NCBI GenBank assembly: GCA_021817145.1
Contig: JAKAVV010000020.1
Span: 1-46,778 of the forward strand
Reading direction: 5' to 3'
Length of the DNA stretch: 46,778 nucleotides
Origin: a bacterium
GTDB lineage: Bacteria > Vulcanimicrobiota > JABDET01
The translations under genes were made by a program, and so were the position numbers. Positions 1 to 46,778 of the stretch are shown here, piece by piece; positions within the stretch are counted from its first letter, which is position 1; each line of letters opens with the position of its first letter. The notes beneath the pieces are model-generated. The model was not told where the DNA came from. It was given only the letters and a program-made list of their open reading frames with translations, and did not search any database.

Positions 1-198
1 TTTATGGATGATGAGGCTATTGAAAGAGTCGGTTTCATTCTTGGGAGTTTTAACTGTAAGAGTGTTGAAAATCTGAATACAGTGGTCAACGGTTGGAAGA
101 ATGAAGGAGGTTTTTTCAATAAAAGAAAAGGAATTTCTAAATATTTTTTGGACGGGTATAATCTAAGCAGACGGATTGTTAAGGAGTCAGTTCCATAA
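1..198 (+). CDS. C-terminal part of an unknown protein, cut by the window edge
   Basis: The reading frame is open from the first base to a TAA at 196-198, so this may be the end of a longer gene. An ATG at position 4 is available but has no visible ribosome-binding site in the window. The roughly 65 visible residues are basic towards the end and match no family I recognise. The last 20 bases overlap the end of the convergent thiD gene, which is possible for convergent genes but also lowers confidence. No function can be assigned. Confidence 0.35.
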   Translation, partial: FMDDEAIERVGFILGSFNCKSVENLNTVVNGWKNEGGFFNKRKGISKYFLDGYNLSRRIVKESVP

Positions 199-958
199 TC
201 CAGTTTGAGTGGGCTTTTTGTATCGCTTTTTGAGTAAATTGTTTGGCATGGGAAATGGCTTTCAGCAGGTTTCCTCCCCTGGCAATTCTGGCTGTAATGG
301 CTGCTGAAAAAACGCATCCTGTGCCATGCGGATTTTTACCAGGGACAGGTTTTCCCTTGAAAATGCGAAATTTTTCCCCATCCCAAAACAAATCTGCCCC
401 TTTGTTAAAAGGTGAATCTCCTGTTTTAATCAGGACTGCTCTGCACCCGAACCATTGAATTTTTTTTGCCGCTTCTTTCATTTTTTCTAGAGAGTCAATC
501 TTGATCCCAGAAAGGATTTCAGCTTCCTGAAAATTAGGGGTTGCCAGAAGAGCTAAAGGGAGGAGAGATGATTTTAAAGTTTCAACCCCTTCTTTATTCA
601 GCAGCTTATACCCTGTTTTAGAAATCATCACTGGATCTATGATTAAATTTTTTATTTTGTATTTTAAAATCAAATCACTGATGCAAGAAACGATTTCAGG
701 GGATGAGAGCATTCCTGTTTTTGCGGCTTTAATTTTAAAATCTTCCATTACAGCCTTGAATTGGGATTGAATCAGGCTTACCGGCAGATCAAAGCTCTGC
801 TGTACTTTTCTGCTGTTCTGGGCTGTTATTGAGGTGATGACAGTGGTCCCATAAACTTTGTGAATCTGGAATGTTTTCAAGTCTGCCTGTATCCCAGCCC
901 CAGAGCTTGTGTCAGAACCAGCAATTGTTAAGACTTGGGGGGTTCTTGTTATAACCAC
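179..958 (-). CDS. thiD: Hydroxymethylpyrimidine/phosphomethylpyrimidine kinase
   Basis: Phosphorylates hydroxymethylpyrimidine and then its monophosphate, giving the pyrimidine diphosphate that ThiE joins to thiazole phosphate. The 259-residue protein has the usual length. A ribokinase-fold start is seen at residues 9-30 (TIAGSDTSSGAGIQADLKTF), and the C-terminal anion-hole and catalytic motif NPHGTGCVFSAA lies near residues 209-220, with the expected GTGC. It is the last gene of the minus-strand thiamine cluster, and its start overlaps the end of thiE by 10 bases, which suggests translational coupling. Family membership is clear from the motifs; the operon is inferred from spacing. Confidence 0.95.
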   Translation of the reverse strand: MVITRTPQVLTIAGSDTSSGAGIQADLKTFQIHKVYGTTVITSITAQNSRKVQQSFDLPVSLIQSQFKAVMEDFKIKAAKTGMLSSPEIVSCISDLILKYKIKNLIIDPVMISKTGYKLLNKEGVETLKSSLLPLALLATPNFQEAEILSGIKIDSLEKMKEAAKKIQWFGCRAVLIKTGDSPFNKGADLFWDGEKFRIFKGKPVPGKNPHGTGCVFSAAITARIARGGNLLKAISHAKQFTQKAIQKAHSNWIMELTP

Positions 959-1599
959 AACTTTTCTTTTAAGTCTCGAGCCGCTTTTTCTGGGTTCTCA
1001 GACCCGCATACAGCGTGAATCACAGCAATTCCGTAAGGGGCAGCTGTCAGAACTTGCTCTAGATTAGATTGATCAATTCCTCCAATAGCAATAATAGGGG
1101 TATGAAGTAACTTGACCATTTCTTTTAACTTCTCGACTCCAACAGGTGGAGTGTTTTTAATTTTAGATTGTGTCGGGAAAATGTGTCCAAAACCGATGTA
1201 ATCTGCCCCTTGTTTTTCTAGCTCTAAAGCTTTCTCAAGTGAATTGGCTGTTCCTCCAATGATTTTTTTGCCACCCAAAATCTTTCTTGCCTCTTTGATC
1301 GGCAGATCCTCATTTCCCAGATGAACCCCAGCAGCATCAGATAAAAGAGCTATATCAGTTCTATCATTGACAATAAATGGGATTTTTACATTTTTACAAA
1401 TTTCACTTATTCGGCTCGCTGTTTCTAAAAAGATTCTCGTTTTGTTTTTTTTGTCTCTTAACTGGATAAAATCAGCCCCTCCTTGAACAGCCATTTCTGC
1501 CAGTTCTAAGGGGGAATAAGAGGGGCTGCTGGCTGGATCAATAATCACATAAAGTTTGCATAGGAGTTTTTGTTCTATCACAACTTTTTCTTCTATCAC
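949..1599 (-). CDS. thiE: Thiamine-phosphate synthase
   Basis: Joins hydroxymethylpyrimidine diphosphate to thiazole phosphate to make thiamine phosphate. The 216-residue TIM-barrel protein carries the true ThiE signatures: QLRDKKNKTR near 46-55, VNDRTDIALLSDAAGVHLGNEDLP in the middle with the H-L-G-x-x-D-L-P segment, then GTANS, DYIGFGHIFPTQSK and the phosphate-binding AIGGID. These separate it from the TenI-like paralogue just upstream. The start is a GTG at 1599; AAGGAG lies about 13 bases upstream, rather far, and a second in-frame GTG 18 bases downstream sits in a near-repeat of the first, so the exact start is uncertain. Confidence 0.93.
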   Translation of the reverse strand: MIEEKVVIEQKLLCKLYVIIDPASSPSYSPLELAEMAVQGGADFIQLRDKKNKTRIFLETASRISEICKNVKIPFIVNDRTDIALLSDAAGVHLGNEDLPIKEARKILGGKKIIGGTANSLEKALELEKQGADYIGFGHIFPTQSKIKNTPPVGVEKLKEMVKLLHTPIIAIGGIDQSNLEQVLTAAPYGIAVIHAVCGSENPEKAARDLKEKLWL

Positions 1600-1616
1600 A
1601 GTTTATTTTTCACTCC

Positions 1617-2243
1617 TTACAAAGTTCCTAATGCGGCTTTAAATTCAGATACCGTTTTCTGAATCTCTTTTGATTTCAAGATGGAAGAGATAACAGCTAC
1701 TCCTTCAGCTCCATGATTCAGACATTCTTTTGCTTTTTCAGGGGTAATCCCCCCTACTGCGAAAACAGGAATTTTGACATGAGCCGCTGTTTCTTTCAGT
1801 TTGTTCAGCCCTTGTGGATTGATGATCCCTTTTTTGGAGTCAGTTTCAAAAACAGGTCCAAACAGCAGAAAATCAGCCCCTTCTTGTTCAGCAAGCAGAG
1901 CTTTTTCAAGGGAGTGGACACTGGCTCCCATCAGTTTTCCTCTGGTAAACTCTCTAATTCTTGAAAGAGGAGCCCCTTCTTCAGGAACTTGAATTCCATC
2001 TAACTTCAAAGCCAGAAAAAGATCAAGGCGGTCGTTGATCAAAAGCTGTCCACCTTTATATTGAGAGATCAGATCTTTTAATGTGTCTGCTAAATTAAAA
2101 AGCTCTTGAGTGGTTAGATCTTTTTCTCTCAATTGGACCGCTTTTACTCCTGCCTCTAGCGCCTGCTGAATGGTTTCTTCAAGAGATCTTTCTTGACAGA
2201 GTTTTCGATCTGTAATGAGGTAGAGTTTAAAATTTAAATTCAT
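1617..2243 (-). CDS. tenI: Thiazole tautomerase (TenI-like ThiE paralogue)
   Basis: In the TenI family this enzyme aromatises the thiazole phosphate product of ThiG; it has the ThiE fold but not ThiE activity. The 208-residue protein has a TIM-barrel start KLYLITDRKL and QLREKDLT. Where ThiE has H-L-G-x-x-D-L-P, it has GIQVPEEGAPL. It also has the TenI-style block GASVHSLEKALLAEQEGADF followed by LLFGPVFETDSKKG and FAVGGITPE. This and its place next to thiG support TenI over a second ThiE. There is no close ribosome-binding site at the ATG. The gene is separated from thiE by 17 bases and from thiG by 67. Assignment within the superfamily is by motif only. Confidence 0.82.
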   Translation of the reverse strand: MNLNFKLYLITDRKLCQERSLEETIQQALEAGVKAVQLREKDLTTQELFNLADTLKDLISQYKGGQLLINDRLDLFLALKLDGIQVPEEGAPLSRIREFTRGKLMGASVHSLEKALLAEQEGADFLLFGPVFETDSKKGIINPQGLNKLKETAAHVKIPVFAVGGITPEKAKECLNHGAEGVAVISSILKSKEIQKTVSEFKAALGTL

Positions 2244-2310
2244 GATAGTGATAATTAAGAGCTTCTCTCCTTACGCGATTTTGGAGTAAGATGAGCTGTC
2301 GTAAAACCAG

Positions 2311-3078
2311 CTAGCGTAAAATCAGTCCTTCCATTGGTGAAGAGGCTTGAGCATACAGTTTTCTTGGAATTCTCCCTGCTTCATAAGCCAGCCTTCCTGC
2401 TTCGCAGGCTAATTTCATGGCTTTTGCCATCATAACTGGATGTTCGGCTTCTGCAACAGCAGAGTTCATGAGCACTCCATCGCATCCCAACTCCATGGCG
2501 ACAGCCACATCAGAGGCTGTTCCAACACCTGCATCCACGATTAGAGGAATTTTTACGATATCCCTAATGATTTGAAGGTTGTATGGGTTTCGGATCCCCA
2601 TTCCAGAGCCAATTGGAGCTCCTAATGGCATGACAGCAGAACAGCCCATATCTGCGAGTTTTTTGCACGTAACAGGATCATCATTAGCATAAGGGAGAAC
2701 GATAAACCCATCGGATAGAAGCTGTTCAGCAGCTTTTAATAATTCAGAAATATCGGGGAATAAAGTTTCTTCATCTCCAATCACTTCTAGTTTGATCCAG
2801 TTTGTTCCCAGAGCTTCACGGGAAAGTTTTGCTGTTAATACCGCTTCTTTTGCGGTAAAACATCCTGCTGTATTAGGGAGAATTTGGAATTTATCTTTCA
2901 GCAGCTGGATGATATTTTCTGAAGTGTTTGATAGATTGATTCTTCGCAGAGCCACAGTAACCAATTGTGTTCCACTGGCTTCAAGAGCCTCGACCATGGT
3001 TTTAAAATCAGGGTACCGAGCTGTTCCTAAAATTAATCGAGAAGAAAAGGTTTTGCCTGCAATGGTTAAATTATTCAT
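2311..3078 (-). CDS. thiG: Thiazole synthase
   Basis: Makes the thiazole phosphate ring of thiamine from deoxyxylulose phosphate, dehydroglycine and sulfur carried by ThiS. An upstream frame runs to 3201, but the ATG at 3078 is preceded by a perfect AAGGAGG and begins the conserved [20 protein letters not shown], giving the usual 255 residues. Further signatures are [20 protein letters not shown], the [10 protein letters not shown] loop and [20 protein letters not shown]. It is the first gene of the thiamine cluster. The sulfur carrier ThiS and ThiF, usually nearby, are absent from the window. The 87 bases to divergent gatB leave little room for a TPP riboswitch. Confidence 0.95.
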
Positions 3079-3165
3079 GATTCCTCCTTGTATTTCAATT
3101 ACTATTTCGACATTCTTCTTAAATATCCTGAAGGGGGGCTCTTTTCTCTGGGGAATATCCTGGAT

Positions 3166-4713
3166 ATGGAATTTGAACCTGTTATTGGACTTGAAATCCA
3201 TGTCGAATTAGGGACAAAAACAAAACTTTTCTGCGGGTGTTTAAATCGCTTCAATCAAGCTCCAAATTCACAGATCTGTCCTGTTTGTTTAGGACTTCCA
3301 GGAACTCTTCCATCGGTTAATCGTCAGGCAGTTGCCCTACTTATAAAAACAGGGCTGGCTTTGAACTGTTCTATTCCTCTTAAAAGCAAATTTGATCGAA
3401 AAAATTATTTTTATCCGGATATGCCTAAAAATTACCAGATTTCTCAATACGATTCCCCTTTTGCTGCTGAGGGAAAACTGGATCTCTGGATAGATGGGGT
3501 AAAAAAAACGGTTGAGATACAAAGAATTCATCTGGAAGAAGACACAGGGAAATCCATTCATGTTTCTACTTCTAACTCTCAGGGGGAGAAAAGAGCTGAT
3601 TCAGAGCGATCTGTGATCCTGGATAGAGCCATGAACTTGGAGAGAGCGATGATCGGGTCTCGAATCAGTGATGCGGATTATACTCTGCTTGATTATAACA
3701 GGGCAGGGGTCCCTTTAATGGAAATTGTGACAAAACCGGATCTTCGTTCCCCTGAAGAAGCGGTTTTGTTTTTGCAAAAACTGAGATTGATCGTTCAAAC
3801 CCTTGAAGTAAGCGACTGCAAAATGGAAGAAGGGCAAATGAGATGTGATGCCAATGTCAGTTTAAGAGAAAAAGGGAGTAAAGCTTTTGGAGAAAAAGTC
3901 GAGATTAAAAACATGAATTCTTTTAAATCGATTCGAGATGCTCTGCATCATGAAATTGAAAGGCAGAGGGAGAAGCTTTCTAAAGGAGAAAAAGTGTATC
4001 AAGAAACAAGAGGTTGGGATGAAACCAGAAAGATTACTTTTGTGATGAGAAGCAAAGAATATGCCCATGATTACAGATATTTTCCTGAACCAGATCTGCC
4101 TTCTTATGAAATCAGTCCGCAGTGGTTAAATGAAGTTAAAACATCTCTCCCTGAACTGCCGGATGAAAAAGAAAGGAGATATAAAGAGAAGTATCTTCTT
4201 TCAGATGAAGAGGTTCAAATTCTCCTTGGGAACCTGACCCTTGCTAAATTTTTTGATGAAGCTGCTACATGGGGGGGGAATCCAAAAGAGATCTGCATCT
4301 GGATAAAAGGAGATATTTCAAAATATTTAAATGAGAAAAAATGTGATTTAACTAAAACGAAATTGACCCCTGGTCTTTTAGTGGAACTGATTGGTTTCAT
4401 CGAAAAAGGGATCATTAATGGGAAAACAGCGAAAGAACTCCTTCCCGAGATTTTAGAAAAAGGGGTTCCTTCTTCTCTTGAATCCACGATCCAATCAAGA
4501 GGATTGGGTCAGATATCGGATTTGGATTCCTTAAAAAAAATTCTAGACGAGATTCTAGAAAAACCTGAATCTCAAAAAGCGGTTGAAGAGTACCTGAATG
4601 GGAATGAGCGCGCATTCGGATTTTTAGTTGGAGAAGTCATGAAAAAAACAAAAGGAAAAGCCAATCCTCAGATAGCGAATCAGTTGTTAAAAGAAATGTT
4701 TAAAAATATGTGA
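3166..4713 (+). CDS. gatB: Asp-tRNA(Asn)/Glu-tRNA(Gln) amidotransferase subunit B
   Basis: GatB kinases activate mischarged Asp-tRNA(Asn) or Glu-tRNA(Gln) so that ammonia from GatA can amidate it. The start at 3166 matches the family N-terminus [17 protein letters not shown] and gives 515 residues; an ATG at 3088 would add 26 unconserved residues. Clear motifs are the zinc cysteines (CGC and CPVC near residues 21-41), [64 protein letters not shown] and [12 protein letters not shown], followed by the C-terminal YqeY-like tRNA-binding tail [15 protein letters not shown]. gatA and gatC are not in the window. Presence of GatB implies indirect Gln-tRNA and/or Asn-tRNA synthesis. Confidence 0.96.
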
Positions 4714-4768
4714 GTTTTGTCATAACGATTAAATGTTGGATTGATTAAAAAATGAAAGGCGGAATTTT

Positions 4769-6154
4769 ATGCTAACTCTTCAATTTTTAGGTGCTGCTGG
4801 AACAGTGACAGGTTCACGGTTTTTGCTGACAGTAGATAATCAGAAGGTTTTAATTGACTGTGGATTGTTTCAGGGAGGGAAAGAATTAAAAGAAAGAAAT
4901 TGGAACCCATTTCCTGTTAATCCTAAAGAAATTCAAGGGGTTTTTGTCACCCATGCTCATCTGGATCATACAGGTTATCTGCCAAAACTGGTTGAACTTG
5001 GATTTAAAGGAAAAATATTTGCAACTCCTTCTACTGTTGATCTGATGGAAATTTTGCTTCGGGATTCCGCTCATCTTCAAGAAGAAGAGGCTGCTTATCA
5101 TAATCGCGGAAAATTTTGCTGTCCTCATGCAAGACCTCTTTACACACTGCAGGAAGCAGAGCAAGCTCTTTACCAAACAAAAGCTGTTCCGTATGGAGAG
5201 TCTTTTAATTTTGGCAATATAAAAGCGGAATTTATTCCTTCAGGTCATATTCTTGGTTCTGCTTTTATTCGGCTAACTGTTCCTCAGAATGGAAATGAAG
5301 TTTCTTTTCTCTTTACAGGGGATATGGGAAGGTATCATTCTCCCATTTTAAAAGATCCTTTTCCTGTTCGAAAAGCTGATTATCTTTTAGTAGAGTCAAC
5401 TTATGGGGATCGAATACACGAGAAAATAACCAGAATCGAAGCCATTCTTCCTGCGGTTCAAGAATGTCTCGCTCTCTCAGGCTGTTTATTGATTCCGGCT
5501 TTTACAGTTGGCAGAACTCAGGAAATTCTTTACACTTTGCGCGAGATGCTGGATCAGAAGAAGATTCCACAGATTCCTGTTTATGTTGACAGTCCTATGG
5601 CAATTGATGTGACCCATCTTTATGCTGAATATCATCAAGAACATGATATGGATATGGAAAAACTTGAAAAAGAGGGGCATTCACCTTTTCGTTTCCCTGG
5701 GCTGCAGTATGTGAGGACTACTCGAGAATCAAAAAGTTTGAATCATCTGAAAGGCCCTTTGATTATTATTTCGGCAAATGGGATGTGCACAGGAGGAAGG
5801 ATTATGCATCATTTGGCAAATCGTCTTCCTGATCCCACAACCATTCTTTTGTTTGTCGGTTATCAAGGAAGTGGAACCCGTGGGCGCGAGTTATTGGAAG
5901 GAGCGAAAAATATTACTATTTTTCATGAAAAAATTGAAGTTAATGCCCGAATAAAGCAGGCGGATAATTTTTCCGCTCATGGGGATTATCCCGAGATTTT
6001 ACAGTGGATTTCAGGATTTGAAAAAGCTCCTTTAAAAACTTTTTTAGTGCATGGAGAACCAGAAAGTACGTCTGCTTTAAAAGGGCATATTTACGAAAAG
6101 TTTCCTGAATGGAAAGTTGAAATCGCTCAGGATATGCAGTCTGTTGAACTTTAA
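4769..6154 (+). CDS. Metallo-beta-lactamase/beta-CASP RNA-processing exonuclease
   Basis: A 461-residue member of the CPSF73/Ysh1-like bacterial metallo-beta-lactamase family, predicted to cut RNA with two zinc ions. The zinc ligands are visible: THAHLDHTGYL near residues 60-70, GHILGSAF, FTGDMGR, and near the end NFSAHGDY and FLVHGEPES. The beta-CASP domain lies between, with ESTYGDR, GRTQEILYTL and SANGMCTGGRI. The start ATG at 4769 has AAGGCGG seven bases upstream. It stands alone after gatB and ends at a shared terminator facing gdhA. The substrate in vivo cannot be read from sequence; a nuclease acting on RNA is what the family suggests. Confidence 0.92.
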   Translation: MLTLQFLGAAGTVTGSRFLLTVDNQKVLIDCGLFQGGKELKERNWNPFPVNPKEIQGVFVTHAHLDHTGYLPKLVELGFKGKIFATPSTVDLMEILLRDSAHLQEEEAAYHNRGKFCCPHARPLYTLQEAEQALYQTKAVPYGESFNFGNIKAEFIPSGHILGSAFIRLTVPQNGNEVSFLFTGDMGRYHSPILKDPFPVRKADYLLVESTYGDRIHEKITRIEAILPAVQECLALSGCLLIPAFTVGRTQEILYTLREMLDQKKIPQIPVYVDSPMAIDVTHLYAEYHQEHDMDMEKLEKEGHSPFRFPGLQYVRTTRESKSLNHLKGPLIIISANGMCTGGRIMHHLANRLPDPTTILLFVGYQGSGTRGRELLEGAKNITIFHEKIEVNARIKQADNFSAHGDYPEILQWISGFEKAPLKTFLVHGEPESTSALKGHIYEKFPEWKVEIAQDMQSVEL

Positions 6155-6164
6155 AGGCTGTATT

Positions 6165-6222
6165 AAGAAGGGGTTTCCTGATTCAGCCTTTTAATTCACG
6201 GCTTTCCCAGGAAACCCTTCTT
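6165..6222. terminator. Inverted repeat between convergent genes
   Basis: The arm at 6165-6180 (AAGAAGGGGTTTCCTG) is matched by a near-perfect complement at 6208-6222, one base shorter, with about 27 bases between. It sits exactly between the ends of the plus-strand nuclease gene and minus-strand gdhA, so it probably ends transcription from both sides. The loop is long and there is no clean T-run, so termination is inferred. Confidence 0.6.
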
Positions 6223-6251
6223 ACTCAAAGTAAAGAGAGCGCTGATTTAGG

Positions 6252-7526
6252 TCAAGGATAGATTCCTCTGATGGTAAGCGCTTCTGCCACTCTTCCAACA
6301 CCTACCACGTAGGCTGCTGTTCTCATGTCAATTTTCCGATCAAGAGAAACTTTCAGAACGTTGGCAAATGCTCTGGTCATTATTTCTTTCAGTTTGTTGT
6401 TGATTTCATTTTCGCTCCAGAACAAAGCTTGAATATCTTGGACCCATTCAAAATAGCTGACAGTAACCCCTCCTGCATTGGCTAAGATGTCAGGAATCAA
6501 GAAAACTCCTCGTTCGTGCAGAATCCGATCCGCTTCAGGAGTGGTTGGACCGTTTGCTGCTTCAGCAATGATCTTGGCATGAATCTTTCGGGCGTACTCT
6601 TCATCAATTTGATTTTCATAAGCTGCTGGAACCAGGATATCGCAGGGCTGGAGCAAGATTTCTCTTCTGTCCACTTTTGAGGCATTGGAATAATGCATGA
6701 CAGACCCTGTTTCCCCTTTAATTTTGATCACTTCATCCACATTCAACCCTTTTTCATTATAAATGCCGCCGCTGGAATCAGAAACCCCTACCACAACAAC
6801 TCCTTCATCTGAAAGCAGTTTTGCGGCAATGGATCCAGCGTTTCCAAATCCTTGAACAATCGCTTTGGAACCTTTTAAATTCATTTTAAGATGTTTGCAG
6901 GCTTCTTGCATGGTGTAAAGAGCCCCTCTTGCTGTTGCTTCTCTTCTTCCCTGAGAACCGCCGATACATATCGGTTTCCCTGTGACAACTCCTGGAACAG
7001 AGTACCCTTTTTCCATGCTGTAAGTGTCCATAATCCATGCCATCACTTGAGCATCAGTGTAAACATCAGGGGCAGGGATGTCTTTTTCAGGTCCGATCAT
7101 AAAATTGATCTCAGCAGTGAAGCGGCGGGTCAGTCTCTCCAGTTCCCCTTTCGACATTTTTTTAGAGTCAACAATGACTCCACCCTTTGCCCCTCCGTAA
7201 GGGAGCCCAACAACCGAACATTTCCAGGTCATCCACATCGCAAGAGCTCTGACTTCATCCAGGGTTACATCAGGATGGAATCTAAGCCCTCCTTTAGAGG
7301 GTCCTAATGCTTGATTATGCTGAACTCTGTATCCTGTGAAAACTTTTAAGGTTCCGTCATCCATTCGAACTGGGATGGAGACTGTTAATTCTCTTTTTGG
7401 ATATTTCAAGTATTCATGAATATTGGGATCGAGATGCATCACTTTTGCGACATGGTCCAACTGTTCCAGAGCCATTGCGTAAATATTCCGTTCAGGTGCT
7501 TTTGATTTCGCTTCCATTGTGATCAT
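6252..7526 (-). CDS. gdhA: Glutamate dehydrogenase (Glu/Leu/Phe/Val dehydrogenase family)
   Basis: Interconverts glutamate with 2-oxoglutarate and ammonia. The 424-residue length fits the hexameric NAD-type enzymes. The substrate-binding GPSKGGLRFHP is at about 76-85 and the catalytic-lysine motif LPYGGAKGG at 108-116. The Rossmann motif VQGFGNAGS follows, then PAAYENQI, AEAANGPTTPEA and ILANAGGVTVSYFEW. The ATG at 7526 overlaps the TGA of the upstream TPR gene (ATGA) and has AAAGGAGG nine bases before it, so the two genes are translationally coupled. A second Met at codon 4 is possible. Cofactor preference (NAD or NADP) cannot be settled by eye. Confidence 0.95.
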   Translation of the reverse strand: MITMEAKSKAPERNIYAMALEQLDHVAKVMHLDPNIHEYLKYPKRELTVSIPVRMDDGTLKVFTGYRVQHNQALGPSKGGLRFHPDVTLDEVRALAMWMTWKCSVVGLPYGGAKGGVIVDSKKMSKGELERLTRRFTAEINFMIGPEKDIPAPDVYTDAQVMAWIMDTYSMEKGYSVPGVVTGKPICIGGSQGRREATARGALYTMQEACKHLKMNLKGSKAIVQGFGNAGSIAAKLLSDEGVVVVGVSDSSGGIYNEKGLNVDEVIKIKGETGSVMHYSNASKVDRREILLQPCDILVPAAYENQIDEEYARKIHAKIIAEAANGPTTPEADRILHERGVFLIPDILANAGGVTVSYFEWVQDIQALFWSENEINNKLKEIMTRAFANVLKVSLDRKIDMRTAAYVVGVGRVAEALTIRGIYP

Positions 7527-8464
7527 TTGATTTTTCCTCCTTTGGTTTTGTGTTGGATTTTTTCCAGCTCGCGTTTAGCGTCGCTGAAATCAGGGTCAAG
7601 AAGAAGGGCTTGTTTTAAACATCTCTCACCATCCTTATATTGATTTAGTTCAAGATACACCATCCCCATGAAGTAAATCGCTTCTTTATCTTCAGGGTCT
7701 AATTTTACAGCTTGAGAAAAAGTTTCAATAGCCTTGAGCAGTTCCCCTTTATGCCATAAAGCATGGCCTAAATTTACTAAAGCCTCCGTATTTTGTGGAT
7801 CGAGTCTGCAGGCTTTTTTGAAAAAAGAGACAGCGGCATCCCAGAATCCAGATTGAACATAAACAATTCCAAGGTTTACATAACTGCCAGCGAACCATCT
7901 GTCTATTCGGATCGCTTTTTGAAGTGTTTGTATGGCTAGAGAAAGCTCTCCTTCCTGCATGAGAACTCTTCCTTTCAAGTTTAATGCTTCAATATGGTTT
8001 GAATCTTCCGCTAAAATCTGTTCAAGATGATCTTTGCAGCGAGTCGTATCCGCTAAAACAAAATAAGCCTCTGAAAGGGCAATATGAAAATCCAGATCAT
8101 GCGGATCAAGGGATGCCCCTTTTTTCCAGGCATGAATGGCTTCTCTTACCCTGAAAGAATAAAACAAGGACATTCCAAGATGATAATACCCATCCACATC
8201 TTTAGGATTTAACTCGACTCCACGCTTAAAATAAGAAACAGCAGAATCGTAATCCCCTCTTGCAGCGTACGCAAGCCCTAACTGCATTCTGGAATTTGAG
8301 TCTTTCCTGTCCAGGGCAGCAGCTCTTCTTAAATGGCGAATCGCTTCTTCGAAAAAGCCACGCGAATAAAAGCTCCTTCCTGATTCATAATGAGATTGAT
8401 ACGAACGCTGGCGCTTCAGCAAAGTAAACGGGATGACTTTCCCGCTTTTTGATCCTCGCTGCAT
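7523..8464 (-). CDS. TPR-repeat protein upstream of glutamate dehydrogenase
   Basis: Consists almost wholly of tandem 34-residue tetratricopeptide repeats, recognisable as SRMQLGLAYAARGDYDSAVSYFKRGVELNP-type units with A/G, Y/F and P at the usual places; about eight repeats fill the protein. It should be a scaffold for protein-protein contacts. The frame is open up to a GTG at 8557, but the ATG at 8464 has GAGG nine bases upstream and gives a 313-residue protein, so I prefer it. No signal peptide or membrane segment is seen, so it is probably cytoplasmic. It overlaps gdhA by 4 bases, suggesting linked expression; the partner is unknown. Confidence 0.8.
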   Translation of the reverse strand: MQRGSKSGKVIPFTLLKRQRSYQSHYESGRSFYSRGFFEEAIRHLRRAAALDRKDSNSRMQLGLAYAARGDYDSAVSYFKRGVELNPKDVDGYYHLGMSLFYSFRVREAIHAWKKGASLDPHDLDFHIALSEAYFVLADTTRCKDHLEQILAEDSNHIEALNLKGRVLMQEGELSLAIQTLQKAIRIDRWFAGSYVNLGIVYVQSGFWDAAVSFFKKACRLDPQNTEALVNLGHALWHKGELLKAIETFSQAVKLDPEDKEAIYFMGMVYLELNQYKDGERCLKQALLLDPDFSDAKRELEKIQHKTKGGKIK

Positions 8465-8611
8465 TAGGGAAACCTCATCATACAGTTTCCATTCAAGACA
8501 AAGAAATATTTTCCCTCTGGCTGGTTTTACAAAAATTTTACAGCTAGGATATATCACTGCAGCAATTTTATGTTAAACTTAAGCTAGGATACAGGAGGAA
8601 CAGAGATTCTA

Positions 8612-9238
8612 ATGGAGAGATGTGTTCACAGTTCTTTTTTCCAAAAGTGTTTGGGTTCTAGAAGAAAGATCGAAAAAGCTATGGATCTTCTTGGAGATGT
8701 GTTAGAAGAAAAAGACGAATATACGTATAAACACACTCTTCGAGTGGCTGATTTTGCTCGGTTGACTGCCGTAGAATTAAATCTTCCCCCTAAACAGATT
8801 GAGCGCTGCGTAAGAGTGGGGAAATTGCATGATGCCGGGAAAATCGTTATCCCTGACTCTGTTCTTAAAAAAGAGGGGAAATTGACCCCTGAAGAATATG
8901 AGGAAATAAAACAGCATGTTTCTCGTCTTCCTGAATTTTTCCCCTGCCATCGGTCTCTTGCAAAAATACTTCATTTAGCCATGTATCACCATGAATGGTA
9001 TAATGGGAAAGGGTATCCTTATGGGGCAAAGGGGGATGAAATTCCTCTAGAAGCTAGAGTGGTTGCTGTGGCTGATGCCTGGGATGCCATGACCTCTCGA
9101 AGAAGCTACCGCTCCAGTTTTTCAGAAGAAAAAGCTTTAAAAATTATGGAAGAAAACTCGGGAATACAGTGGGACCCTGCTGTTGTCTCCGCTTTTTTTC
9201 AAGTTTATGCAAAACATTTATATCAGAAAGCCTCTTGA
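8612..9238 (+). CDS. HD-GYP domain protein, predicted cyclic-di-GMP phosphodiesterase
   Basis: A short 208-residue protein made of an HD-GYP domain alone. The metal-binding HD pair is in KLHDAGKI (residues 72-78) and the GYP signature is HHEWYNGKGYP (126-136), followed by LEARVVAVADAWDAMTSRRSYR. The family hydrolyses cyclic di-GMP. The usual D of HHExxDGxGYP is N here, a common change whose effect is unknown. No receiver or sensor domain is present, so any control must come from a partner or from expression. The start ATG at 8612 is preceded by CAGGAGGAACAGAG with suitable spacing. Divergent from the TPR gene. Confidence 0.88.
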   Translation: MERCVHSSFFQKCLGSRRKIEKAMDLLGDVLEEKDEYTYKHTLRVADFARLTAVELNLPPKQIERCVRVGKLHDAGKIVIPDSVLKKEGKLTPEEYEEIKQHVSRLPEFFPCHRSLAKILHLAMYHHEWYNGKGYPYGAKGDEIPLEARVVAVADAWDAMTSRRSYRSSFSEEKALKIMEENSGIQWDPAVVSAFFQVYAKHLYQKAS

Positions 9239-9264
9239 CTTTTTTATTCTAGTCGTGATATAAA
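9235..9264 (+). promoter_or_regulatory. Sigma70-like promoter overlapping the end of the HD-GYP gene
   Basis: TTGACT at 9235-9240, an 18-base spacer and TATAAA at 9259-9264 with an upstream TG that makes an extended -10. The -35 box overlaps the stop codon of the HD-GYP gene. It would drive the unknown protein that starts at 9297 with a leader of about 25 bases. Confidence 0.65.
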
Positions 9265-9296
9265 AAATAGAGTTAAAAGAAGAGGGAGAGAGCTCA

Positions 9297-9800
9297 ATGG
9301 ATGCTTTTGCTCAGAAAATTGAATCCGTGACAGTATCAGCCCAAGAACCAGGTCCTCTTCATTTACATCACGTGATTCAAAGACATGATGCAGAACGAGC
9401 TGACACAGTTGATGATCAACTGGAAGAAAAGGAAGAGATTTTTGACTCCTCAAATGAGCTTTCTCCATTCGTTCTCCCTCCAGTTCAGCCTTTGAATCCT
9501 CTTCCCCGCTCTCTCCCATTAAATAGTTCATTTTTGCCGGATGGGAGGAGTGGGCAGCAGTACATGGCTCAACTTACAGAAGCTGCTGATAGAAAACAGA
9601 AGGAAGAAAGATTTGAAGCTCAGGATGAATATTCCCCTTTCCAGGAACTTAAAAGCCTCTGGGCCGCTGCTTCTGGCGTTCCCAGAAAAAGGGTAGAGGT
9701 AAATTTTGAAAGTCAATTGATTCAATGGGCAGCCAATCAGGATTTGGATGCATCGAAGTTTTTGTTTCTGCTGAATGGGTATTTAAAAAGATCAGTTTAA
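9297..9800 (+). CDS. Unknown acidic, proline-containing protein
   Basis: A 167-residue protein I do not recognise. The first two thirds are acidic and rich in Pro, Gln and Glu and look disordered. The last third is more compact: residues about 115-167 contain EYSPFQELKSLWAAASG and a hydrophobic helix-like end SQLIQWAANQDLDASKFLFL. No signal peptide or membrane helix. It has its own promoter and a purine-rich ribosome-binding site (AGAGGGAGAG), which together with steady codon use makes it likely to be real. It follows the HD-GYP gene on the same strand, but the promoter between them argues for separate control. Confidence 0.65.
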   Translation: MDAFAQKIESVTVSAQEPGPLHLHHVIQRHDAERADTVDDQLEEKEEIFDSSNELSPFVLPPVQPLNPLPRSLPLNSSFLPDGRSGQQYMAQLTEAADRKQKEERFEAQDEYSPFQELKSLWAAASGVPRKRVEVNFESQLIQWAANQDLDASKFLFLLNGYLKRSV

Positions 9801-9831
9801 CGATTAAAGTATGATTTAAATTACGATTTGG

Positions 9832-10131
9832 TTATGACTGCTGCTGCCAGGCTTTTTTCAACATGTCCATGATTTCTGTTTTTCCCCAGATAGAAGCGTA
9901 CATGAGAGATGTATAACCATCTTTATTTCGGATACGGGCATCTGCTTGTTTATTCAGTAAAAAACGGACGGCTTCTGGTTGATCATTCCATGTTGCTTCC
10001 ATAAGAGCTGTCCATCCATTTTCATCTTGCATGTTAACATCTATCCCCTTTTCCAAGAACTCTTCCAGGAGCTTTATCTTTCCTTGTGAGGCTGCTTTTA
10101 AAAATGGATGTTTGCCATCATTTTCATTCAT
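9832..10131 (-). CDS. Small ankyrin-repeat protein
   Basis: A 99-residue protein built from about three ankyrin repeats: HPFLKAASQGKIKLLEEFLE, then DENGWTALMEATWNDQPEAV and KDGYTSLMYASIWGKTEIM, with the typical G-x-T-A/S-L-M turns. Such proteins bind other proteins. No signal peptide. The ATG at 10131 is preceded by AAAAGGAGGTG, an excellent ribosome-binding site, and a promoter is visible upstream. It ends facing the unknown gene at 9297-9800, with 31 bases between. The partner is unknown. Confidence 0.85.
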   Translation of the reverse strand: MNENDGKHPFLKAASQGKIKLLEEFLEKGIDVNMQDENGWTALMEATWNDQPEAVRFLLNKQADARIRNKDGYTSLMYASIWGKTEIMDMLKKAWQQQS

Positions 10132-10184
10132 TATGAAACACCTCCTTTTCGTTATTTTTATTCGTCATTCATATAATTGGTTTC

Positions 10185-10213
10185 ATTATACCCATAATTT
10201 GGTAAACAAACAA
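10185..10213 (-). promoter_or_regulatory. Sigma70-like promoter of the ankyrin gene
   Basis: On the minus strand TTGTTT (10213-10208), a 17-base spacer and a consensus TATAAT (10190-10185). This would give a leader of about 47 bases before the ATG at 10131. Confidence 0.6.
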
Positions 10214-10345
10214 TAAATGCAAGAAGTGTATTATTTGCTACTTTTAGACTGTTCACAAAATATTCCTTTTTGTTTAAACTAGGGGAGAAGTAAAATTTCA
10301 TGCTTAAATGATTAAGTGTGGTGAATTGATGAGGGTGATAATATA

Positions 10346-10726
10346 ATGAGAGAGGAGTTGAGGGGGAAAAACACGAATAAGAAAAGCGCTGTTTATGCGA
10401 TCAATCTTGAAACTAGAATGGGCCAAAAAATAAGAGATCTCAGGCAGCAGTATCGTATGACCCAGGAAGGATTAGCGGAAGAATTGGGAGTGCATCCGAG
10501 TTATGTGGGCCAGTTGGAGCGGGGAGAGCGTCAGGCATCCCTTCAGACTCTTCAAAAAATCGCTCATGCCTTCAGCCTCCCCCCTGATGAACTGATTCGA
10601 GAAGAAGAGGAACAGGATAAAGAAGGTTTAAAAAAGAGATGCTTAGCTCTTTTAGATAAATGCAGCCCTTCCCAAATTTATGCCCTCTGCGAGCTTTTAA
10701 CTGCTTTTATTTACAAAAGGGGATAA
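10346..10726 (+). CDS. XRE-family DNA-binding regulator
   Basis: A 126-residue protein with a Cro/CI helix-turn-helix at about residues 27-82: GQKIRDLRQQYRMTQEGLAEELGVHPSYVGQLERGERQASLQTLQKIAHAF is clearly this fold. The rest is a short acidic linker and a C-terminal helical segment that may dimerise. The ATG at 10346 follows GAGGGTG at workable spacing; a later Met at codon 25 would start just before the helix-turn-helix and cannot be excluded. It stands alone upstream of tRNA-Leu, so its targets are unknown; self-regulation is usual in the family. Confidence 0.88.
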   Translation: MREELRGKNTNKKSAVYAINLETRMGQKIRDLRQQYRMTQEGLAEELGVHPSYVGQLERGERQASLQTLQKIAHAFSLPPDELIREEEEQDKEGLKKRCLALLDKCSPSQIYALCELLTAFIYKRG

Positions 10727-10830
10727 GGAAGAGAGTATTTTTCGGCGCGACCAATTGTCCATATTGGGCAGGAGGGTTTTGCTGTGAGAAGGAAGCAGAT
10801 GGCTGTGGAAGAAACTTCGTATTGAACTCC

Positions 10831-10917
10831 GGGGGAGTGGCGGAATTGGCAGACGCGCCAGACTTAGGATCTGGTCCCTGAGAAGGGGTGGAGGTTCAAG
10901 TCCTCTCTTCCCCACCA
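10831..10917 (+). tRNA. tRNA-Leu (anticodon TAG)
   Basis: An 87-base cloverleaf with acceptor arm GGGGGAG pairing CTTCCCC, anticodon stem CCAGA/TCTGG around the loop CTTAGGA (anticodon TAG), a long variable arm as expected for leucine, T-loop GGTTCAAGTCC and an encoded CCA at 10915-10917. Confidence 0.95.
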
Positions 10918-11030
10918 GAAGGTGGTATGGTAAAACGATGATGGATGAGTAAATTGTCATAGGAAAATTGCTGGGTTTAGCCAATAGACTTAAGATAGGT
11001 TTGGAAAGGTTTTAACCTCAGGAGGTTTAC

Positions 11031-12614
11031 TTGGAGAGATTTAAGGTATTAGTGGCGGATCCTCTTCCCGAGGGAAGTGTAAACAAACTCAGAGAAGTGG
11101 CTGATGTAGAAGCTTCCTATAAACTCCCAAAAGAAGAATTGATGGAAAAGATTTCTCATATCAATGCTCTGGTGGTTCGAAGCGAAACCAAAGTGACAAA
11201 AGAGATCCTGGAACCAGCGCGGAAACTTCAAGTGATTGCAAGAGCAGGAGTAGGGGTTGACAATATTGATGTTGAAGCAGCGACCAGAAAAGGGATTGTG
11301 GTCATTAATTCACCTGAAGGAAATACTCTTGCAGCAGCAGAGCATACCATGGCATTAATGCTGAGTCTGTCTCGAAAAATCCCGCAAGCCTATCAATCTC
11401 TTCGTTCAGGGAAATGGGAAAGAAGCCGTTTTGTTGGAACTGAATTGTACGGGAAAACATTGGGAATTATCGGACTTGGGAAGATCGGGAAAGAGGTGGC
11501 TTTCCGCGCCAAGTCTTTCAAAATGAAACTTTTGGGGTATGATCCCTATCTGAAACCAGAGCAGGCAGCTGAAATGGAAGTGAATTTAAGCTCTTTAGAA
11601 GATCTTTTGAAAAAATCGGATTTTGTGACCATTCATGTTCCTCTTGGACCTCAAACCGAGAATCTTTTGAATTCCGGCAATCTTTCTTTGATGAAACCAG
11701 GGAGTTTTCTCATCAACTGCGCAAGAGGGGGAATTATAGACGAAAAAGCTCTGTATGAATCTTTGAAAAATAAACAGATTGCAGGAGCTGCTTTGGATGT
11801 TTTTGCTGCTGAACCTCCTCTTAATTCCCCTCTTCTAGAGCTTGAAAATATTGTTGTTACTCCTCATTTAGGCGCATCCACACAGGAAGCCCAAGAACGG
11901 GTTGCTTTTGACGTGATTGAACAGCTGCTCGAAATTTTTCAAGGGAAACCCGCTCGTTCCCCTGTCAATATTCCTTCTTTGAGTCAGGAGAAACTCTTGA
12001 TGATGAAGCCTTATCTGATACTAATAGAAAAAATGGGCTCTTATCTTTCTCAATTATGCGATTCACCCATGACTGAAATTCAGTTGTCTTATCAGGGGGA
12101 AATTGCTAAAGAACAAACCTCGATTTTGACAACTTCAGCTTTGAAAGGAGCGCTCCAAAAAGAGCTTGGATCATCAGTTAATTTTGTGAACGCTCTTTAT
12201 TTGGCTAAAACCAGAGGGGTAAAAATTCAAGAATCTAAAAGCATGACTTCTGAACATTACACAAATCTTGTTTCTATTCACATGAAAACTTCTGATGGAG
12301 GACATTCTGTTTCTGGTTCGGTTTTTGAAAATAAAGAAGGGATGATTGTAGAAACGGATGGATATTTCCTACACCTGGGAATCTCAGGACATAAATTATT
12401 GACCTGGCATGAAGATAAACCCGGGATTATCGGAAAAGTCGGAACCTGTTTGGGGGGGCATGGGATTAATATTGCGGAAATGCAGGTAGGCAGAAAAGGG
12501 GCTCGAGAGAAAGCGGTTATGATTCTGTCAGTAGATGATCCTGTGCCATTAGAAGTGTTAAAAGAGATTCAATCATTGGAAGGGATTGAGGACGCGAGGA
12601 TTGTTACCCTTTAA
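11031..12614 (+). CDS. serA: D-3-phosphoglycerate dehydrogenase
   Basis: First step of serine synthesis: oxidises 3-phosphoglycerate to 3-phosphohydroxypyruvate with NAD. The 527-residue length fits the long form with a catalytic part, an intervening (ASB) domain and a C-terminal ACT domain. Seen are ARAGVGVDNIDVEAATRKG, SPEGNTLAAAEH, the Rossmann motif GIIGLGKIGKEVA, NCARGGIIDE and the catalytic-histidine region TPHLGAST. The ACT domain spans the last 75 residues (HEDKPGIIGKVGTCLGGHGI, INIAEMQVGR), suggesting feedback by an amino acid. The start is TTG at 11031 with AGGAGG five bases upstream. glgB follows after 3 bases. Confidence 0.96.
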   Translation: MERFKVLVADPLPEGSVNKLREVADVEASYKLPKEELMEKISHINALVVRSETKVTKEILEPARKLQVIARAGVGVDNIDVEAATRKGIVVINSPEGNTLAAAEHTMALMLSLSRKIPQAYQSLRSGKWERSRFVGTELYGKTLGIIGLGKIGKEVAFRAKSFKMKLLGYDPYLKPEQAAEMEVNLSSLEDLLKKSDFVTIHVPLGPQTENLLNSGNLSLMKPGSFLINCARGGIIDEKALYESLKNKQIAGAALDVFAAEPPLNSPLLELENIVVTPHLGASTQEAQERVAFDVIEQLLEIFQGKPARSPVNIPSLSQEKLLMMKPYLILIEKMGSYLSQLCDSPMTEIQLSYQGEIAKEQTSILTTSALKGALQKELGSSVNFVNALYLAKTRGVKIQESKSMTSEHYTNLVSIHMKTSDGGHSVSGSVFENKEGMIVETDGYFLHLGISGHKLLTWHEDKPGIIGKVGTCLGGHGINIAEMQVGRKGAREKAVMILSVDDPVPLEVLKEIQSLEGIEDARIVTL

Positions 12615-12617
12615 TTT

Positions 12618-14534
12618 ATGAAATCTCTGCTCAGCGCTCAGGATTTGCATCTTTTCAATGAAGGAACCCATTATCGGATTTACGACAAACTAGGGGCTCA
12701 TCTCCTTTCTATAGATGGGGTTTCAGGCGCATCTTTTGCGGTATGGGCTCCTAATGCCCGAGAAGTTCATGTCATGGGGGATTTTAACCACTGGGATAGG
12801 AAAGCTCATTCTCTCCAAATTCAAGGAGATTCTGGCATTTGGACAGGATTTATTCCTGGGGTTCACCCAGGAACTCTTTATAAGTATTCTATCATTTCTC
12901 ATTATCATCAGCAGAAGCTGGAGAAAACAGATCCTGTCGGATTTTATCAGGAGGTTCCTCCAAGAACCGCGTCCATTGTTTGGAATCTGGATTATCAATG
13001 GAAAGATGAGGATTGGCTCGAAAAGCGCAGGAAAAGTGATTATCTCCATGCCCCTGTTTCTATTTATGAGGTTCATTTAGGATCCTGGAGAAAAGTCATT
13101 GAAGAAGACCGTAGTTCATTGACTTATCGAGAATTGGCGCATCAATTAGTGGAGTACGTTAAAAAAATGGGGTTTACTCATGTTGAGTTAATGCCTGTTA
13201 TGGAGCATCCTTTTGATGGATCCTGGGGGTATCAGGTTACAGGGTATTTTGCTCCAACCAGCAGATATGGGACCCCTCAAGATTTTATGTATTTTGTTGA
13301 TTATCTGCACCAGAACGGGATTGGAGTGATTCTGGATTGGGTCCCATCCCATTTCCCAACAGATGGACATGGGTTAGGGCTTTTTGATGGAACTCATCTC
13401 TATGAACATGCTGATCCAAAACAGGGTTTCCATCCGGATTGGAAATCTTTCATTTTTAATTACGGCAGAAATGAAGTAAAATCTTTTTTAATGAGCAGCG
13501 CCCTTTTCTGGTTAGACAAGTATCATATTGATGGGTTAAGGGTGGATGCAGTTGCTTCTATGCTGTATCTGGATTATTCTCGAAAAGAAGGGGAATGGAT
13601 TCCAAATGAACATGGGGGAAGAGAAAATATAAATGCGATTCGGTTTTTGCAGAAATTAAATGAAGAAGTTTACCGCTGCTATCCTGGCGCTCAGACCACT
13701 GCAGAAGAATCAACAGCATGGCCCATGGTTTCACAGCCTGTTTATTTGGGTGGATTAGGATTTGGCTTTAAATGGGATATGGGATGGATGCATGACACGC
13801 TTCAGTATATGAAAAAAGACCCTGTTTATCGAAAACACCATCACCATGAAATAACTTTCAGAATGCTGTACGCTTTTCATGAAAATTTTGTTCTCCCTTT
13901 ATCACATGATGAAGTGGTCCATGGGAAAGGATCTTTAATCGGAAAAATGCCAGGAGATGATTGGCAGAAGTTCGCTAATCTCAGGCTTTTATATGGATAT
14001 ATGTTTGGGCAGCCTGGTAAAAAGCTTTTATTTATGGGGGGAGAATTTGGGCAGTGGAAGGAATGGAATCATGCGGAAAGCCTTGACTGGAATTTGCTGG
14101 AATACCCTCTCCATTCAGGACTGCAGAAATGGGTTTCGGATTTAAATCAAATCTATCGCCGTGAATCCGCCCTCTATGAGCTGGACAGCGATCCTTCGGG
14201 GTTTGAATGGGGCGACTGCCAGGATTGGGAACAGAGCATTTTAAGTTTTTTAAGGAAATCAAAGGATGGCAAAAGGTTGACAGCAGTGGTCTGCAATTTT
14301 ACTCCTGTTCCTAGAATTGGATATCGCATTGGAGTTCCATTGAGTGGAATGTGGAAAGAAGTTCTGAACAGTGATGCAGAATGTTATGGAGGGAGCAATT
14401 TGGGGAATGGCGGAGGAGTCATGGCTGAAGAGCTCCCTGCTCACGGGAAGCCATTTTCTCTAACTTTGATTCTGCCCCCTCTTGGTGTTTTGTTTTTCGA
14501 AAAAGTTTCGCGACCAGATTTTTCAATTTGTTAG
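12618..14534 (+). CDS. glgB: 1,4-alpha-glucan branching enzyme
   Basis: Makes alpha-1,6 branches in glycogen. The 638-residue length matches the short form: an N-terminal beta-sandwich ([20 protein letters not shown]), the GH13 barrel and a C-terminal sheet domain. Seen are [34 protein letters not shown], the nucleophile region [15 protein letters not shown], the acid/base AEESTAWP, and the third carboxylate in [15 protein letters not shown], followed by FMGGEFGQ and WNHAESLDW. It starts 3 bases after serA, an unusual pairing that probably reflects shared transcription rather than a shared pathway. No other glycogen genes are in the window. Confidence 0.95.
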
Positions 14535-14696
14535 AAGGATTTTAAAAATTGCCAGCGAAATTGAACTTTATTATTAAAGTGACCTGGATTTTGAATAGTA
14601 TGAGTAAATCGCATTTCAAAGTGTCTTCACAACACCTCGACAGATTTTCTCCCAATTTCACAGTCTAAACCGGTCTAAAAGCGAGGTGAATTTAGT

Positions 14697-14912
14697 ATGG
14701 AAGACAAGAAGCGCAGTAAAGGAACCGTAAAATGGTTCAATGATCAAAAAGGATACGGTTTCATCAAGACAGCCGAAGGACAGGATGTTTTCGTTCATCA
14801 CAGCGCTATTGCAGAAGAGGGTTTTAAGTCTCTTTCTGAAGGGCAGTCAGTCTCTTTTGAGATTACTCGTGGACCTAAAGGATTTCAAGCTGCAAATGTC
14901 ACAAAAGGTTAG
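14697..14912 (+). CDS. Cold-shock domain protein (CspA family)
   Basis: A 71-residue single-stranded nucleic-acid-binding protein with both RNA-binding motifs, [15 protein letters not shown] (residues 9-23) and DVFVHHSAI (30-38). The family melts secondary structure in mRNA. The ATG at 14697 has GAGGTG eight bases before it. The 162-base stretch between glgB and this start is long for the region, matching the long regulatory leaders typical of cold-shock genes, though I cannot show temperature control from sequence. Confidence 0.95.
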
Positions 14913-14947
14913 TACAACGCCAAAGGCGCTGCGCTTTACCTTTAAAT

Positions 14948-15055
14948 AAGAAATGACATCCGTATCATTTCTTGTTTGGAGAGGAAGGCGGACATTCTGC
15001 CCGCTAATCCAAACCCAAATAATAAGGGACCCGGTTTTACACCGGGTTCTTTTTT
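14948..15055 (+). other. Structured intergenic stretch after the cold-shock gene
   Basis: Three inverted repeats follow one another: 14948-14956 with 14965-14973 (AAGAAATGA/TCATTTCTT); 14975-14980 with 15008-15013 (TTTGGA/TCCAAA), enclosing GCGG/CCGC; and a final terminator. This could be a 3' regulatory structure of the cold-shock mRNA, an attenuator for tatD, or a small RNA gene. It resembles no RNA family I know. Confidence 0.4.
15027..15055 (+). terminator. Rho-independent terminator before tatD
   Basis: GC-rich stem ACCCGGT/ACCGGGT (15029-15035 and 15041-15047), extended by weaker pairs, a short TTTAC-type loop, then a run of T at 15050-15055. A classical intrinsic terminator for the cold-shock transcript. 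Confidence 0.85.
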
Positions 15056-15114
15056 GGAGAGCAGCATTAGAAATAAGCGGGATCGCAGCTTAAGCGCAAA
15101 CAGAGGGGAATTCG

Positions 15115-15891
15115 ATGATTGACAGCCATGCTCACTTAGATTCAAAAGAATTCGATCAGGATTTGAATCAGATCCTTGAGCGGTGCCAAGAGAAAAATGT
15201 GAGATTTGTTATTTCATGTGGAACAGATTTGAGTTCCAGCCAAAAAAATTTAGATCTATCAAAGCAGAATCCGATGATTTTTGCGGCCATTGGCGTTCAC
15301 CCTCATGAAACTTATTTGATGGATGAAAACACGATCGAAAAGCTGAAAAAACTTTCAAAAGAGATGAGAGTGATTGCCATTGGAGAAACTGGACTGGATT
15401 ATTATTATAATTTTTCTCTTCCAGAAGTGCAGAGAAAAGCGTTTAGAGTTCATATTCGCCTTGCCCGTGAAAGAGGGCTGCCATTAGTGATTCACTGCCG
15501 AAATTCTGAAGAAGATTTGATAAAAATTTTAAAAGAAGAAAAAGCCTCTGAAGTGGGAGGAGTGATTCACTGTTTTTCAGGGAGAAAAGAAACTGCTTTA
15601 GCCTGCCTTGAATTCGGATTTTATTTAGGGGTCAGTGGAATGATCACTTTTAAGAATACAAAAGATTTATCGGCTCTTTTCTCTGAACTCCCAATGGAAA
15701 GACTGTTGGTGGAAACAGATTCTCCTTATCTGGCTCCCCATCCTTACCGAGGGAAGAGAAATGAACCAAGTTATGTCGTTCATACTGCTCTTAAACTGGC
15801 AGAATTGAAAAATCTTACTTTGGAGAAAGTGGAGAATCAAACAACGGAAAATGTGGAGAACCTTTTTCAGCTCAACAAAGTTAATAAATAA
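15115..15891 (+). CDS. tatD: TatD-family metal-dependent deoxyribonuclease
   Basis: A 258-residue TIM-barrel hydrolase with the metal ligands of the TatD family: MIDSHAHLDS at the start, IGVHPHE near residue 63, GETGLDYY with the catalytic Glu, VIHCRN, VIHCFSG and ETDSPYLAP near residues 202-210. Family members act as 3'-5' DNA exonucleases in DNA repair or turnover. The start ATG at 15115 has GAGGGG before it and begins exactly at the conserved motif. It is preceded by a terminator, so it is probably transcribed from its own promoter or by read-through. Confidence 0.93.
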   Translation: MIDSHAHLDSKEFDQDLNQILERCQEKNVRFVISCGTDLSSSQKNLDLSKQNPMIFAAIGVHPHETYLMDENTIEKLKKLSKEMRVIAIGETGLDYYYNFSLPEVQRKAFRVHIRLARERGLPLVIHCRNSEEDLIKILKEEKASEVGGVIHCFSGRKETALACLEFGFYLGVSGMITFKNTKDLSALFSELPMERLLVETDSPYLAPHPYRGKRNEPSYVVHTALKLAELKNLTLEKVENQTTENVENLFQLNKVNK

Positions 15892-15905
15892 ATCATCTGT
15901 GGCTG

Positions 15906-16688
15906 TTATGCCACAATACATTCTCCGCCATCCACTCCAATGACATTTCCTGTCATCCAGGCGGTTTCAGGGCTTGAGAAAGCCGCAATTGCTTTTGCCA
16001 CATCTTCTGGGGTGGTTAATCGTCCGTGAGGGTTTCGAATTTTAGCGTGCCCAACCAGGTTTTCATTTCCCGGAATCTTTCGAAGCGCAGGAGTGTCTGT
16101 CACACCGGCTCTAATAGCATTAATCGTGATTTTTAGAGGAGCTAACTCATAAGCCAGCTGTCGCACATGAGATTCCAGCGCTGCTTTTGCAGCAGAAACA
16201 GCTCCATAAGAAGGGATGATATGGGTTCCTCCTTCGCTGGTCATTGCGAAAATTCTCCCCCCTTCTCTCATTAAACCATATCTTATTAAATCTTGCGTCC
16301 AGTAAACGAGAGAATGAGCCATGACATCCAGTGTCATCTCCAGTTGAGATTTTGTAATTCCTTCTTCGTGAGAATTAGCGGGAATAAACGATTTTAAGGT
16401 GCCAAAAGCAAGGGAATGAAGCACAATTTTGATATTTGCTTTCTCTTGAGCCAGTTTTTCTAAGACTTCTTTTCTTTTTTCTTCGTCCGCTGCATTCATG
16501 TTGAAAAATAAAGCTGTTGTTCCATTTAGTTTGATTTTGCTGATGATCTCTTCCACGTGCGGGAGTGTGGTTTTTCGATCCAAATGAACTCCTGCTATGC
16601 TAAACCCATGGCTGCTTAACTCCAGAGCTGTTGATTCTCCAAATCCGCTGGAAGCTCCTAAAATTAATCCCCATTTAGTTTCATTCAT
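15906..16688 (-). CDS. Short-chain dehydrogenase, enoyl-ACP reductase-like (FabI/FabL type)
   Basis: A 260-residue Rossmann-fold oxidoreductase. The nucleotide-binding loop is GASSGFGESTA (residues 11-21). The middle segment VLHSLAFGTLKSF resembles the HS-I/L-A-F segment of enoyl-ACP reductases, and the catalytic pair is Y-x6-K in SYGAVSAAKAALES, the spacing of FabI/FabL rather than the Y-x3-K of ordinary short-chain dehydrogenases. It ends WMTGNVIGVDGGECIVA. A role in the reduction step of fatty-acid elongation is therefore likely but not certain. No clear ribosome-binding site is seen. It faces tatD, with 14 bases between their ends. Confidence 0.8.
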   Translation of the reverse strand: MNETKWGLILGASSGFGESTALELSSHGFSIAGVHLDRKTTLPHVEEIISKIKLNGTTALFFNMNAADEEKRKEVLEKLAQEKANIKIVLHSLAFGTLKSFIPANSHEEGITKSQLEMTLDVMAHSLVYWTQDLIRYGLMREGGRIFAMTSEGGTHIIPSYGAVSAAKAALESHVRQLAYELAPLKITINAIRAGVTDTPALRKIPGNENLVGHAKIRNPHGRLTTPEDVAKAIAAFSSPETAWMTGNVIGVDGGECIVA

Positions 16689-16724
16689 GGAAACAGAGAT
16701 TCAACTACTTTTTTCTTTTTCCTT

Positions 16725-16758
16725 GTTGACAGGAATTTAAGTTGACAGGAATTTAAGT
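16725..16758. repeat. Perfect 16-bp tandem duplication
   Basis: GTTGACAGGAATTTAA occurs twice head to tail (16725-16740 and 16741-16756, with two further matching bases). It lies between the Met/Gly-rich gene and the reductase gene, upstream of the latter. Likely a small slippage duplication. Confidence 0.9.
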
Positions 16759-16793
16759 GGCAATGGCCAGAATGAAGGCTCCTGCTGGACTTT

Positions 16794-18248
16794 TTAAATC
16801 ATCATTCCGCCCATAGATAGAGCGCCGAATAGATTCCCTCCTCCTAAAATACCGCCTGCCATTCCTAAATAAGGGAGCCCCATCATGGATTGAGACATCA
16901 TTCCTAAACCATATCCTCCCATCATTCCCATACCTCCACCCATACCTCCCATCATCATTAAAGGAGCCATCATTCCTAAACCTCCCATTCCCATCATTCC
17001 GAAAGGTCCCATCATCATCATGGGAAGAGCTGCCCCTGCAAGCCCAGCCATTCCCATAGTAAGAAAAGGATGCCTTTGAACCCAGCCACCGATTTTTCCT
17101 AGAACTCCAGGCTGCTGCTGTCCTGGCTGCTGTGGCTGTCCAGGCTGCTGTCCAGCCTGCTGCCAGGGAACAAATCCCTGACCACCCATCATCCGACCTC
17201 CTCCCATCATCTGCTGCTGCTGCTGCGCCTGCCATGCTGCGAATTGAGGTGTTCCTGGCAGGTAGGGAGGAAGCATGCCTGCTCTCTGGAATCCTCGGAT
17301 TTGGTCAGCCGAGAGATTATCTGGAGTAGGATAAACAGGTCCTGTCCCATGCGCTGCTGCTCCCCAATTCAATGCCCCAATATAATTTCTCCAAGAATTT
17401 AACTCTTGGGGAGCCATATTTCCCGGTTGAGAGTTTCCCATTCCTGGCTGGAATCCAAAACCATGAGGCTGGAAGCCATTTGCCGTGCCGCCTGTTTCTG
17501 TGGGTCCTCCAGGTGGTGGACCCTTGGGAGGCTCATTTACTGATGCAAAAGGTTTAAATCCTTCTTGTGATGGTCCTTTTGCCTGGGGTGTTTCACCTGG
17601 AATTCCAGCTCCTGATGGATTAGAGGTTTCTTGATTTGCATTCAGGTTGGGCTGTTGAGATTCTGGAGATAAGAAGGGTTTATCATTAGGGTGAGCTGCT
17701 CTCGATTTCGCTGTATAGGGGAAAAGCTCTGTATGCAGATTGGTTCGATTGAAAACCACGTCATTTTTATTTTCATCTTTGAATCGGATAAGTTCTTTGT
17801 CTGTTTCCCCTTTTTGGGCGGGAACCTCTTTTCTACCGATTTTAACGGTAACAGGCCCATCTTTATGATTTTCAACCAGATGATAAGTTTTTCCAGTTTC
17901 CGGATGAACGATCTCATACTCATAGTGTCCATCTTTAAATTGAGTTTTTAAAGAGCCTTGCTGTCCTGACTGAGGATCCGTATTTGTCAACTGATATTTT
18001 ACGTTTGGATCTGTATCTCCAACTTCTCTGTACCAGATATCATGTCCATTGATAGAGTCTTTTTCCCATCGGGCAATATTGGAAGTGTCTGCTTGTTCTT
18101 CTTGTGTTGATTTACCCTGTTTAGCATCTTGAGCAGCTCCTGTTTGGGTTCCAGCCGCTATTTTTTCACTATTAGAAACAAGGGGTCCGGAAGAACCATT
18201 CCTGGGTCCTTGTGGAATAGATGGATTATTAGAAATGCTTAGTCCCAT
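16794..18248 (-). CDS. Unknown Gln/Pro-rich protein with a Met/Gly-rich hydrophobic C-terminus
   Basis: I do not recognise this protein. With the start at the ATG at 18248 it has 484 residues: a polar N-terminus (about 1-65), a compact-looking part (about 65-190, with HDIWYREVGDTDPNVKY and HYEYEIVHPETGKTYHLV), a Pro/Gly-rich linker, a Gln-rich stretch around 345-385, and a final 100 residues of Gly and Met with short hydrophobic runs such as MGMAGLAGAALPMMMMGPF. The tail could insert in membranes or bind metal through Met; both are guesses. No signal peptide. The frame also contains a TTG at 18299, but that base triplet is part of the -35 box of its promoter. No strong ribosome-binding site. 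Confidence 0.75.
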   Translation of the reverse strand: MGLSISNNPSIPQGPRNGSSGPLVSNSEKIAAGTQTGAAQDAKQGKSTQEEQADTSNIARWEKDSINGHDIWYREVGDTDPNVKYQLTNTDPQSGQQGSLKTQFKDGHYEYEIVHPETGKTYHLVENHKDGPVTVKIGRKEVPAQKGETDKELIRFKDENKNDVVFNRTNLHTELFPYTAKSRAAHPNDKPFLSPESQQPNLNANQETSNPSGAGIPGETPQAKGPSQEGFKPFASVNEPPKGPPPGGPTETGGTANGFQPHGFGFQPGMGNSQPGNMAPQELNSWRNYIGALNWGAAAHGTGPVYPTPDNLSADQIRGFQRAGMLPPYLPGTPQFAAWQAQQQQQMMGGGRMMGGQGFVPWQQAGQQPGQPQQPGQQQPGVLGKIGGWVQRHPFLTMGMAGLAGAALPMMMMGPFGMMGMGGLGMMAPLMMMGGMGGGMGMMGGYGLGMMSQSMMGLPYLGMAGGILGGGNLFGALSMGGMMI

Positions 18249-18270
18249 AAGAGTTTTCGCTTTCGCATTT

Positions 18271-18299
18271 ATTGTAGCATTTATCCATGGATCCGTCAA
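18271..18299 (-). promoter_or_regulatory. Strong sigma70-like promoter of the Met/Gly-rich gene
   Basis: On the minus strand TTGACG (18299-18294), a 17-base spacer and TACAAT (18276-18271), close to consensus. Transcription would begin near 18264, only about 16 bases before the ATG at 18248. A perfect 10-base palindrome TTGTTAACAA lies just upstream (18324-18333) and may be an operator. Confidence 0.75.
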
Positions 18300-18348
18300 G
18301 CAACTTGTCGAAATGGTAACATTTTGTTAACAATTTTATTTTCGAGAA

Positions 18349-18876
18349 TTAAACGGCTGCTTTTTCTCCTTTAAAAACTTTAACCATGGCAGCGCAGAAC
18401 TGCGGTATATCGGCTGGCTTGCGAGAAGTGATAAGATTTCCATCCACAACAACAGGTTCATCCAGAAAATGAGCTCCTGCATTTTTTACATCAATGGCAA
18501 TTGACTCATAGCTGGTCGCTTTTTTTCCTCGAAGCAGATCCGCTGAAATTAAAAGCTGGGGTCCATGGCAGATCGCCGCAATGGGTTTTCCCTGGGCTCC
18601 AAACTCTTTTACAAAATAGGCTGCTTTGGGATGAAGTCTGAGCTTTTCAGGAGCCTGTCCTCCAGGGATCAGAAGGCCGTCAAATTCTCCTGCATTTACT
18701 TCATTTAAGGATTTTTGACTTTTTGCCTTTGATTTTCCGTATTTTCCCGAATACTCTTTCCCTGCTTCAGGAGCAATAATAACAGGTTCGAACCCTGACT
18801 TTTTCAAGGTTTCATAAGGCTCGGAAAATTCAGAATCTTCAAAATGCTCTTCAATTAAAACAGCAATTTTTTTCAT
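18349..18876 (-). CDS. DJ-1/PfpI family protein (YhbO/YajL-like)
   Basis: A 175-residue class I glutamine amidotransferase-like protein. The nucleophile elbow is AICHGPQLL with the reactive Cys, preceded by DGLLIPGGQAPEKLR containing the family Glu/Gly loop, and followed by SYESIAIDVKNAGA and a conserved VVVDGNLITSRKPADIP. Members act as proteases, chaperones or enzymes that repair glycated proteins and nucleotides; the exact activity cannot be read here. The frame opens with a GTG at 18885, but the ATG at 18876 with GAGGTG six bases upstream is the better start. It stands alone, divergent from the Tal-Pgi gene. Confidence 0.9.
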   Translation of the reverse strand: MKKIAVLIEEHFEDSEFSEPYETLKKSGFEPVIIAPEAGKEYSGKYGKSKAKSQKSLNEVNAGEFDGLLIPGGQAPEKLRLHPKAAYFVKEFGAQGKPIAAICHGPQLLISADLLRGKKATSYESIAIDVKNAGAHFLDEPVVVDGNLITSRKPADIPQFCAAMVKVFKGEKAAV

Positions 18877-19125
18877 AGGGATCACCTCTCATCTTGAGTT
18901 TGTGGAAATTCTACTTTAAAGTCATTCTACTTTTAGAAGTTCAATACCTTTAATACTTCTTTCTTTCCATGCGGTAGAGCCCTATCAGGAGATATACATG
19001 TTCGTTCTCTATTTTCACATTCATCTTTTTATATCGTTACAATGCATTGAACAAAGCGATGGTGGAGGGGATTTTCTTTCTATTGTTGAAAATTTCGTTA
19101 GGCAAGAAACACAGAGGAGGAATTC

Positions 19126-21906
19126 ATGAAAAAGAATCCGCTTTTAGAATTAGATTCTCTTGGGCAAAGTGTGTGGCTGGATTATATCAGAAAAGGGCTG
19201 CTGAATTCAGGAGAATTAAAAAAATTAATCGAAGAAAAAGGGGTAAAAGGGGTTACTTCAAATCCCACCATTTTTGAAAAAGCGATTGCTGGGAGTTCAG
19301 ATTATAATGAAGCCATGAAAAGATTGGTTTCAGAAAAAAAGAGCGCGCAAGAGATTTATGATCTCCTTGTTCTGGAGGATATCGGGGAAGCTGCAGATCA
19401 GTTTTTCTCTGTTCACAAAAACACAGATGGCGTAGATGGGTTTGTGAGTATCGAGGTTTCTCCTGAGCTGGCTAACAATACTCAGGGAACTATTCAGGAA
19501 GCCAGGAAACTGTTTGCTCTTCTGGATCGTTCGAATATTATGATCAAGGTTCCCGGAACTTCTGCTGGAATTCCAGCGGTCGAAACTTTGATTTCTGAGG
19601 GGATCAATGTGAACATTACCTTGCTTTTTGATCTGGAGAATTATGAAGAGGTCATGGAAGCCTACTTAAAAGGTCTTGAAAGAAGAATGAAGGAAGGGAA
19701 AGCTCTGGATACAGTTAATTCTGTTGCCAGTTTTTTTGTGAGTCGAGTGGATACATCTGTGGACAAGCAGTTGTCTGAAAAGATTCAAGCAGCAAAAGAT
19801 CCCAAAGAAAAAGCGAGATTTGAAGCTCTTCTAGGGAAAGCAGCAGTGGCAAACGCGAAGATGGCTTACCAAAAATTTAAACAGATTTTCTCAAGTCCTC
19901 GATTTGAAGCTTTGAAATCTCATGGAGCAAGAGTTCAGCGTCCTCTATGGGCAAGCACCAGCACAAAAAATCCTGCTTACAGCGATATTTTATATGTTCA
20001 AGAATTGATCGCAAAAGATACCGTGAATACCATGCCTCCTGAAACGATCCAAAATTTTATGGATCATGGCGCGCCTAGATTAACCATTGAAGAAAATTTG
20101 GATGAAGCCAGCTCGGTTTTAAAACAGCTGTCAGATGTAGGCATTGATTTGAAAAAAATCACTCAAAAATTGCAAGAAGAAGGGGTCGGAGCTTTTTCAG
20201 AGTCATTTCAAAAATTGATGAGCTGCATTGCTTCAAAACGAGAAGAGTTTTTAAAAGGGCTTCTGGATAGACAGGTTTTTCAAATTGGCAAATATCAGGA
20301 AAAAGTTGATGCAAGGGTGAAAGAGTTTGAAAAGATTCATTTTGTCAAAAGATTCTGGGAAAAAGATTCTGCTCTCTGGAAAAACGCAAAAGATGCGAAT
20401 CAATGGATGGGATGGCTGACAATCAGCGAGGTGATGAAAGGGCAGGCGGACAGAATTCATGAGTTTGCGAAAATGATTCGATCTCAAGGGTATCAAGATC
20501 TGGTCTTATTAGGGATGGGAGGATCCAGTCTTTTCCCTGATGTCTTGAGACATACCTTTGGGAAAATAGAAGGGTATCCGAAACTTCATGTTCTGGATAC
20601 AACAGATCCTGCTTCCATTCTTTCAGTTGAGAGAATCATTAACCTTGAAAAAACCCTTTTTATTGTCTCCAGCAAATCAGGGGGAACCCTTGAAGTTTCC
20701 TCCTTGTTTCAATATTTCTGGGGGAAGATTCCGAACGGGAAAAATTTCACTGCTATTACAGACCCTGGAACCGGTTTGGAGGAATTAGCTCTTAAGAAAA
20801 GTTTCAGACAGGTCTTTTTAAACCCTCCTGATATTGGAGGAAGATATTCCGCTTTATCTTATTTTGGACTTGTCCCAGCAGGTTTGATGGGTTTAGATGT
20901 TCAGAAGCTGTTAGAAGCTGCTGACCGCATGATTCAATCTTGTGTTCCTTACCTGCCATTAAGAGATAATCCGGGTGGAAAATTGGGGATTGTTCTTGGA
21001 GAATTGTGGAAATTAGGGAAAGATAAAATTACTTTTTTGATCCCGAAACCAATTCATTCTTTTGGAGGATGGTTAGAACAACTTTTAGCTGAAAGCACCG
21101 GTAAAATTGGAAAAGGATTGGTTCCTGTGGATACTGAACCTTTGGGATCCCAGGAAGTTTATGGTTCGGATCGAGTCTTCATATATCTGCATTTACATCA
21201 CCATCATGACGAAGAAATGAACAAAAGAGTTCAAGCTCTAGAATCTTCTGGTCATCCTGTGATTCGAATGATTCTTGAGGAGCCGTATGATTTAGCAGCA
21301 GAGGTTTTTAGATGGGAGTTTGCCACTGCTGCAGCTGGAGCGGTTCTTGAGATTAATCCTTTTGATCAGCCCAATGTTCAAGAATCCAAAGACAACACAA
21401 AAGCGGTTTTAGAAGATTTTAAGAAAACGAAGAAATTTCAAGATATTCAAGATGTTTCTAGTGAAAAAGGGATAAAGTCTTTCTGCGATCAGATTAAAGC
21501 CGGGGATTATCTTGTTCTTATGTCTTATTTTGAGAGAACTCCTCATCATGATGAAAAATTGGAAAAGATTAGAGTAGTTTTTAGAGATCGTTTTAAGATA
21601 GCCACAACTCTTGGGTATGGACCTCGATTTCTGCATTCAACAGGTCAGCTGCATAAAGGTGGAGCCAATAATGGAGTTTTTATTCAGTTCACTGCTGAAG
21701 ATGAACAGGATCTGCTGATCCCTGGTGAATCTTATGGATTCAGCGAGTTAAAAAAAGCTCAAGCTATTGGGGATTACCAAGCATTGTTAAAACACAAAAG
21801 ACGGGTGATCCATATTTCTCTTGGGAAAGATATTTCCGCAGGATTCGATCGCTTTTTAGGGATGCTAGAAGAGGCTTTGGCAGTAAAAGGTCAGAGCAGT
21901 TCATAA
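19126..21906 (+). CDS. Bifunctional transaldolase / glucose-6-phosphate isomerase fusion
   Basis: A 926-residue fusion. Residues 1 to about 370 are a transaldolase: GVKGVTSNPTIFEKAI (40-55), VSIEVSPELANNT, the Schiff-base lysine K141 in IMIKVPGT, NVNITLLF and RPLWASTSTKNP. Residues about 380 to 926 are a phosphoglucose isomerase: GMGGSSLF (463-470), SSKSGGT (515-521), the NPPDIGGRYSALS loop, and the GGWLEQLLAESTGK region bearing the catalytic Glu. It would link the non-oxidative pentose phosphate pathway directly to glycolysis. The ATG at 19126 has GAGGAGG upstream. Such fusions are known in several phyla. The acyltransferase gene starts right after its stop. Confidence 0.94.
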   Translation: MKKNPLLELDSLGQSVWLDYIRKGLLNSGELKKLIEEKGVKGVTSNPTIFEKAIAGSSDYNEAMKRLVSEKKSAQEIYDLLVLEDIGEAADQFFSVHKNTDGVDGFVSIEVSPELANNTQGTIQEARKLFALLDRSNIMIKVPGTSAGIPAVETLISEGINVNITLLFDLENYEEVMEAYLKGLERRMKEGKALDTVNSVASFFVSRVDTSVDKQLSEKIQAAKDPKEKARFEALLGKAAVANAKMAYQKFKQIFSSPRFEALKSHGARVQRPLWASTSTKNPAYSDILYVQELIAKDTVNTMPPETIQNFMDHGAPRLTIEENLDEASSVLKQLSDVGIDLKKITQKLQEEGVGAFSESFQKLMSCIASKREEFLKGLLDRQVFQIGKYQEKVDARVKEFEKIHFVKRFWEKDSALWKNAKDANQWMGWLTISEVMKGQADRIHEFAKMIRSQGYQDLVLLGMGGSSLFPDVLRHTFGKIEGYPKLHVLDTTDPASILSVERIINLEKTLFIVSSKSGGTLEVSSLFQYFWGKIPNGKNFTAITDPGTGLEELALKKSFRQVFLNPPDIGGRYSALSYFGLVPAGLMGLDVQKLLEAADRMIQSCVPYLPLRDNPGGKLGIVLGELWKLGKDKITFLIPKPIHSFGGWLEQLLAESTGKIGKGLVPVDTEPLGSQEVYGSDRVFIYLHLHHHHDEEMNKRVQALESSGHPVIRMILEEPYDLAAEVFRWEFATAAAGAVLEINPFDQPNVQESKDNTKAVLEDFKKTKKFQDIQDVSSEKGIKSFCDQIKAGDYLVLMSYFERTPHHDEKLEKIRVVFRDRFKIATTLGYGPRFLHSTGQLHKGGANNGVFIQFTAEDEQDLLIPGESYGFSELKKAQAIGDYQALLKHKRRVIHISLGKDISAGFDRFLGMLEEALAVKGQSSS

Positions 21907-22599
21907 ATGGGAAAACCCATTCAAAGGGGGATCCGCTTTCAGGCAAATGGGGGATTGAGTCCTGGTGAAGGAGAGTTTTACGTTTATGGAGCAGGTGGCC
22001 ATGGGAAAGTCGCTGCCAGTCTTCTGCAAGATTCGGGGGGGGAAGTTGTCGGGTTCTTAGATGATGATTCAGAAAAGGTCGGATCCCAGGTTTTAGGCGC
22101 GCCTATTTTAGGTGGATGGGCGTATCTTGAAAAAGTTCTCCTTAAAAAAAAGTATCACAAATTGAAGTTTGTTGTTGGGATTGGTGATAATCATAATCGG
22201 AAAAAGATTTTCGAAAAACTGAAGGGTCTGGGAATAAAACTTGTTTCTGCAATCCATCCTTCTTGTGTGATTCACTCTTCTGTCTTGATTAGCGAAGGGA
22301 CTGTTGTCATGCCAGGGGTTATCATTAACGCAGAGAGTAGAATTGGGAAAAATGTTATTCTTAACACAGGAGTTTCTGTTGATCATGACTGTGTCGTAGA
22401 GGATCATGTCCATCTTGCTCCTGGCGCAGTTCTTGCAGGAGGGGTCCATGTCGAAAAAGAGAGTTTTGTCGGAGCAGGGGCAGTCCTTATTCCCGGCGTT
22501 AAAATTGGCGCCAATTCAGTGATTGGAGCTGGGGCAGTTGTTCTTAAGGATATCCCTTCAGGGGAAAAAGCAGTGGGTGTTCCCGCAAAAATTGTGTGA
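21907..22599 (+). CDS. NeuD-like left-handed beta-helix acyltransferase
   Basis: A 230-residue protein with the two-part layout of NeuD/PglD sugar acyltransferases: an N-terminal nucleotide-sugar-binding Rossmann part starting at FYVYGAGGHGKVAASLL (about 24-40), then a hexapeptide-repeat beta-helix (VVMPGVIINAESRIGKNVIL, LNTGVSVDHDCVVEDHVHLA, AVLAGGVHVEKESFVGAGAV) ending at VGVPAKIV. The conserved His in NTGVSVDHD is the expected catalytic base. It should transfer an acyl group to an amino sugar for surface glycan. The ATG follows the Tal-Pgi stop with no gap and no clear ribosome-binding site, so translation is probably coupled. Confidence 0.88.
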   Translation: MGKPIQRGIRFQANGGLSPGEGEFYVYGAGGHGKVAASLLQDSGGEVVGFLDDDSEKVGSQVLGAPILGGWAYLEKVLLKKKYHKLKFVVGIGDNHNRKKIFEKLKGLGIKLVSAIHPSCVIHSSVLISEGTVVMPGVIINAESRIGKNVILNTGVSVDHDCVVEDHVHLAPGAVLAGGVHVEKESFVGAGAVLIPGVKIGANSVIGAGAVVLKDIPSGEKAVGVPAKIV

Positions 22600-22641
22600 T
22601 TTCTCTGGGAATCCTGTTCATAATGCTTGGATCTTGACGCG

Positions 22642-23106
22642 CTAAGGAAGAATGGCTCCTGTATGTGGAATAATTTGGATCTGTTTTGTCAGCGCAGTTC
22701 CTGAATCACTGAGAGTGATAGTTCCTGTATTGGCGAAATTTGTGACTTGTCCATTTTGCTGGAAGTCAATGTAGCTGCTCCCCCATGAAGTAGCAAGATT
22801 TACTCCTGGGAAAAGAGAATCTTGATGAACCACGGATTTGGCTCCTGTTGTAGAGACAGCTTGTATGACAAGAGTATAACTCCCATTTGCGCCGGCATTA
22901 AAATCAATTTCTGCTCCGCCTGCAGAACCAGAAGCCGTATCTTTAGCTGAAACCAGATCGGATTTTAATACCTGGTAAGAAGTGGCAACAGCGTCACTGG
23001 CTTTGTTTTTGTCATAGTTCAAAATTCCAACAGCAGTCAGAATTAAAACAATTGCGATGACAATCATCATCTCAATTAGAGTAAGCCCTTTTTGGAGGAT
23101 CATCAT
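22642..23106 (-). CDS. Type IV minor pilin / GspH-FimT-like pseudopilin
   Basis: A 154-residue prepilin. The leader MMILQKG is followed by LTLIEMMIVIAIVLILTAVG, the class III cleavage site and hydrophobic helix with Glu at mature position 5. The remainder is a small Ser/Thr/Gly-rich beta domain. The frame opens at a TTG (23121), but the ATG at 23106 with AAGGA five bases before it gives a normal leader. It is the last gene of a five-gene minus-strand pilin operon, and the prepilin peptidase at 32299-33105 should process it. FimT, FimU or GspH cannot be told apart here. Confidence 0.85.
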   Translation of the reverse strand: MMILQKGLTLIEMMIVIAIVLILTAVGILNYDKNKASDAVATSYQVLKSDLVSAKDTASGSAGGAEIDFNAGANGSYTLVIQAVSTTGAKSVVHQDSLFPGVNLATSWGSSYIDFQQNGQVTNFANTGTITLSDSGTALTKQIQIIPHTGAILP

Positions 23107-23121
23107 TCGTATCCTTGACAA

Positions 23122-23697
23122 TTAATGTCCTTGGGGAACAGAGGTAATATTAACAGGTCTCATCGTTGGGGATGGTAAACCCGACCCTCTTGATGAAGAA
23201 AAAAAGGATTGGGTCTGATTAGAAGATGAAGCTGAAGATTGACCAGAGCTGCTTTGATTTCCTTGGCCAGGGATGATAATATGCGCAGTTTTGCGGTTTT
23301 GATTTTGAGGACTTGGAGTGATTGAAACAGGTTGAGAAGTTTGGAGATAAGGATAGATCGAATTGTTAAATTGAGAGAGGGGTCCAGAAGGGATACGAAC
23401 ATTTGATTTAGACAAAGGAGAAGGAGTGGTTTGCCCTGAATTGCTTGAATAAGAACCTGTTTGAGAACCAGCCTGTGAAAAGAAACTGTGAGAAGAGCTC
23501 CCACTGCCTGTGGAATTTCTATTTAGAGGACTGATTGAATTTTCTTGATCTGAAATAAAAGAGCTTCCAAGGAACAGTTTTAAGATGAGGATTCCAACAA
23601 CCAGAACCAATCCGATCAGGAGAACGAACAAGCGAGTTCTCTTTTTTTGTTTCTGAAGACTGTTACTCTTGTTTTTCAGGTTGTTCTTGGTTTTCAT
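23122..23697 (-). CDS. Unknown single-pass membrane protein, Ser/Gln-rich, in the pilin operon
   Basis: A 191-residue protein with a strongly basic N-terminus (residues 1-22), one membrane helix (about 23-44, LFVLLIGLVLVVGILILKLF) and a long Ser, Gln, Asn and Pro-rich outside part that looks disordered. It has no prepilin cleavage motif and I do not recognise a family. The ATG has AGGGATG before it. It lies between the PilX-like gene (15 bases away) and the FimT-like gene, so it is probably a part or assembly helper of the same pilus. By position it stands where other clusters may carry PilY1 or PilO-like genes, but it resembles neither. Confidence 0.7.
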   Translation of the reverse strand: MKTKNNLKNKSNSLQKQKKRTRLFVLLIGLVLVVGILILKLFLGSSFISDQENSISPLNRNSTGSGSSSHSFFSQAGSQTGSYSSNSGQTTPSPLSKSNVRIPSGPLSQFNNSIYPYLQTSQPVSITPSPQNQNRKTAHIIIPGQGNQSSSGQSSASSSNQTQSFFSSSRGSGLPSPTMRPVNITSVPQGH

Positions 23698-23712
23698 GTC
23701 ATCCCTCTTTTT

Positions 23713-25437
23713 TTATTCCCCTAGAGCATCAGAATCCAACCATTTTAAAACATAAAACTGTCCTGTAATCGGAAAATTGGGAGGAGGGTTCTGAGCATCC
23801 GCGGGATTATAGTATAAAATTTGATTGTATCCCGACGTAATTTGACCGCTGCCAGAGTTGAAAATTGCGATCGGTTCTCCTCCTAATTCAGGGAGCATTC
23901 CTCCATAGAGATAATAATTTCCCTCAGCAGGAGGGCAGTTGTTTGTATAACACAAATTGGAATCGCAGCCTGTCCCATCATTTTGACAAGAATAAGGATA
24001 CCCCAGAACCCCTAATCCCGTATGAATGGTTGTGTTTCCTATTTTTTGAGGAAGAGCCATGATAGAACCATCTACTTCCACATTGGTTGGAGCTGAATAA
24101 GAATCAACATTGACATCTCCTGTTGCCACAATTCCTAAATTGTCTTTCCCTGTATAAGAATTGCAGCTGCTGTTATTGCTTCCTGTGCAAACTGTTTTAT
24201 CATTATAGGTGACATTCCCTTCAATATCCACGTTTCCACAATTCGGTGGTTCTCCGTCAACAGCAGGAAGTGTCGCGCAGTTAGAAGGAGGACTTGAGCT
24301 AGATCCTGTGACAATGGTCAGCGCTCCTTTTAAGGAGCCAGAAAGCATCACGTTTCCATCCTGGACATAAATCGTCCCTCCTGTTGATGGAATGGTATAA
24401 GTATTGGTCACACATCCATTAGCAGGGCATTGATAAGACAGGGGTCCTGCATTCCCCTGACTTTTGCCTTGATTTACGATTTGACCTCCTGACTGCACAG
24501 TAACCGTTCCATCAGAATTTAAAGTCATAAGGAGGTCATTTTGAGTCCCTGCAGCGCTGGTTTGGATATAGTTTGAGCTGTTAATTGAACAATTGCACTG
24601 ATTGGCTAATTGAGTGGAGGATTGATCAGATAAGATTAAATTTGCTTTTGGAAGCATAGAGGTTTGATTGACCTGGGGCCAGGGGAGATAAGTTTGCCCC
24701 CCAGCAAAAGAAAAATTGGGAGAATTGTTATAGGCTGTTGGAGAGTCCTTTTTATAGGAAGAGAAATAATGGTAAAAGTACTCTGGATTATACGGGTTTG
24801 GCGGGTTTTGGCTCGTATATTTACTCTGGCTGTAATTGTAATAAGGATCTTGATAAGAGGGGTCAGGTCCGCAGTTTTCACCAGAGAAGCATCCATTTGA
24901 ACTGACAACACTTTCTGTAAAAGCGGGATGACCATAAATATTGTAGAACCCATTAGTTCCCATGGGTCCTTCTACCACATTCCCACCGATCCACCATTCT
25001 GTATTGGGCTGATTCGGGAGGTTTTCATTGTTGGAATAATACCCGTATCTGGCAAATGATTCTTGAGTAATGAGGGCAGTGACTGTTCTGGAAACCCCTC
25101 CAGAATAGCCGGTAGAAGTGACTGTCCATTGGAAAAGCCCATTATTTAAGACAGAAGGAGGGGCAGCAGAAACTTTAAAGGTTCCGTTTCCAATACTTTC
25201 TGAATCCCCAGTCCAGTTCAAATTGGTTTCCAGCTCTGAGATGCTTCTCTCTACACCGGCAGTGGCATAATCCAGAGCCTGAGTATTGTTTTGATAAGCA
25301 AAAGAACCTTTAGAGCTGCCAACCATCACCATCAACATTCCCAGCCCAAGAGTAGCCAGGATGACCAGAGTGAAAAGAGTGAAGGCTAAAATCGCTCCTT
25401 TTGGTTTTTTGAATTTTTTGCGTGAAAATAGATTCAT
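23713..25437 (-). CDS. PilX-like minor pilin with large Cys-rich outer domain
   Basis: A 574-residue protein starting with a positively charged segment and a hydrophobic helix (KKPKGAILAFTLFTLVILAT, then GLGMLMVM), the layout of PilX-type pilins that begin with KG-A rather than a classical G-F/L-T-L-I-E. The outer part is large for the family, rich in Asn, Gly, Tyr and Ser, and holds about 15 cysteines, many in pairs such as GCFSGENC, QCNCS and CQNDGTGCDSNLC. Disulfide bonds on the cell surface are likely. Its ATG overlaps the TGA of the pilW-like gene (25434-25437). Adhesion is a reasonable but unproven role. Confidence 0.78.
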   Translation of the reverse strand: MNLFSRKKFKKPKGAILAFTLFTLVILATLGLGMLMVMVGSSKGSFAYQNNTQALDYATAGVERSISELETNLNWTGDSESIGNGTFKVSAAPPSVLNNGLFQWTVTSTGYSGGVSRTVTALITQESFARYGYYSNNENLPNQPNTEWWIGGNVVEGPMGTNGFYNIYGHPAFTESVVSSNGCFSGENCGPDPSYQDPYYNYSQSKYTSQNPPNPYNPEYFYHYFSSYKKDSPTAYNNSPNFSFAGGQTYLPWPQVNQTSMLPKANLILSDQSSTQLANQCNCSINSSNYIQTSAAGTQNDLLMTLNSDGTVTVQSGGQIVNQGKSQGNAGPLSYQCPANGCVTNTYTIPSTGGTIYVQDGNVMLSGSLKGALTIVTGSSSSPPSNCATLPAVDGEPPNCGNVDIEGNVTYNDKTVCTGSNNSSCNSYTGKDNLGIVATGDVNVDSYSAPTNVEVDGSIMALPQKIGNTTIHTGLGVLGYPYSCQNDGTGCDSNLCYTNNCPPAEGNYYLYGGMLPELGGEPIAIFNSGSGQITSGYNQILYYNPADAQNPPPNFPITGQFYVLKWLDSDALGE

Positions 25438-26090
25438 TGATTTTCACCCCCTGGTGCATAAACAAAAGAAGAAAGAGTATAGGTCTCTCCATTTTGTTCT
25501 GCAGAAACCTGTAAATCAAGGCTGTAAGCTGATACATAAGTGGCTTGAAGGGTTAAAGTGCCGTTTTTAATTTCTGCAGCAGGGTAAGTTTTCTGATTCG
25601 CGCTCCCCCCTGCTGCATTATAATAAGTAACTACTCGTTCAAGAGTATTTCCATTTGAGATTTGATACTCTATCTGCTTGTAGTTAGTTGGATCCTGTGA
25701 CCCTGGAGTAAAAGTAGTTGGATCTGCAGGCTCATCAAAAATGACAACCTGACTGGTTTGCTGCGTGGAATTGGCATTTGGCATAAGGATTCCAGTGGGA
25801 TCATTGTAGGGGGATTGAAGCGCCAAAATGGAAGGAGAAATACTTAAATATCCGCTGGAACCTGAATCAGTGGTGGGGTCAACGACAGCTTGAGATAGTT
25901 CAGCTTGAACTGCCTGAAAGGCAAGTCTGGCAGCCATTTCTGCGCTGTTTTGAGAGGTTCCACTGTTCCAGTATCCAACCGCCAGTTTGAAAGTGGCTAA
26001 AATAGAACCAGCCATAAGGGCGAAGATTCCCATGGTGACCAGGAGTTCCATTAAAGTGATCCCTTTTTTGCTTCTTTTTGTTTTCAGCAT
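25434..26090 (-). CDS. PilW-like minor pilin
   Basis: A 218-residue prepilin with leader MLKTKRSKKG and mature start ITLMELLVTMGIFALMAGSI, Glu at position 5. The rest is a Gln/Ser/Thr-rich beta domain with no cysteine, ending FVYAPGGENQ. Position between pilV- and pilX-like genes and the length fit PilW. It overlaps the next gene by 4 bases (ATGA) and follows the pilV-like gene after 11 bases, so the operon is tightly coupled. Processed by prepilin peptidase and placed at the tip or start of the pilus if it behaves like known PilW. Confidence 0.82.
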   Translation of the reverse strand: MLKTKRSKKGITLMELLVTMGIFALMAGSILATFKLAVGYWNSGTSQNSAEMAARLAFQAVQAELSQAVVDPTTDSGSSGYLSISPSILALQSPYNDPTGILMPNANSTQQTSQVVIFDEPADPTTFTPGSQDPTNYKQIEYQISNGNTLERVVTYYNAAGGSANQKTYPAAEIKNGTLTLQATYVSAYSLDLQVSAEQNGETYTLSSFVYAPGGENQ

Positions 26091-26101
26091 CCTTGATCTC
26101 C

Positions 26102-26551
26102 TCAGTGGCTGATATAATTGTTGAGTGTCACATAATGGAGCCCTTGCTTGTCATTCCACTGCACTGTAACAGTAACCCAGTAAAGATTGGAATTTGTGGT
26201 TCCTGATGGATCAGAAGGGGCGCATTGAACAGTCCAGCTTCTTTTAACATGTTCAAAAGCATGATAATTGGCATGGAAATTGGGTCCTGGAGGATCTGAA
26301 TATCCCCCTCCTTGAATTGTGCAGGGGCAGGAGCAAGTTGGAAGGTCAACATTATAGACCCCTGCCAAGATCTCCTGCATGGTTTCCTGGGCAAGAGTGG
26401 TGGCTTCCACATTCCCCCATGATTTGTGATTGAGATTGAGTAGAGAAGGGAATGTTCCAAGCACAGCCAGAACCCCTATGACTAAAATTGTCATTGCGAT
26501 CAGCATTTCCAATAAAGAGAAACCTGAATTTTCAGGGTTGGTCTGTCTCAT
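26102..26551 (-). CDS. PilV-like minor pilin
   Basis: A 149-residue prepilin: leader MRQTNPENSG, then FSLLEMLIAMTILVIGVLAV with Glu at mature position 5. The phrase EML-x-A-x-x-I-L-x-I-G-V-L is typical of PilV. A CSCPC cluster near residue 74 and one further Cys suggest a disulfide. It is the first gene of the minor-pilin operon. There is no ribosome-binding site, and its promoter leaves only about 8 bases of leader, so the message would be nearly leaderless. Confidence 0.85.
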   Translation of the reverse strand: MRQTNPENSGFSLLEMLIAMTILVIGVLAVLGTFPSLLNLNHKSWGNVEATTLAQETMQEILAGVYNVDLPTCSCPCTIQGGGYSDPPGPNFHANYHAFEHVKRSWTVQCAPSDPSGTTNSNLYWVTVTVQWNDKQGLHYVTLNNYISH

Positions 26552-26565
26552 AAGAATATATATCT

Positions 26566-26596
26566 ATTATATCACATCACCCATTTGGTTTGTCAA
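26566..26596 (-). promoter_or_regulatory. Consensus promoter of the minor-pilin operon
   Basis: On the minus strand a perfect TTGACA (26596-26591), a 19-base spacer and a perfect TATAAT (26571-26566) preceded by TGA, making an extended -10. The long spacer is offset by the extended -10. The predicted start is near 26559, about 8 bases from the ATG at 26551. Confidence 0.75.
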
Positions 26597-26640
26597 TCCT
26601 TCAGTTGAACGAATTTTGATTGATAAAAGGTCAGCGCGCT

Positions 26641-27207
26641 TTATGGTTTCAAATACGCATATCCCTCGGACTCCCTTAAAATAATCTCCCCTTGAGCAGA
26701 AGGGACGATTTTAATAAAAGGGTACAGTTTTGAAACAGGGACATGAAGTTCATATAAACTGTTAGCGCACTGGGCAAGTTCGACTCCGTCTTTCTTTAAC
26801 TGCAAAAGGGCTTTTCTACGTCCGCTTCCTTTAAAATAAAGGTGAGTTCCAGCGCTGAAAGCCAGAAGTTCAATTTTAATATGCCCTTTTAATCGTGGAT
26901 CATTTAAAGCATTGTGAATATTGTCAATGATTTTATTCATTTTGATTTTGTTGTTGGCGCTGATAATAAAAAGGGCTCGATAAAGTTTACCTGGAACAGA
27001 GGGGGCCCCCATTGTGAAAGGGGGGATGATTGAAAGATTGGGGAAGTACTCTCTAACTCCTTTAACATTATGCCATCCATACCAGTTCGAAGGATGTGAC
27101 GTCCCTGGCTTTCCTCTCCAATTCGCATATTTGCTGGCAGCATAAGCAAAGGCTCCTGCAAAGAATAGGATGGCGATAATACTCAATAAAAATTTTGTTT
27201 TTTTCAT
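26641..27207 (-). CDS. Periplasmic DsrE-like protein
   Basis: A 188-residue protein with an N-terminal signal peptide (MKKTKFLLSIIAILFFAGAFAYA, cleavage near AYA-A). After a short Trp-rich stretch comes a DsrE/DsrF-type domain: RALFIISANNKIKMNKIIDN, HIKIELLAFSAGTHLYF, a Cys in GVELAQCANSLYE, and the ending LRESEGYAYLKP that is typical of periplasmic DsrE relatives. Such proteins are linked with sulfur-compound handling, often by a single Cys, here the only clear candidate. The start has AGGAGAGG before it. It follows the substrate-binding gene on the same strand, 54 bases downstream, and the divergent TsdA-like cytochrome supports a sulfur role. Confidence 0.78.
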   Translation of the reverse strand: MKKTKFLLSIIAILFFAGAFAYAASKYANWRGKPGTSHPSNWYGWHNVKGVREYFPNLSIIPPFTMGAPSVPGKLYRALFIISANNKIKMNKIIDNIHNALNDPRLKGHIKIELLAFSAGTHLYFKGSGRRKALLQLKKDGVELAQCANSLYELHVPVSKLYPFIKIVPSAQGEIILRESEGYAYLKP

Positions 27208-27261
27208 GATTCCTCTCCTAATAATAAATTTTAAAATTTTTACGATTTAAGAAGTCCCTTT

Positions 27262-28281
27262 TTATTTATGGGGAGGCTTAAATCCGTACTGTTGAAATAT
27301 TTTAAGAGCAGTCTTTGTTTTCAGGAAATCTAACCATTTCTTGGCTCCTGATGGATTTAAAGTCCCTTTCACCATGGCTGCTCCATAAAGGGCAGTCGTA
27401 TTTTCAGAGAAAGGAATTTTAACCCCTGTGATTGGATTTCCAATCATTTTTTGAAATTGAACTTCTGAATACCAGGTAACCCCAGCATCCGATTTTTTCT
27501 CCATGATTCTCATGGGAGTTTGACGATGATGAATATGGGTTAAAAAAACTCTTCCCGATTCTACGCCTTTCTGATAAACGGCTTGTTCTAATCTTTTTCC
27601 ACCTCCTTTCATCAGCGAAGCTTTAATTTGTCTTGCAATCCCTTCCCATTCAGGATTTGGCATGGATAACGTTAAGTTTGGGTTTGCGAAACTTTTTAAG
27701 CCTGTGATGTGATAGGGGTTCCCTTTATAGGTCATGATTTCCAGGTCATTGGATGCATAAATGGTTACAGGTCCAGTTGTCATCCCAATTTTATTGGTAT
27801 AGTGGAGTTTTTTTGCGCCTGCCATAAAAATATCGGGTAAAACGCGAAGAGTTAAATTGCCAAGAGTAATGGCATCATGATTTCTCCACATTCGGATTAG
27901 AATACCAGGAGGAATCGTAATATAGAAAACATGCTTGATTACAGGATATTTCTTTAAGAAAGCTTTAATCAGGCGCGGCATCACAAAAAAAATGTTTCCT
28001 CCGATATAAAGGACCAGACTGGATTTTGGGTGTAACGTGACAGCCGTAATATTTCCATGATAATCCGGATCATTGTCCACGGTTTGAGCGTTAAAGTGAT
28101 ACCCTTGATGGAGGGACGGGTCCCCTTTTCTGCACCATGGAGGATATACCCCTTTTATTCCTTTTGAATATGAAATTTTTGGGGTTAGAGCAAAGACAAA
28201 AATAAGGGCTGACACACCTGCAGAAAAAAGATTCCAGAATAACTTATTAGATTGAGGAAAACATGCTGCCGGTAAACGCAT
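27262..28281 (-). CDS. Periplasmic substrate-binding protein (ModA-like fold, ligand unknown)
   Basis: A 339-residue exported protein. The frame is open to a GTG at 28338, but the ATG at 28281 has AGGAGG ten bases upstream and gives a signal-peptide-like start (helix LFWNLFSAGVSALIFVFALT). The mature part has type 2 periplasmic binding protein features: SSLVLYIGGNIFFVMPRLIK, GPVTIYASNDLEIMTYKGNP, NPNLTLSMPNPEWEGIARQI and an end like ModA/SBP_bac (AAMVKGTLNPSGAKKWLDFL). It could bind molybdate or another oxyanion, but no permease or ATPase gene is near, so it may be a sensor or donor rather than part of a standard ABC system. Confidence 0.65.
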   Translation of the reverse strand: MRLPAACFPQSNKLFWNLFSAGVSALIFVFALTPKISYSKGIKGVYPPWCRKGDPSLHQGYHFNAQTVDNDPDYHGNITAVTLHPKSSLVLYIGGNIFFVMPRLIKAFLKKYPVIKHVFYITIPPGILIRMWRNHDAITLGNLTLRVLPDIFMAGAKKLHYTNKIGMTTGPVTIYASNDLEIMTYKGNPYHITGLKSFANPNLTLSMPNPEWEGIARQIKASLMKGGGKRLEQAVYQKGVESGRVFLTHIHHRQTPMRIMEKKSDAGVTWYSEVQFQKMIGNPITGVKIPFSENTTALYGAAMVKGTLNPSGAKKWLDFLKTKTALKIFQQYGFKPPHK

Positions 28282-28535
28282 TAGTTTAGAACCTCCTGTT
28301 CTTGTTATCTTGCCTCTTTTTAAAAACGATGCTCTCACTTTTTTGCTTTTGCAAAATATCTTCCTTCAACAGACAGGTCATTCAATTCAGTATATTTGGA
28401 TTATTATGAAATTGCGGTATATATTCGAGAAATATTTCTTTTTAAAGAGCTTGAAAGGAATGTGAAATGAAGACAAGAAAATTTAAGGCTGAGAACAGTA
28501 ATATCAAGAACTATCTTGAAAGAGGTGTCAGCATA

Positions 28536-29453
28536 ATGAATCGAAAACTTATCGCTTATTTTTTTCTGCTTTTTGCCCCTTTCCTGTTCTCATCCTGCGC
28601 CAAACATCAGAAATCCGTTTCTGCTCCTGAATCAGCGCCAACAAGTTTGAAACCCTCTCCTAAACTTTCTCTATCAAAACAAACCGAGAAAATGTATGGT
28701 TTAAAAGTTGTTCCAGAGAAAAAAGCGTATCATGGGATTTCAAATCGCGATCTTTTTGCTTTTAAAAATTCTGCAGTCAAATCTCCTCAAAAGAAAAAGA
28801 AGGTTCAGCTGATTCAGTATGGATTTAAAATTTTTAATAATACTCCGAAAGAAATGGGGAAAAAGGACGTTGGAGATCTTCTTTCCTGCGGCAGCTGCCA
28901 TTTAAAAGATGGAAGAGCCCCTTTTGGAGCTTCACTGGTTGGTGTTGTTAATCGTTATCCTCGTTACAGCCCTCGGGACAAAAGAGTTATTGGATTAAGA
29001 CAGCGGATTGAGGAATGTTTTGAAAGAAGTGAAAACGGAAAAGAGATTCCTAAAACTGGAAAACCGATGAAGGCTCTGCTGGCATACTTTGCTTTTATTT
29101 CTCGCAGCGCCCCATCAGGGACTATTGGATATGGATATGGGCTTAAACCCTTTTCCTTAAAAGGATTGAAGCCGAATGTAAAAAAAGGGAAGCTCTTGTT
29201 TGCCGCAAACTGCAGCAAATGTCATGGGTTAAATGGACAAGGTGGAATGGATGCGAAAGCAGGCCTTTTTGCTCCTCCTTTATGGGGTGGGCGCTCCTTT
29301 AACACAGGAGCTGGATTTTACAAATTGAAGAAAGTTGTTCCTTTTATTCAAGCCAATATGCCTTATGGGCATGGAGGGACCCTGACCCCTGAGCAGGCTG
29401 AAGAGATTGCCTCTTTTCTGCTCTCCCATCCTCGCCCTGTGTTTCATCCATAA
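28536..29453 (+). CDS. TsdA-like dihaem c-type cytochrome lipoprotein
   Basis: A 305-residue exported lipoprotein: signal MNRKLIAYFFLLFAPFLFSS with lipid-attachment Cys at 21. Two haem motifs are present, CGSCH at 118-122 and CSKCH at 226-230. The first is embedded in NTPKEMGKKDVGDLLSCGSC and is followed by RIEECFERSENGK, where C161 stands at the place of the unusual Cys haem ligand of thiosulfate dehydrogenase TsdA. TsdA joins two thiosulfates to tetrathionate or runs in reverse. The upstream ATG at 28467 would spoil the signal peptide, so the ATG at 28536 (AGAGGTG, 8 bases before) is chosen. Its last codons form one copy of a 27-bp direct repeat. Confidence 0.82.
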   Translation: MNRKLIAYFFLLFAPFLFSSCAKHQKSVSAPESAPTSLKPSPKLSLSKQTEKMYGLKVVPEKKAYHGISNRDLFAFKNSAVKSPQKKKKVQLIQYGFKIFNNTPKEMGKKDVGDLLSCGSCHLKDGRAPFGASLVGVVNRYPRYSPRDKRVIGLRQRIEECFERSENGKEIPKTGKPMKALLAYFAFISRSAPSGTIGYGYGLKPFSLKGLKPNVKKGKLLFAANCSKCHGLNGQGGMDAKAGLFAPPLWGGRSFNTGAGFYKLKKVVPFIQANMPYGHGGTLTPEQAEEIASFLLSHPRPVFHP

Positions 29454-29457
29454 GAAA
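29431..29457. repeat. 27-bp direct repeat, left copy
   Basis: Perfect match to 30211-30237, beginning CTCGCCCTGTGTTTC and ending CATCCATAAGAAA. This copy encodes the last residues and stop codon of the cytochrome gene, so it is the original sequence. The two copies enclose the nucleotidyltransferase cassette. Confidence 0.97.
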
Positions 29458-29516
29458 GGGGTTCCTTCTTTTTTCCACGAATTTTATTCATGAGGGATGG
29501 ATAAAGCAAATGGGAT

Positions 29517-29726
29517 ATGAGTGAGATAAACCGCAGCTTGCGAGAGGATTTTCCTTTTGAACAAAATTCCGTGATCGAAGCTTACAAAAAGTTTATTGAC
29601 CGCTCTCTGCTTCGAGAAAACCTGAAATGCACAGTGGAGGAACGATTTCTCCGCTTGATGTCTCTGCAGAGCTTTGCGGAGGAGCTCAGGAAAGCTCCTC
29701 GCAAACCTATTTCTCAGAATGGTTGA
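29517..29726 (+). CDS. Small protein paired with a nucleotidyltransferase, possible antitoxin or partner
   Basis: A 69-residue helical protein, with acidic and basic residues alternating and a C-terminal part VEERFLRLMSLQSFAEELRKA. I do not recognise a family by name. Its stop overlaps the start of the next gene by 8 bases, which is typical of two-gene toxin-antitoxin and nucleotidyltransferase modules. The ribosome-binding site is weak (GGG just upstream). Both genes lie inside the repeat-flanked cassette and so probably arrived together. Confidence 0.55.
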   Translation: MSEINRSLREDFPFEQNSVIEAYKKFIDRSLLRENLKCTVEERFLRLMSLQSFAEELRKAPRKPISQNG

Positions 29727-30201
29727 TTTTCCCAAGCTCCTCCGGGTCTTATCGCAAGAAGGGGTCGAGTTTATTATTGTGGGAGGGGCAGCAGCAGCAG
29801 CTCATGGGGCGAGTCGGTTAACCAATGATTTGGATCTGGTTTATCGCCGCTCTCCTGAAAATCATCTTCGCTTAGTAAAAGCGCTGCTTCCATTTTCTCC
29901 TTATCTGAGAGATGCTCCTGAAGGGCTTCCTTTTAAATGGGATACTCGCACCATTGGAATGGGATTAAATTTTACGCTTATCACAACCATGGGTTCTCTT
30001 GACTTGTTAGGAGAGATTACAGGAGGGGGAAAGTATGAAGATCTTCTCCCCTTTTGCGAGAAGATTCAAGTTTTTGAGATAGAATGTTATTGTCTTGGTC
30101 TTAAAAAATTGATTGAAGTGAAACGCGCTGCTGGAAGACCAAAAGATTTTGATGCGATTGCAGAACTCGAAACTTTATGGGAAGAAAAAAGAGAAAAATG
30201 A
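29719..30201 (+). CDS. MNT-like nucleotidyltransferase
   Basis: A 160-residue protein of the DNA polymerase beta-like nucleotidyltransferase superfamily. The start MVDFPKLLRVLSQEGVEFII leads to VGGAAAAAHGASRLTNDLDL, which holds the G-G core and the D-x-D metal motif (DLD). Further on are an acidic strand MGSLDLLGEITG and LGLKKLIEVKRAAGRPKDFD. This pattern is found in the AbiEii/DUF6036-type enzymes, many of which act in toxin-antitoxin or antiphage pairs. The start at 29719 is preferred to an ATG at 29674, because it overlaps the small gene's stop only slightly. The target RNA or protein is unknown. Confidence 0.78.
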   Translation: MVDFPKLLRVLSQEGVEFIIVGGAAAAAHGASRLTNDLDLVYRRSPENHLRLVKALLPFSPYLRDAPEGLPFKWDTRTIGMGLNFTLITTMGSLDLLGEITGGGKYEDLLPFCEKIQVFEIECYCLGLKKLIEVKRAAGRPKDFDAIAELETLWEEKREK

Positions 30202-30210
30202 AAATATTCT

Positions 30211-30237
30211 CTCGCCCTGTGTTTCATCCATAAGAAA
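30211..30237. repeat. 27-bp direct repeat, right copy
   Basis: Identical to 29431-29457. It lies 6 bases upstream of the queG start codon. Removing one repeat and the cassette would leave the cytochrome stop about 10 bases before the queG ATG, so the two genes were probably adjacent before the event. Confidence 0.97.
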
Positions 30238-30243
30238 AGTATT

Positions 30244-31224
30244 ATGGGATTTTTAAAACAGAAAATTAAGGAAAAAGCTTTTGAGATCGGGTTTTCTCAT
30301 ATTGGATTTTCAAGAGCTGAAAAACTTCCCGCTGCTCCTCTGCTGAACTGGTTAAGCCAGGGGTATCATGGGACAATGCAGTATATGGATCGGGATCCTG
30401 AAATTCGTCTGGATCCTTTCAAATTTTTCCCTGGCTGCAAAACCGTTATTTCTCTTTCATTAAATTATTACACACCCTACCCAACAAAAGCTCATCAGGA
30501 TCAGGGGCGAATTTCTCGATATGCCTGGGGAAGAGATTATCATAAAGTCATGAGAAAAAAATTAAAAGCTCTGTCTAACTATCTTCTGGATTTGGCTGGA
30601 GATGCAAAGGTGAAAATCTGTGTGGATTCCTCCCCTGTTTTAGAAAAAGCCTGGGCGCAGAAAGCTGGGATCGGCTGGCAGGGGAAACACAGCAATCTGA
30701 TTTCGAAAGATTTAGGATCCTGGATATTTCTTGGAGAAATTTTAACAGATTTGGAAATAGAGCCAGATAAACCTCATGCTGATTTCTGTGGAACATGTAA
30801 TAAATGTATAGAAGCCTGCCCAACAGAGGCAATTGTTTCTCCTTATATAGTAGATAGCGCAAAATGCATTTCATACATCACGATTGAGTCAAAAGAACTG
30901 CCTGATGGAGAGACTGCAGAAGAAACAGGGGATTGGATCTTTGGATGCGACATCTGTCAGGAAGTTTGCCCTTGGAATAAGTTTCAAAAGACAACAGATG
31001 AATCGGATTTTTTCCCTAAACTCGAAAATCAGATTCTCCTTGAATCCTGGATTAACATGAGTGAGGAGGAGTTTGTTGAGCGTTTTTCAGGGACCCCTTT
31101 AATGAGAGGAAAACACAAGAAGATGATTGAAAATGCAAAAAATGCTCTGAATAACTTGAAGCGGCAAAAAAGGGTTCATGCCTTCAATTTTAGAATTTTC
31201 GTATATGCAAATACCTCTGGTTGA
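30244..31224 (+). CDS. queG: Epoxyqueuosine reductase
   Basis: Last step of queuosine synthesis in tRNA: reduces epoxyqueuosine using cobalamin and two 4Fe-4S clusters. The 326-residue protein has the first cluster cysteines at 182, 185, 188 and 192 (CGTCNKCIEACP) and a second set at 208, 235, 238 and 242 (CDICQEVCPWN). Upstream are RDYHKVMRKK, DSSPVLEKAWAQKAGIGWQG and SWIFLGEIL, typical of QueG. No ribosome-binding site is obvious before the ATG, where the 27-bp repeat now lies. It overlaps the start of the next gene by 20 bases. Confidence 0.95.
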   Translation: MGFLKQKIKEKAFEIGFSHIGFSRAEKLPAAPLLNWLSQGYHGTMQYMDRDPEIRLDPFKFFPGCKTVISLSLNYYTPYPTKAHQDQGRISRYAWGRDYHKVMRKKLKALSNYLLDLAGDAKVKICVDSSPVLEKAWAQKAGIGWQGKHSNLISKDLGSWIFLGEILTDLEIEPDKPHADFCGTCNKCIEACPTEAIVSPYIVDSAKCISYITIESKELPDGETAEETGDWIFGCDICQEVCPWNKFQKTTDESDFFPKLENQILLESWINMSEEEFVERFSGTPLMRGKHKKMIENAKNALNNLKRQKRVHAFNFRIFVYANTSG

Positions 31225-32302
31225 TTTAAAGCAGCAGTATCAGGATTTAAAAGAAGAGATTTTAAGCTCTCTTTCCGAATTGATGGAATCTTCGAGTTTT
31301 GTGAAAGGACCCAAAGTAGATGAATTTGAGAAAGCATTTGCTCATTATCATGGAGTTTCTGAATGTATTGGGGTAAACAGTGGAACAGACGCTCTTTTTC
31401 TTATTTTAAAAGCTCTTGATGTTCATCCTGGGGATGAGATCATCACTGTCCCTTTTACTTTTTTCGCTACGGCTGAGGCGGTTGTCAATGCTGGTGGAAA
31501 AGTTGTTTTCTGTGATGTGGATCCTGAACGATATACCCTTGATCCATCCCAATTGGAAAACCTGATAACCCCTCGAACTGTTGGGATTCTTCCTGTTCAT
31601 CTTTATGGAATGCCTGCTGATATGGATCCAATGATGAAAATCGCCGAAAAACATCATTTATGGGTTGTGGAAGATGCCTGCCAAGCGCACGGCGCTCTTT
31701 ATAAAGGGAAGAAAGTCGGAACTTTTGGGACTGCTTCTGCTTTCAGTTTTTATCCTTCGAAAAATTTGGGAGCTTATGGGGATGGAGGGGCTGTTCTTAC
31801 CAATGACAAAAAATTATCTGAAAAGATCAGAAAACTGCAAGATCATGGACAGTTGAAACGATATCATTCAGAGGTCATTGGATACAATTCCCGATTAGAT
31901 GCCATGCAGGCTGCAGTTTTAAAGATTAAGCTTCAGCGCCTGGATGAATGGAATGATAAAAGGAGAAAAGCTGCTTCTTTTTACACCGAAAAATTGACTG
32001 GAGTGAAGCAGGTAAAAGCTCCAAAACGATTTTCCGATTCTAAAGAAGTGTTCCATCTTTATGTGATTCAAACTGAGAGAAGAGATGAGCTTGCGCATTA
32101 TCTTGAGAAAAAAGGGGTTTCTACAGGGATTCATTATGGAATTCCTCTCCATCACCAACCCCCTTTTAAGAATTCGAAAATTCACTCTTTTCCTGTTTCA
32201 GAAATGCTGTCTCAAAAAGTATTGAGTCTCCCTTTTTTCCCTGAGATTACCGAGGATCAGATTTCTTATGTAACAGAAGAGATTAAAGAATTCTTCTCGT
32301 GA
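31205..32302 (+). CDS. DegT/DnrJ/EryC1-type sugar aminotransferase
   Basis: A PLP-dependent enzyme that puts an amino group on a nucleotide keto sugar for surface glycan. The start MQIPLVDLKQQYQDLKEEIL at 31205 matches the family, so I prefer it to the ATG at 31178, giving 365 residues. Features are CIGVNSGTDALFL, EIITVPFTFFATAEAV, DACQAHGALYKGKKVG and the PLP lysine in SFYPSKNLGAYGDGG. It ends next to the prepilin peptidase with a 4-base overlap (GTGA). With the NeuD-like gene 9 kb away it hints at amino-sugar decoration, perhaps of pilins. Confidence 0.93.
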   Translation: MQIPLVDLKQQYQDLKEEILSSLSELMESSSFVKGPKVDEFEKAFAHYHGVSECIGVNSGTDALFLILKALDVHPGDEIITVPFTFFATAEAVVNAGGKVVFCDVDPERYTLDPSQLENLITPRTVGILPVHLYGMPADMDPMMKIAEKHHLWVVEDACQAHGALYKGKKVGTFGTASAFSFYPSKNLGAYGDGGAVLTNDKKLSEKIRKLQDHGQLKRYHSEVIGYNSRLDAMQAAVLKIKLQRLDEWNDKRRKAASFYTEKLTGVKQVKAPKRFSDSKEVFHLYVIQTERRDELAHYLEKKGVSTGIHYGIPLHHQPPFKNSKIHSFPVSEMLSQKVLSLPFFPEITEDQISYVTEEIKEFFS

Positions 32303-33105
32303 TTTCTCAATCCGCCATTCTTTTCATTGTTTTTGTTTATGGAGCATTATTTGGATCTTTTTTGAATGTCTGTATTTATCGGATCCCAAAAGGAAGTTCA
32401 ATCGTTTTCCCTCCTTCTGCCTGTCCTGTATGCAAAACGAGAATCCGATGGTGGCAGAATATCCCGATCCTCAGTTATCTTCTTTTACTTGGGGAATGTT
32501 CATCCTGCGGCAGCAGAATCTCTTTAAGATATCCGCTGATTGAGGGATTAACTGGAATTTTGACGGTTTTTCTATGGAGAAGAGAGATTCCGCAGATCTC
32601 TTTTCTTTATCATTTCCATACCGATCTTCTTTTTCTCTTAAATCTGATCTTCATTTTCCTTCTTATCGTGATTGCCATGATTGATTTTGATTATCAAATT
32701 ATTCCAGATGAGCTGGTTTATATAGGGGTTGGAACAGGGATACTTTACAGCTTTCTTATTCATGATTTTCTTTTCTCTTTATTGGCTGCTTTAGGGGCTT
32801 CTCTGTTTTTTTACGCGGTCCGTGTTTTAGGGGAGTTTGTTTTTTTGAAAGAAGCGATGGGGATGGGAGATGTCAAATTTGCGGCATTTTTAGGGATCTT
32901 CTTGGGGGTAAAAAAAGTTGTTCTTGCTGTTGTTTTGTCTTTTCCAATCGGAGTTGTCATGGCATTGGGTTTAATTCTGTTAAGGTTAAAGAGCAGAAAA
33001 GATTACATTCCTTTTGGTCCTGCCATGGCTTTTGCCGCTTTTGTTTCTGCTTACTGGGGACCTGAACTTTTAACCTGGTATATTCATTTTGCATTAAGGG
33101 TTTAA
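32299..33105 (+). CDS. pilD: Type IV prepilin peptidase
   Basis: Cuts prepilin leaders and N-methylates the new N-terminus at the inner membrane. The 268-residue protein has GALFGSFLNVCIYRIPKGSS near 14-33, zinc-binding CPVC (42-45) and CSSC (67-70), catalytic Asp in AMIDFDYQIIPDE (129) and in GMGDVK (191), and about seven membrane helices. It keeps the N-terminal methylase part. It starts with GTG and overlaps the aminotransferase stop by 4 bases. Substrates in this window are the minor pilins at 22642-26551. Confidence 0.96.
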   Translation: MISQSAILFIVFVYGALFGSFLNVCIYRIPKGSSIVFPPSACPVCKTRIRWWQNIPILSYLLLLGECSSCGSRISLRYPLIEGLTGILTVFLWRREIPQISFLYHFHTDLLFLLNLIFIFLLIVIAMIDFDYQIIPDELVYIGVGTGILYSFLIHDFLFSLLAALGASLFFYAVRVLGEFVFLKEAMGMGDVKFAAFLGIFLGVKKVVLAVVLSFPIGVVMALGLILLRLKSRKDYIPFGPAMAFAAFVSAYWGPELLTWYIHFALRV

Positions 33106-33117
33106 AAAGAGAAAGCC

Positions 33118-34311
33118 ATGAATATCTCGGCGGATCTTGGAATTCTTGTTGTGATTGCAGGGGTTGGGATTGCTGTAAAATGGCTCAAGTTCCCTTATAC
33201 CCCTGCCCTTGTTTTAGTGGGAACAGTGATCGGGTTTTGGAAAATTTTTCCAACGATTCATTTTACTCCACAGCTTCTTTTTACTGTTCTCCTTCCCCCT
33301 CTTTTGTTTGAAGGCTCACTCAGACTCCCCTGGAAAACGTTAAAAGAGAATGGAATCACAATTTTTCTTTTAGCTGTTCCTGGAGTTCTTCTGACGATTT
33401 TTATCCTTGCTCCTTTGTTCCATTTTTTTCTCCCTTTTTCATTTCCTGTTTCATTTCTCCTGGCAGCTCTTTTAGCTGCAACGGATCCAGTTGCTGTGCT
33501 AAATACTTTTAGAAGTCTGTCTGTGGATGAGAATCTATCCATGTTAATGGAAGGGGAGTCCTTGTTCAATGATGGAACAGCCATGGCCGCTTTTGGAATT
33601 ACGCTTGTGATTCTACAAACAGGAGTTTGGTCCCCAATGGGAAGTTTTATCCAATTTCTCGAGATAAGTTTAGGAGGGTTGATCCTCGGCGGGATTTTAG
33701 GACTGCTGTTTACTCTGATTACACGACATTTAAATGATCATTTAATCGAGATTACCTTGAGCACAATTCTTGCTTATGGAAGTTATCTTTCTGCTGTTGA
33801 AATTCATGTTTCAGGGCTTTTGGCAGTGGTGGGAGCAGGGCTTGTGTATGGAAATGCCGCGGCTCAGTACGGGCTTTCACCTGAAGTCAAGAGACTCCTT
33901 TTTGATGTTTGGGAGTACTTTGGATTTTTGACGAATTCCATTATTTTTCTCTTGATTGGAACCCAGGTCAATTCACGATATATTCTGGGATACTGGAAAC
34001 CTGTTTTTCTGGTTTATCTTTGTTTAATGGCTGCCAGATTTGTGATGGCAGGTTTATCCTGGACTGCGGTCCGATTTTTTCGGCAGAAGTTCCCGGTGAA
34101 ATGGCTCGGGATTGTCTGGTGGGGGGGATTAAGAGGGGCGCTGTCATTGGCTCTAGCAATGGGGATCTCTTCCTCTATTCCGGATCACAAAGCGCTCTTT
34201 TTCATTACTCTTGGAGTCGTGATTTTATTTTTAATGGTAAATGGATTAACCACAGGGGTTTGGGTTCGAGGGCTTGGGTTAAGTTCAGCGAAAACAGTTA
34301 ATCACTCATAA
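33118..34311 (+). CDS. Na+/H+ antiporter (NhaP/CPA1 type)
   Basis: A 397-residue membrane protein of the CPA1 family with about 12 helices. Diagnostic motifs are LFEGSLRL, the ion-binding AATDPVAVLNTFRSL and EGESLFNDGTA, followed by GGLRGALSLALA near the end. It ends soon after the last helix, without the long cytosolic tail of many NhaP proteins. It exchanges sodium (or potassium) for protons. Starts 12 bases after pilD with a weak AGAGAAAG site. Its last 14 bases overlap the convergent transporter gene. Confidence 0.92.
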   Translation: MNISADLGILVVIAGVGIAVKWLKFPYTPALVLVGTVIGFWKIFPTIHFTPQLLFTVLLPPLLFEGSLRLPWKTLKENGITIFLLAVPGVLLTIFILAPLFHFFLPFSFPVSFLLAALLAATDPVAVLNTFRSLSVDENLSMLMEGESLFNDGTAMAAFGITLVILQTGVWSPMGSFIQFLEISLGGLILGGILGLLFTLITRHLNDHLIEITLSTILAYGSYLSAVEIHVSGLLAVVGAGLVYGNAAAQYGLSPEVKRLLFDVWEYFGFLTNSIIFLLIGTQVNSRYILGYWKPVFLVYLCLMAARFVMAGLSWTAVRFFRQKFPVKWLGIVWWGGLRGALSLALAMGISSSIPDHKALFFITLGVVILFLMVNGLTTGVWVRGLGLSSAKTVNHS

Positions 34312-36313
34312 GGAAAAGGTAAGGTCTTTCCTCTTTTTTAGGAAGCCATTCCCAGTATTTGACCAGAATTTCATACACCATGATTCCGATCTCCCCTTCT
34401 CCAAATAAAAGATACTCAAGGGCTTGAATCATCGGGTTTTGGCCTGTTAAATGAAAAAAGATATTGGCAGGTTGAAGGAGTTCGCTCACATAAGCAATCG
34501 TATTCGCGACTGCAACCGCTCCTGTGATTTCAATTAAATAATCCTCCCCAAGCCTGCTGACAGTCATTCTCAAACGGCTTGTAAATTCACTTCTGTCATC
34601 CCGCAAACTCACGTGGAGAAAAGTGAGAGGACCTTGAATTTTGTAATATTTTCGTATCTCTTCCGCTTTTTCTTTTCTTGCGTAGCGGTGGCGATAGTGA
34701 AGAGGGACTAAATTGATTTTTTCCCGTTTCATTTCATCCCATAACACTTTTGATTCTTCCCCTGTTAGAGTCACGCTTTCCACTCTTAGTTCAGTTGCCC
34801 TCAAGTATCGAGAGATGCTGCTTAAAAGAATGATTGTGAGAATGAAAAGGATAGAAATGATCAGCCCATCCGGTCTTTCTCGAATATTTTGGACAAGGGT
34901 GTAAAAAAGGATAAGACTTACAGCCCAGGCATAAAGAGATTTCCAGGGGAACTGCGGTGGTGAACCTTCTCGAGCTTCTTTCCATGTAACCAGAGCTGCT
35001 GCCACAGAAGCAGAAAGGAAAAGAGTTAAAACACCAGTTGCAAAGGCTCCGCTTTGAGCTTCCACACTGGCTCTAAAGATCAATGTGATCAAAATATCCA
35101 CAAGGGTTACTGTAATAACCAGAGGGCGGTAATAGGCGACCCATCGAGGAGCCATTCCGAATCTTGGAAGATAGCGTGAAATTAAACTTAACATTCCCGC
35201 CATGGCTGAAGCTCCTGTAAACCAGAGGATTAAAATGGTCCAGAAATCGTAAAGACTGCCGAAAATATTTCCCAAATAATGATGGGCAAGATAAGCTAAC
35301 GCTCTTCCTGCTGCTGGCCCTCCTGCTTTATAAGCGGAATAAGGGATTAAAAGAGTGGTGGCAAAACTGGTTATCAATAGGAAGAATCCGATTAAAACAG
35401 CAGCAGTGGTTAAAAGTTTTTGTGTGGATTTAATTCTTCCCATGGGAGGTTTGTCAGAGGAATCCAGTGAATCAGAAGGATCCCCTTTAATAAATGGCAT
35501 GACTGAAACCCCTGTTTCAAATCCGCTTAATCCAAGGGCAAGTTGAGGAAAAACAATAAAGGAAGCTAAAAGCAGCTCGGTCCAGCTTCCTCTTAAAACC
35601 AGGAGATGATGCCAATGAGTGATAAGATAGGGATGAATCGCAATTTGATATCCGCAGCGAATAACGACAATCAGAGTTAATAAAAGATAAGGGACAACAA
35701 TGGCTGCAGAAACCCCAATCGCTTCTGTAAAGCCAGCTAAAAAAACCCCAGCCAGAAGAAGAATGAGAGCCAGGGTCAGTTCGATTTGATGATGGTTGAA
35801 GGTGGAATGCAGGTACGGATTTTCAATGATATGTCTGGAAGCATCTGCTGCGGCCAGGGTTGTGGTAATCACGAAATCAGTGCAGGCAAATCCCAGAAGA
35901 ACTAAGACAAAGATTTTTGCTGCCCATCCTGTTAAAAGATGCTCCAGCATAGCAATGGATCCTTGTCCACTGTAAGAATGCCGAGCAACCTGGCAGTAAG
36001 TGGGCAGAATTCCAAACAGGGTTACTGCCACTAAAAAGATAGTGGCAACAGGGGATAAAACTCCTGCTGCAATTAAAGCAAGCCCTGGCTGAAAAGCTAA
36101 ACTTGAAAACAGGTCAACCCCTGTTAACCAGATCACAGAATACCAGGGGTAAGTTTTTGAAGGGGTTTTTGTGTCCTTGTTCTCCTCTTTTCCCAGCATC
36201 CATTTTGCAAAAGCGGTTTTTGGAGGGGCTGTGCTGCGGACAGGAATCGTAGGAAGGGTAAAATTATTTTGCTGCAACTTCGGATTCAAACCCTTTGATT
36301 TTATGAGTCCCAT
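34298..36313 (-). CDS. APC-superfamily transporter with soluble C-terminal domain
   Basis: A 671-residue protein. Residues about 55-510 form about 12 membrane helices with the APC signature WLTGVDLFSSLAFQPGLALI and GYQIAIHP-like segments. Residues about 510-671 are a soluble tail (ESKVLWDEMKREKINLVPLH and following), as in large amino-acid/polyamine or KUP-like permeases. Substrate unknown. Starting at 36313 it overlaps the CDGSH gene by 50 bases with no ribosome-binding site; a Met at 36199 would lose only an unconserved Pro/Thr-rich stretch and may be the real start. Confidence 0.85.
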   Translation of the reverse strand: MGLIKSKGLNPKLQQNNFTLPTIPVRSTAPPKTAFAKWMLGKEENKDTKTPSKTYPWYSVIWLTGVDLFSSLAFQPGLALIAAGVLSPVATIFLVAVTLFGILPTYCQVARHSYSGQGSIAMLEHLLTGWAAKIFVLVLLGFACTDFVITTTLAAADASRHIIENPYLHSTFNHHQIELTLALILLLAGVFLAGFTEAIGVSAAIVVPYLLLTLIVVIRCGYQIAIHPYLITHWHHLLVLRGSWTELLLASFIVFPQLALGLSGFETGVSVMPFIKGDPSDSLDSSDKPPMGRIKSTQKLLTTAAVLIGFFLLITSFATTLLIPYSAYKAGGPAAGRALAYLAHHYLGNIFGSLYDFWTILILWFTGASAMAGMLSLISRYLPRFGMAPRWVAYYRPLVITVTLVDILITLIFRASVEAQSGAFATGVLTLFLSASVAAALVTWKEAREGSPPQFPWKSLYAWAVSLILFYTLVQNIRERPDGLIISILFILTIILLSSISRYLRATELRVESVTLTGEESKVLWDEMKREKINLVPLHYRHRYARKEKAEEIRKYYKIQGPLTFLHVSLRDDRSEFTSRLRMTVSRLGEDYLIEITGAVAVANTIAYVSELLQPANIFFHLTGQNPMIQALEYLLFGEGEIGIMVYEILVKYWEWLPKKEERPYLFLMSD

Positions 36314-36479
36314 CGCAAAAAGGTTTATTGTTTGAATCTCCGCAGCGGCAGAGGGAAACCCAGTTTTTATCTGGTCTTTTTGGTGGGGTAAGGATGTTCC
36401 CCTCAGTATCTTTTAAAGTAAATTCGCCGAAAATCTTCAGGGCTCCATTTTTTCCAACGACAATTTCACATTGACCCAT
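36264..36479 (-). CDS. CDGSH-type iron-sulfur protein
   Basis: A 71-residue protein with the CDGSH (mitoNEET) motif LCRCGDSNNKPFCDGTH near 43-59, which holds a 2Fe-2S cluster through three Cys and one His. The remainder is a short beta region with GNILTPPKRPDKNWVS. Such small proteins store or pass on clusters or electrons. The ribosome-binding site is weak. It overlaps the transporter start by about 50 bases, which suggests they form one transcript. Confidence 0.9.
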   Translation of the reverse strand: MGQCEIVVGKNGALKIFGEFTLKDTEGNILTPPKRPDKNWVSLCRCGDSNNKPFCDGTHKIKGFESEVAAK

Positions 36480-36547
36480 AGCCGTATGTAGAGGATTATC
36501 TTTCGGCGCGATTTTTCCTTTGTATCGGGTTGTTTACATTTTTTTCA

Positions 36548-36576
36548 TTGTATGGTTCTGACAGCTCCTGTAAAAT
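36548..36576 (+). promoter_or_regulatory. Promoter of the first tandem paralogue
   Basis: TTGTAT (36548-36553), 17-base spacer, TAAAAT (36571-36576). A TTGTTTACA element lies exactly 41 bases upstream of the -10 (36530) and recurs at the same distance before the second copy, so it may bind a regulator. Confidence 0.6.
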
Positions 36577-36612
36577 AAAGAGAGTGGAAAAATTTAGAGC
36601 GGAGGTATGAAA

Positions 36613-37338
36613 ATGAATACAATTCAAGGCAGCAGATCAAGAATGATACAGGGGAGCCAATCAGGCGCCGCAGGAAAAGCTCCAGTTACTGCTGGAGATG
36701 CGCAAGCTGCTGGAGGCTCGAATCCAGCAGAACCGAACTGGCAGCCTGCTCCACCAATGAGCCAGCAGCAAGTAGATCATTATGCCAAGGAATTAGCCCC
36801 TTTTAGAATGCCAGGTTGGGATCAGGCGGCTACAGACATGTATAACCTTCGCGTTTACCATAACACCCGTCTCCAAACTGTTGGAACAGATTCACAGGGG
36901 AATATTGATGCTTATGTTCTTTCAGGAACAGTTGTTGATGGAAAATACCCCCCTGGACTTACACATGATGGAGATATGCATTTTGATATTGCTCCAGATC
37001 CTCAATACCCTGCAGATTTAATAAACAGCAAGAATATTCAGAGTGAAAATGGAAAGTTAGTTTGTGAGATTGTCCATGCAGGGCCTACGACACAAGGGGA
37101 TGCTAAACAAAGTGGACAAGGGTATGTGAATCAAGTGCCTCTGCCCAAATTGGGAGAGCATATTTATATTGTTGGTCCCTACGTTTTAGATAAAGATCAT
37201 GGGTGGATGGAATGTCATCCTGTTCTTTATGTTGGTTCAACTCCACCTCCTGCCAATCCACCTGCTTCTCTTTTACAGTCCATTCAAGGCACTAGCAGCT
37301 ATAATGTGAAAAAAGTTCTTCTTAAACCAGAAGGATGA
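36613..37338 (+). CDS. Unknown protein family, tandem copy A
   Basis: A 241-residue protein I do not recognise, with no signal peptide or membrane helix. Residues 1-40 are Gly/Ser/Ala-rich with IQGS repeated (TIQGSRSRMIQGSQSG), and the C-terminus repeats it (SIQGTSSYN). The middle holds a well-conserved domain: MSQQQVDHYAKELAPF, YHNTRLQTVGTD, HDGDMHFDIAPD, KLVCEIVHAGP, HIYIVGPYVLDKDHGWMECH with PV. H-x-G-D-x-H and W-M-E-x-H-P-V could bind a metal. GGAGG lies 7 bases before the second ATG (36613), so I chose that over the ATG at 36607. Confidence 0.8.
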   Translation: MNTIQGSRSRMIQGSQSGAAGKAPVTAGDAQAAGGSNPAEPNWQPAPPMSQQQVDHYAKELAPFRMPGWDQAATDMYNLRVYHNTRLQTVGTDSQGNIDAYVLSGTVVDGKYPPGLTHDGDMHFDIAPDPQYPADLINSKNIQSENGKLVCEIVHAGPTTQGDAKQSGQGYVNQVPLPKLGEHIYIVGPYVLDKDHGWMECHPVLYVGSTPPPANPPASLLQSIQGTSSYNVKKVLLKPEG

Positions 37339-37370
37339 ATTTTTGTGTCGGATTGTTTACAATTTTTTCA

Positions 37371-37399
37371 TTGCTGTATTACCATACTTTTTGTAAAAT
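37371..37399 (+). promoter_or_regulatory. Promoter of the second tandem paralogue
   Basis: TTGCTG (37371-37376), 17-base spacer, TAAAAT (37394-37399). A TTGTTTACA element lies 41 bases upstream of the -10 (37353), as in the first copy, so the gene was duplicated together with its control region. Confidence 0.6.
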
Positions 37400-37435
37400 A
37401 AAGAAAGAGGAAAAATTTAGAGCGGAGGTATGAAA

Positions 37436-38158
37436 ATGAATACAATTCAAGGCAGCAGATCAATCATGATGCAGGGGAGTCAATCAGGGGCCGCAGGAAA
37501 AGCTCTTGTTACTGCTGGTAACAATCCGGCAGTAGGGGATGATAATCCAGCAAACCCGAACTGGAGGCCTGCTCCACCGATGAGCCAGCAGCAAGTAGAT
37601 CACTATGCCAAGGAATTAGCCCCTTTTAGAATGCCAGGTTGGGATCAAGCAGCCACACAAATGTATAATTTGAGGGTTTATCACAATTCTCGTCTCCAGA
37701 CAGTTGGAACAGATTCACAGGGGAACATTGATGCTTATGTGATTTCAGGAACAGTGGATGCTGGTTTCCCTCCCCATTTAGAACCAGATGGAGATATGCA
37801 TTTTAATGTGAAATTAGATCCCCAGTACGCAGCAGATTTAATTAACAGCAAAAATGTCCAGAGTGAAAATGGGGAATTAGTCTGTGAAATTGTGCATGCA
37901 GGACCTGCTACCCAAGGGGATGCTGAACCAGGTGGTCAAGGGTATGTCAACCAAGTAACTCTGCCAAAACCAGGGCAGCACGTTTATCTTGTCGGGCCTT
38001 ATGCCTTAGACAAAGATCATGGCTGGATGGAATGTCATCCTGTTCTTTATGTTGGCTCAACCCCTCCTCCTGCTAATCCGCCGGCTTCTCTTTTGCAGTC
38101 TATTCAAGGGACTAGCGGTTTTAATTCGGCAAAAATGACAACAAAAGCAGGAGGGTGA
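37436..38158 (+). CDS. Unknown protein family, tandem copy B
   Basis: A 240-residue paralogue of the preceding gene, shifted by 823 bases. N-terminal part, central domain and C-terminal IQGT element all align with copy A; differences cluster in the linker (VTAGNNPAVGDDNPANPNW), in HLEPDGDMHFNV and in the last 15 residues. The conserved DGDMHF, EIVHAGP and HGWMECHPVLYVG segments are kept, so the domain is under selection. GGAGG is placed 7 bases before this ATG. It ends before a bidirectional terminator facing the reductase gene. Confidence 0.8.
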   Translation: MNTIQGSRSIMMQGSQSGAAGKALVTAGNNPAVGDDNPANPNWRPAPPMSQQQVDHYAKELAPFRMPGWDQAATQMYNLRVYHNSRLQTVGTDSQGNIDAYVISGTVDAGFPPHLEPDGDMHFNVKLDPQYAADLINSKNVQSENGELVCEIVHAGPATQGDAEPGGQGYVNQVTLPKPGQHVYLVGPYALDKDHGWMECHPVLYVGSTPPPANPPASLLQSIQGTSGFNSAKMTTKAGG

Positions 38159-38194
38159 TTTTATCGCTTACTGGAGATTAGAGATTAAAAACAA

Positions 38195-38224
38195 AGAGAC
38201 CCTCTTTAAAGAGGGTCTCTTTTC
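38195..38224. terminator. Bidirectional intrinsic terminator
   Basis: A perfect inverted repeat with 10-base arms (AGAGACCCTC / GAGGGTCTCT) and a TTTAAA centre at 38195-38220. It is followed by TTTT on the plus strand and, on the other strand, by TTTGTTTTT. It separates the convergent copy B gene and the ribonucleotide reductase gene. Confidence 0.92.
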
Positions 38225-38248
38225 TTATTACTCCCCCCTAAAGGCTCT

Positions 38249-40597
38249 TTAACAGTTGGCAAACCCACAGTCATAACATTTGGAACATCCTTCTTCTGAA
38301 ACAAGAGAAGCTGATCCGCATTCAGGACAGATATCTACACCTGCCCTGAGTTTTGGCTCACTGTTTTCAGCCGGTTCTTCCACTTTAGGAGAGGCTGCAT
38401 GTCCATTTGTTTCTCCAAGGATCTGTTCTGCCAGAACTTTTGCGACAGAATCAGGAATGCTTCTGACTTTTGATGGTCCAAATCCATAAATTCTTCTGCC
38501 GCCAATATCTCTTAATTGATTGACCACTTCTCTGACCCGTACATCGCTAGACCAGGGGCTTGGGATCCGCAAAATCAACGAAATCAGCCTGCCTATGGCT
38601 TCAGAGTCAGCCTGCACATCGCTTCCTGCTTTCCCGATATTGACAAAAACCTCAAATAATTCTCCGTGCTCATCTGAGTTCATTGTCACATAGGAGGTTC
38701 CTGTTGGCGTGTTTTCTCGAATGGTTACCCCTGTCAAAGTTTTAGGTCTTGGCTTAATGGTGTACTTTTCTTCCTCTAATTTTCCTGGCTCTGTTTTTCC
38801 AATTTCATCAGAGGTTTTATCTTTAATTCCTCTGTGCAGGACCTGGGTATTTTTGCATCCATCTCTAAAAATGGTGATTCCAAGGCATCCGGTTTGATAG
38901 GCAAGGAGATAAATCTTTTTGACATCTTCCACTTCTGCGGAATGGGGCAGGTTCACGGTTTTACTGACAGCATTATCCGTATGTTTTTGGAAAGCTCCCT
39001 GCATTCTAACATGCCATTCTGGGGGAACTTCATGAGCTGTCACAAAGAGTTTCCGAACCTCTTCAGGAATAAAATTGAGATGTCCGATCTCCCCTGTTTT
39101 TAATATTTCTTGTTTGACCAGATCATTCCACAAATCCCTCTTTTTTAAAACCTCTATAAGCCAGGGATTAATGAAATCTAATTGTCTGTCCCCTACTTTA
39201 TGCATAAAAGCAAGAGCAAAAATAGGTTCGATTCCTGAAGAACAGTCCGCAATAATGCTGATGGAGCCTGTTGGGGCAATCGTGGTTACAGTAGAGTTCC
39301 TCAGCGGGCGGTCGCTTTTGTAAATACTTTTTTCCCAATTTGGGAAAGGCCCTCTCACTTTTGCTAAATTGGCGGATTCATCATGCCCTTTTTCTTCAAA
39401 AAAAGCCATGATCTTTCCCCCTAATCGCAGAGCTTCCTCAGAATTATAAGGGATTTCCAGCATGAAAAGCAGATCTGCCCATCCCATAACACCCAGTCCG
39501 ATTCTGCGATTCGCTTTGACACAGGCATCAATTTCTGGGAGAGGATAGGGATTTCTTTCAATCACATCATCCAGGAAACGGACACTTAATCTGACCACTC
39601 GTTCCATTTCGTTCCAATCAACCTCTTTTCTTCCATTCCTTTCAACAACAAAACGGTTTAAGTTGATGGATCCTAAATTGCAGGCTTCATTAGGATAGAG
39701 AGGCTGCTCTCCACAGGGATTCGTTGCTTCAATAGGTCCTAATTCCGGTACAGGATTAGCTCTTCCCGAATTAATTCGATCAATAAAAATACATCCAGGA
39801 TCCCCTGTTTTCCAGGCTGCATCGCAGATTTTATTAAAGACATCTCTTGCTCTTGCTTTTCCTGTTACTTCTTTTGTATGAGGATCAATTAAATCATACT
39901 CTCGATCCTCTTCATAAGCTTTCATGAACTCTTCGGTAAGAGTAACCGAGATGTTGAAATTTGTTATGCCTCCATCCAGTTTGCATTCAATAAATTCCAG
40001 CACATCAGGATGATCGACTTTTAAGATTCCCATGTTGGCTCCGCGCCGTTTTCCACCTTGTTTGACCGCTTCTGTAGCTGCATCAAAAACGCGGAGAAAA
40101 CTAACTGGTCCGCTTGCTTTTCCATGGCTTCTCCGCACCACCGCGTTTTTAGGTCGAAGTCTTGAAAATGCAAACCCTGTTCCTCCTCCTGATTGATGAA
40201 TGATCGCCGCGTTTTTTATCGCTTCGAAGATTTTATCTAAGGAATCTTCTACAGGTAAAACATAACAAGCTGAATACTGCAACCCGTTATTCTTCCCCGC
40301 ATTCATCAAAGTGGGGGAATTCGGGATAAACTTTCTTTCCACCATGATTTCATAAAAATCGCAGGCGGTTTTATAAATCTCCTCTGGTTTTGCCCATTTG
40401 TCTTCAGCAGAAGCCATGTCAAAAGCCACTCTCCAGCACATTTCATCTGGAGTTTCAAGAACACGGTCTCCTTCTTTTATAAGATAACGTTCTTCAAGAA
40501 CTCGTTTTGAGGCTTCTGACCACACTCCCTGCGGGGCCAGAGGTTTTGCTGCTGCTTCCAGGGTTTTCCCCCCACTGCGCTTGGTTCCAATGCTCAT
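38249..40597 (-). CDS. nrdJ: Vitamin B12-dependent (class II) ribonucleotide reductase
   Basis: Converts ribonucleotides to deoxyribonucleotides using adenosylcobalamin, so it works with or without oxygen. The 782-residue length and domain order are typical: FIPNSPTLMNAGKNNGLQYS, SGGGTGFAFSRLRPK, GGKRRGANMGIL, NPCGEQPLYPNEACNLGSIN (active-site Cys region), APTGSISIIADCSSGIEP and a C-terminal zinc-type tail CPECGSASLVSEEGCSKCYD with CGFANC. The start has AAAGGAGG. A cobalamin riboswitch is not visible upstream. The organism must make or import B12; none of those genes is here. Confidence 0.96.
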   Translation of the reverse strand: MSIGTKRSGGKTLEAAAKPLAPQGVWSEASKRVLEERYLIKEGDRVLETPDEMCWRVAFDMASAEDKWAKPEEIYKTACDFYEIMVERKFIPNSPTLMNAGKNNGLQYSACYVLPVEDSLDKIFEAIKNAAIIHQSGGGTGFAFSRLRPKNAVVRRSHGKASGPVSFLRVFDAATEAVKQGGKRRGANMGILKVDHPDVLEFIECKLDGGITNFNISVTLTEEFMKAYEEDREYDLIDPHTKEVTGKARARDVFNKICDAAWKTGDPGCIFIDRINSGRANPVPELGPIEATNPCGEQPLYPNEACNLGSINLNRFVVERNGRKEVDWNEMERVVRLSVRFLDDVIERNPYPLPEIDACVKANRRIGLGVMGWADLLFMLEIPYNSEEALRLGGKIMAFFEEKGHDESANLAKVRGPFPNWEKSIYKSDRPLRNSTVTTIAPTGSISIIADCSSGIEPIFALAFMHKVGDRQLDFINPWLIEVLKKRDLWNDLVKQEILKTGEIGHLNFIPEEVRKLFVTAHEVPPEWHVRMQGAFQKHTDNAVSKTVNLPHSAEVEDVKKIYLLAYQTGCLGITIFRDGCKNTQVLHRGIKDKTSDEIGKTEPGKLEEEKYTIKPRPKTLTGVTIRENTPTGTSYVTMNSDEHGELFEVFVNIGKAGSDVQADSEAIGRLISLILRIPSPWSSDVRVREVVNQLRDIGGRRIYGFGPSKVRSIPDSVAKVLAEQILGETNGHAASPKVEEPAENSEPKLRAGVDICPECGSASLVSEEGCSKCYDCGFANC

Positions 40598-40708
40598 TAT
40601 TTCCTCCTTTACAGGCTTTATTTGTCCTTGCCATCCCTCCCGTAAAGGTTCTCTTTATTTTTTTTATTTTGAGCGCTTTCTCTTTAAATTATTAGAGCGT
40701 CCTTGTCA

Positions 40709-40800
40709 GAATTCCTTGTTAATAATCTGTGGATTTATTGTGATTATGCTTTTCAAGGAATTCTCTTGGTTCAAGCGAAATCATAATCAAGTCATAATCA
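40709..40800. promoter_or_regulatory. Repeat-rich control region between nrdJ and the protease gene
   Basis: In the divergent 224-base gap: a perfect 10-bp inverted repeat GAATTCCTTG / CAAGGAATTC (40709-40718, 40754-40763), and TCATAATCA at 40781-40789 and 40792-40800, spaced 11 bases apart (one helix turn), with an inverted TGATTATG at 40741-40748. This looks like operator sites for a dimeric regulator. It does not match the NrdR box. Confidence 0.5.
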
Positions 40801-40821
40801 GGTGGAATCGTAAAAAAAGAT

Positions 40822-42702
40822 ATGCGAATTTTTTGGCGAAAAATTATCCTGCTGTTTGTTTTTCCACTTTTTCTCTTCTGTTTTGCAAGTGCTCAATCAC
40901 TTCCTGCCTCTCATCCTCGTCCTGTTCATTTTCCAAAAATTTCTCAGAAGAATTTATTAAAAATTTATCGGGAAGCAGAACGATCTGTTGTGGAAATTGA
41001 CACAGATGCTGCTCAAGGAAGCGGTGTGGTGGTTGGGAAAGAAGGGGTTATTGTAACAAATTATCATGTGATTCAAGGAGCTAGGACAGCCGTTGTTCGA
41101 ACCATGGAGGGGCAGACAATTCCTGTTCAAGGAATTCTGGAGGTGGATAAAAGCCATGATCTCGTGATTTTGAAAACAAAGCCTTCTAAAGCATTAGTTC
41201 CTATTAAACTCGGGGATTCAAGCCATGTGACCATTGGAGAAAAAATTATTGCGGTTGGAAACCCGGAAGGGTATCAAGATACGATCTCAGAAGGGATTGT
41301 TTCAGGGTTCAGATTGAGGTTCGGTCAGATTTACTGGGGGTTTAAATTATTTCAGATTACAGCCCCTATTTCTCCAGGGAGCAGTGGAGGGGCTCTGCTA
41401 AATCAGAAAGGGGAATTGATCGGCATTACTTCTGCTGGGTATGTTTCTGAAGCTCAAAATTTAAATGTTGCGATCCCTATCAATTATGTGAAACCGATGA
41501 TTCCGTCCCGCCACTTTTATTTGATTGAAAAATTTACAGGAAAAAAGAAAGTTTCAACAGAACAAAAATTCAGCCCCCAGTTCCTTAAAGCGTATTTTTA
41601 TATGACGGGGAATTTTTTGAATGTGATGACAGAATTGGTTCATGCTGAAGAAGCCTCTTTTTCCCGACAAAAGTTGGATCCGAAATTTTATGAAGTGAAA
41701 GCTGAGTTGAATGAACTGGCAGCCCTTTCTAACTCTGGATTTTCTTCTGCTCGTTCCCCTTTTGAACAGCATTTGCAATTTACTTCCTCTAATTTATTGA
41801 TTGAACTGTCTGAATCCACCGAAGATTTTATTCATGCATTTCACTCTAAAAAGGGCTTCTTTCAAACTCTTGGACAAGGAAAAGAAATGTTGAAAAAGGC
41901 AAGAAACCTCCTTCTAGAAAATGCGGAAGATGTTTTGAATGCGGGGATTTCATATCAGGATAAAAACTATTTTTTGAAAATTTTAGAAAATCATCCTGTT
42001 TATTTTAAAGGAGATCTTTATTATGGCATGATTTTATCTCGGGTTGGGAGTGGAAAAGAAGAGGTGGTTTTTGTTTATCCTGATTCCCCTGCTTCTCATG
42101 CAGGAATTCAGGAAGGGGATTTTTTGACTTCACAGTTAAATTCATCTCTTTCTGCCGCCTACAAAAAACAGGTGATTATTTTGAAAGATGGAGAATCTGA
42201 CAAAACTTTAACGATTACTCCTGTTCGTTTTGGTTATGATGAAAAACCAGAGACCCTTGGGATCATGCAGATGGAAGGGAAATCTTCTCCTGGAAAGGCT
42301 TCTCAAGAAATAAAGAGCCTGCTTCTTTCTTTTTTAGGTCAACAGGGAAATTTATTTGCTGTTTCGATTCCTTCTTCTTCCTCTTCTATTTCGAATATTG
42401 CCCAGAAGTATGGGTTGGGTTATTTGTTGGTTTGGAAACTGGAGAAGTTTGAAGCAGATGCTGTTTATGGATTGTCTCCTTCTCGATTTGAAGGGTACAA
42501 GATTCGCATTAGAGCTTCTTTTACAGTTTACGATCCGTATGGACAGCAAACTTCCTGCTGTCAGCCGCAGGAAATTACGATTCAAGTCCCTTTTTTCCAG
42601 ACTCGCTTGAGTTCTTATAAATGGGCTTTTAAAAAATTAGTGGAACAAGTGATTCAGCAGATGAAAACAGCGGGAATTGTGAAGCCATATTCTGCCGGTT
42701 GA
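40822..42702 (+). CDS. Exported trypsin-like (HtrA-type) serine protease with PDZ-like domain
   Basis: A 626-residue protein with a signal peptide (hydrophobic residues 8-24, end ASA). The trypsin fold has all three catalytic residues: H82 (TNYHVI), D113 (KSHDLVIL) and S188 (PGSSGGALL). After about residue 250 comes a Ser/Phe/Lys-rich helical stretch and then a PDZ-like domain (GDLYYGMILSRVGSGKEEVV, ASHAGIQEGDFLTSQLNSSL). A C-terminal part of about 150 residues is not recognised. It should act on damaged or misfolded envelope proteins. The start has AAAAAAAG only. Ends at a clear terminator. Confidence 0.87.
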   Translation: MRIFWRKIILLFVFPLFLFCFASAQSLPASHPRPVHFPKISQKNLLKIYREAERSVVEIDTDAAQGSGVVVGKEGVIVTNYHVIQGARTAVVRTMEGQTIPVQGILEVDKSHDLVILKTKPSKALVPIKLGDSSHVTIGEKIIAVGNPEGYQDTISEGIVSGFRLRFGQIYWGFKLFQITAPISPGSSGGALLNQKGELIGITSAGYVSEAQNLNVAIPINYVKPMIPSRHFYLIEKFTGKKKVSTEQKFSPQFLKAYFYMTGNFLNVMTELVHAEEASFSRQKLDPKFYEVKAELNELAALSNSGFSSARSPFEQHLQFTSSNLLIELSESTEDFIHAFHSKKGFFQTLGQGKEMLKKARNLLLENAEDVLNAGISYQDKNYFLKILENHPVYFKGDLYYGMILSRVGSGKEEVVFVYPDSPASHAGIQEGDFLTSQLNSSLSAAYKKQVIILKDGESDKTLTITPVRFGYDEKPETLGIMQMEGKSSPGKASQEIKSLLLSFLGQQGNLFAVSIPSSSSSISNIAQKYGLGYLLVWKLEKFEADAVYGLSPSRFEGYKIRIRASFTVYDPYGQQTSCCQPQEITIQVPFFQTRLSSYKWAFKKLVEQVIQQMKTAGIVKPYSAG

Positions 42703-42731
42703 GGGCAGACTGAATCTTTCTCGCAGGAAGT

Positions 42732-42758
42732 AATCCTGGAATCAGCAGGATTTTTTTT
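42732..42758 (+). terminator. Rho-independent terminator after the protease gene
   Basis: Stem AATCCTG/CAGGATT with a 7-base loop, followed by a run of T at 42751-42758. It lies 30 bases after the protease stop and 28 bases before tRNA-Pro. Confidence 0.87.
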
Positions 42759-42786
42759 GCTAAACTGCAAGTTCTTTAAAGAATGT

Positions 42787-42863
<77 letters not shown>

Positions 42864-42873
42864 GGATGGTTCC

Positions 42874-43086
42874 TTATCTCGTTTTTGTCATTCGTTTGAT
42901 TCCATCTGCCAGCAGCACTTTCATGAAAGATTGATAGGGGATATCGCGAGCATTTGCCAACTCTTTGATTCGGGCAAGTAAATATTTCGGAAGTCGTATC
43001 GATATCGTTTCAGTAGATTGAGTGGGAATTACACTGCAATTACCATGATTATTTTTTGCTTCCTGATGATGGGAAACAGTATCAGC
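42874..43086 (-). pseudogene. Ribbon-helix-helix (CopG-type) antitoxin remnant without a start codon
   Basis: The minus strand is open from 43086 to a TAA at 42874-42876. Its C-terminal 45 codons read as a CopG-type antitoxin, TISIRLPKYLLARIKELANA, then RDIPYQSFMKVLLADGIKRM. This is too good a match to be chance. No ATG, GTG or TTG occurs between the upstream stop and the domain, and no toxin gene follows. It is either a broken gene or one using a rare start. It stops 10 bases from the 3' end of tRNA-Pro. It overlaps the open frame of the Uma2 gene. Confidence 0.72.
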
Positions 43087-43562
43087 TTATTGAAGGAGAA
43101 CTCTTTATGACACCCCCTCCTGGAACTTTTCATCAAAGATCAGTCACTCAATTAATCAGAATTCTGGCTCACCATCTCGTTCGGCATCCAGTTGGAGAAG
43201 TTTTTTGTTCTCCAATCGCTGTCGTACTATCTGATATCCATGTCGTTGAACCAGATCTGGTTTATGTTTCTAATGAAAAGAAGAATTTAATTAAAGAGCG
43301 TGTGATTTTTGGTTCTCCTAATCTCGTTGTAGAAGTGCTTTCTAAGGGAAATAAGAAAACGGATCGTTTGATAAAATTCAAACTTTATGCTCAATTCAAA
43401 GTTCCTCACTGCTGGATAGTGGATCCAGTGGAAAAGAGAATGAAGCTGCACGAGTTAAAAAAAGAAGAGTATCAGTTGATTGCAAAAAAGCAGGGGATTG
43501 AGATGGTGAAACCTCCTCTTTTTCCTAGACTTGAGTTTTCATTGAAAAAATTGTGGGTTTAA
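43056..43562 (+). CDS. Uma2-family (DUF820) endonuclease-like protein, possibly N-terminally truncated
   Basis: A 168-residue PD-(D/E)xK-fold protein with the Uma2 pattern: YQLIEGELFMTPPPGTFHQR, EPDLVYVS, VVEVLSKGNKKTDRLIKF and HCWIVDPVEKRM. The putative catalytic D, E and K are present. The TTG at 43056 has no ribosome-binding site and begins inside the conserved N-terminus; upstream in frame, 43017-43055 encodes Y-H-D-Y-F-L-L, the family's usual Y-x-D-Y-x-x-L, but offers no standard start. The gene may be truncated or use an ATT. Uma2 proteins are common in multicopy in mobile DNA; function is uncertain. Confidence 0.72.
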   Translation: MLPDDGKQYQLIEGELFMTPPPGTFHQRSVTQLIRILAHHLVRHPVGEVFCSPIAVVLSDIHVVEPDLVYVSNEKKNLIKERVIFGSPNLVVEVLSKGNKKTDRLIKFKLYAQFKVPHCWIVDPVEKRMKLHELKKEEYQLIAKKQGIEMVKPPLFPRLEFSLKKLWV

Positions 43563-43860
43563 CTTATGGCCGCAGACTTTGGATCTGCCATCCACGCTGA
43601 AAAATAAAGTTGAAAAGTATCGTGGGAGAGATGAGGAAATTTATCTCGTTGGAGTGGAGTTCAGCGCCAAAGAGAGAAATGTTGTTCTCTTTGAATGGGA
43701 AAAGCTGCTGCACTTGCCAATCAGATGAAGTTGAAAGTGCATTTGATGCCATCAAGTGGATGAGAGCCCTCATGGGAAGCAGAATAAATTTTTTTTTTAA
43801 AGGGAATCCTCATCTCTTGCAGAAAAAAAGAACAAATTTTTACCTGAGGGGGGATTCTCT
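43563..43860 (+). other. Region of short out-of-frame coding remnants
   Basis: No intact gene. An open frame from a TTG at 43579 to TGA at 43726 reads M-D-L-P-S-T-L-K-N-K-V-E-K and then EEIYLVGVEFSAKERNVVLF, which looks coding and loosely like the N-terminus of an HflX-type GTPase. Another frame continues with DEVESAFDAIKWMRALMG. The frame changes suggest a decayed gene. The resemblance to HflX is weak and not a call. Confidence 0.3.
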
Positions 43861-45642
43861 GTGATAAAAAAGATGGGCATAAAAAAGTTCGGGATTTTAT
43901 TGATTATTTTTTTCTCTGTTTCTCTTTTATTCAGCTCCTGTGGAAAGAAATCCAGCTCACTGACTGGAACAAGCTCTGGCACTGGCAGCACAAGTGGAGG
44001 GGGCAGCAGTTCTTTAAGTGTCAGCGGAACAGTCAATGGCGGAACATCTCCTATTTCTGGAGCTTCTGTGAGTCTCATGGAAGCAGGCAGTACTTCTTCT
44101 CTTTCCACAGCCGCCACAAATTCAAGCGGGCAGTTCACTTTAACCATCCCTTCTTCAGCTTCTGGAATTTTGTATGTAGAAGCACTCGGAGGGTCCACAA
44201 ATGGAGGGGCAAACAATAATAATATTCAGCTTCTTGCCTTTGTCAATGTGGGAGCCCCTTCTTCCAGTATCAGCAATTTAGTGGTGAATGAACTGACAAC
44301 CTCTGCTTTTATGGAAGCCATGTTTCATTTTGGAATGGTCTCAAGCGCTGGCGGAACGATCACCTTTACCTCTCCTGCTAATACAGCTGCCCAAACCAAT
44401 GCAGTTACTCAGTATAACAATATGGTAACAACCAGTGGAGCTTTAAATACCAGCAATTCGAATTTGACGAGTTCGGATCAGAACTCATTATATTTTGCAG
44501 CAGATGCATTAGCAAGCTGTGTGGAAAACTCTGGGAACTGCAGCACCATGATGGCTGATACAGGAGGAGCTTCCAATATGAGGAGGTCTCTCTATAATCT
44601 GCTCAATACTCCGAGCGAGATTGCAGGATTGACCACCCTGGCAAGTGGAATGGAAACCAGCACAGGATGGAGTTTTTCTTCCACTCCAACCGCTGTTTCC
44701 TTTATCCTGCCGAGCGCGATTAATCCTTTCCCTGTTGGAACTAGCCCTGTTGGGCTTGCCATTGATGCTTCCGGAAATGTCTGGGTTGCAAACTATGGCA
44801 GTGGTAATGTAACAGAATTAAACTCATCTGGAGCCACTCTCGGCACTTTCCCTGTTGGAACTAATCCTATTGGGCTTGCCATTGATTCAAGTGGAAATGT
44901 CTGGGTTACAAACTTTGCCAGCAGTAATGTAACAGAATTAAACTCTTCTGGCGCAGTTCTCGGCACTTTCCCTGCTGGAACTGACCCTGCTGGGATTGCC
45001 ATTGATTCAAGTGGAAATGTTTGGGTTGCAAACGGTGGCAGCAGTAATGTAACAGAATTAAACTCTTCTGGCGCAGTTCTCGGCACTTTCCCTGCTGGAA
45101 CTGACCCTGCTGGGCTTGCCATTGATGCTTCCGGAAATGTCTGGGTTGCAAATTCTGGGCAGTACAACAGCACTGTAACAGAATTAAATTCTAAAGGTGC
45201 AGTTCTCGGCACTTTCCCTGTTGGAACTAGCCCTGTTGGGCTTGCCATTGATGCTTCCGGAAATGTCTGGGTTGCAAACTATGGCAGTGGTAATGTAACA
45301 GAATTAAACTCTAAAGGTGCAGTTCTCGGCACTTTCCCTGTTGGGACGTACCCTGTTGGGCTTGCCATTGATGCTTCCGGAAATGTCTGGGTAACAAACC
45401 CTGCCAGCGACACTGTAACAGAATTAAACTCTTTAGGCACAGTTCTCAGCACTTTCACTGTTTCCGCCGCACCACTTGGGCTTGCCATTGATGTTTCCGG
45501 AAATATGTGGTTGACAAACCCCGGCAGCAACAGCAAAACTGTAACAGAATTAAAAGGAATAACCCTGCCCCAGTTTTTTCCATATTCTGGACCCCAATAT
45601 CCAGGCAGCAGTTTTTCTGCTGGTGGAGGAGGGTCCAGGTAA
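43861..45642 (+). CDS. NHL/Vgb-like repeat lipoprotein
   Basis: A 593-residue lipoprotein with a signal and lipobox LLFSSC (Cys near 27), then a Gly/Ser/Thr-rich linker, a carboxypeptidase-regulatory-like part (GTVNGGTSPISGASVSLMEA, SSGQFTLTIPSSASGILYVE), a helical middle and seven copies of a 40-residue unit like FPVGTSPVGLAIDASGNVWV followed by ANYGSGNVTELNS. Such repeats form beta-propellers. The GTG at 43861 has GAGGGGGG seven bases upstream. It lies on the outer membrane or in the periplasm. Function unknown; ligand or polysaccharide binding is plausible. Confidence 0.82.
   Translation: MIKKMGIKKFGILLIIFFSVSLLFSSCGKKSSSLTGTSSGTGSTSGGGSSSLSVSGTVNGGTSPISGASVSLMEAGSTSSLSTAATNSSGQFTLTIPSSASGILYVEALGGSTNGGANNNNIQLLAFVNVGAPSSSISNLVVNELTTSAFMEAMFHFGMVSSAGGTITFTSPANTAAQTNAVTQYNNMVTTSGALNTSNSNLTSSDQNSLYFAADALASCVENSGNCSTMMADTGGASNMRRSLYNLLNTPSEIAGLTTLASGMETSTGWSFSSTPTAVSFILPSAINPFPVGTSPVGLAIDASGNVWVANYGSGNVTELNSSGATLGTFPVGTNPIGLAIDSSGNVWVTNFASSNVTELNSSGAVLGTFPAGTDPAGIAIDSSGNVWVANGGSSNVTELNSSGAVLGTFPAGTDPAGLAIDASGNVWVANSGQYNSTVTELNSKGAVLGTFPVGTSPVGLAIDASGNVWVANYGSGNVTELNSKGAVLGTFPVGTYPVGLAIDASGNVWVTNPASDTVTELNSLGTVLSTFTVSAAPLGLAIDVSGNMWLTNPGSNSKTVTELKGITLPQFFPYSGPQYPGSSFSAGGGGSR
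44726..45550 (+). repeat. Seven 120-bp tandem repeats in the propeller region
   Basis: Units of 120 bases (one of 126) follow each other in frame. Copies 1 and 5 share 100 identical bases (44726-44825 and 45212-45311) although intervening copies differ, and copies 3 and 4 also match closely at their ends. This points to recent gene conversion or repeat shuffling. Confidence 0.9.
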
Positions 45643-45662
45643 AACTTACCAGACAGTCATCC

Positions 45663-45687
45663 GGAGGATTTGAGTGCGATATCCTCC
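45663..45687 (+). terminator. Possible terminator hairpin
   Basis: GGAGGAT/ATCCTCC (45663-45669, 45681-45687), 20 bases after the lipoprotein stop, followed only by a short TTTT at 45693. Weak. Confidence 0.4.
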
Positions 45688-46425
45688 TGAGAGTTTTGCG
45701 TATATTTAAAAAGCCGAGAAGGATCATAAATAAAATTGACCTGACCTGCATGTGAGGAGAGGAGACAGGAGCATTATCAAGACCTGTAATTCCGCCGGTG
45801 TTATCGGTAGGTTTATTACAATAACAAGAACGCCTTAAAAGTTGATTGTTAGAAGTAAGAGGAGCTTTGTCCGTGTTCCAGTCATTTGTAGATTACGTTT
45901 TTAGGCTGACCCATGTTTCCAAATTTCTCAGACTCACTCTTGTGGAATAATTAGGGCACCCTTTCTGGTAAAGGATAAATGTCTTCACTTTCTGTATCTT
46001 GATCTTGGCAAGGTTATCGCTTTCTGCTTTGCTCTTGTGTATTCCCGTAAATGGTGAATTTGTTCCTGATACATCTCTTTCAACAGATCATCTGTTTCCA
46101 TCATTAAAAGGGTAAAGAGAATCTCTTTTGCTTTATCCCTGACTCTTTTCAACTGGAAATCCTCTTCTTGAAAGAGTCCTGTTATTACCAAGCAATTATG
46201 TCATGGGTTGGTTACCACAGGAAAATGTCACCCCCCCCCTCTGAATTTATATTAAATGAATTGAATTTAAGAGCTAGAATTAAAATTAAAATAGAAGAAG
46301 AAATGATTTCTTTTGATATTATGAATAGAGTTATTTTTTATTTTATTATGTCCAGTAATGAAAAAGAGATCTTAATCGTTTCGGGAACATCGGAGAAATC
46401 GAGATTCTAAATTTTTAGGAGGTGA
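45688..46425. other. Long stretch with no convincing gene
   Basis: About 740 bases. One low-confidence small frame (45985-46191, minus) is described separately. Other open frames have poor starts and irregular composition. A run of nine C follows TGTCA at 46226-46239. No RNA gene was recognised. It may hold the left end of the insertion sequence. Confidence 0.5.
45985..46191 (-). CDS. Possible small helical protein
   Basis: A 68-residue frame starting at a TTG with no clear ribosome-binding site. The protein would be highly charged and helical (DKAKEILFTLLMMETDDLLK). I do not recognise it. Could be a real small gene, a remnant, or chance. Confidence 0.3.
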   Translation of the reverse strand: MVITGLFQEEDFQLKRVRDKAKEILFTLLMMETDDLLKEMYQEQIHHLREYTRAKQKAITLPRSRYRK

Positions 46426-46429
46426 AATC

Positions 46430-46597
46430 TTGAATAAAGAATCTATTCTCTTAAAGTCGAGGGACTTAACTCGCCATCAAGTTATTGAACGCTGCTTACT
46501 GAGCAAATTAACTAATCGAGAAGCCAGTGAAGCATTGAACCTTTCAGTTCGTCAGATTCAAAATTTAAAAAAAGAGTCCAGCAGTTTGGATTTTTAG
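46430..46597 (+). CDS. Insertion-sequence orfA: helix-turn-helix part of a transposase
   Basis: Starts at TTG 46430 with AGGAGGTG five bases upstream. The 55 residues include a helix-turn-helix LTNREASEALNLSVRQIQNL. It ends at a TAG, but the next frame continues the transposase. A slippery site (TTTAAAAAAAG) lies at codons 45-48. This is the layout of ISNCY/IS481-like elements with a DDE transposase. Confidence 0.82.
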   Translation: MNKESILLKSRDLTRHQVIERCLLSKLTNREASEALNLSVRQIQNLKKESSSLDF

Positions 46598-46778
46598 GAA
46601 TCACCCATCAAAACAGAGGAAAGCCTGCTCCCAACAAATTAAAGCCAGAAGTTTATGAAAAGATTCGTGGTTTGCTGTTAGGTCCTTGGTATGGGATGAA
46701 TACCCTTCATGTTCGAGATAAGCTGAAGGAAGAGTATGGGATTGTTATTGGGAGAGAAACCCTTCGCAAACTGTTTAA
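46573..46778 (+). CDS. Insertion-sequence orfB: transposase continuation, cut by the window end
   Basis: In the -1 frame relative to orfA, reading KKRVQQFGFLGITHQNRGKP and then KLKPEVYEKIRGLLLGPWYG. This is the second helix-turn-helix and linker of a DDE-type transposase (the part before the catalytic domain). No start of its own; it needs a -1 frameshift at 46564-46573 or is the result of a mutation. The catalytic part lies beyond the window. Confidence 0.78.

Follow-up and report, generated by a model that had tools for sequence, protein, structure and literature searches.

Introduction

Integrating elements leave direct repeats, attL and attR, at the 3' ends of genes. Insertion with a long target duplication was reportedly described for restriction-modification genes by Nobusato in 2000. 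Three papers report that the insertion of restriction-modification genes is accompanied by duplications of the target that are long and variable, in the region of 100 bp (PMC3874152, PMC3031569, PMC1643837). Among small variable segments of bacterial genomes, 10-18% are flanked by direct repeats, and illegitimate recombination has been proposed for them (PMC2884548). MenAT1 of Mycobacterium tuberculosis consists of a 68-aa antitoxin gene paired with a nucleotidyltransferase (NTase) toxin (PMC10435456; 8an4/8an5). Bare toxin-antitoxin (TA) genes raise the question of how a gene can spread with no plasmid, phage or transposase to carry it, and a literature search found no report of a long-target-duplication scar around TA modules. 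Here we analyse an NTase gene pair, most likely a TA module, that lies between direct repeats in a window of 46,778 nucleotides, the whole stretch of bacterial DNA that was studied. The genes and repeats of this locus are on the forward strand, and positions are those of the window unless another locus is named.

The direct repeats and their flanking genes

The sequence CTCGCCCTGTGTTTCATCCATAAGAAA (END27) occurs exactly at 29431-29457 and again at 30211-30237, the copies being spaced 780 bp, which confirms the 27-bp direct repeats that the initial annotation had placed at a cytochrome-queG junction. The open reading frames bear out its further description of the two ends. The left copy is formed by the 3' end and stop codon (TAA) of a SoxA/TsdA-type c-type cytochrome gene (28467-29453; Pfam SoxA-TsdA_cyt-c, E=5.7e-12), the putative duplicated target, and the right copy ends 6 bp upstream of the ATG of queG, encoding epoxyqueuosine reductase (30244-31224; NCBIfam TIGR00276, E=1.3e-104). 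The repeat had been judged too long for chance, in agreement with the roughly 6e-9 exact 27-bp pairs at most 1 kb apart that are expected across the window. A search of the window's genome at up to three mismatches revealed no further copy of END27, and at the same threshold none was found in the same-genus genome or in the same-family genome.

Removal of the 780-bp unit in silico leaves GAAAAGTATT between the stop codon and the ATG, a gap of 10 bp as had been estimated. The unit contains two overlapping open reading frames only, of 69 and 160 aa. Neither mark of a transposon or insertion sequence was found, as the initial annotation had also stated: the listed reading frames include no transposase within the unit, and no inverted repeats bracket it. 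Two other repetitive regions were observed in the window, a tandem duplication at 36569-38086 with about 820-bp spacing and 81-93% identity, probably two paralogous genes, and an array of a repeat of about 120 bp at 44688-45593 with six overlapping copies of 63-80% identity.

The gene pair as a putative toxin-antitoxin module

The downstream gene of the pair (29719-30201) encodes an NTase of 160 aa, a putative toxin, in which the catalytic motif T35-x-D37-x-D39 and K135 are invariant across 27 aligned sequences. Its AlphaFold model (pLDDT 91.5) has the Thermotoga protein TM1012 and MenT1/MenAT1 as best structural matches, and MenT1 is also the top sequence match of the NTase profile in the PDB (E=0.0018). 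The predicted structure combines an NTase fold with intact catalytic residues, as MenAT1-like modules do. The window NTase alone stays under all Pfam cut-offs, but among the sequences aligned with it there are matches to DUF6036, DUF2204 or AbiEii. It does not qualify as part of an AbiE type IV TA system, with an AbiEii score of 16.5 bits against a cut-off of 22.5 and a partner that fits no AbiEi model.

The upstream gene (29517-29726) encodes a small protein of 69 aa, a putative antitoxin, which matched no known family; a profile search of PDB chains with it did not return MenA1. A partner of this kind lies upstream of the NTase in 80/80 loci, mostly with a 4-nt overlap. Homologs from Gemmatimonadota (L104, L105, L106, L108, L124, L128, L130) carry the partner as a fusion with an XRE-type helix-turn-helix domain (HTH_3), and L096 carries it fused to a PhdYefM (Phd/YefM) antitoxin domain. 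Because of these two independent fusions to antitoxin DNA-binding domains, the best guess is that the small protein is the antitoxin and the NTase the toxin, and the pair is most likely an NTase TA module, in which the NTase would be toxic. Of the mobile defence or TA cassette first proposed for the unit, the TA-like part therefore stands, backed by the constant partner, its fusions and the MenT1 fold, and the defence part finds no support: PADLOC yields weak AbiEii matches only (E of 0.009 or more).

A 42-nt stretch at 29509-29550, which supplies the N-terminus of the small protein, recurs at 86% identity on contig 40 of the same genome (G000 C40:102959-103000), within the 5' part of a TonB-receptor-like gene. 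We considered a dispersed repeat and rejected it, as this is the single other copy in the genome. In the same-genus genome, 35 nt at 2292-2326 of locus L012 (G001 C8, reverse complement) match the middle part of the small gene at 89% identity and may be left over from a further copy of the cassette.

In one scan 508 relatives were confirmed, and the best 80 of these 508 come from many phyla, with identities of 52-82%. Within the phylum of the window itself the distribution is patchy (38/148 genomes). Searches of plasmid and phage records gave no match to the pair, and carriage by either was rejected on that ground. The NTase pair is thus a widespread module, whose small partner is covered by no curated family model.

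The junction in a sister species

A single genome of the same genus (G001, 76-79% DNA identity) was available for comparison, and it has the cytochrome gene and queG at the same locus. Between them it carries no NTase pair; a gene for a 106-aa retropepsin-like aspartyl protease, identified by inspection, is found there instead (L010 on G001 C8, oriented as reverse complement, about 3410-3770). The pair has an ortholog in G001 (77% DNA identity) on another contig after a tRNA-Ser. A reciprocal empty site for this G001 cassette was looked for as well, but synteny breaks at the tRNA-Ser. According to the initial annotation, the insertion would be refuted if all relatives carried the cassette and both repeats; G001 is without both at this site. 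As a single-copy site its junction shows one copy, but with another gene present. A cytochrome-queG junction free of accessory genes was not found in this one same-genus genome, and in G002 queG stands in another context. In G002 we also observed two retropepsin-like protease genes beside a divergent NTase pair (L027). Different accessory genes may replace one another at the cytochrome-queG junction.

In G001 the cytochrome stop codon is followed by GAAAGGGGTTTGCATCTTTTTCCACGAAGAGAAGAAATATTATGGGATT; in the window, GGGGTTCCTTCTTTTTTCCACGAA follows the left copy and AGTATTATGGGATT the right copy. The post-stop bases of G001 (GGGG..TTTTTCCACGAA) match the window bases after the left copy, with a score that 0/20,000 shuffles reach. 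These 24 bp (29458-29481) are native cytochrome downstream sequence, still in place after the left copy as part of the original target. Hence the ancestor is not recovered when the 780-bp unit is deleted, and in this detail the initial reading fails. For the same reason we rejected a plain target-site duplication in which the insert would be the 780-bp unit. The earlier reading as an insertion survives in part: the acquired TA-like cassette and the duplication without an obvious transposon hold, and the clean 780-bp insert whose loss restores the ancestor does not. From the end of the G001 alignment at 29481, the edge given by the right repeat and the occurrence of the orthologous pair elsewhere in G001, we infer an inserted unit of 729 bp (29482-30210) made up of a leader, the small gene and the NTase gene.

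The start of queG in the window, TATTATGGGATT, is identical to that of the aspartyl protease gene at the G001 junction, and it may derive from the protease-gene start; in that case the ancestor would have had the protease and then lost it. With the G001 match after the left copy and its end after the right copy, the native downstream sequence in the window is split, its first part following the left copy and its last part the right one. A layout in which native upstream sequence runs to the left copy and native downstream sequence continues from the right copy was tested and failed; it is recoverable only via an assumed 33-bp deletion.

Bracketing repeats at homologous loci

Both flanks of homologous pairs were searched for direct repeats. 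Tight brackets were found in L132 (138 bp, 92%, pnp 3' end and terminator), L078 (124 bp, 90%), L085 (97 bp, 69%, rnd 3' end), L093 (74 bp, 93%, gene 3' end), L121 (69 bp, 86%, gene 5' end) and L224 (60 bp, 87%), with a weak one in L135 (22 bp, 95%). The neighbours of L132 are not conserved among relatives. Direct repeats of target sequence thus surround the unit in the window as well as at homologous loci, and the search for the same cassette at gene ends elsewhere, proposed at the outset, is answered by bracketed pairs in other phyla, for example at the pnp and rnd 3' ends. At E<1e-6 and in identical search windows, tight brackets occur in 6/84 NTase pair loci, a count that leaves out the window locus and L110 (a slicing artefact), against 1/228 ordinary genes, mostly core genes and not recently acquired ones (Fisher p=0.002). 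About 93% of the homologous pairs are without a bracketing repeat.

ParE modules served as a control TA family and are bracketed in 8/29 cases (p=8e-8); against 0/91 ordinary genes in Nitrospiraceae rnd loci the value is p=5e-6. All these ParE modules come from one family (Nitrospiraceae), and the loci were picked by sequence similarity, not randomly, some being related. A mobility peculiar to this NTase pair was rejected, as ParE modules bear such scars more often. The same brackets around ParE suggest that the scar is a general insertion signature of TA modules and not specific to this NTase. At the purQ 3' end, a recurrent target, ParE modules with duplications of 95-99 bp were observed in two Nitrospiraceae genomes (L230, L254). 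In L037 (G030), 95-bp repeats of 94% identity (oriented positions 1083-1177 and 2376-2470), which hold an apparent promoter and gene start, flank a divergent NTase gene.

Origin of the repeats

We consider it probable that the NTase TA module was acquired horizontally and joined illegitimately at the cytochrome 3' end with duplication of the target, that the right copy was then cut by about 33 bp, and that addiction kept the repeats. A target of at least 51 bp (29431-29481) would have been copied, so that the gene end survives on one side and the queG junction on the other. Slippage between the similar segments TTTCATCCATAAGAA and TTTCCACGAAGAGAAGAA would later have removed about 33 bp from the right copy and left 27 identical bases, the right END27 (30211-30237) being the remnant. 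Together, the duplication and this loss probably account for the split native sequence. The joining step would likely have been illegitimate recombination of a captured fragment, not the work of a dedicated transposase, either by fill-in of a staggered break or by recombination with one-sided homology. Such repeats would persist around TA modules because the toxin would be set off once the module that they enclose is deleted. Several observations count against this explanation: the layout of a plain duplication is absent in the window, so that an extra deletion is required; the one same-genus genome shows no cytochrome-queG site free of accessory genes; most homologous pairs carry no bracket; and the two copies at L085 differ in ancestry, which simple local duplication does not predict.

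Direct-repeat scars fix insertion points to the base, and the ancestry of the copies can therefore separate target duplication from one-sided recombination computationally. Empty sites with a single copy exist for the Nitrospira rnd homolog (L085): in many related Nitrospiraceae the arsC-like gene is immediately followed by just one rnd end. The distal rnd copy of L085 is closest to its nearest relative L174 (75%; rnd body 77%). The rnd-attached copy most resembles that of L195 (83%), the lineage that stands furthest away by its rnd body (65%). This difference suggests that sequence was imported on the side of the gene, or that a replacement took place later. In the purQ ParE modules (L230, L254) neither copy is closer to relatives than the other, and the distal copy of L230 retains a native-type tail, which argues that this case is a true target duplication. 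Taken together, the two patterns indicate that insertion leaves at least two outcomes.

The L085 pattern is what one-sided homologous recombination (homology-facilitated illegitimate recombination) would produce, a process described for naturally competent bacteria (PMC2884548). A cassette arriving beside the same gene end would recombine homologously on one side and be joined illegitimately on the other, and the resident and imported gene ends would be left as direct repeats. As the origin of the window repeats we regard this as unlikely, although it is the rival to be taken most seriously. L085 fits a later replacement of the gene end just as well, the purQ copies show no such asymmetry, and an earlier de novo insertion is still required; in the window the copies are identical, so that a foreign origin of one of them would not show.

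Duplication of the target with later loss from the right copy also has to be weighed against a purely local event, in which template switching or partial tandem duplication put the 27-bp cytochrome end beside queG and the cassette arrived separately. The native downstream sequence carried by the left copy and an AAGAAA microhomology at the right join agree with such an event. It leaves unexplained why the second copy starts just 9 bp past the NTase stop and why bracketing recurs at other TA loci, and we hold it to be improbable. Site-specific integration by an integrase acting in trans, with the gene end as attachment site, would give repeats at gene 3' ends that look like attL and attR, but both the targets (pnp, rnd, purQ, a gene 5' end) and the repeat lengths (22-138 bp) change from locus to locus, a common core is absent, and phage and plasmid records gave no match, making it very improbable.

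Beyond this locus, we tentatively propose that solitary TA modules of unrelated families commonly enter chromosomes by a shared transposase-free route that duplicates 30-140 bp, usually a gene end, a generalization for which we claim less than even confidence. If true, the duplication keeps the target gene alive, addiction blocks repeat-mediated deletion, and the scar marks TA mobility across phyla.

Comparison with known systems

The NTase core motif is common to AbiEii, DUF6036 and DUF2204 NTases and the window protein. In contrast to AbiEii systems, no AbiEi antitoxin adjoins the window NTase, which also falls below the Pfam cut-offs. The closer likeness is to MenAT1, which shares the small antitoxin gene with an NTase toxin, the toxin fold, and the T-x-D motif and Lys in equivalent order; the sequence relation is weak, however, at the E value given above, and no similarity to MenA1 could be detected in the 69-aa partner.

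With regard to the repeats, the small variable segments of bacterial genomes (PMC2884548) are likewise accessory segments between direct repeats. Their repeats are mostly shorter than 30 bp and have no TA link, whereas most of those found here measure 60-138 bp. Restriction-modification genes, as described in the papers cited above, are solitary addiction-type units without a transposase and with long, variable target repeats of the order of 100 bp, and in these respects they resemble the present loci. They differ from them in that the unit here is an NTase pair, or likewise ParE, and in that the window repeat is short (27 bp) with a layout that needs an extra deletion. A TA-like module thus carries the long-target-duplication scar known from restriction-modification genes.

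Follow-up and report, generated by a model that had tools for sequence, protein, structure and literature searches.

The window, i.e., the whole stretch of 46,778 nucleotides that was analysed, carries two adjacent genes. In our reading they form an ancient tandem pair whose products are cytosolic OB-fold proteins of a single domain; their twin promoters, together with that of a small conserved protein (about 59 aa), would make up a dedicated regulon of three promoters. We give this reading an even chance. A fuller version, in which an undescribed OB-fold family of ligand-binding proteins is represented by a subfunctionalised cytosolic pair with cores that resist gene conversion, and in which a dedicated regulator acting on these three promoters only co-induces the pair and a novel small protein, is possible and is put forward tentatively. 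Our best guess at the role of each product is a cytosolic OB-fold protein that would bind a ligand or a metal and be produced when needed under the control of a dedicated regulator; fold, binding face and regulator are all predicted. If this is true, the map of OB folds would gain a family named by no profile library searched; should the predicted fold be correct, it is a very common one.

Both copies are intact open reading frames on the forward strand, spaced by 823 bp and 81% identical, in agreement with the sequence-only reading, which had described them as tandem paralogues. Copy 1 extends from 36613 to 37338 (241 aa, alternative start at 36607) and copy 2 from 37436 to 38158 (240 aa, alternative start at 37430). 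The same ribosome-binding site, GGAGG, is indeed present before both copies (36601-36605 and 37424-37428, + strand), that of copy 1 lying 1 base from the first ATG and 7 bases from the second. The starts at 36613 and 37436 are preferred because this spacing suits the second ATG better and because the second ATG is the sole start usable across all four homologues; the start originally proposed at 36613 is thus the better one. The window's genome is here called G000 and its sister species, the other genome of the genus compared, G001. Both assemblies are split into many contigs, and contig JAJYZB010000010.1 of the sister species (L004) holds the two copies in the same order and with the same neighbours as the window (orthologues at L004:5007-5699 for copy 1 and L004:5893-6624 for copy 2). 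These neighbours are a divergent transporter gene on one side and a ribonucleotide reductase gene on the other.

A strong bidirectional intrinsic terminator is predicted 3' of copy 2 (38193-38222, + strand), and no comparable terminator was found between the copies in the window's genome. The stop codon of copy 1 is separated from the next promoter element by only about 15 bases, so that read-through from copy 1 into copy 2 is likely in the window. In the sister species, a terminator-like hairpin of the first copy is found before the second one (L004, about 5770-5797).

Profile and sequence searches agree with the proposal of an undescribed family: as whole proteins, the two copies fall outside the families of Pfam, NCBIfam, PHROGs and PADLOC as well as the sequences of the PDB, and hence outside any well-studied family of the libraries searched. 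For both copies, no relevant match to an OB-fold family was obtained in Pfam, NCBIfam or PHROGs at E ≤ 10, no SSB or PriB profile of Pfam or NCBIfam was matched, nor any PDB sequence in a meaningful way, the BOF profile (PF04076) was not among the Pfam matches at E ≤ 10, and no family of the PADLOC anti-phage defence models was reached at E ≤ 1. Matches in the libraries and the PDB (MINT_RID at E 0.02, malic enzyme at 0.19 and F1 capsule antigen at 0.75), a ZapA match obtained using the profile (0.023) and a weak Listeria phage match (E 1) were discarded as noise. Similarly, viral contigs and phage records contained no relative, and a literature search for the motif, and for DUF3761 with an OB-fold, found nothing.

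Across 149 genomes of the phylum, the core profile recovered no relatives beyond the tandem copies of the two species and a third, non-tandem paralogue on contig 28 of the window's genome (G000:C28:120454-120777). The latter is a protein of 434 aa whose core domain is 48% identical and keeps the same invariant residues; it differs from the pair by a signal peptide or strong hydrophobic N-terminus, by a weak DUF3761-like match at the C-terminus (E 4.6e-4, below the cut-off) and by having none of the promoter matches upstream of it. Outside the phylum, a search of plasmids yielded one relative, WP_198854289.1, encoded on plasmid p1 of Alicyclobacillus sp. SO9 (E 9e-7 against copy 1, 2e-17 against the contig-28 protein). 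Its core is 33% identical, with SGTV, D.D.H, LV.E and DKDHGW.E.HP kept; on the other hand, it looks membrane-anchored, has a Ser/Thr-rich linker and additional C-terminal sequence, and contains neither the central insertion nor the segment specific to the genus (residues about 45-82). Related core domains may be present in many unannotated bacterial proteins.

The central OB-fold-like domain, at 36853-37236 in copy 1 (VYHNTR...HPVLYVG) and at 37676-38056 in copy 2 (both + strand), is common to the contig-28 paralogue and the Alicyclobacillus protein. Alignments, together with significant profile and BLAST matches, define the core-domain family by the invariant series SGTV ... D.D.H ... G.LV.E ... 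P..G.H ... DKDHGW.E.HP. Its signature DxDxH / E / DKDHGWxExHP is invariant in the six sequences aligned (four genus proteins, the contig-28 paralogue and the Alicyclobacillus protein), including, among others, D121, D123, H125, E154, D195, D197, H198, W200, E202, H204 and P205 (copy 1, MKM numbering). The motifs DGDMHF, EIVHAGP and HGWMECHPV, noticed from the first in both copies, are present in each. The IQGS/T elements said to flank the domain occur at both ends in the proteins of the window and the C-terminal SIQGTS is conserved; the N-terminal ones, however, are replaced in the sister species by IQKN and IIES, and IQGS flanks are, on these sequences, not a conserved feature. None of the four tandem proteins has a hydrophobic N-terminal segment. 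The absence of a signal peptide is equally apparent from the best 15-residue hydropathy within the first 60 residues, which is 0.19 and 0.48 in the two copies versus 2.57 in the secreted third paralogue.

AlphaFold models were built from five sequences per alignment, the plasmid protein being left out, and each tandem protein would begin with a disordered tail, continue through a short stretch of helix (residues about 45-82) and the OB domain, and end in a C-terminal tail. The strand order of the model, b1-b2-(a)-b3-b4-b5, fits an OB fold at a mean pLDDT of only 50 (whole copy 1) to 62 (core of the contig-28 protein). Nearly all top Foldseek and VIA matches are OB folds, i.e., SSB, PriB, RPA, the anticodon domains of Lys/Asp/AsnRS, RecO and the OB domain of PolC. 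The best VIA match has a Z score of 8.2 (rmsd 3.3 over 84 aligned residues), a Z near 8 being within the range given by common arrangements, and no Foldseek match had an E below 0.001. On these low-confidence models, the central domain is probably an OB fold. With the superfamily of SSB, PriB, RPA and the anticodon-binding domains of class II aminoacyl-tRNA synthetases it shares the predicted strand order and barrel; it differs by the lack of any sequence match, by an acidic and histidine signature without known function and by a long, poorly modelled loop (about residues 157-180) preceding strand 4. The BOF or YgiW-YdeI family (PF04076) also consists, as far as its descriptions go, of small bacterial OB-fold proteins without known catalytic role, and close to this group stands a Vibrio protein reported to be inducible by stress (PMC5636140; PMC6370654). 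The BOF proteins described are periplasmic, whereas the tandem pair is cytosolic and shows no sequence match to BOF.

A fold of this kind could bind single-stranded nucleic acid in the manner of SSB or PriB, and the pair would then encode accessory ssDNA- or RNA-binding proteins, plausibly tied to ribonucleotide reductase. SSB, PriB, RPA and RecO are indeed among the best structural matches, the proteins are cytosolic and the reductase gene adjoins the pair in both species. However, OB folds match each other irrespective of ligand, and the reductase gene is convergent with the pair and lies beyond a terminator. Moreover, the invariant residues are of the acidic and histidine kind, not of the basic and aromatic one. 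The proteins themselves are acidic (pI 5.3-5.7), and the nearest relatives beyond the pair are secreted or membrane-anchored. Given this acidic signature and these relatives, nucleic-acid binding is less likely, and we regard it as quite improbable.

On the model, strand 2 would carry DxDxH and strand 3 the E, with DKDHGWxExH around strands 4-5; given the alternation of residues along strands 2 and 5, one face could hold several of the invariant ones. The proposed OB-fold reading takes the invariant Asp, His and Glu as a predicted ligand- or metal-binding face and, if true, would make the conserved acidic and histidine signature a handle for a direct ligand search. A stronger claim would be that the proteins are enzymes or tight metal-binding proteins, with Asp121, Asp123, His125, Glu154, Asp195, Asp197, His198, Glu202 and His204 of copy 1 as the catalytic or metal site. 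The invariance of these nine residues in 6/6 sequences, even among distant members at 31-42% identity, speaks for it, whereas no catalytic family was matched and a low-confidence model cannot establish that the residues cluster, their invariance being possibly structural; we deem this claim unlikely.

That both copies probably work, as first proposed, is supported by their retention in the sister species without frame disruption and by the ratio of silent to changing substitutions, which had been named as a check. Between the two species, copy 1 orthologues show a dN of 0.143 and a dS of 0.94, and copy 2 orthologues a dN of 0.087 and a dS of 1.09 (NG86), i.e., a dN/dS of about 0.15 and 0.08, respectively; a pseudogene was thus rejected, no disruption being present in either species. 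Within the core, residues changed at 16 of 132 codons between copy 1 orthologues versus 3 of 132 in copy 2. The low dN/dS and these core changes indicate that both copies are under strong purifying selection, with copy 2 the more constrained, and the two cores may differ slightly in specificity.

The statement that drift is concentrated in linkers holds between orthologues but fails between the two copies, where 25/132 core and 21/110 flank codons differ (about 19% each). The copies form a mosaic. Of the informative sites, 32 support grouping by paralogue and 24 grouping by species; the core has 31 of the former and 6 of the latter, the flanks 1 and 18 (Fisher test, p 1e-8; runs test, p 3e-5). 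As core sites mostly group by copy, the duplication predates the split of the two species. The stretches that are near-identical between copies are the leaders and N-termini in the window's genome and the C-termini and 3' flanks in the sister species, probably because later gene conversion has homogenised them. The pattern suggests that selection holds the two cores apart. The mosaic is a clear case of tandem copies that are distinct in the middle with homogenised ends.

Before both copies, a TTG-N17-TAAAAT promoter is found at a fixed distance from the upstream element TTGTTTACA, as had been claimed. In copy 1, the element TTTACATTTTTTTCATTG (36533-36550, + strand) ends with the TTG that begins the -35 (36548-36553) and the -10 TAAAAT follows 17 bases past the -35 (36571-36576). 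Similarly, TTTACAATTTTTTCATTG of copy 2 (37356-37373, + strand) leads to a -35 at 37371-37376 and, 17 bases further, to a -10 TAAAAT at 37394-37399. Alignment of the promoters gives a 44-bp pattern, TTTACA-n-TTTTTTCATTG-N18-TGTAnnAT, of which G000 and G001 each have exactly three perfect sites. Even with one mismatch allowed, none of 145 further genomes from the phylum contains it, and the reversed control pattern had no match. The element alone is expected 0.002 times per genome from base composition, versus three observed.

In both species, the third site is followed by a small ORF (about 59 codons) that lies between trxA and accC. This ORF has its own ribosome-binding site, is 46% identical between species and matches no known family. 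The ORF (G000:C7:11501-11677, - strand, L015; G001:C12:26986-27156, + strand) starts with MY.FDSS.DYQS.FP... The description of the pair as duplicated with its promoter is right as to the promoter before both copies and incomplete as to the third gene, which is unrelated; a promoter shared only through recent duplication is ruled out by this gene. Because an unrelated gene carries the same promoter, we take the latter above all as the signature of a regulon of three promoters under selection, and these sequences suggest that the tandem pair and the small gene form a small, dedicated, putative regulon. One activator or sigma factor would then induce all three genes under one condition, although three sites make for a small regulon.

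The element could alternatively be an A-tract UP element rather than a regulator site, in which case the three genes would just have strong constitutive promoters. UP elements are bound by the RNA polymerase alpha subunit just upstream of the -35, and the T-run of the element lies directly upstream of the -35, at about that place. Against this, all 17 specified bases, TTTACA and CA included, are invariant in six promoters of two species while the rest of the upstream regions has diverged. Likewise, allowing up to three mismatches adds one site in the window's genome and none in the sister species, whereas a gradation of ever weaker sites would be expected of plain UP elements. We think a plain UP element improbable and keep the regulon as the preferred reading; its element, confined to three promoters, offers a small handle with sharp limits, and of the whole proposal the promoter shared by three genes lends itself best to testing.

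Some neighbouring genes complete the description. Divergent from copy 1, a CDGSH iron-sulphur protein of 71 aa is encoded at 36264-36479 (- strand; Pfam E 5e-16). A multi-pass membrane protein of 671 aa (34298-36313, - strand), kept in the sister species and without a Pfam match at E 0.001, is by its looks an amino-acid/APC-type transporter. On contig 28, the gene adjoining the third paralogue (L016:6844-7866, - strand) encodes a secreted-looking protein of 340 aa that mostly consists of tandem repeats of the type DAKGNPRAxFxLGQHGSPMLGM.
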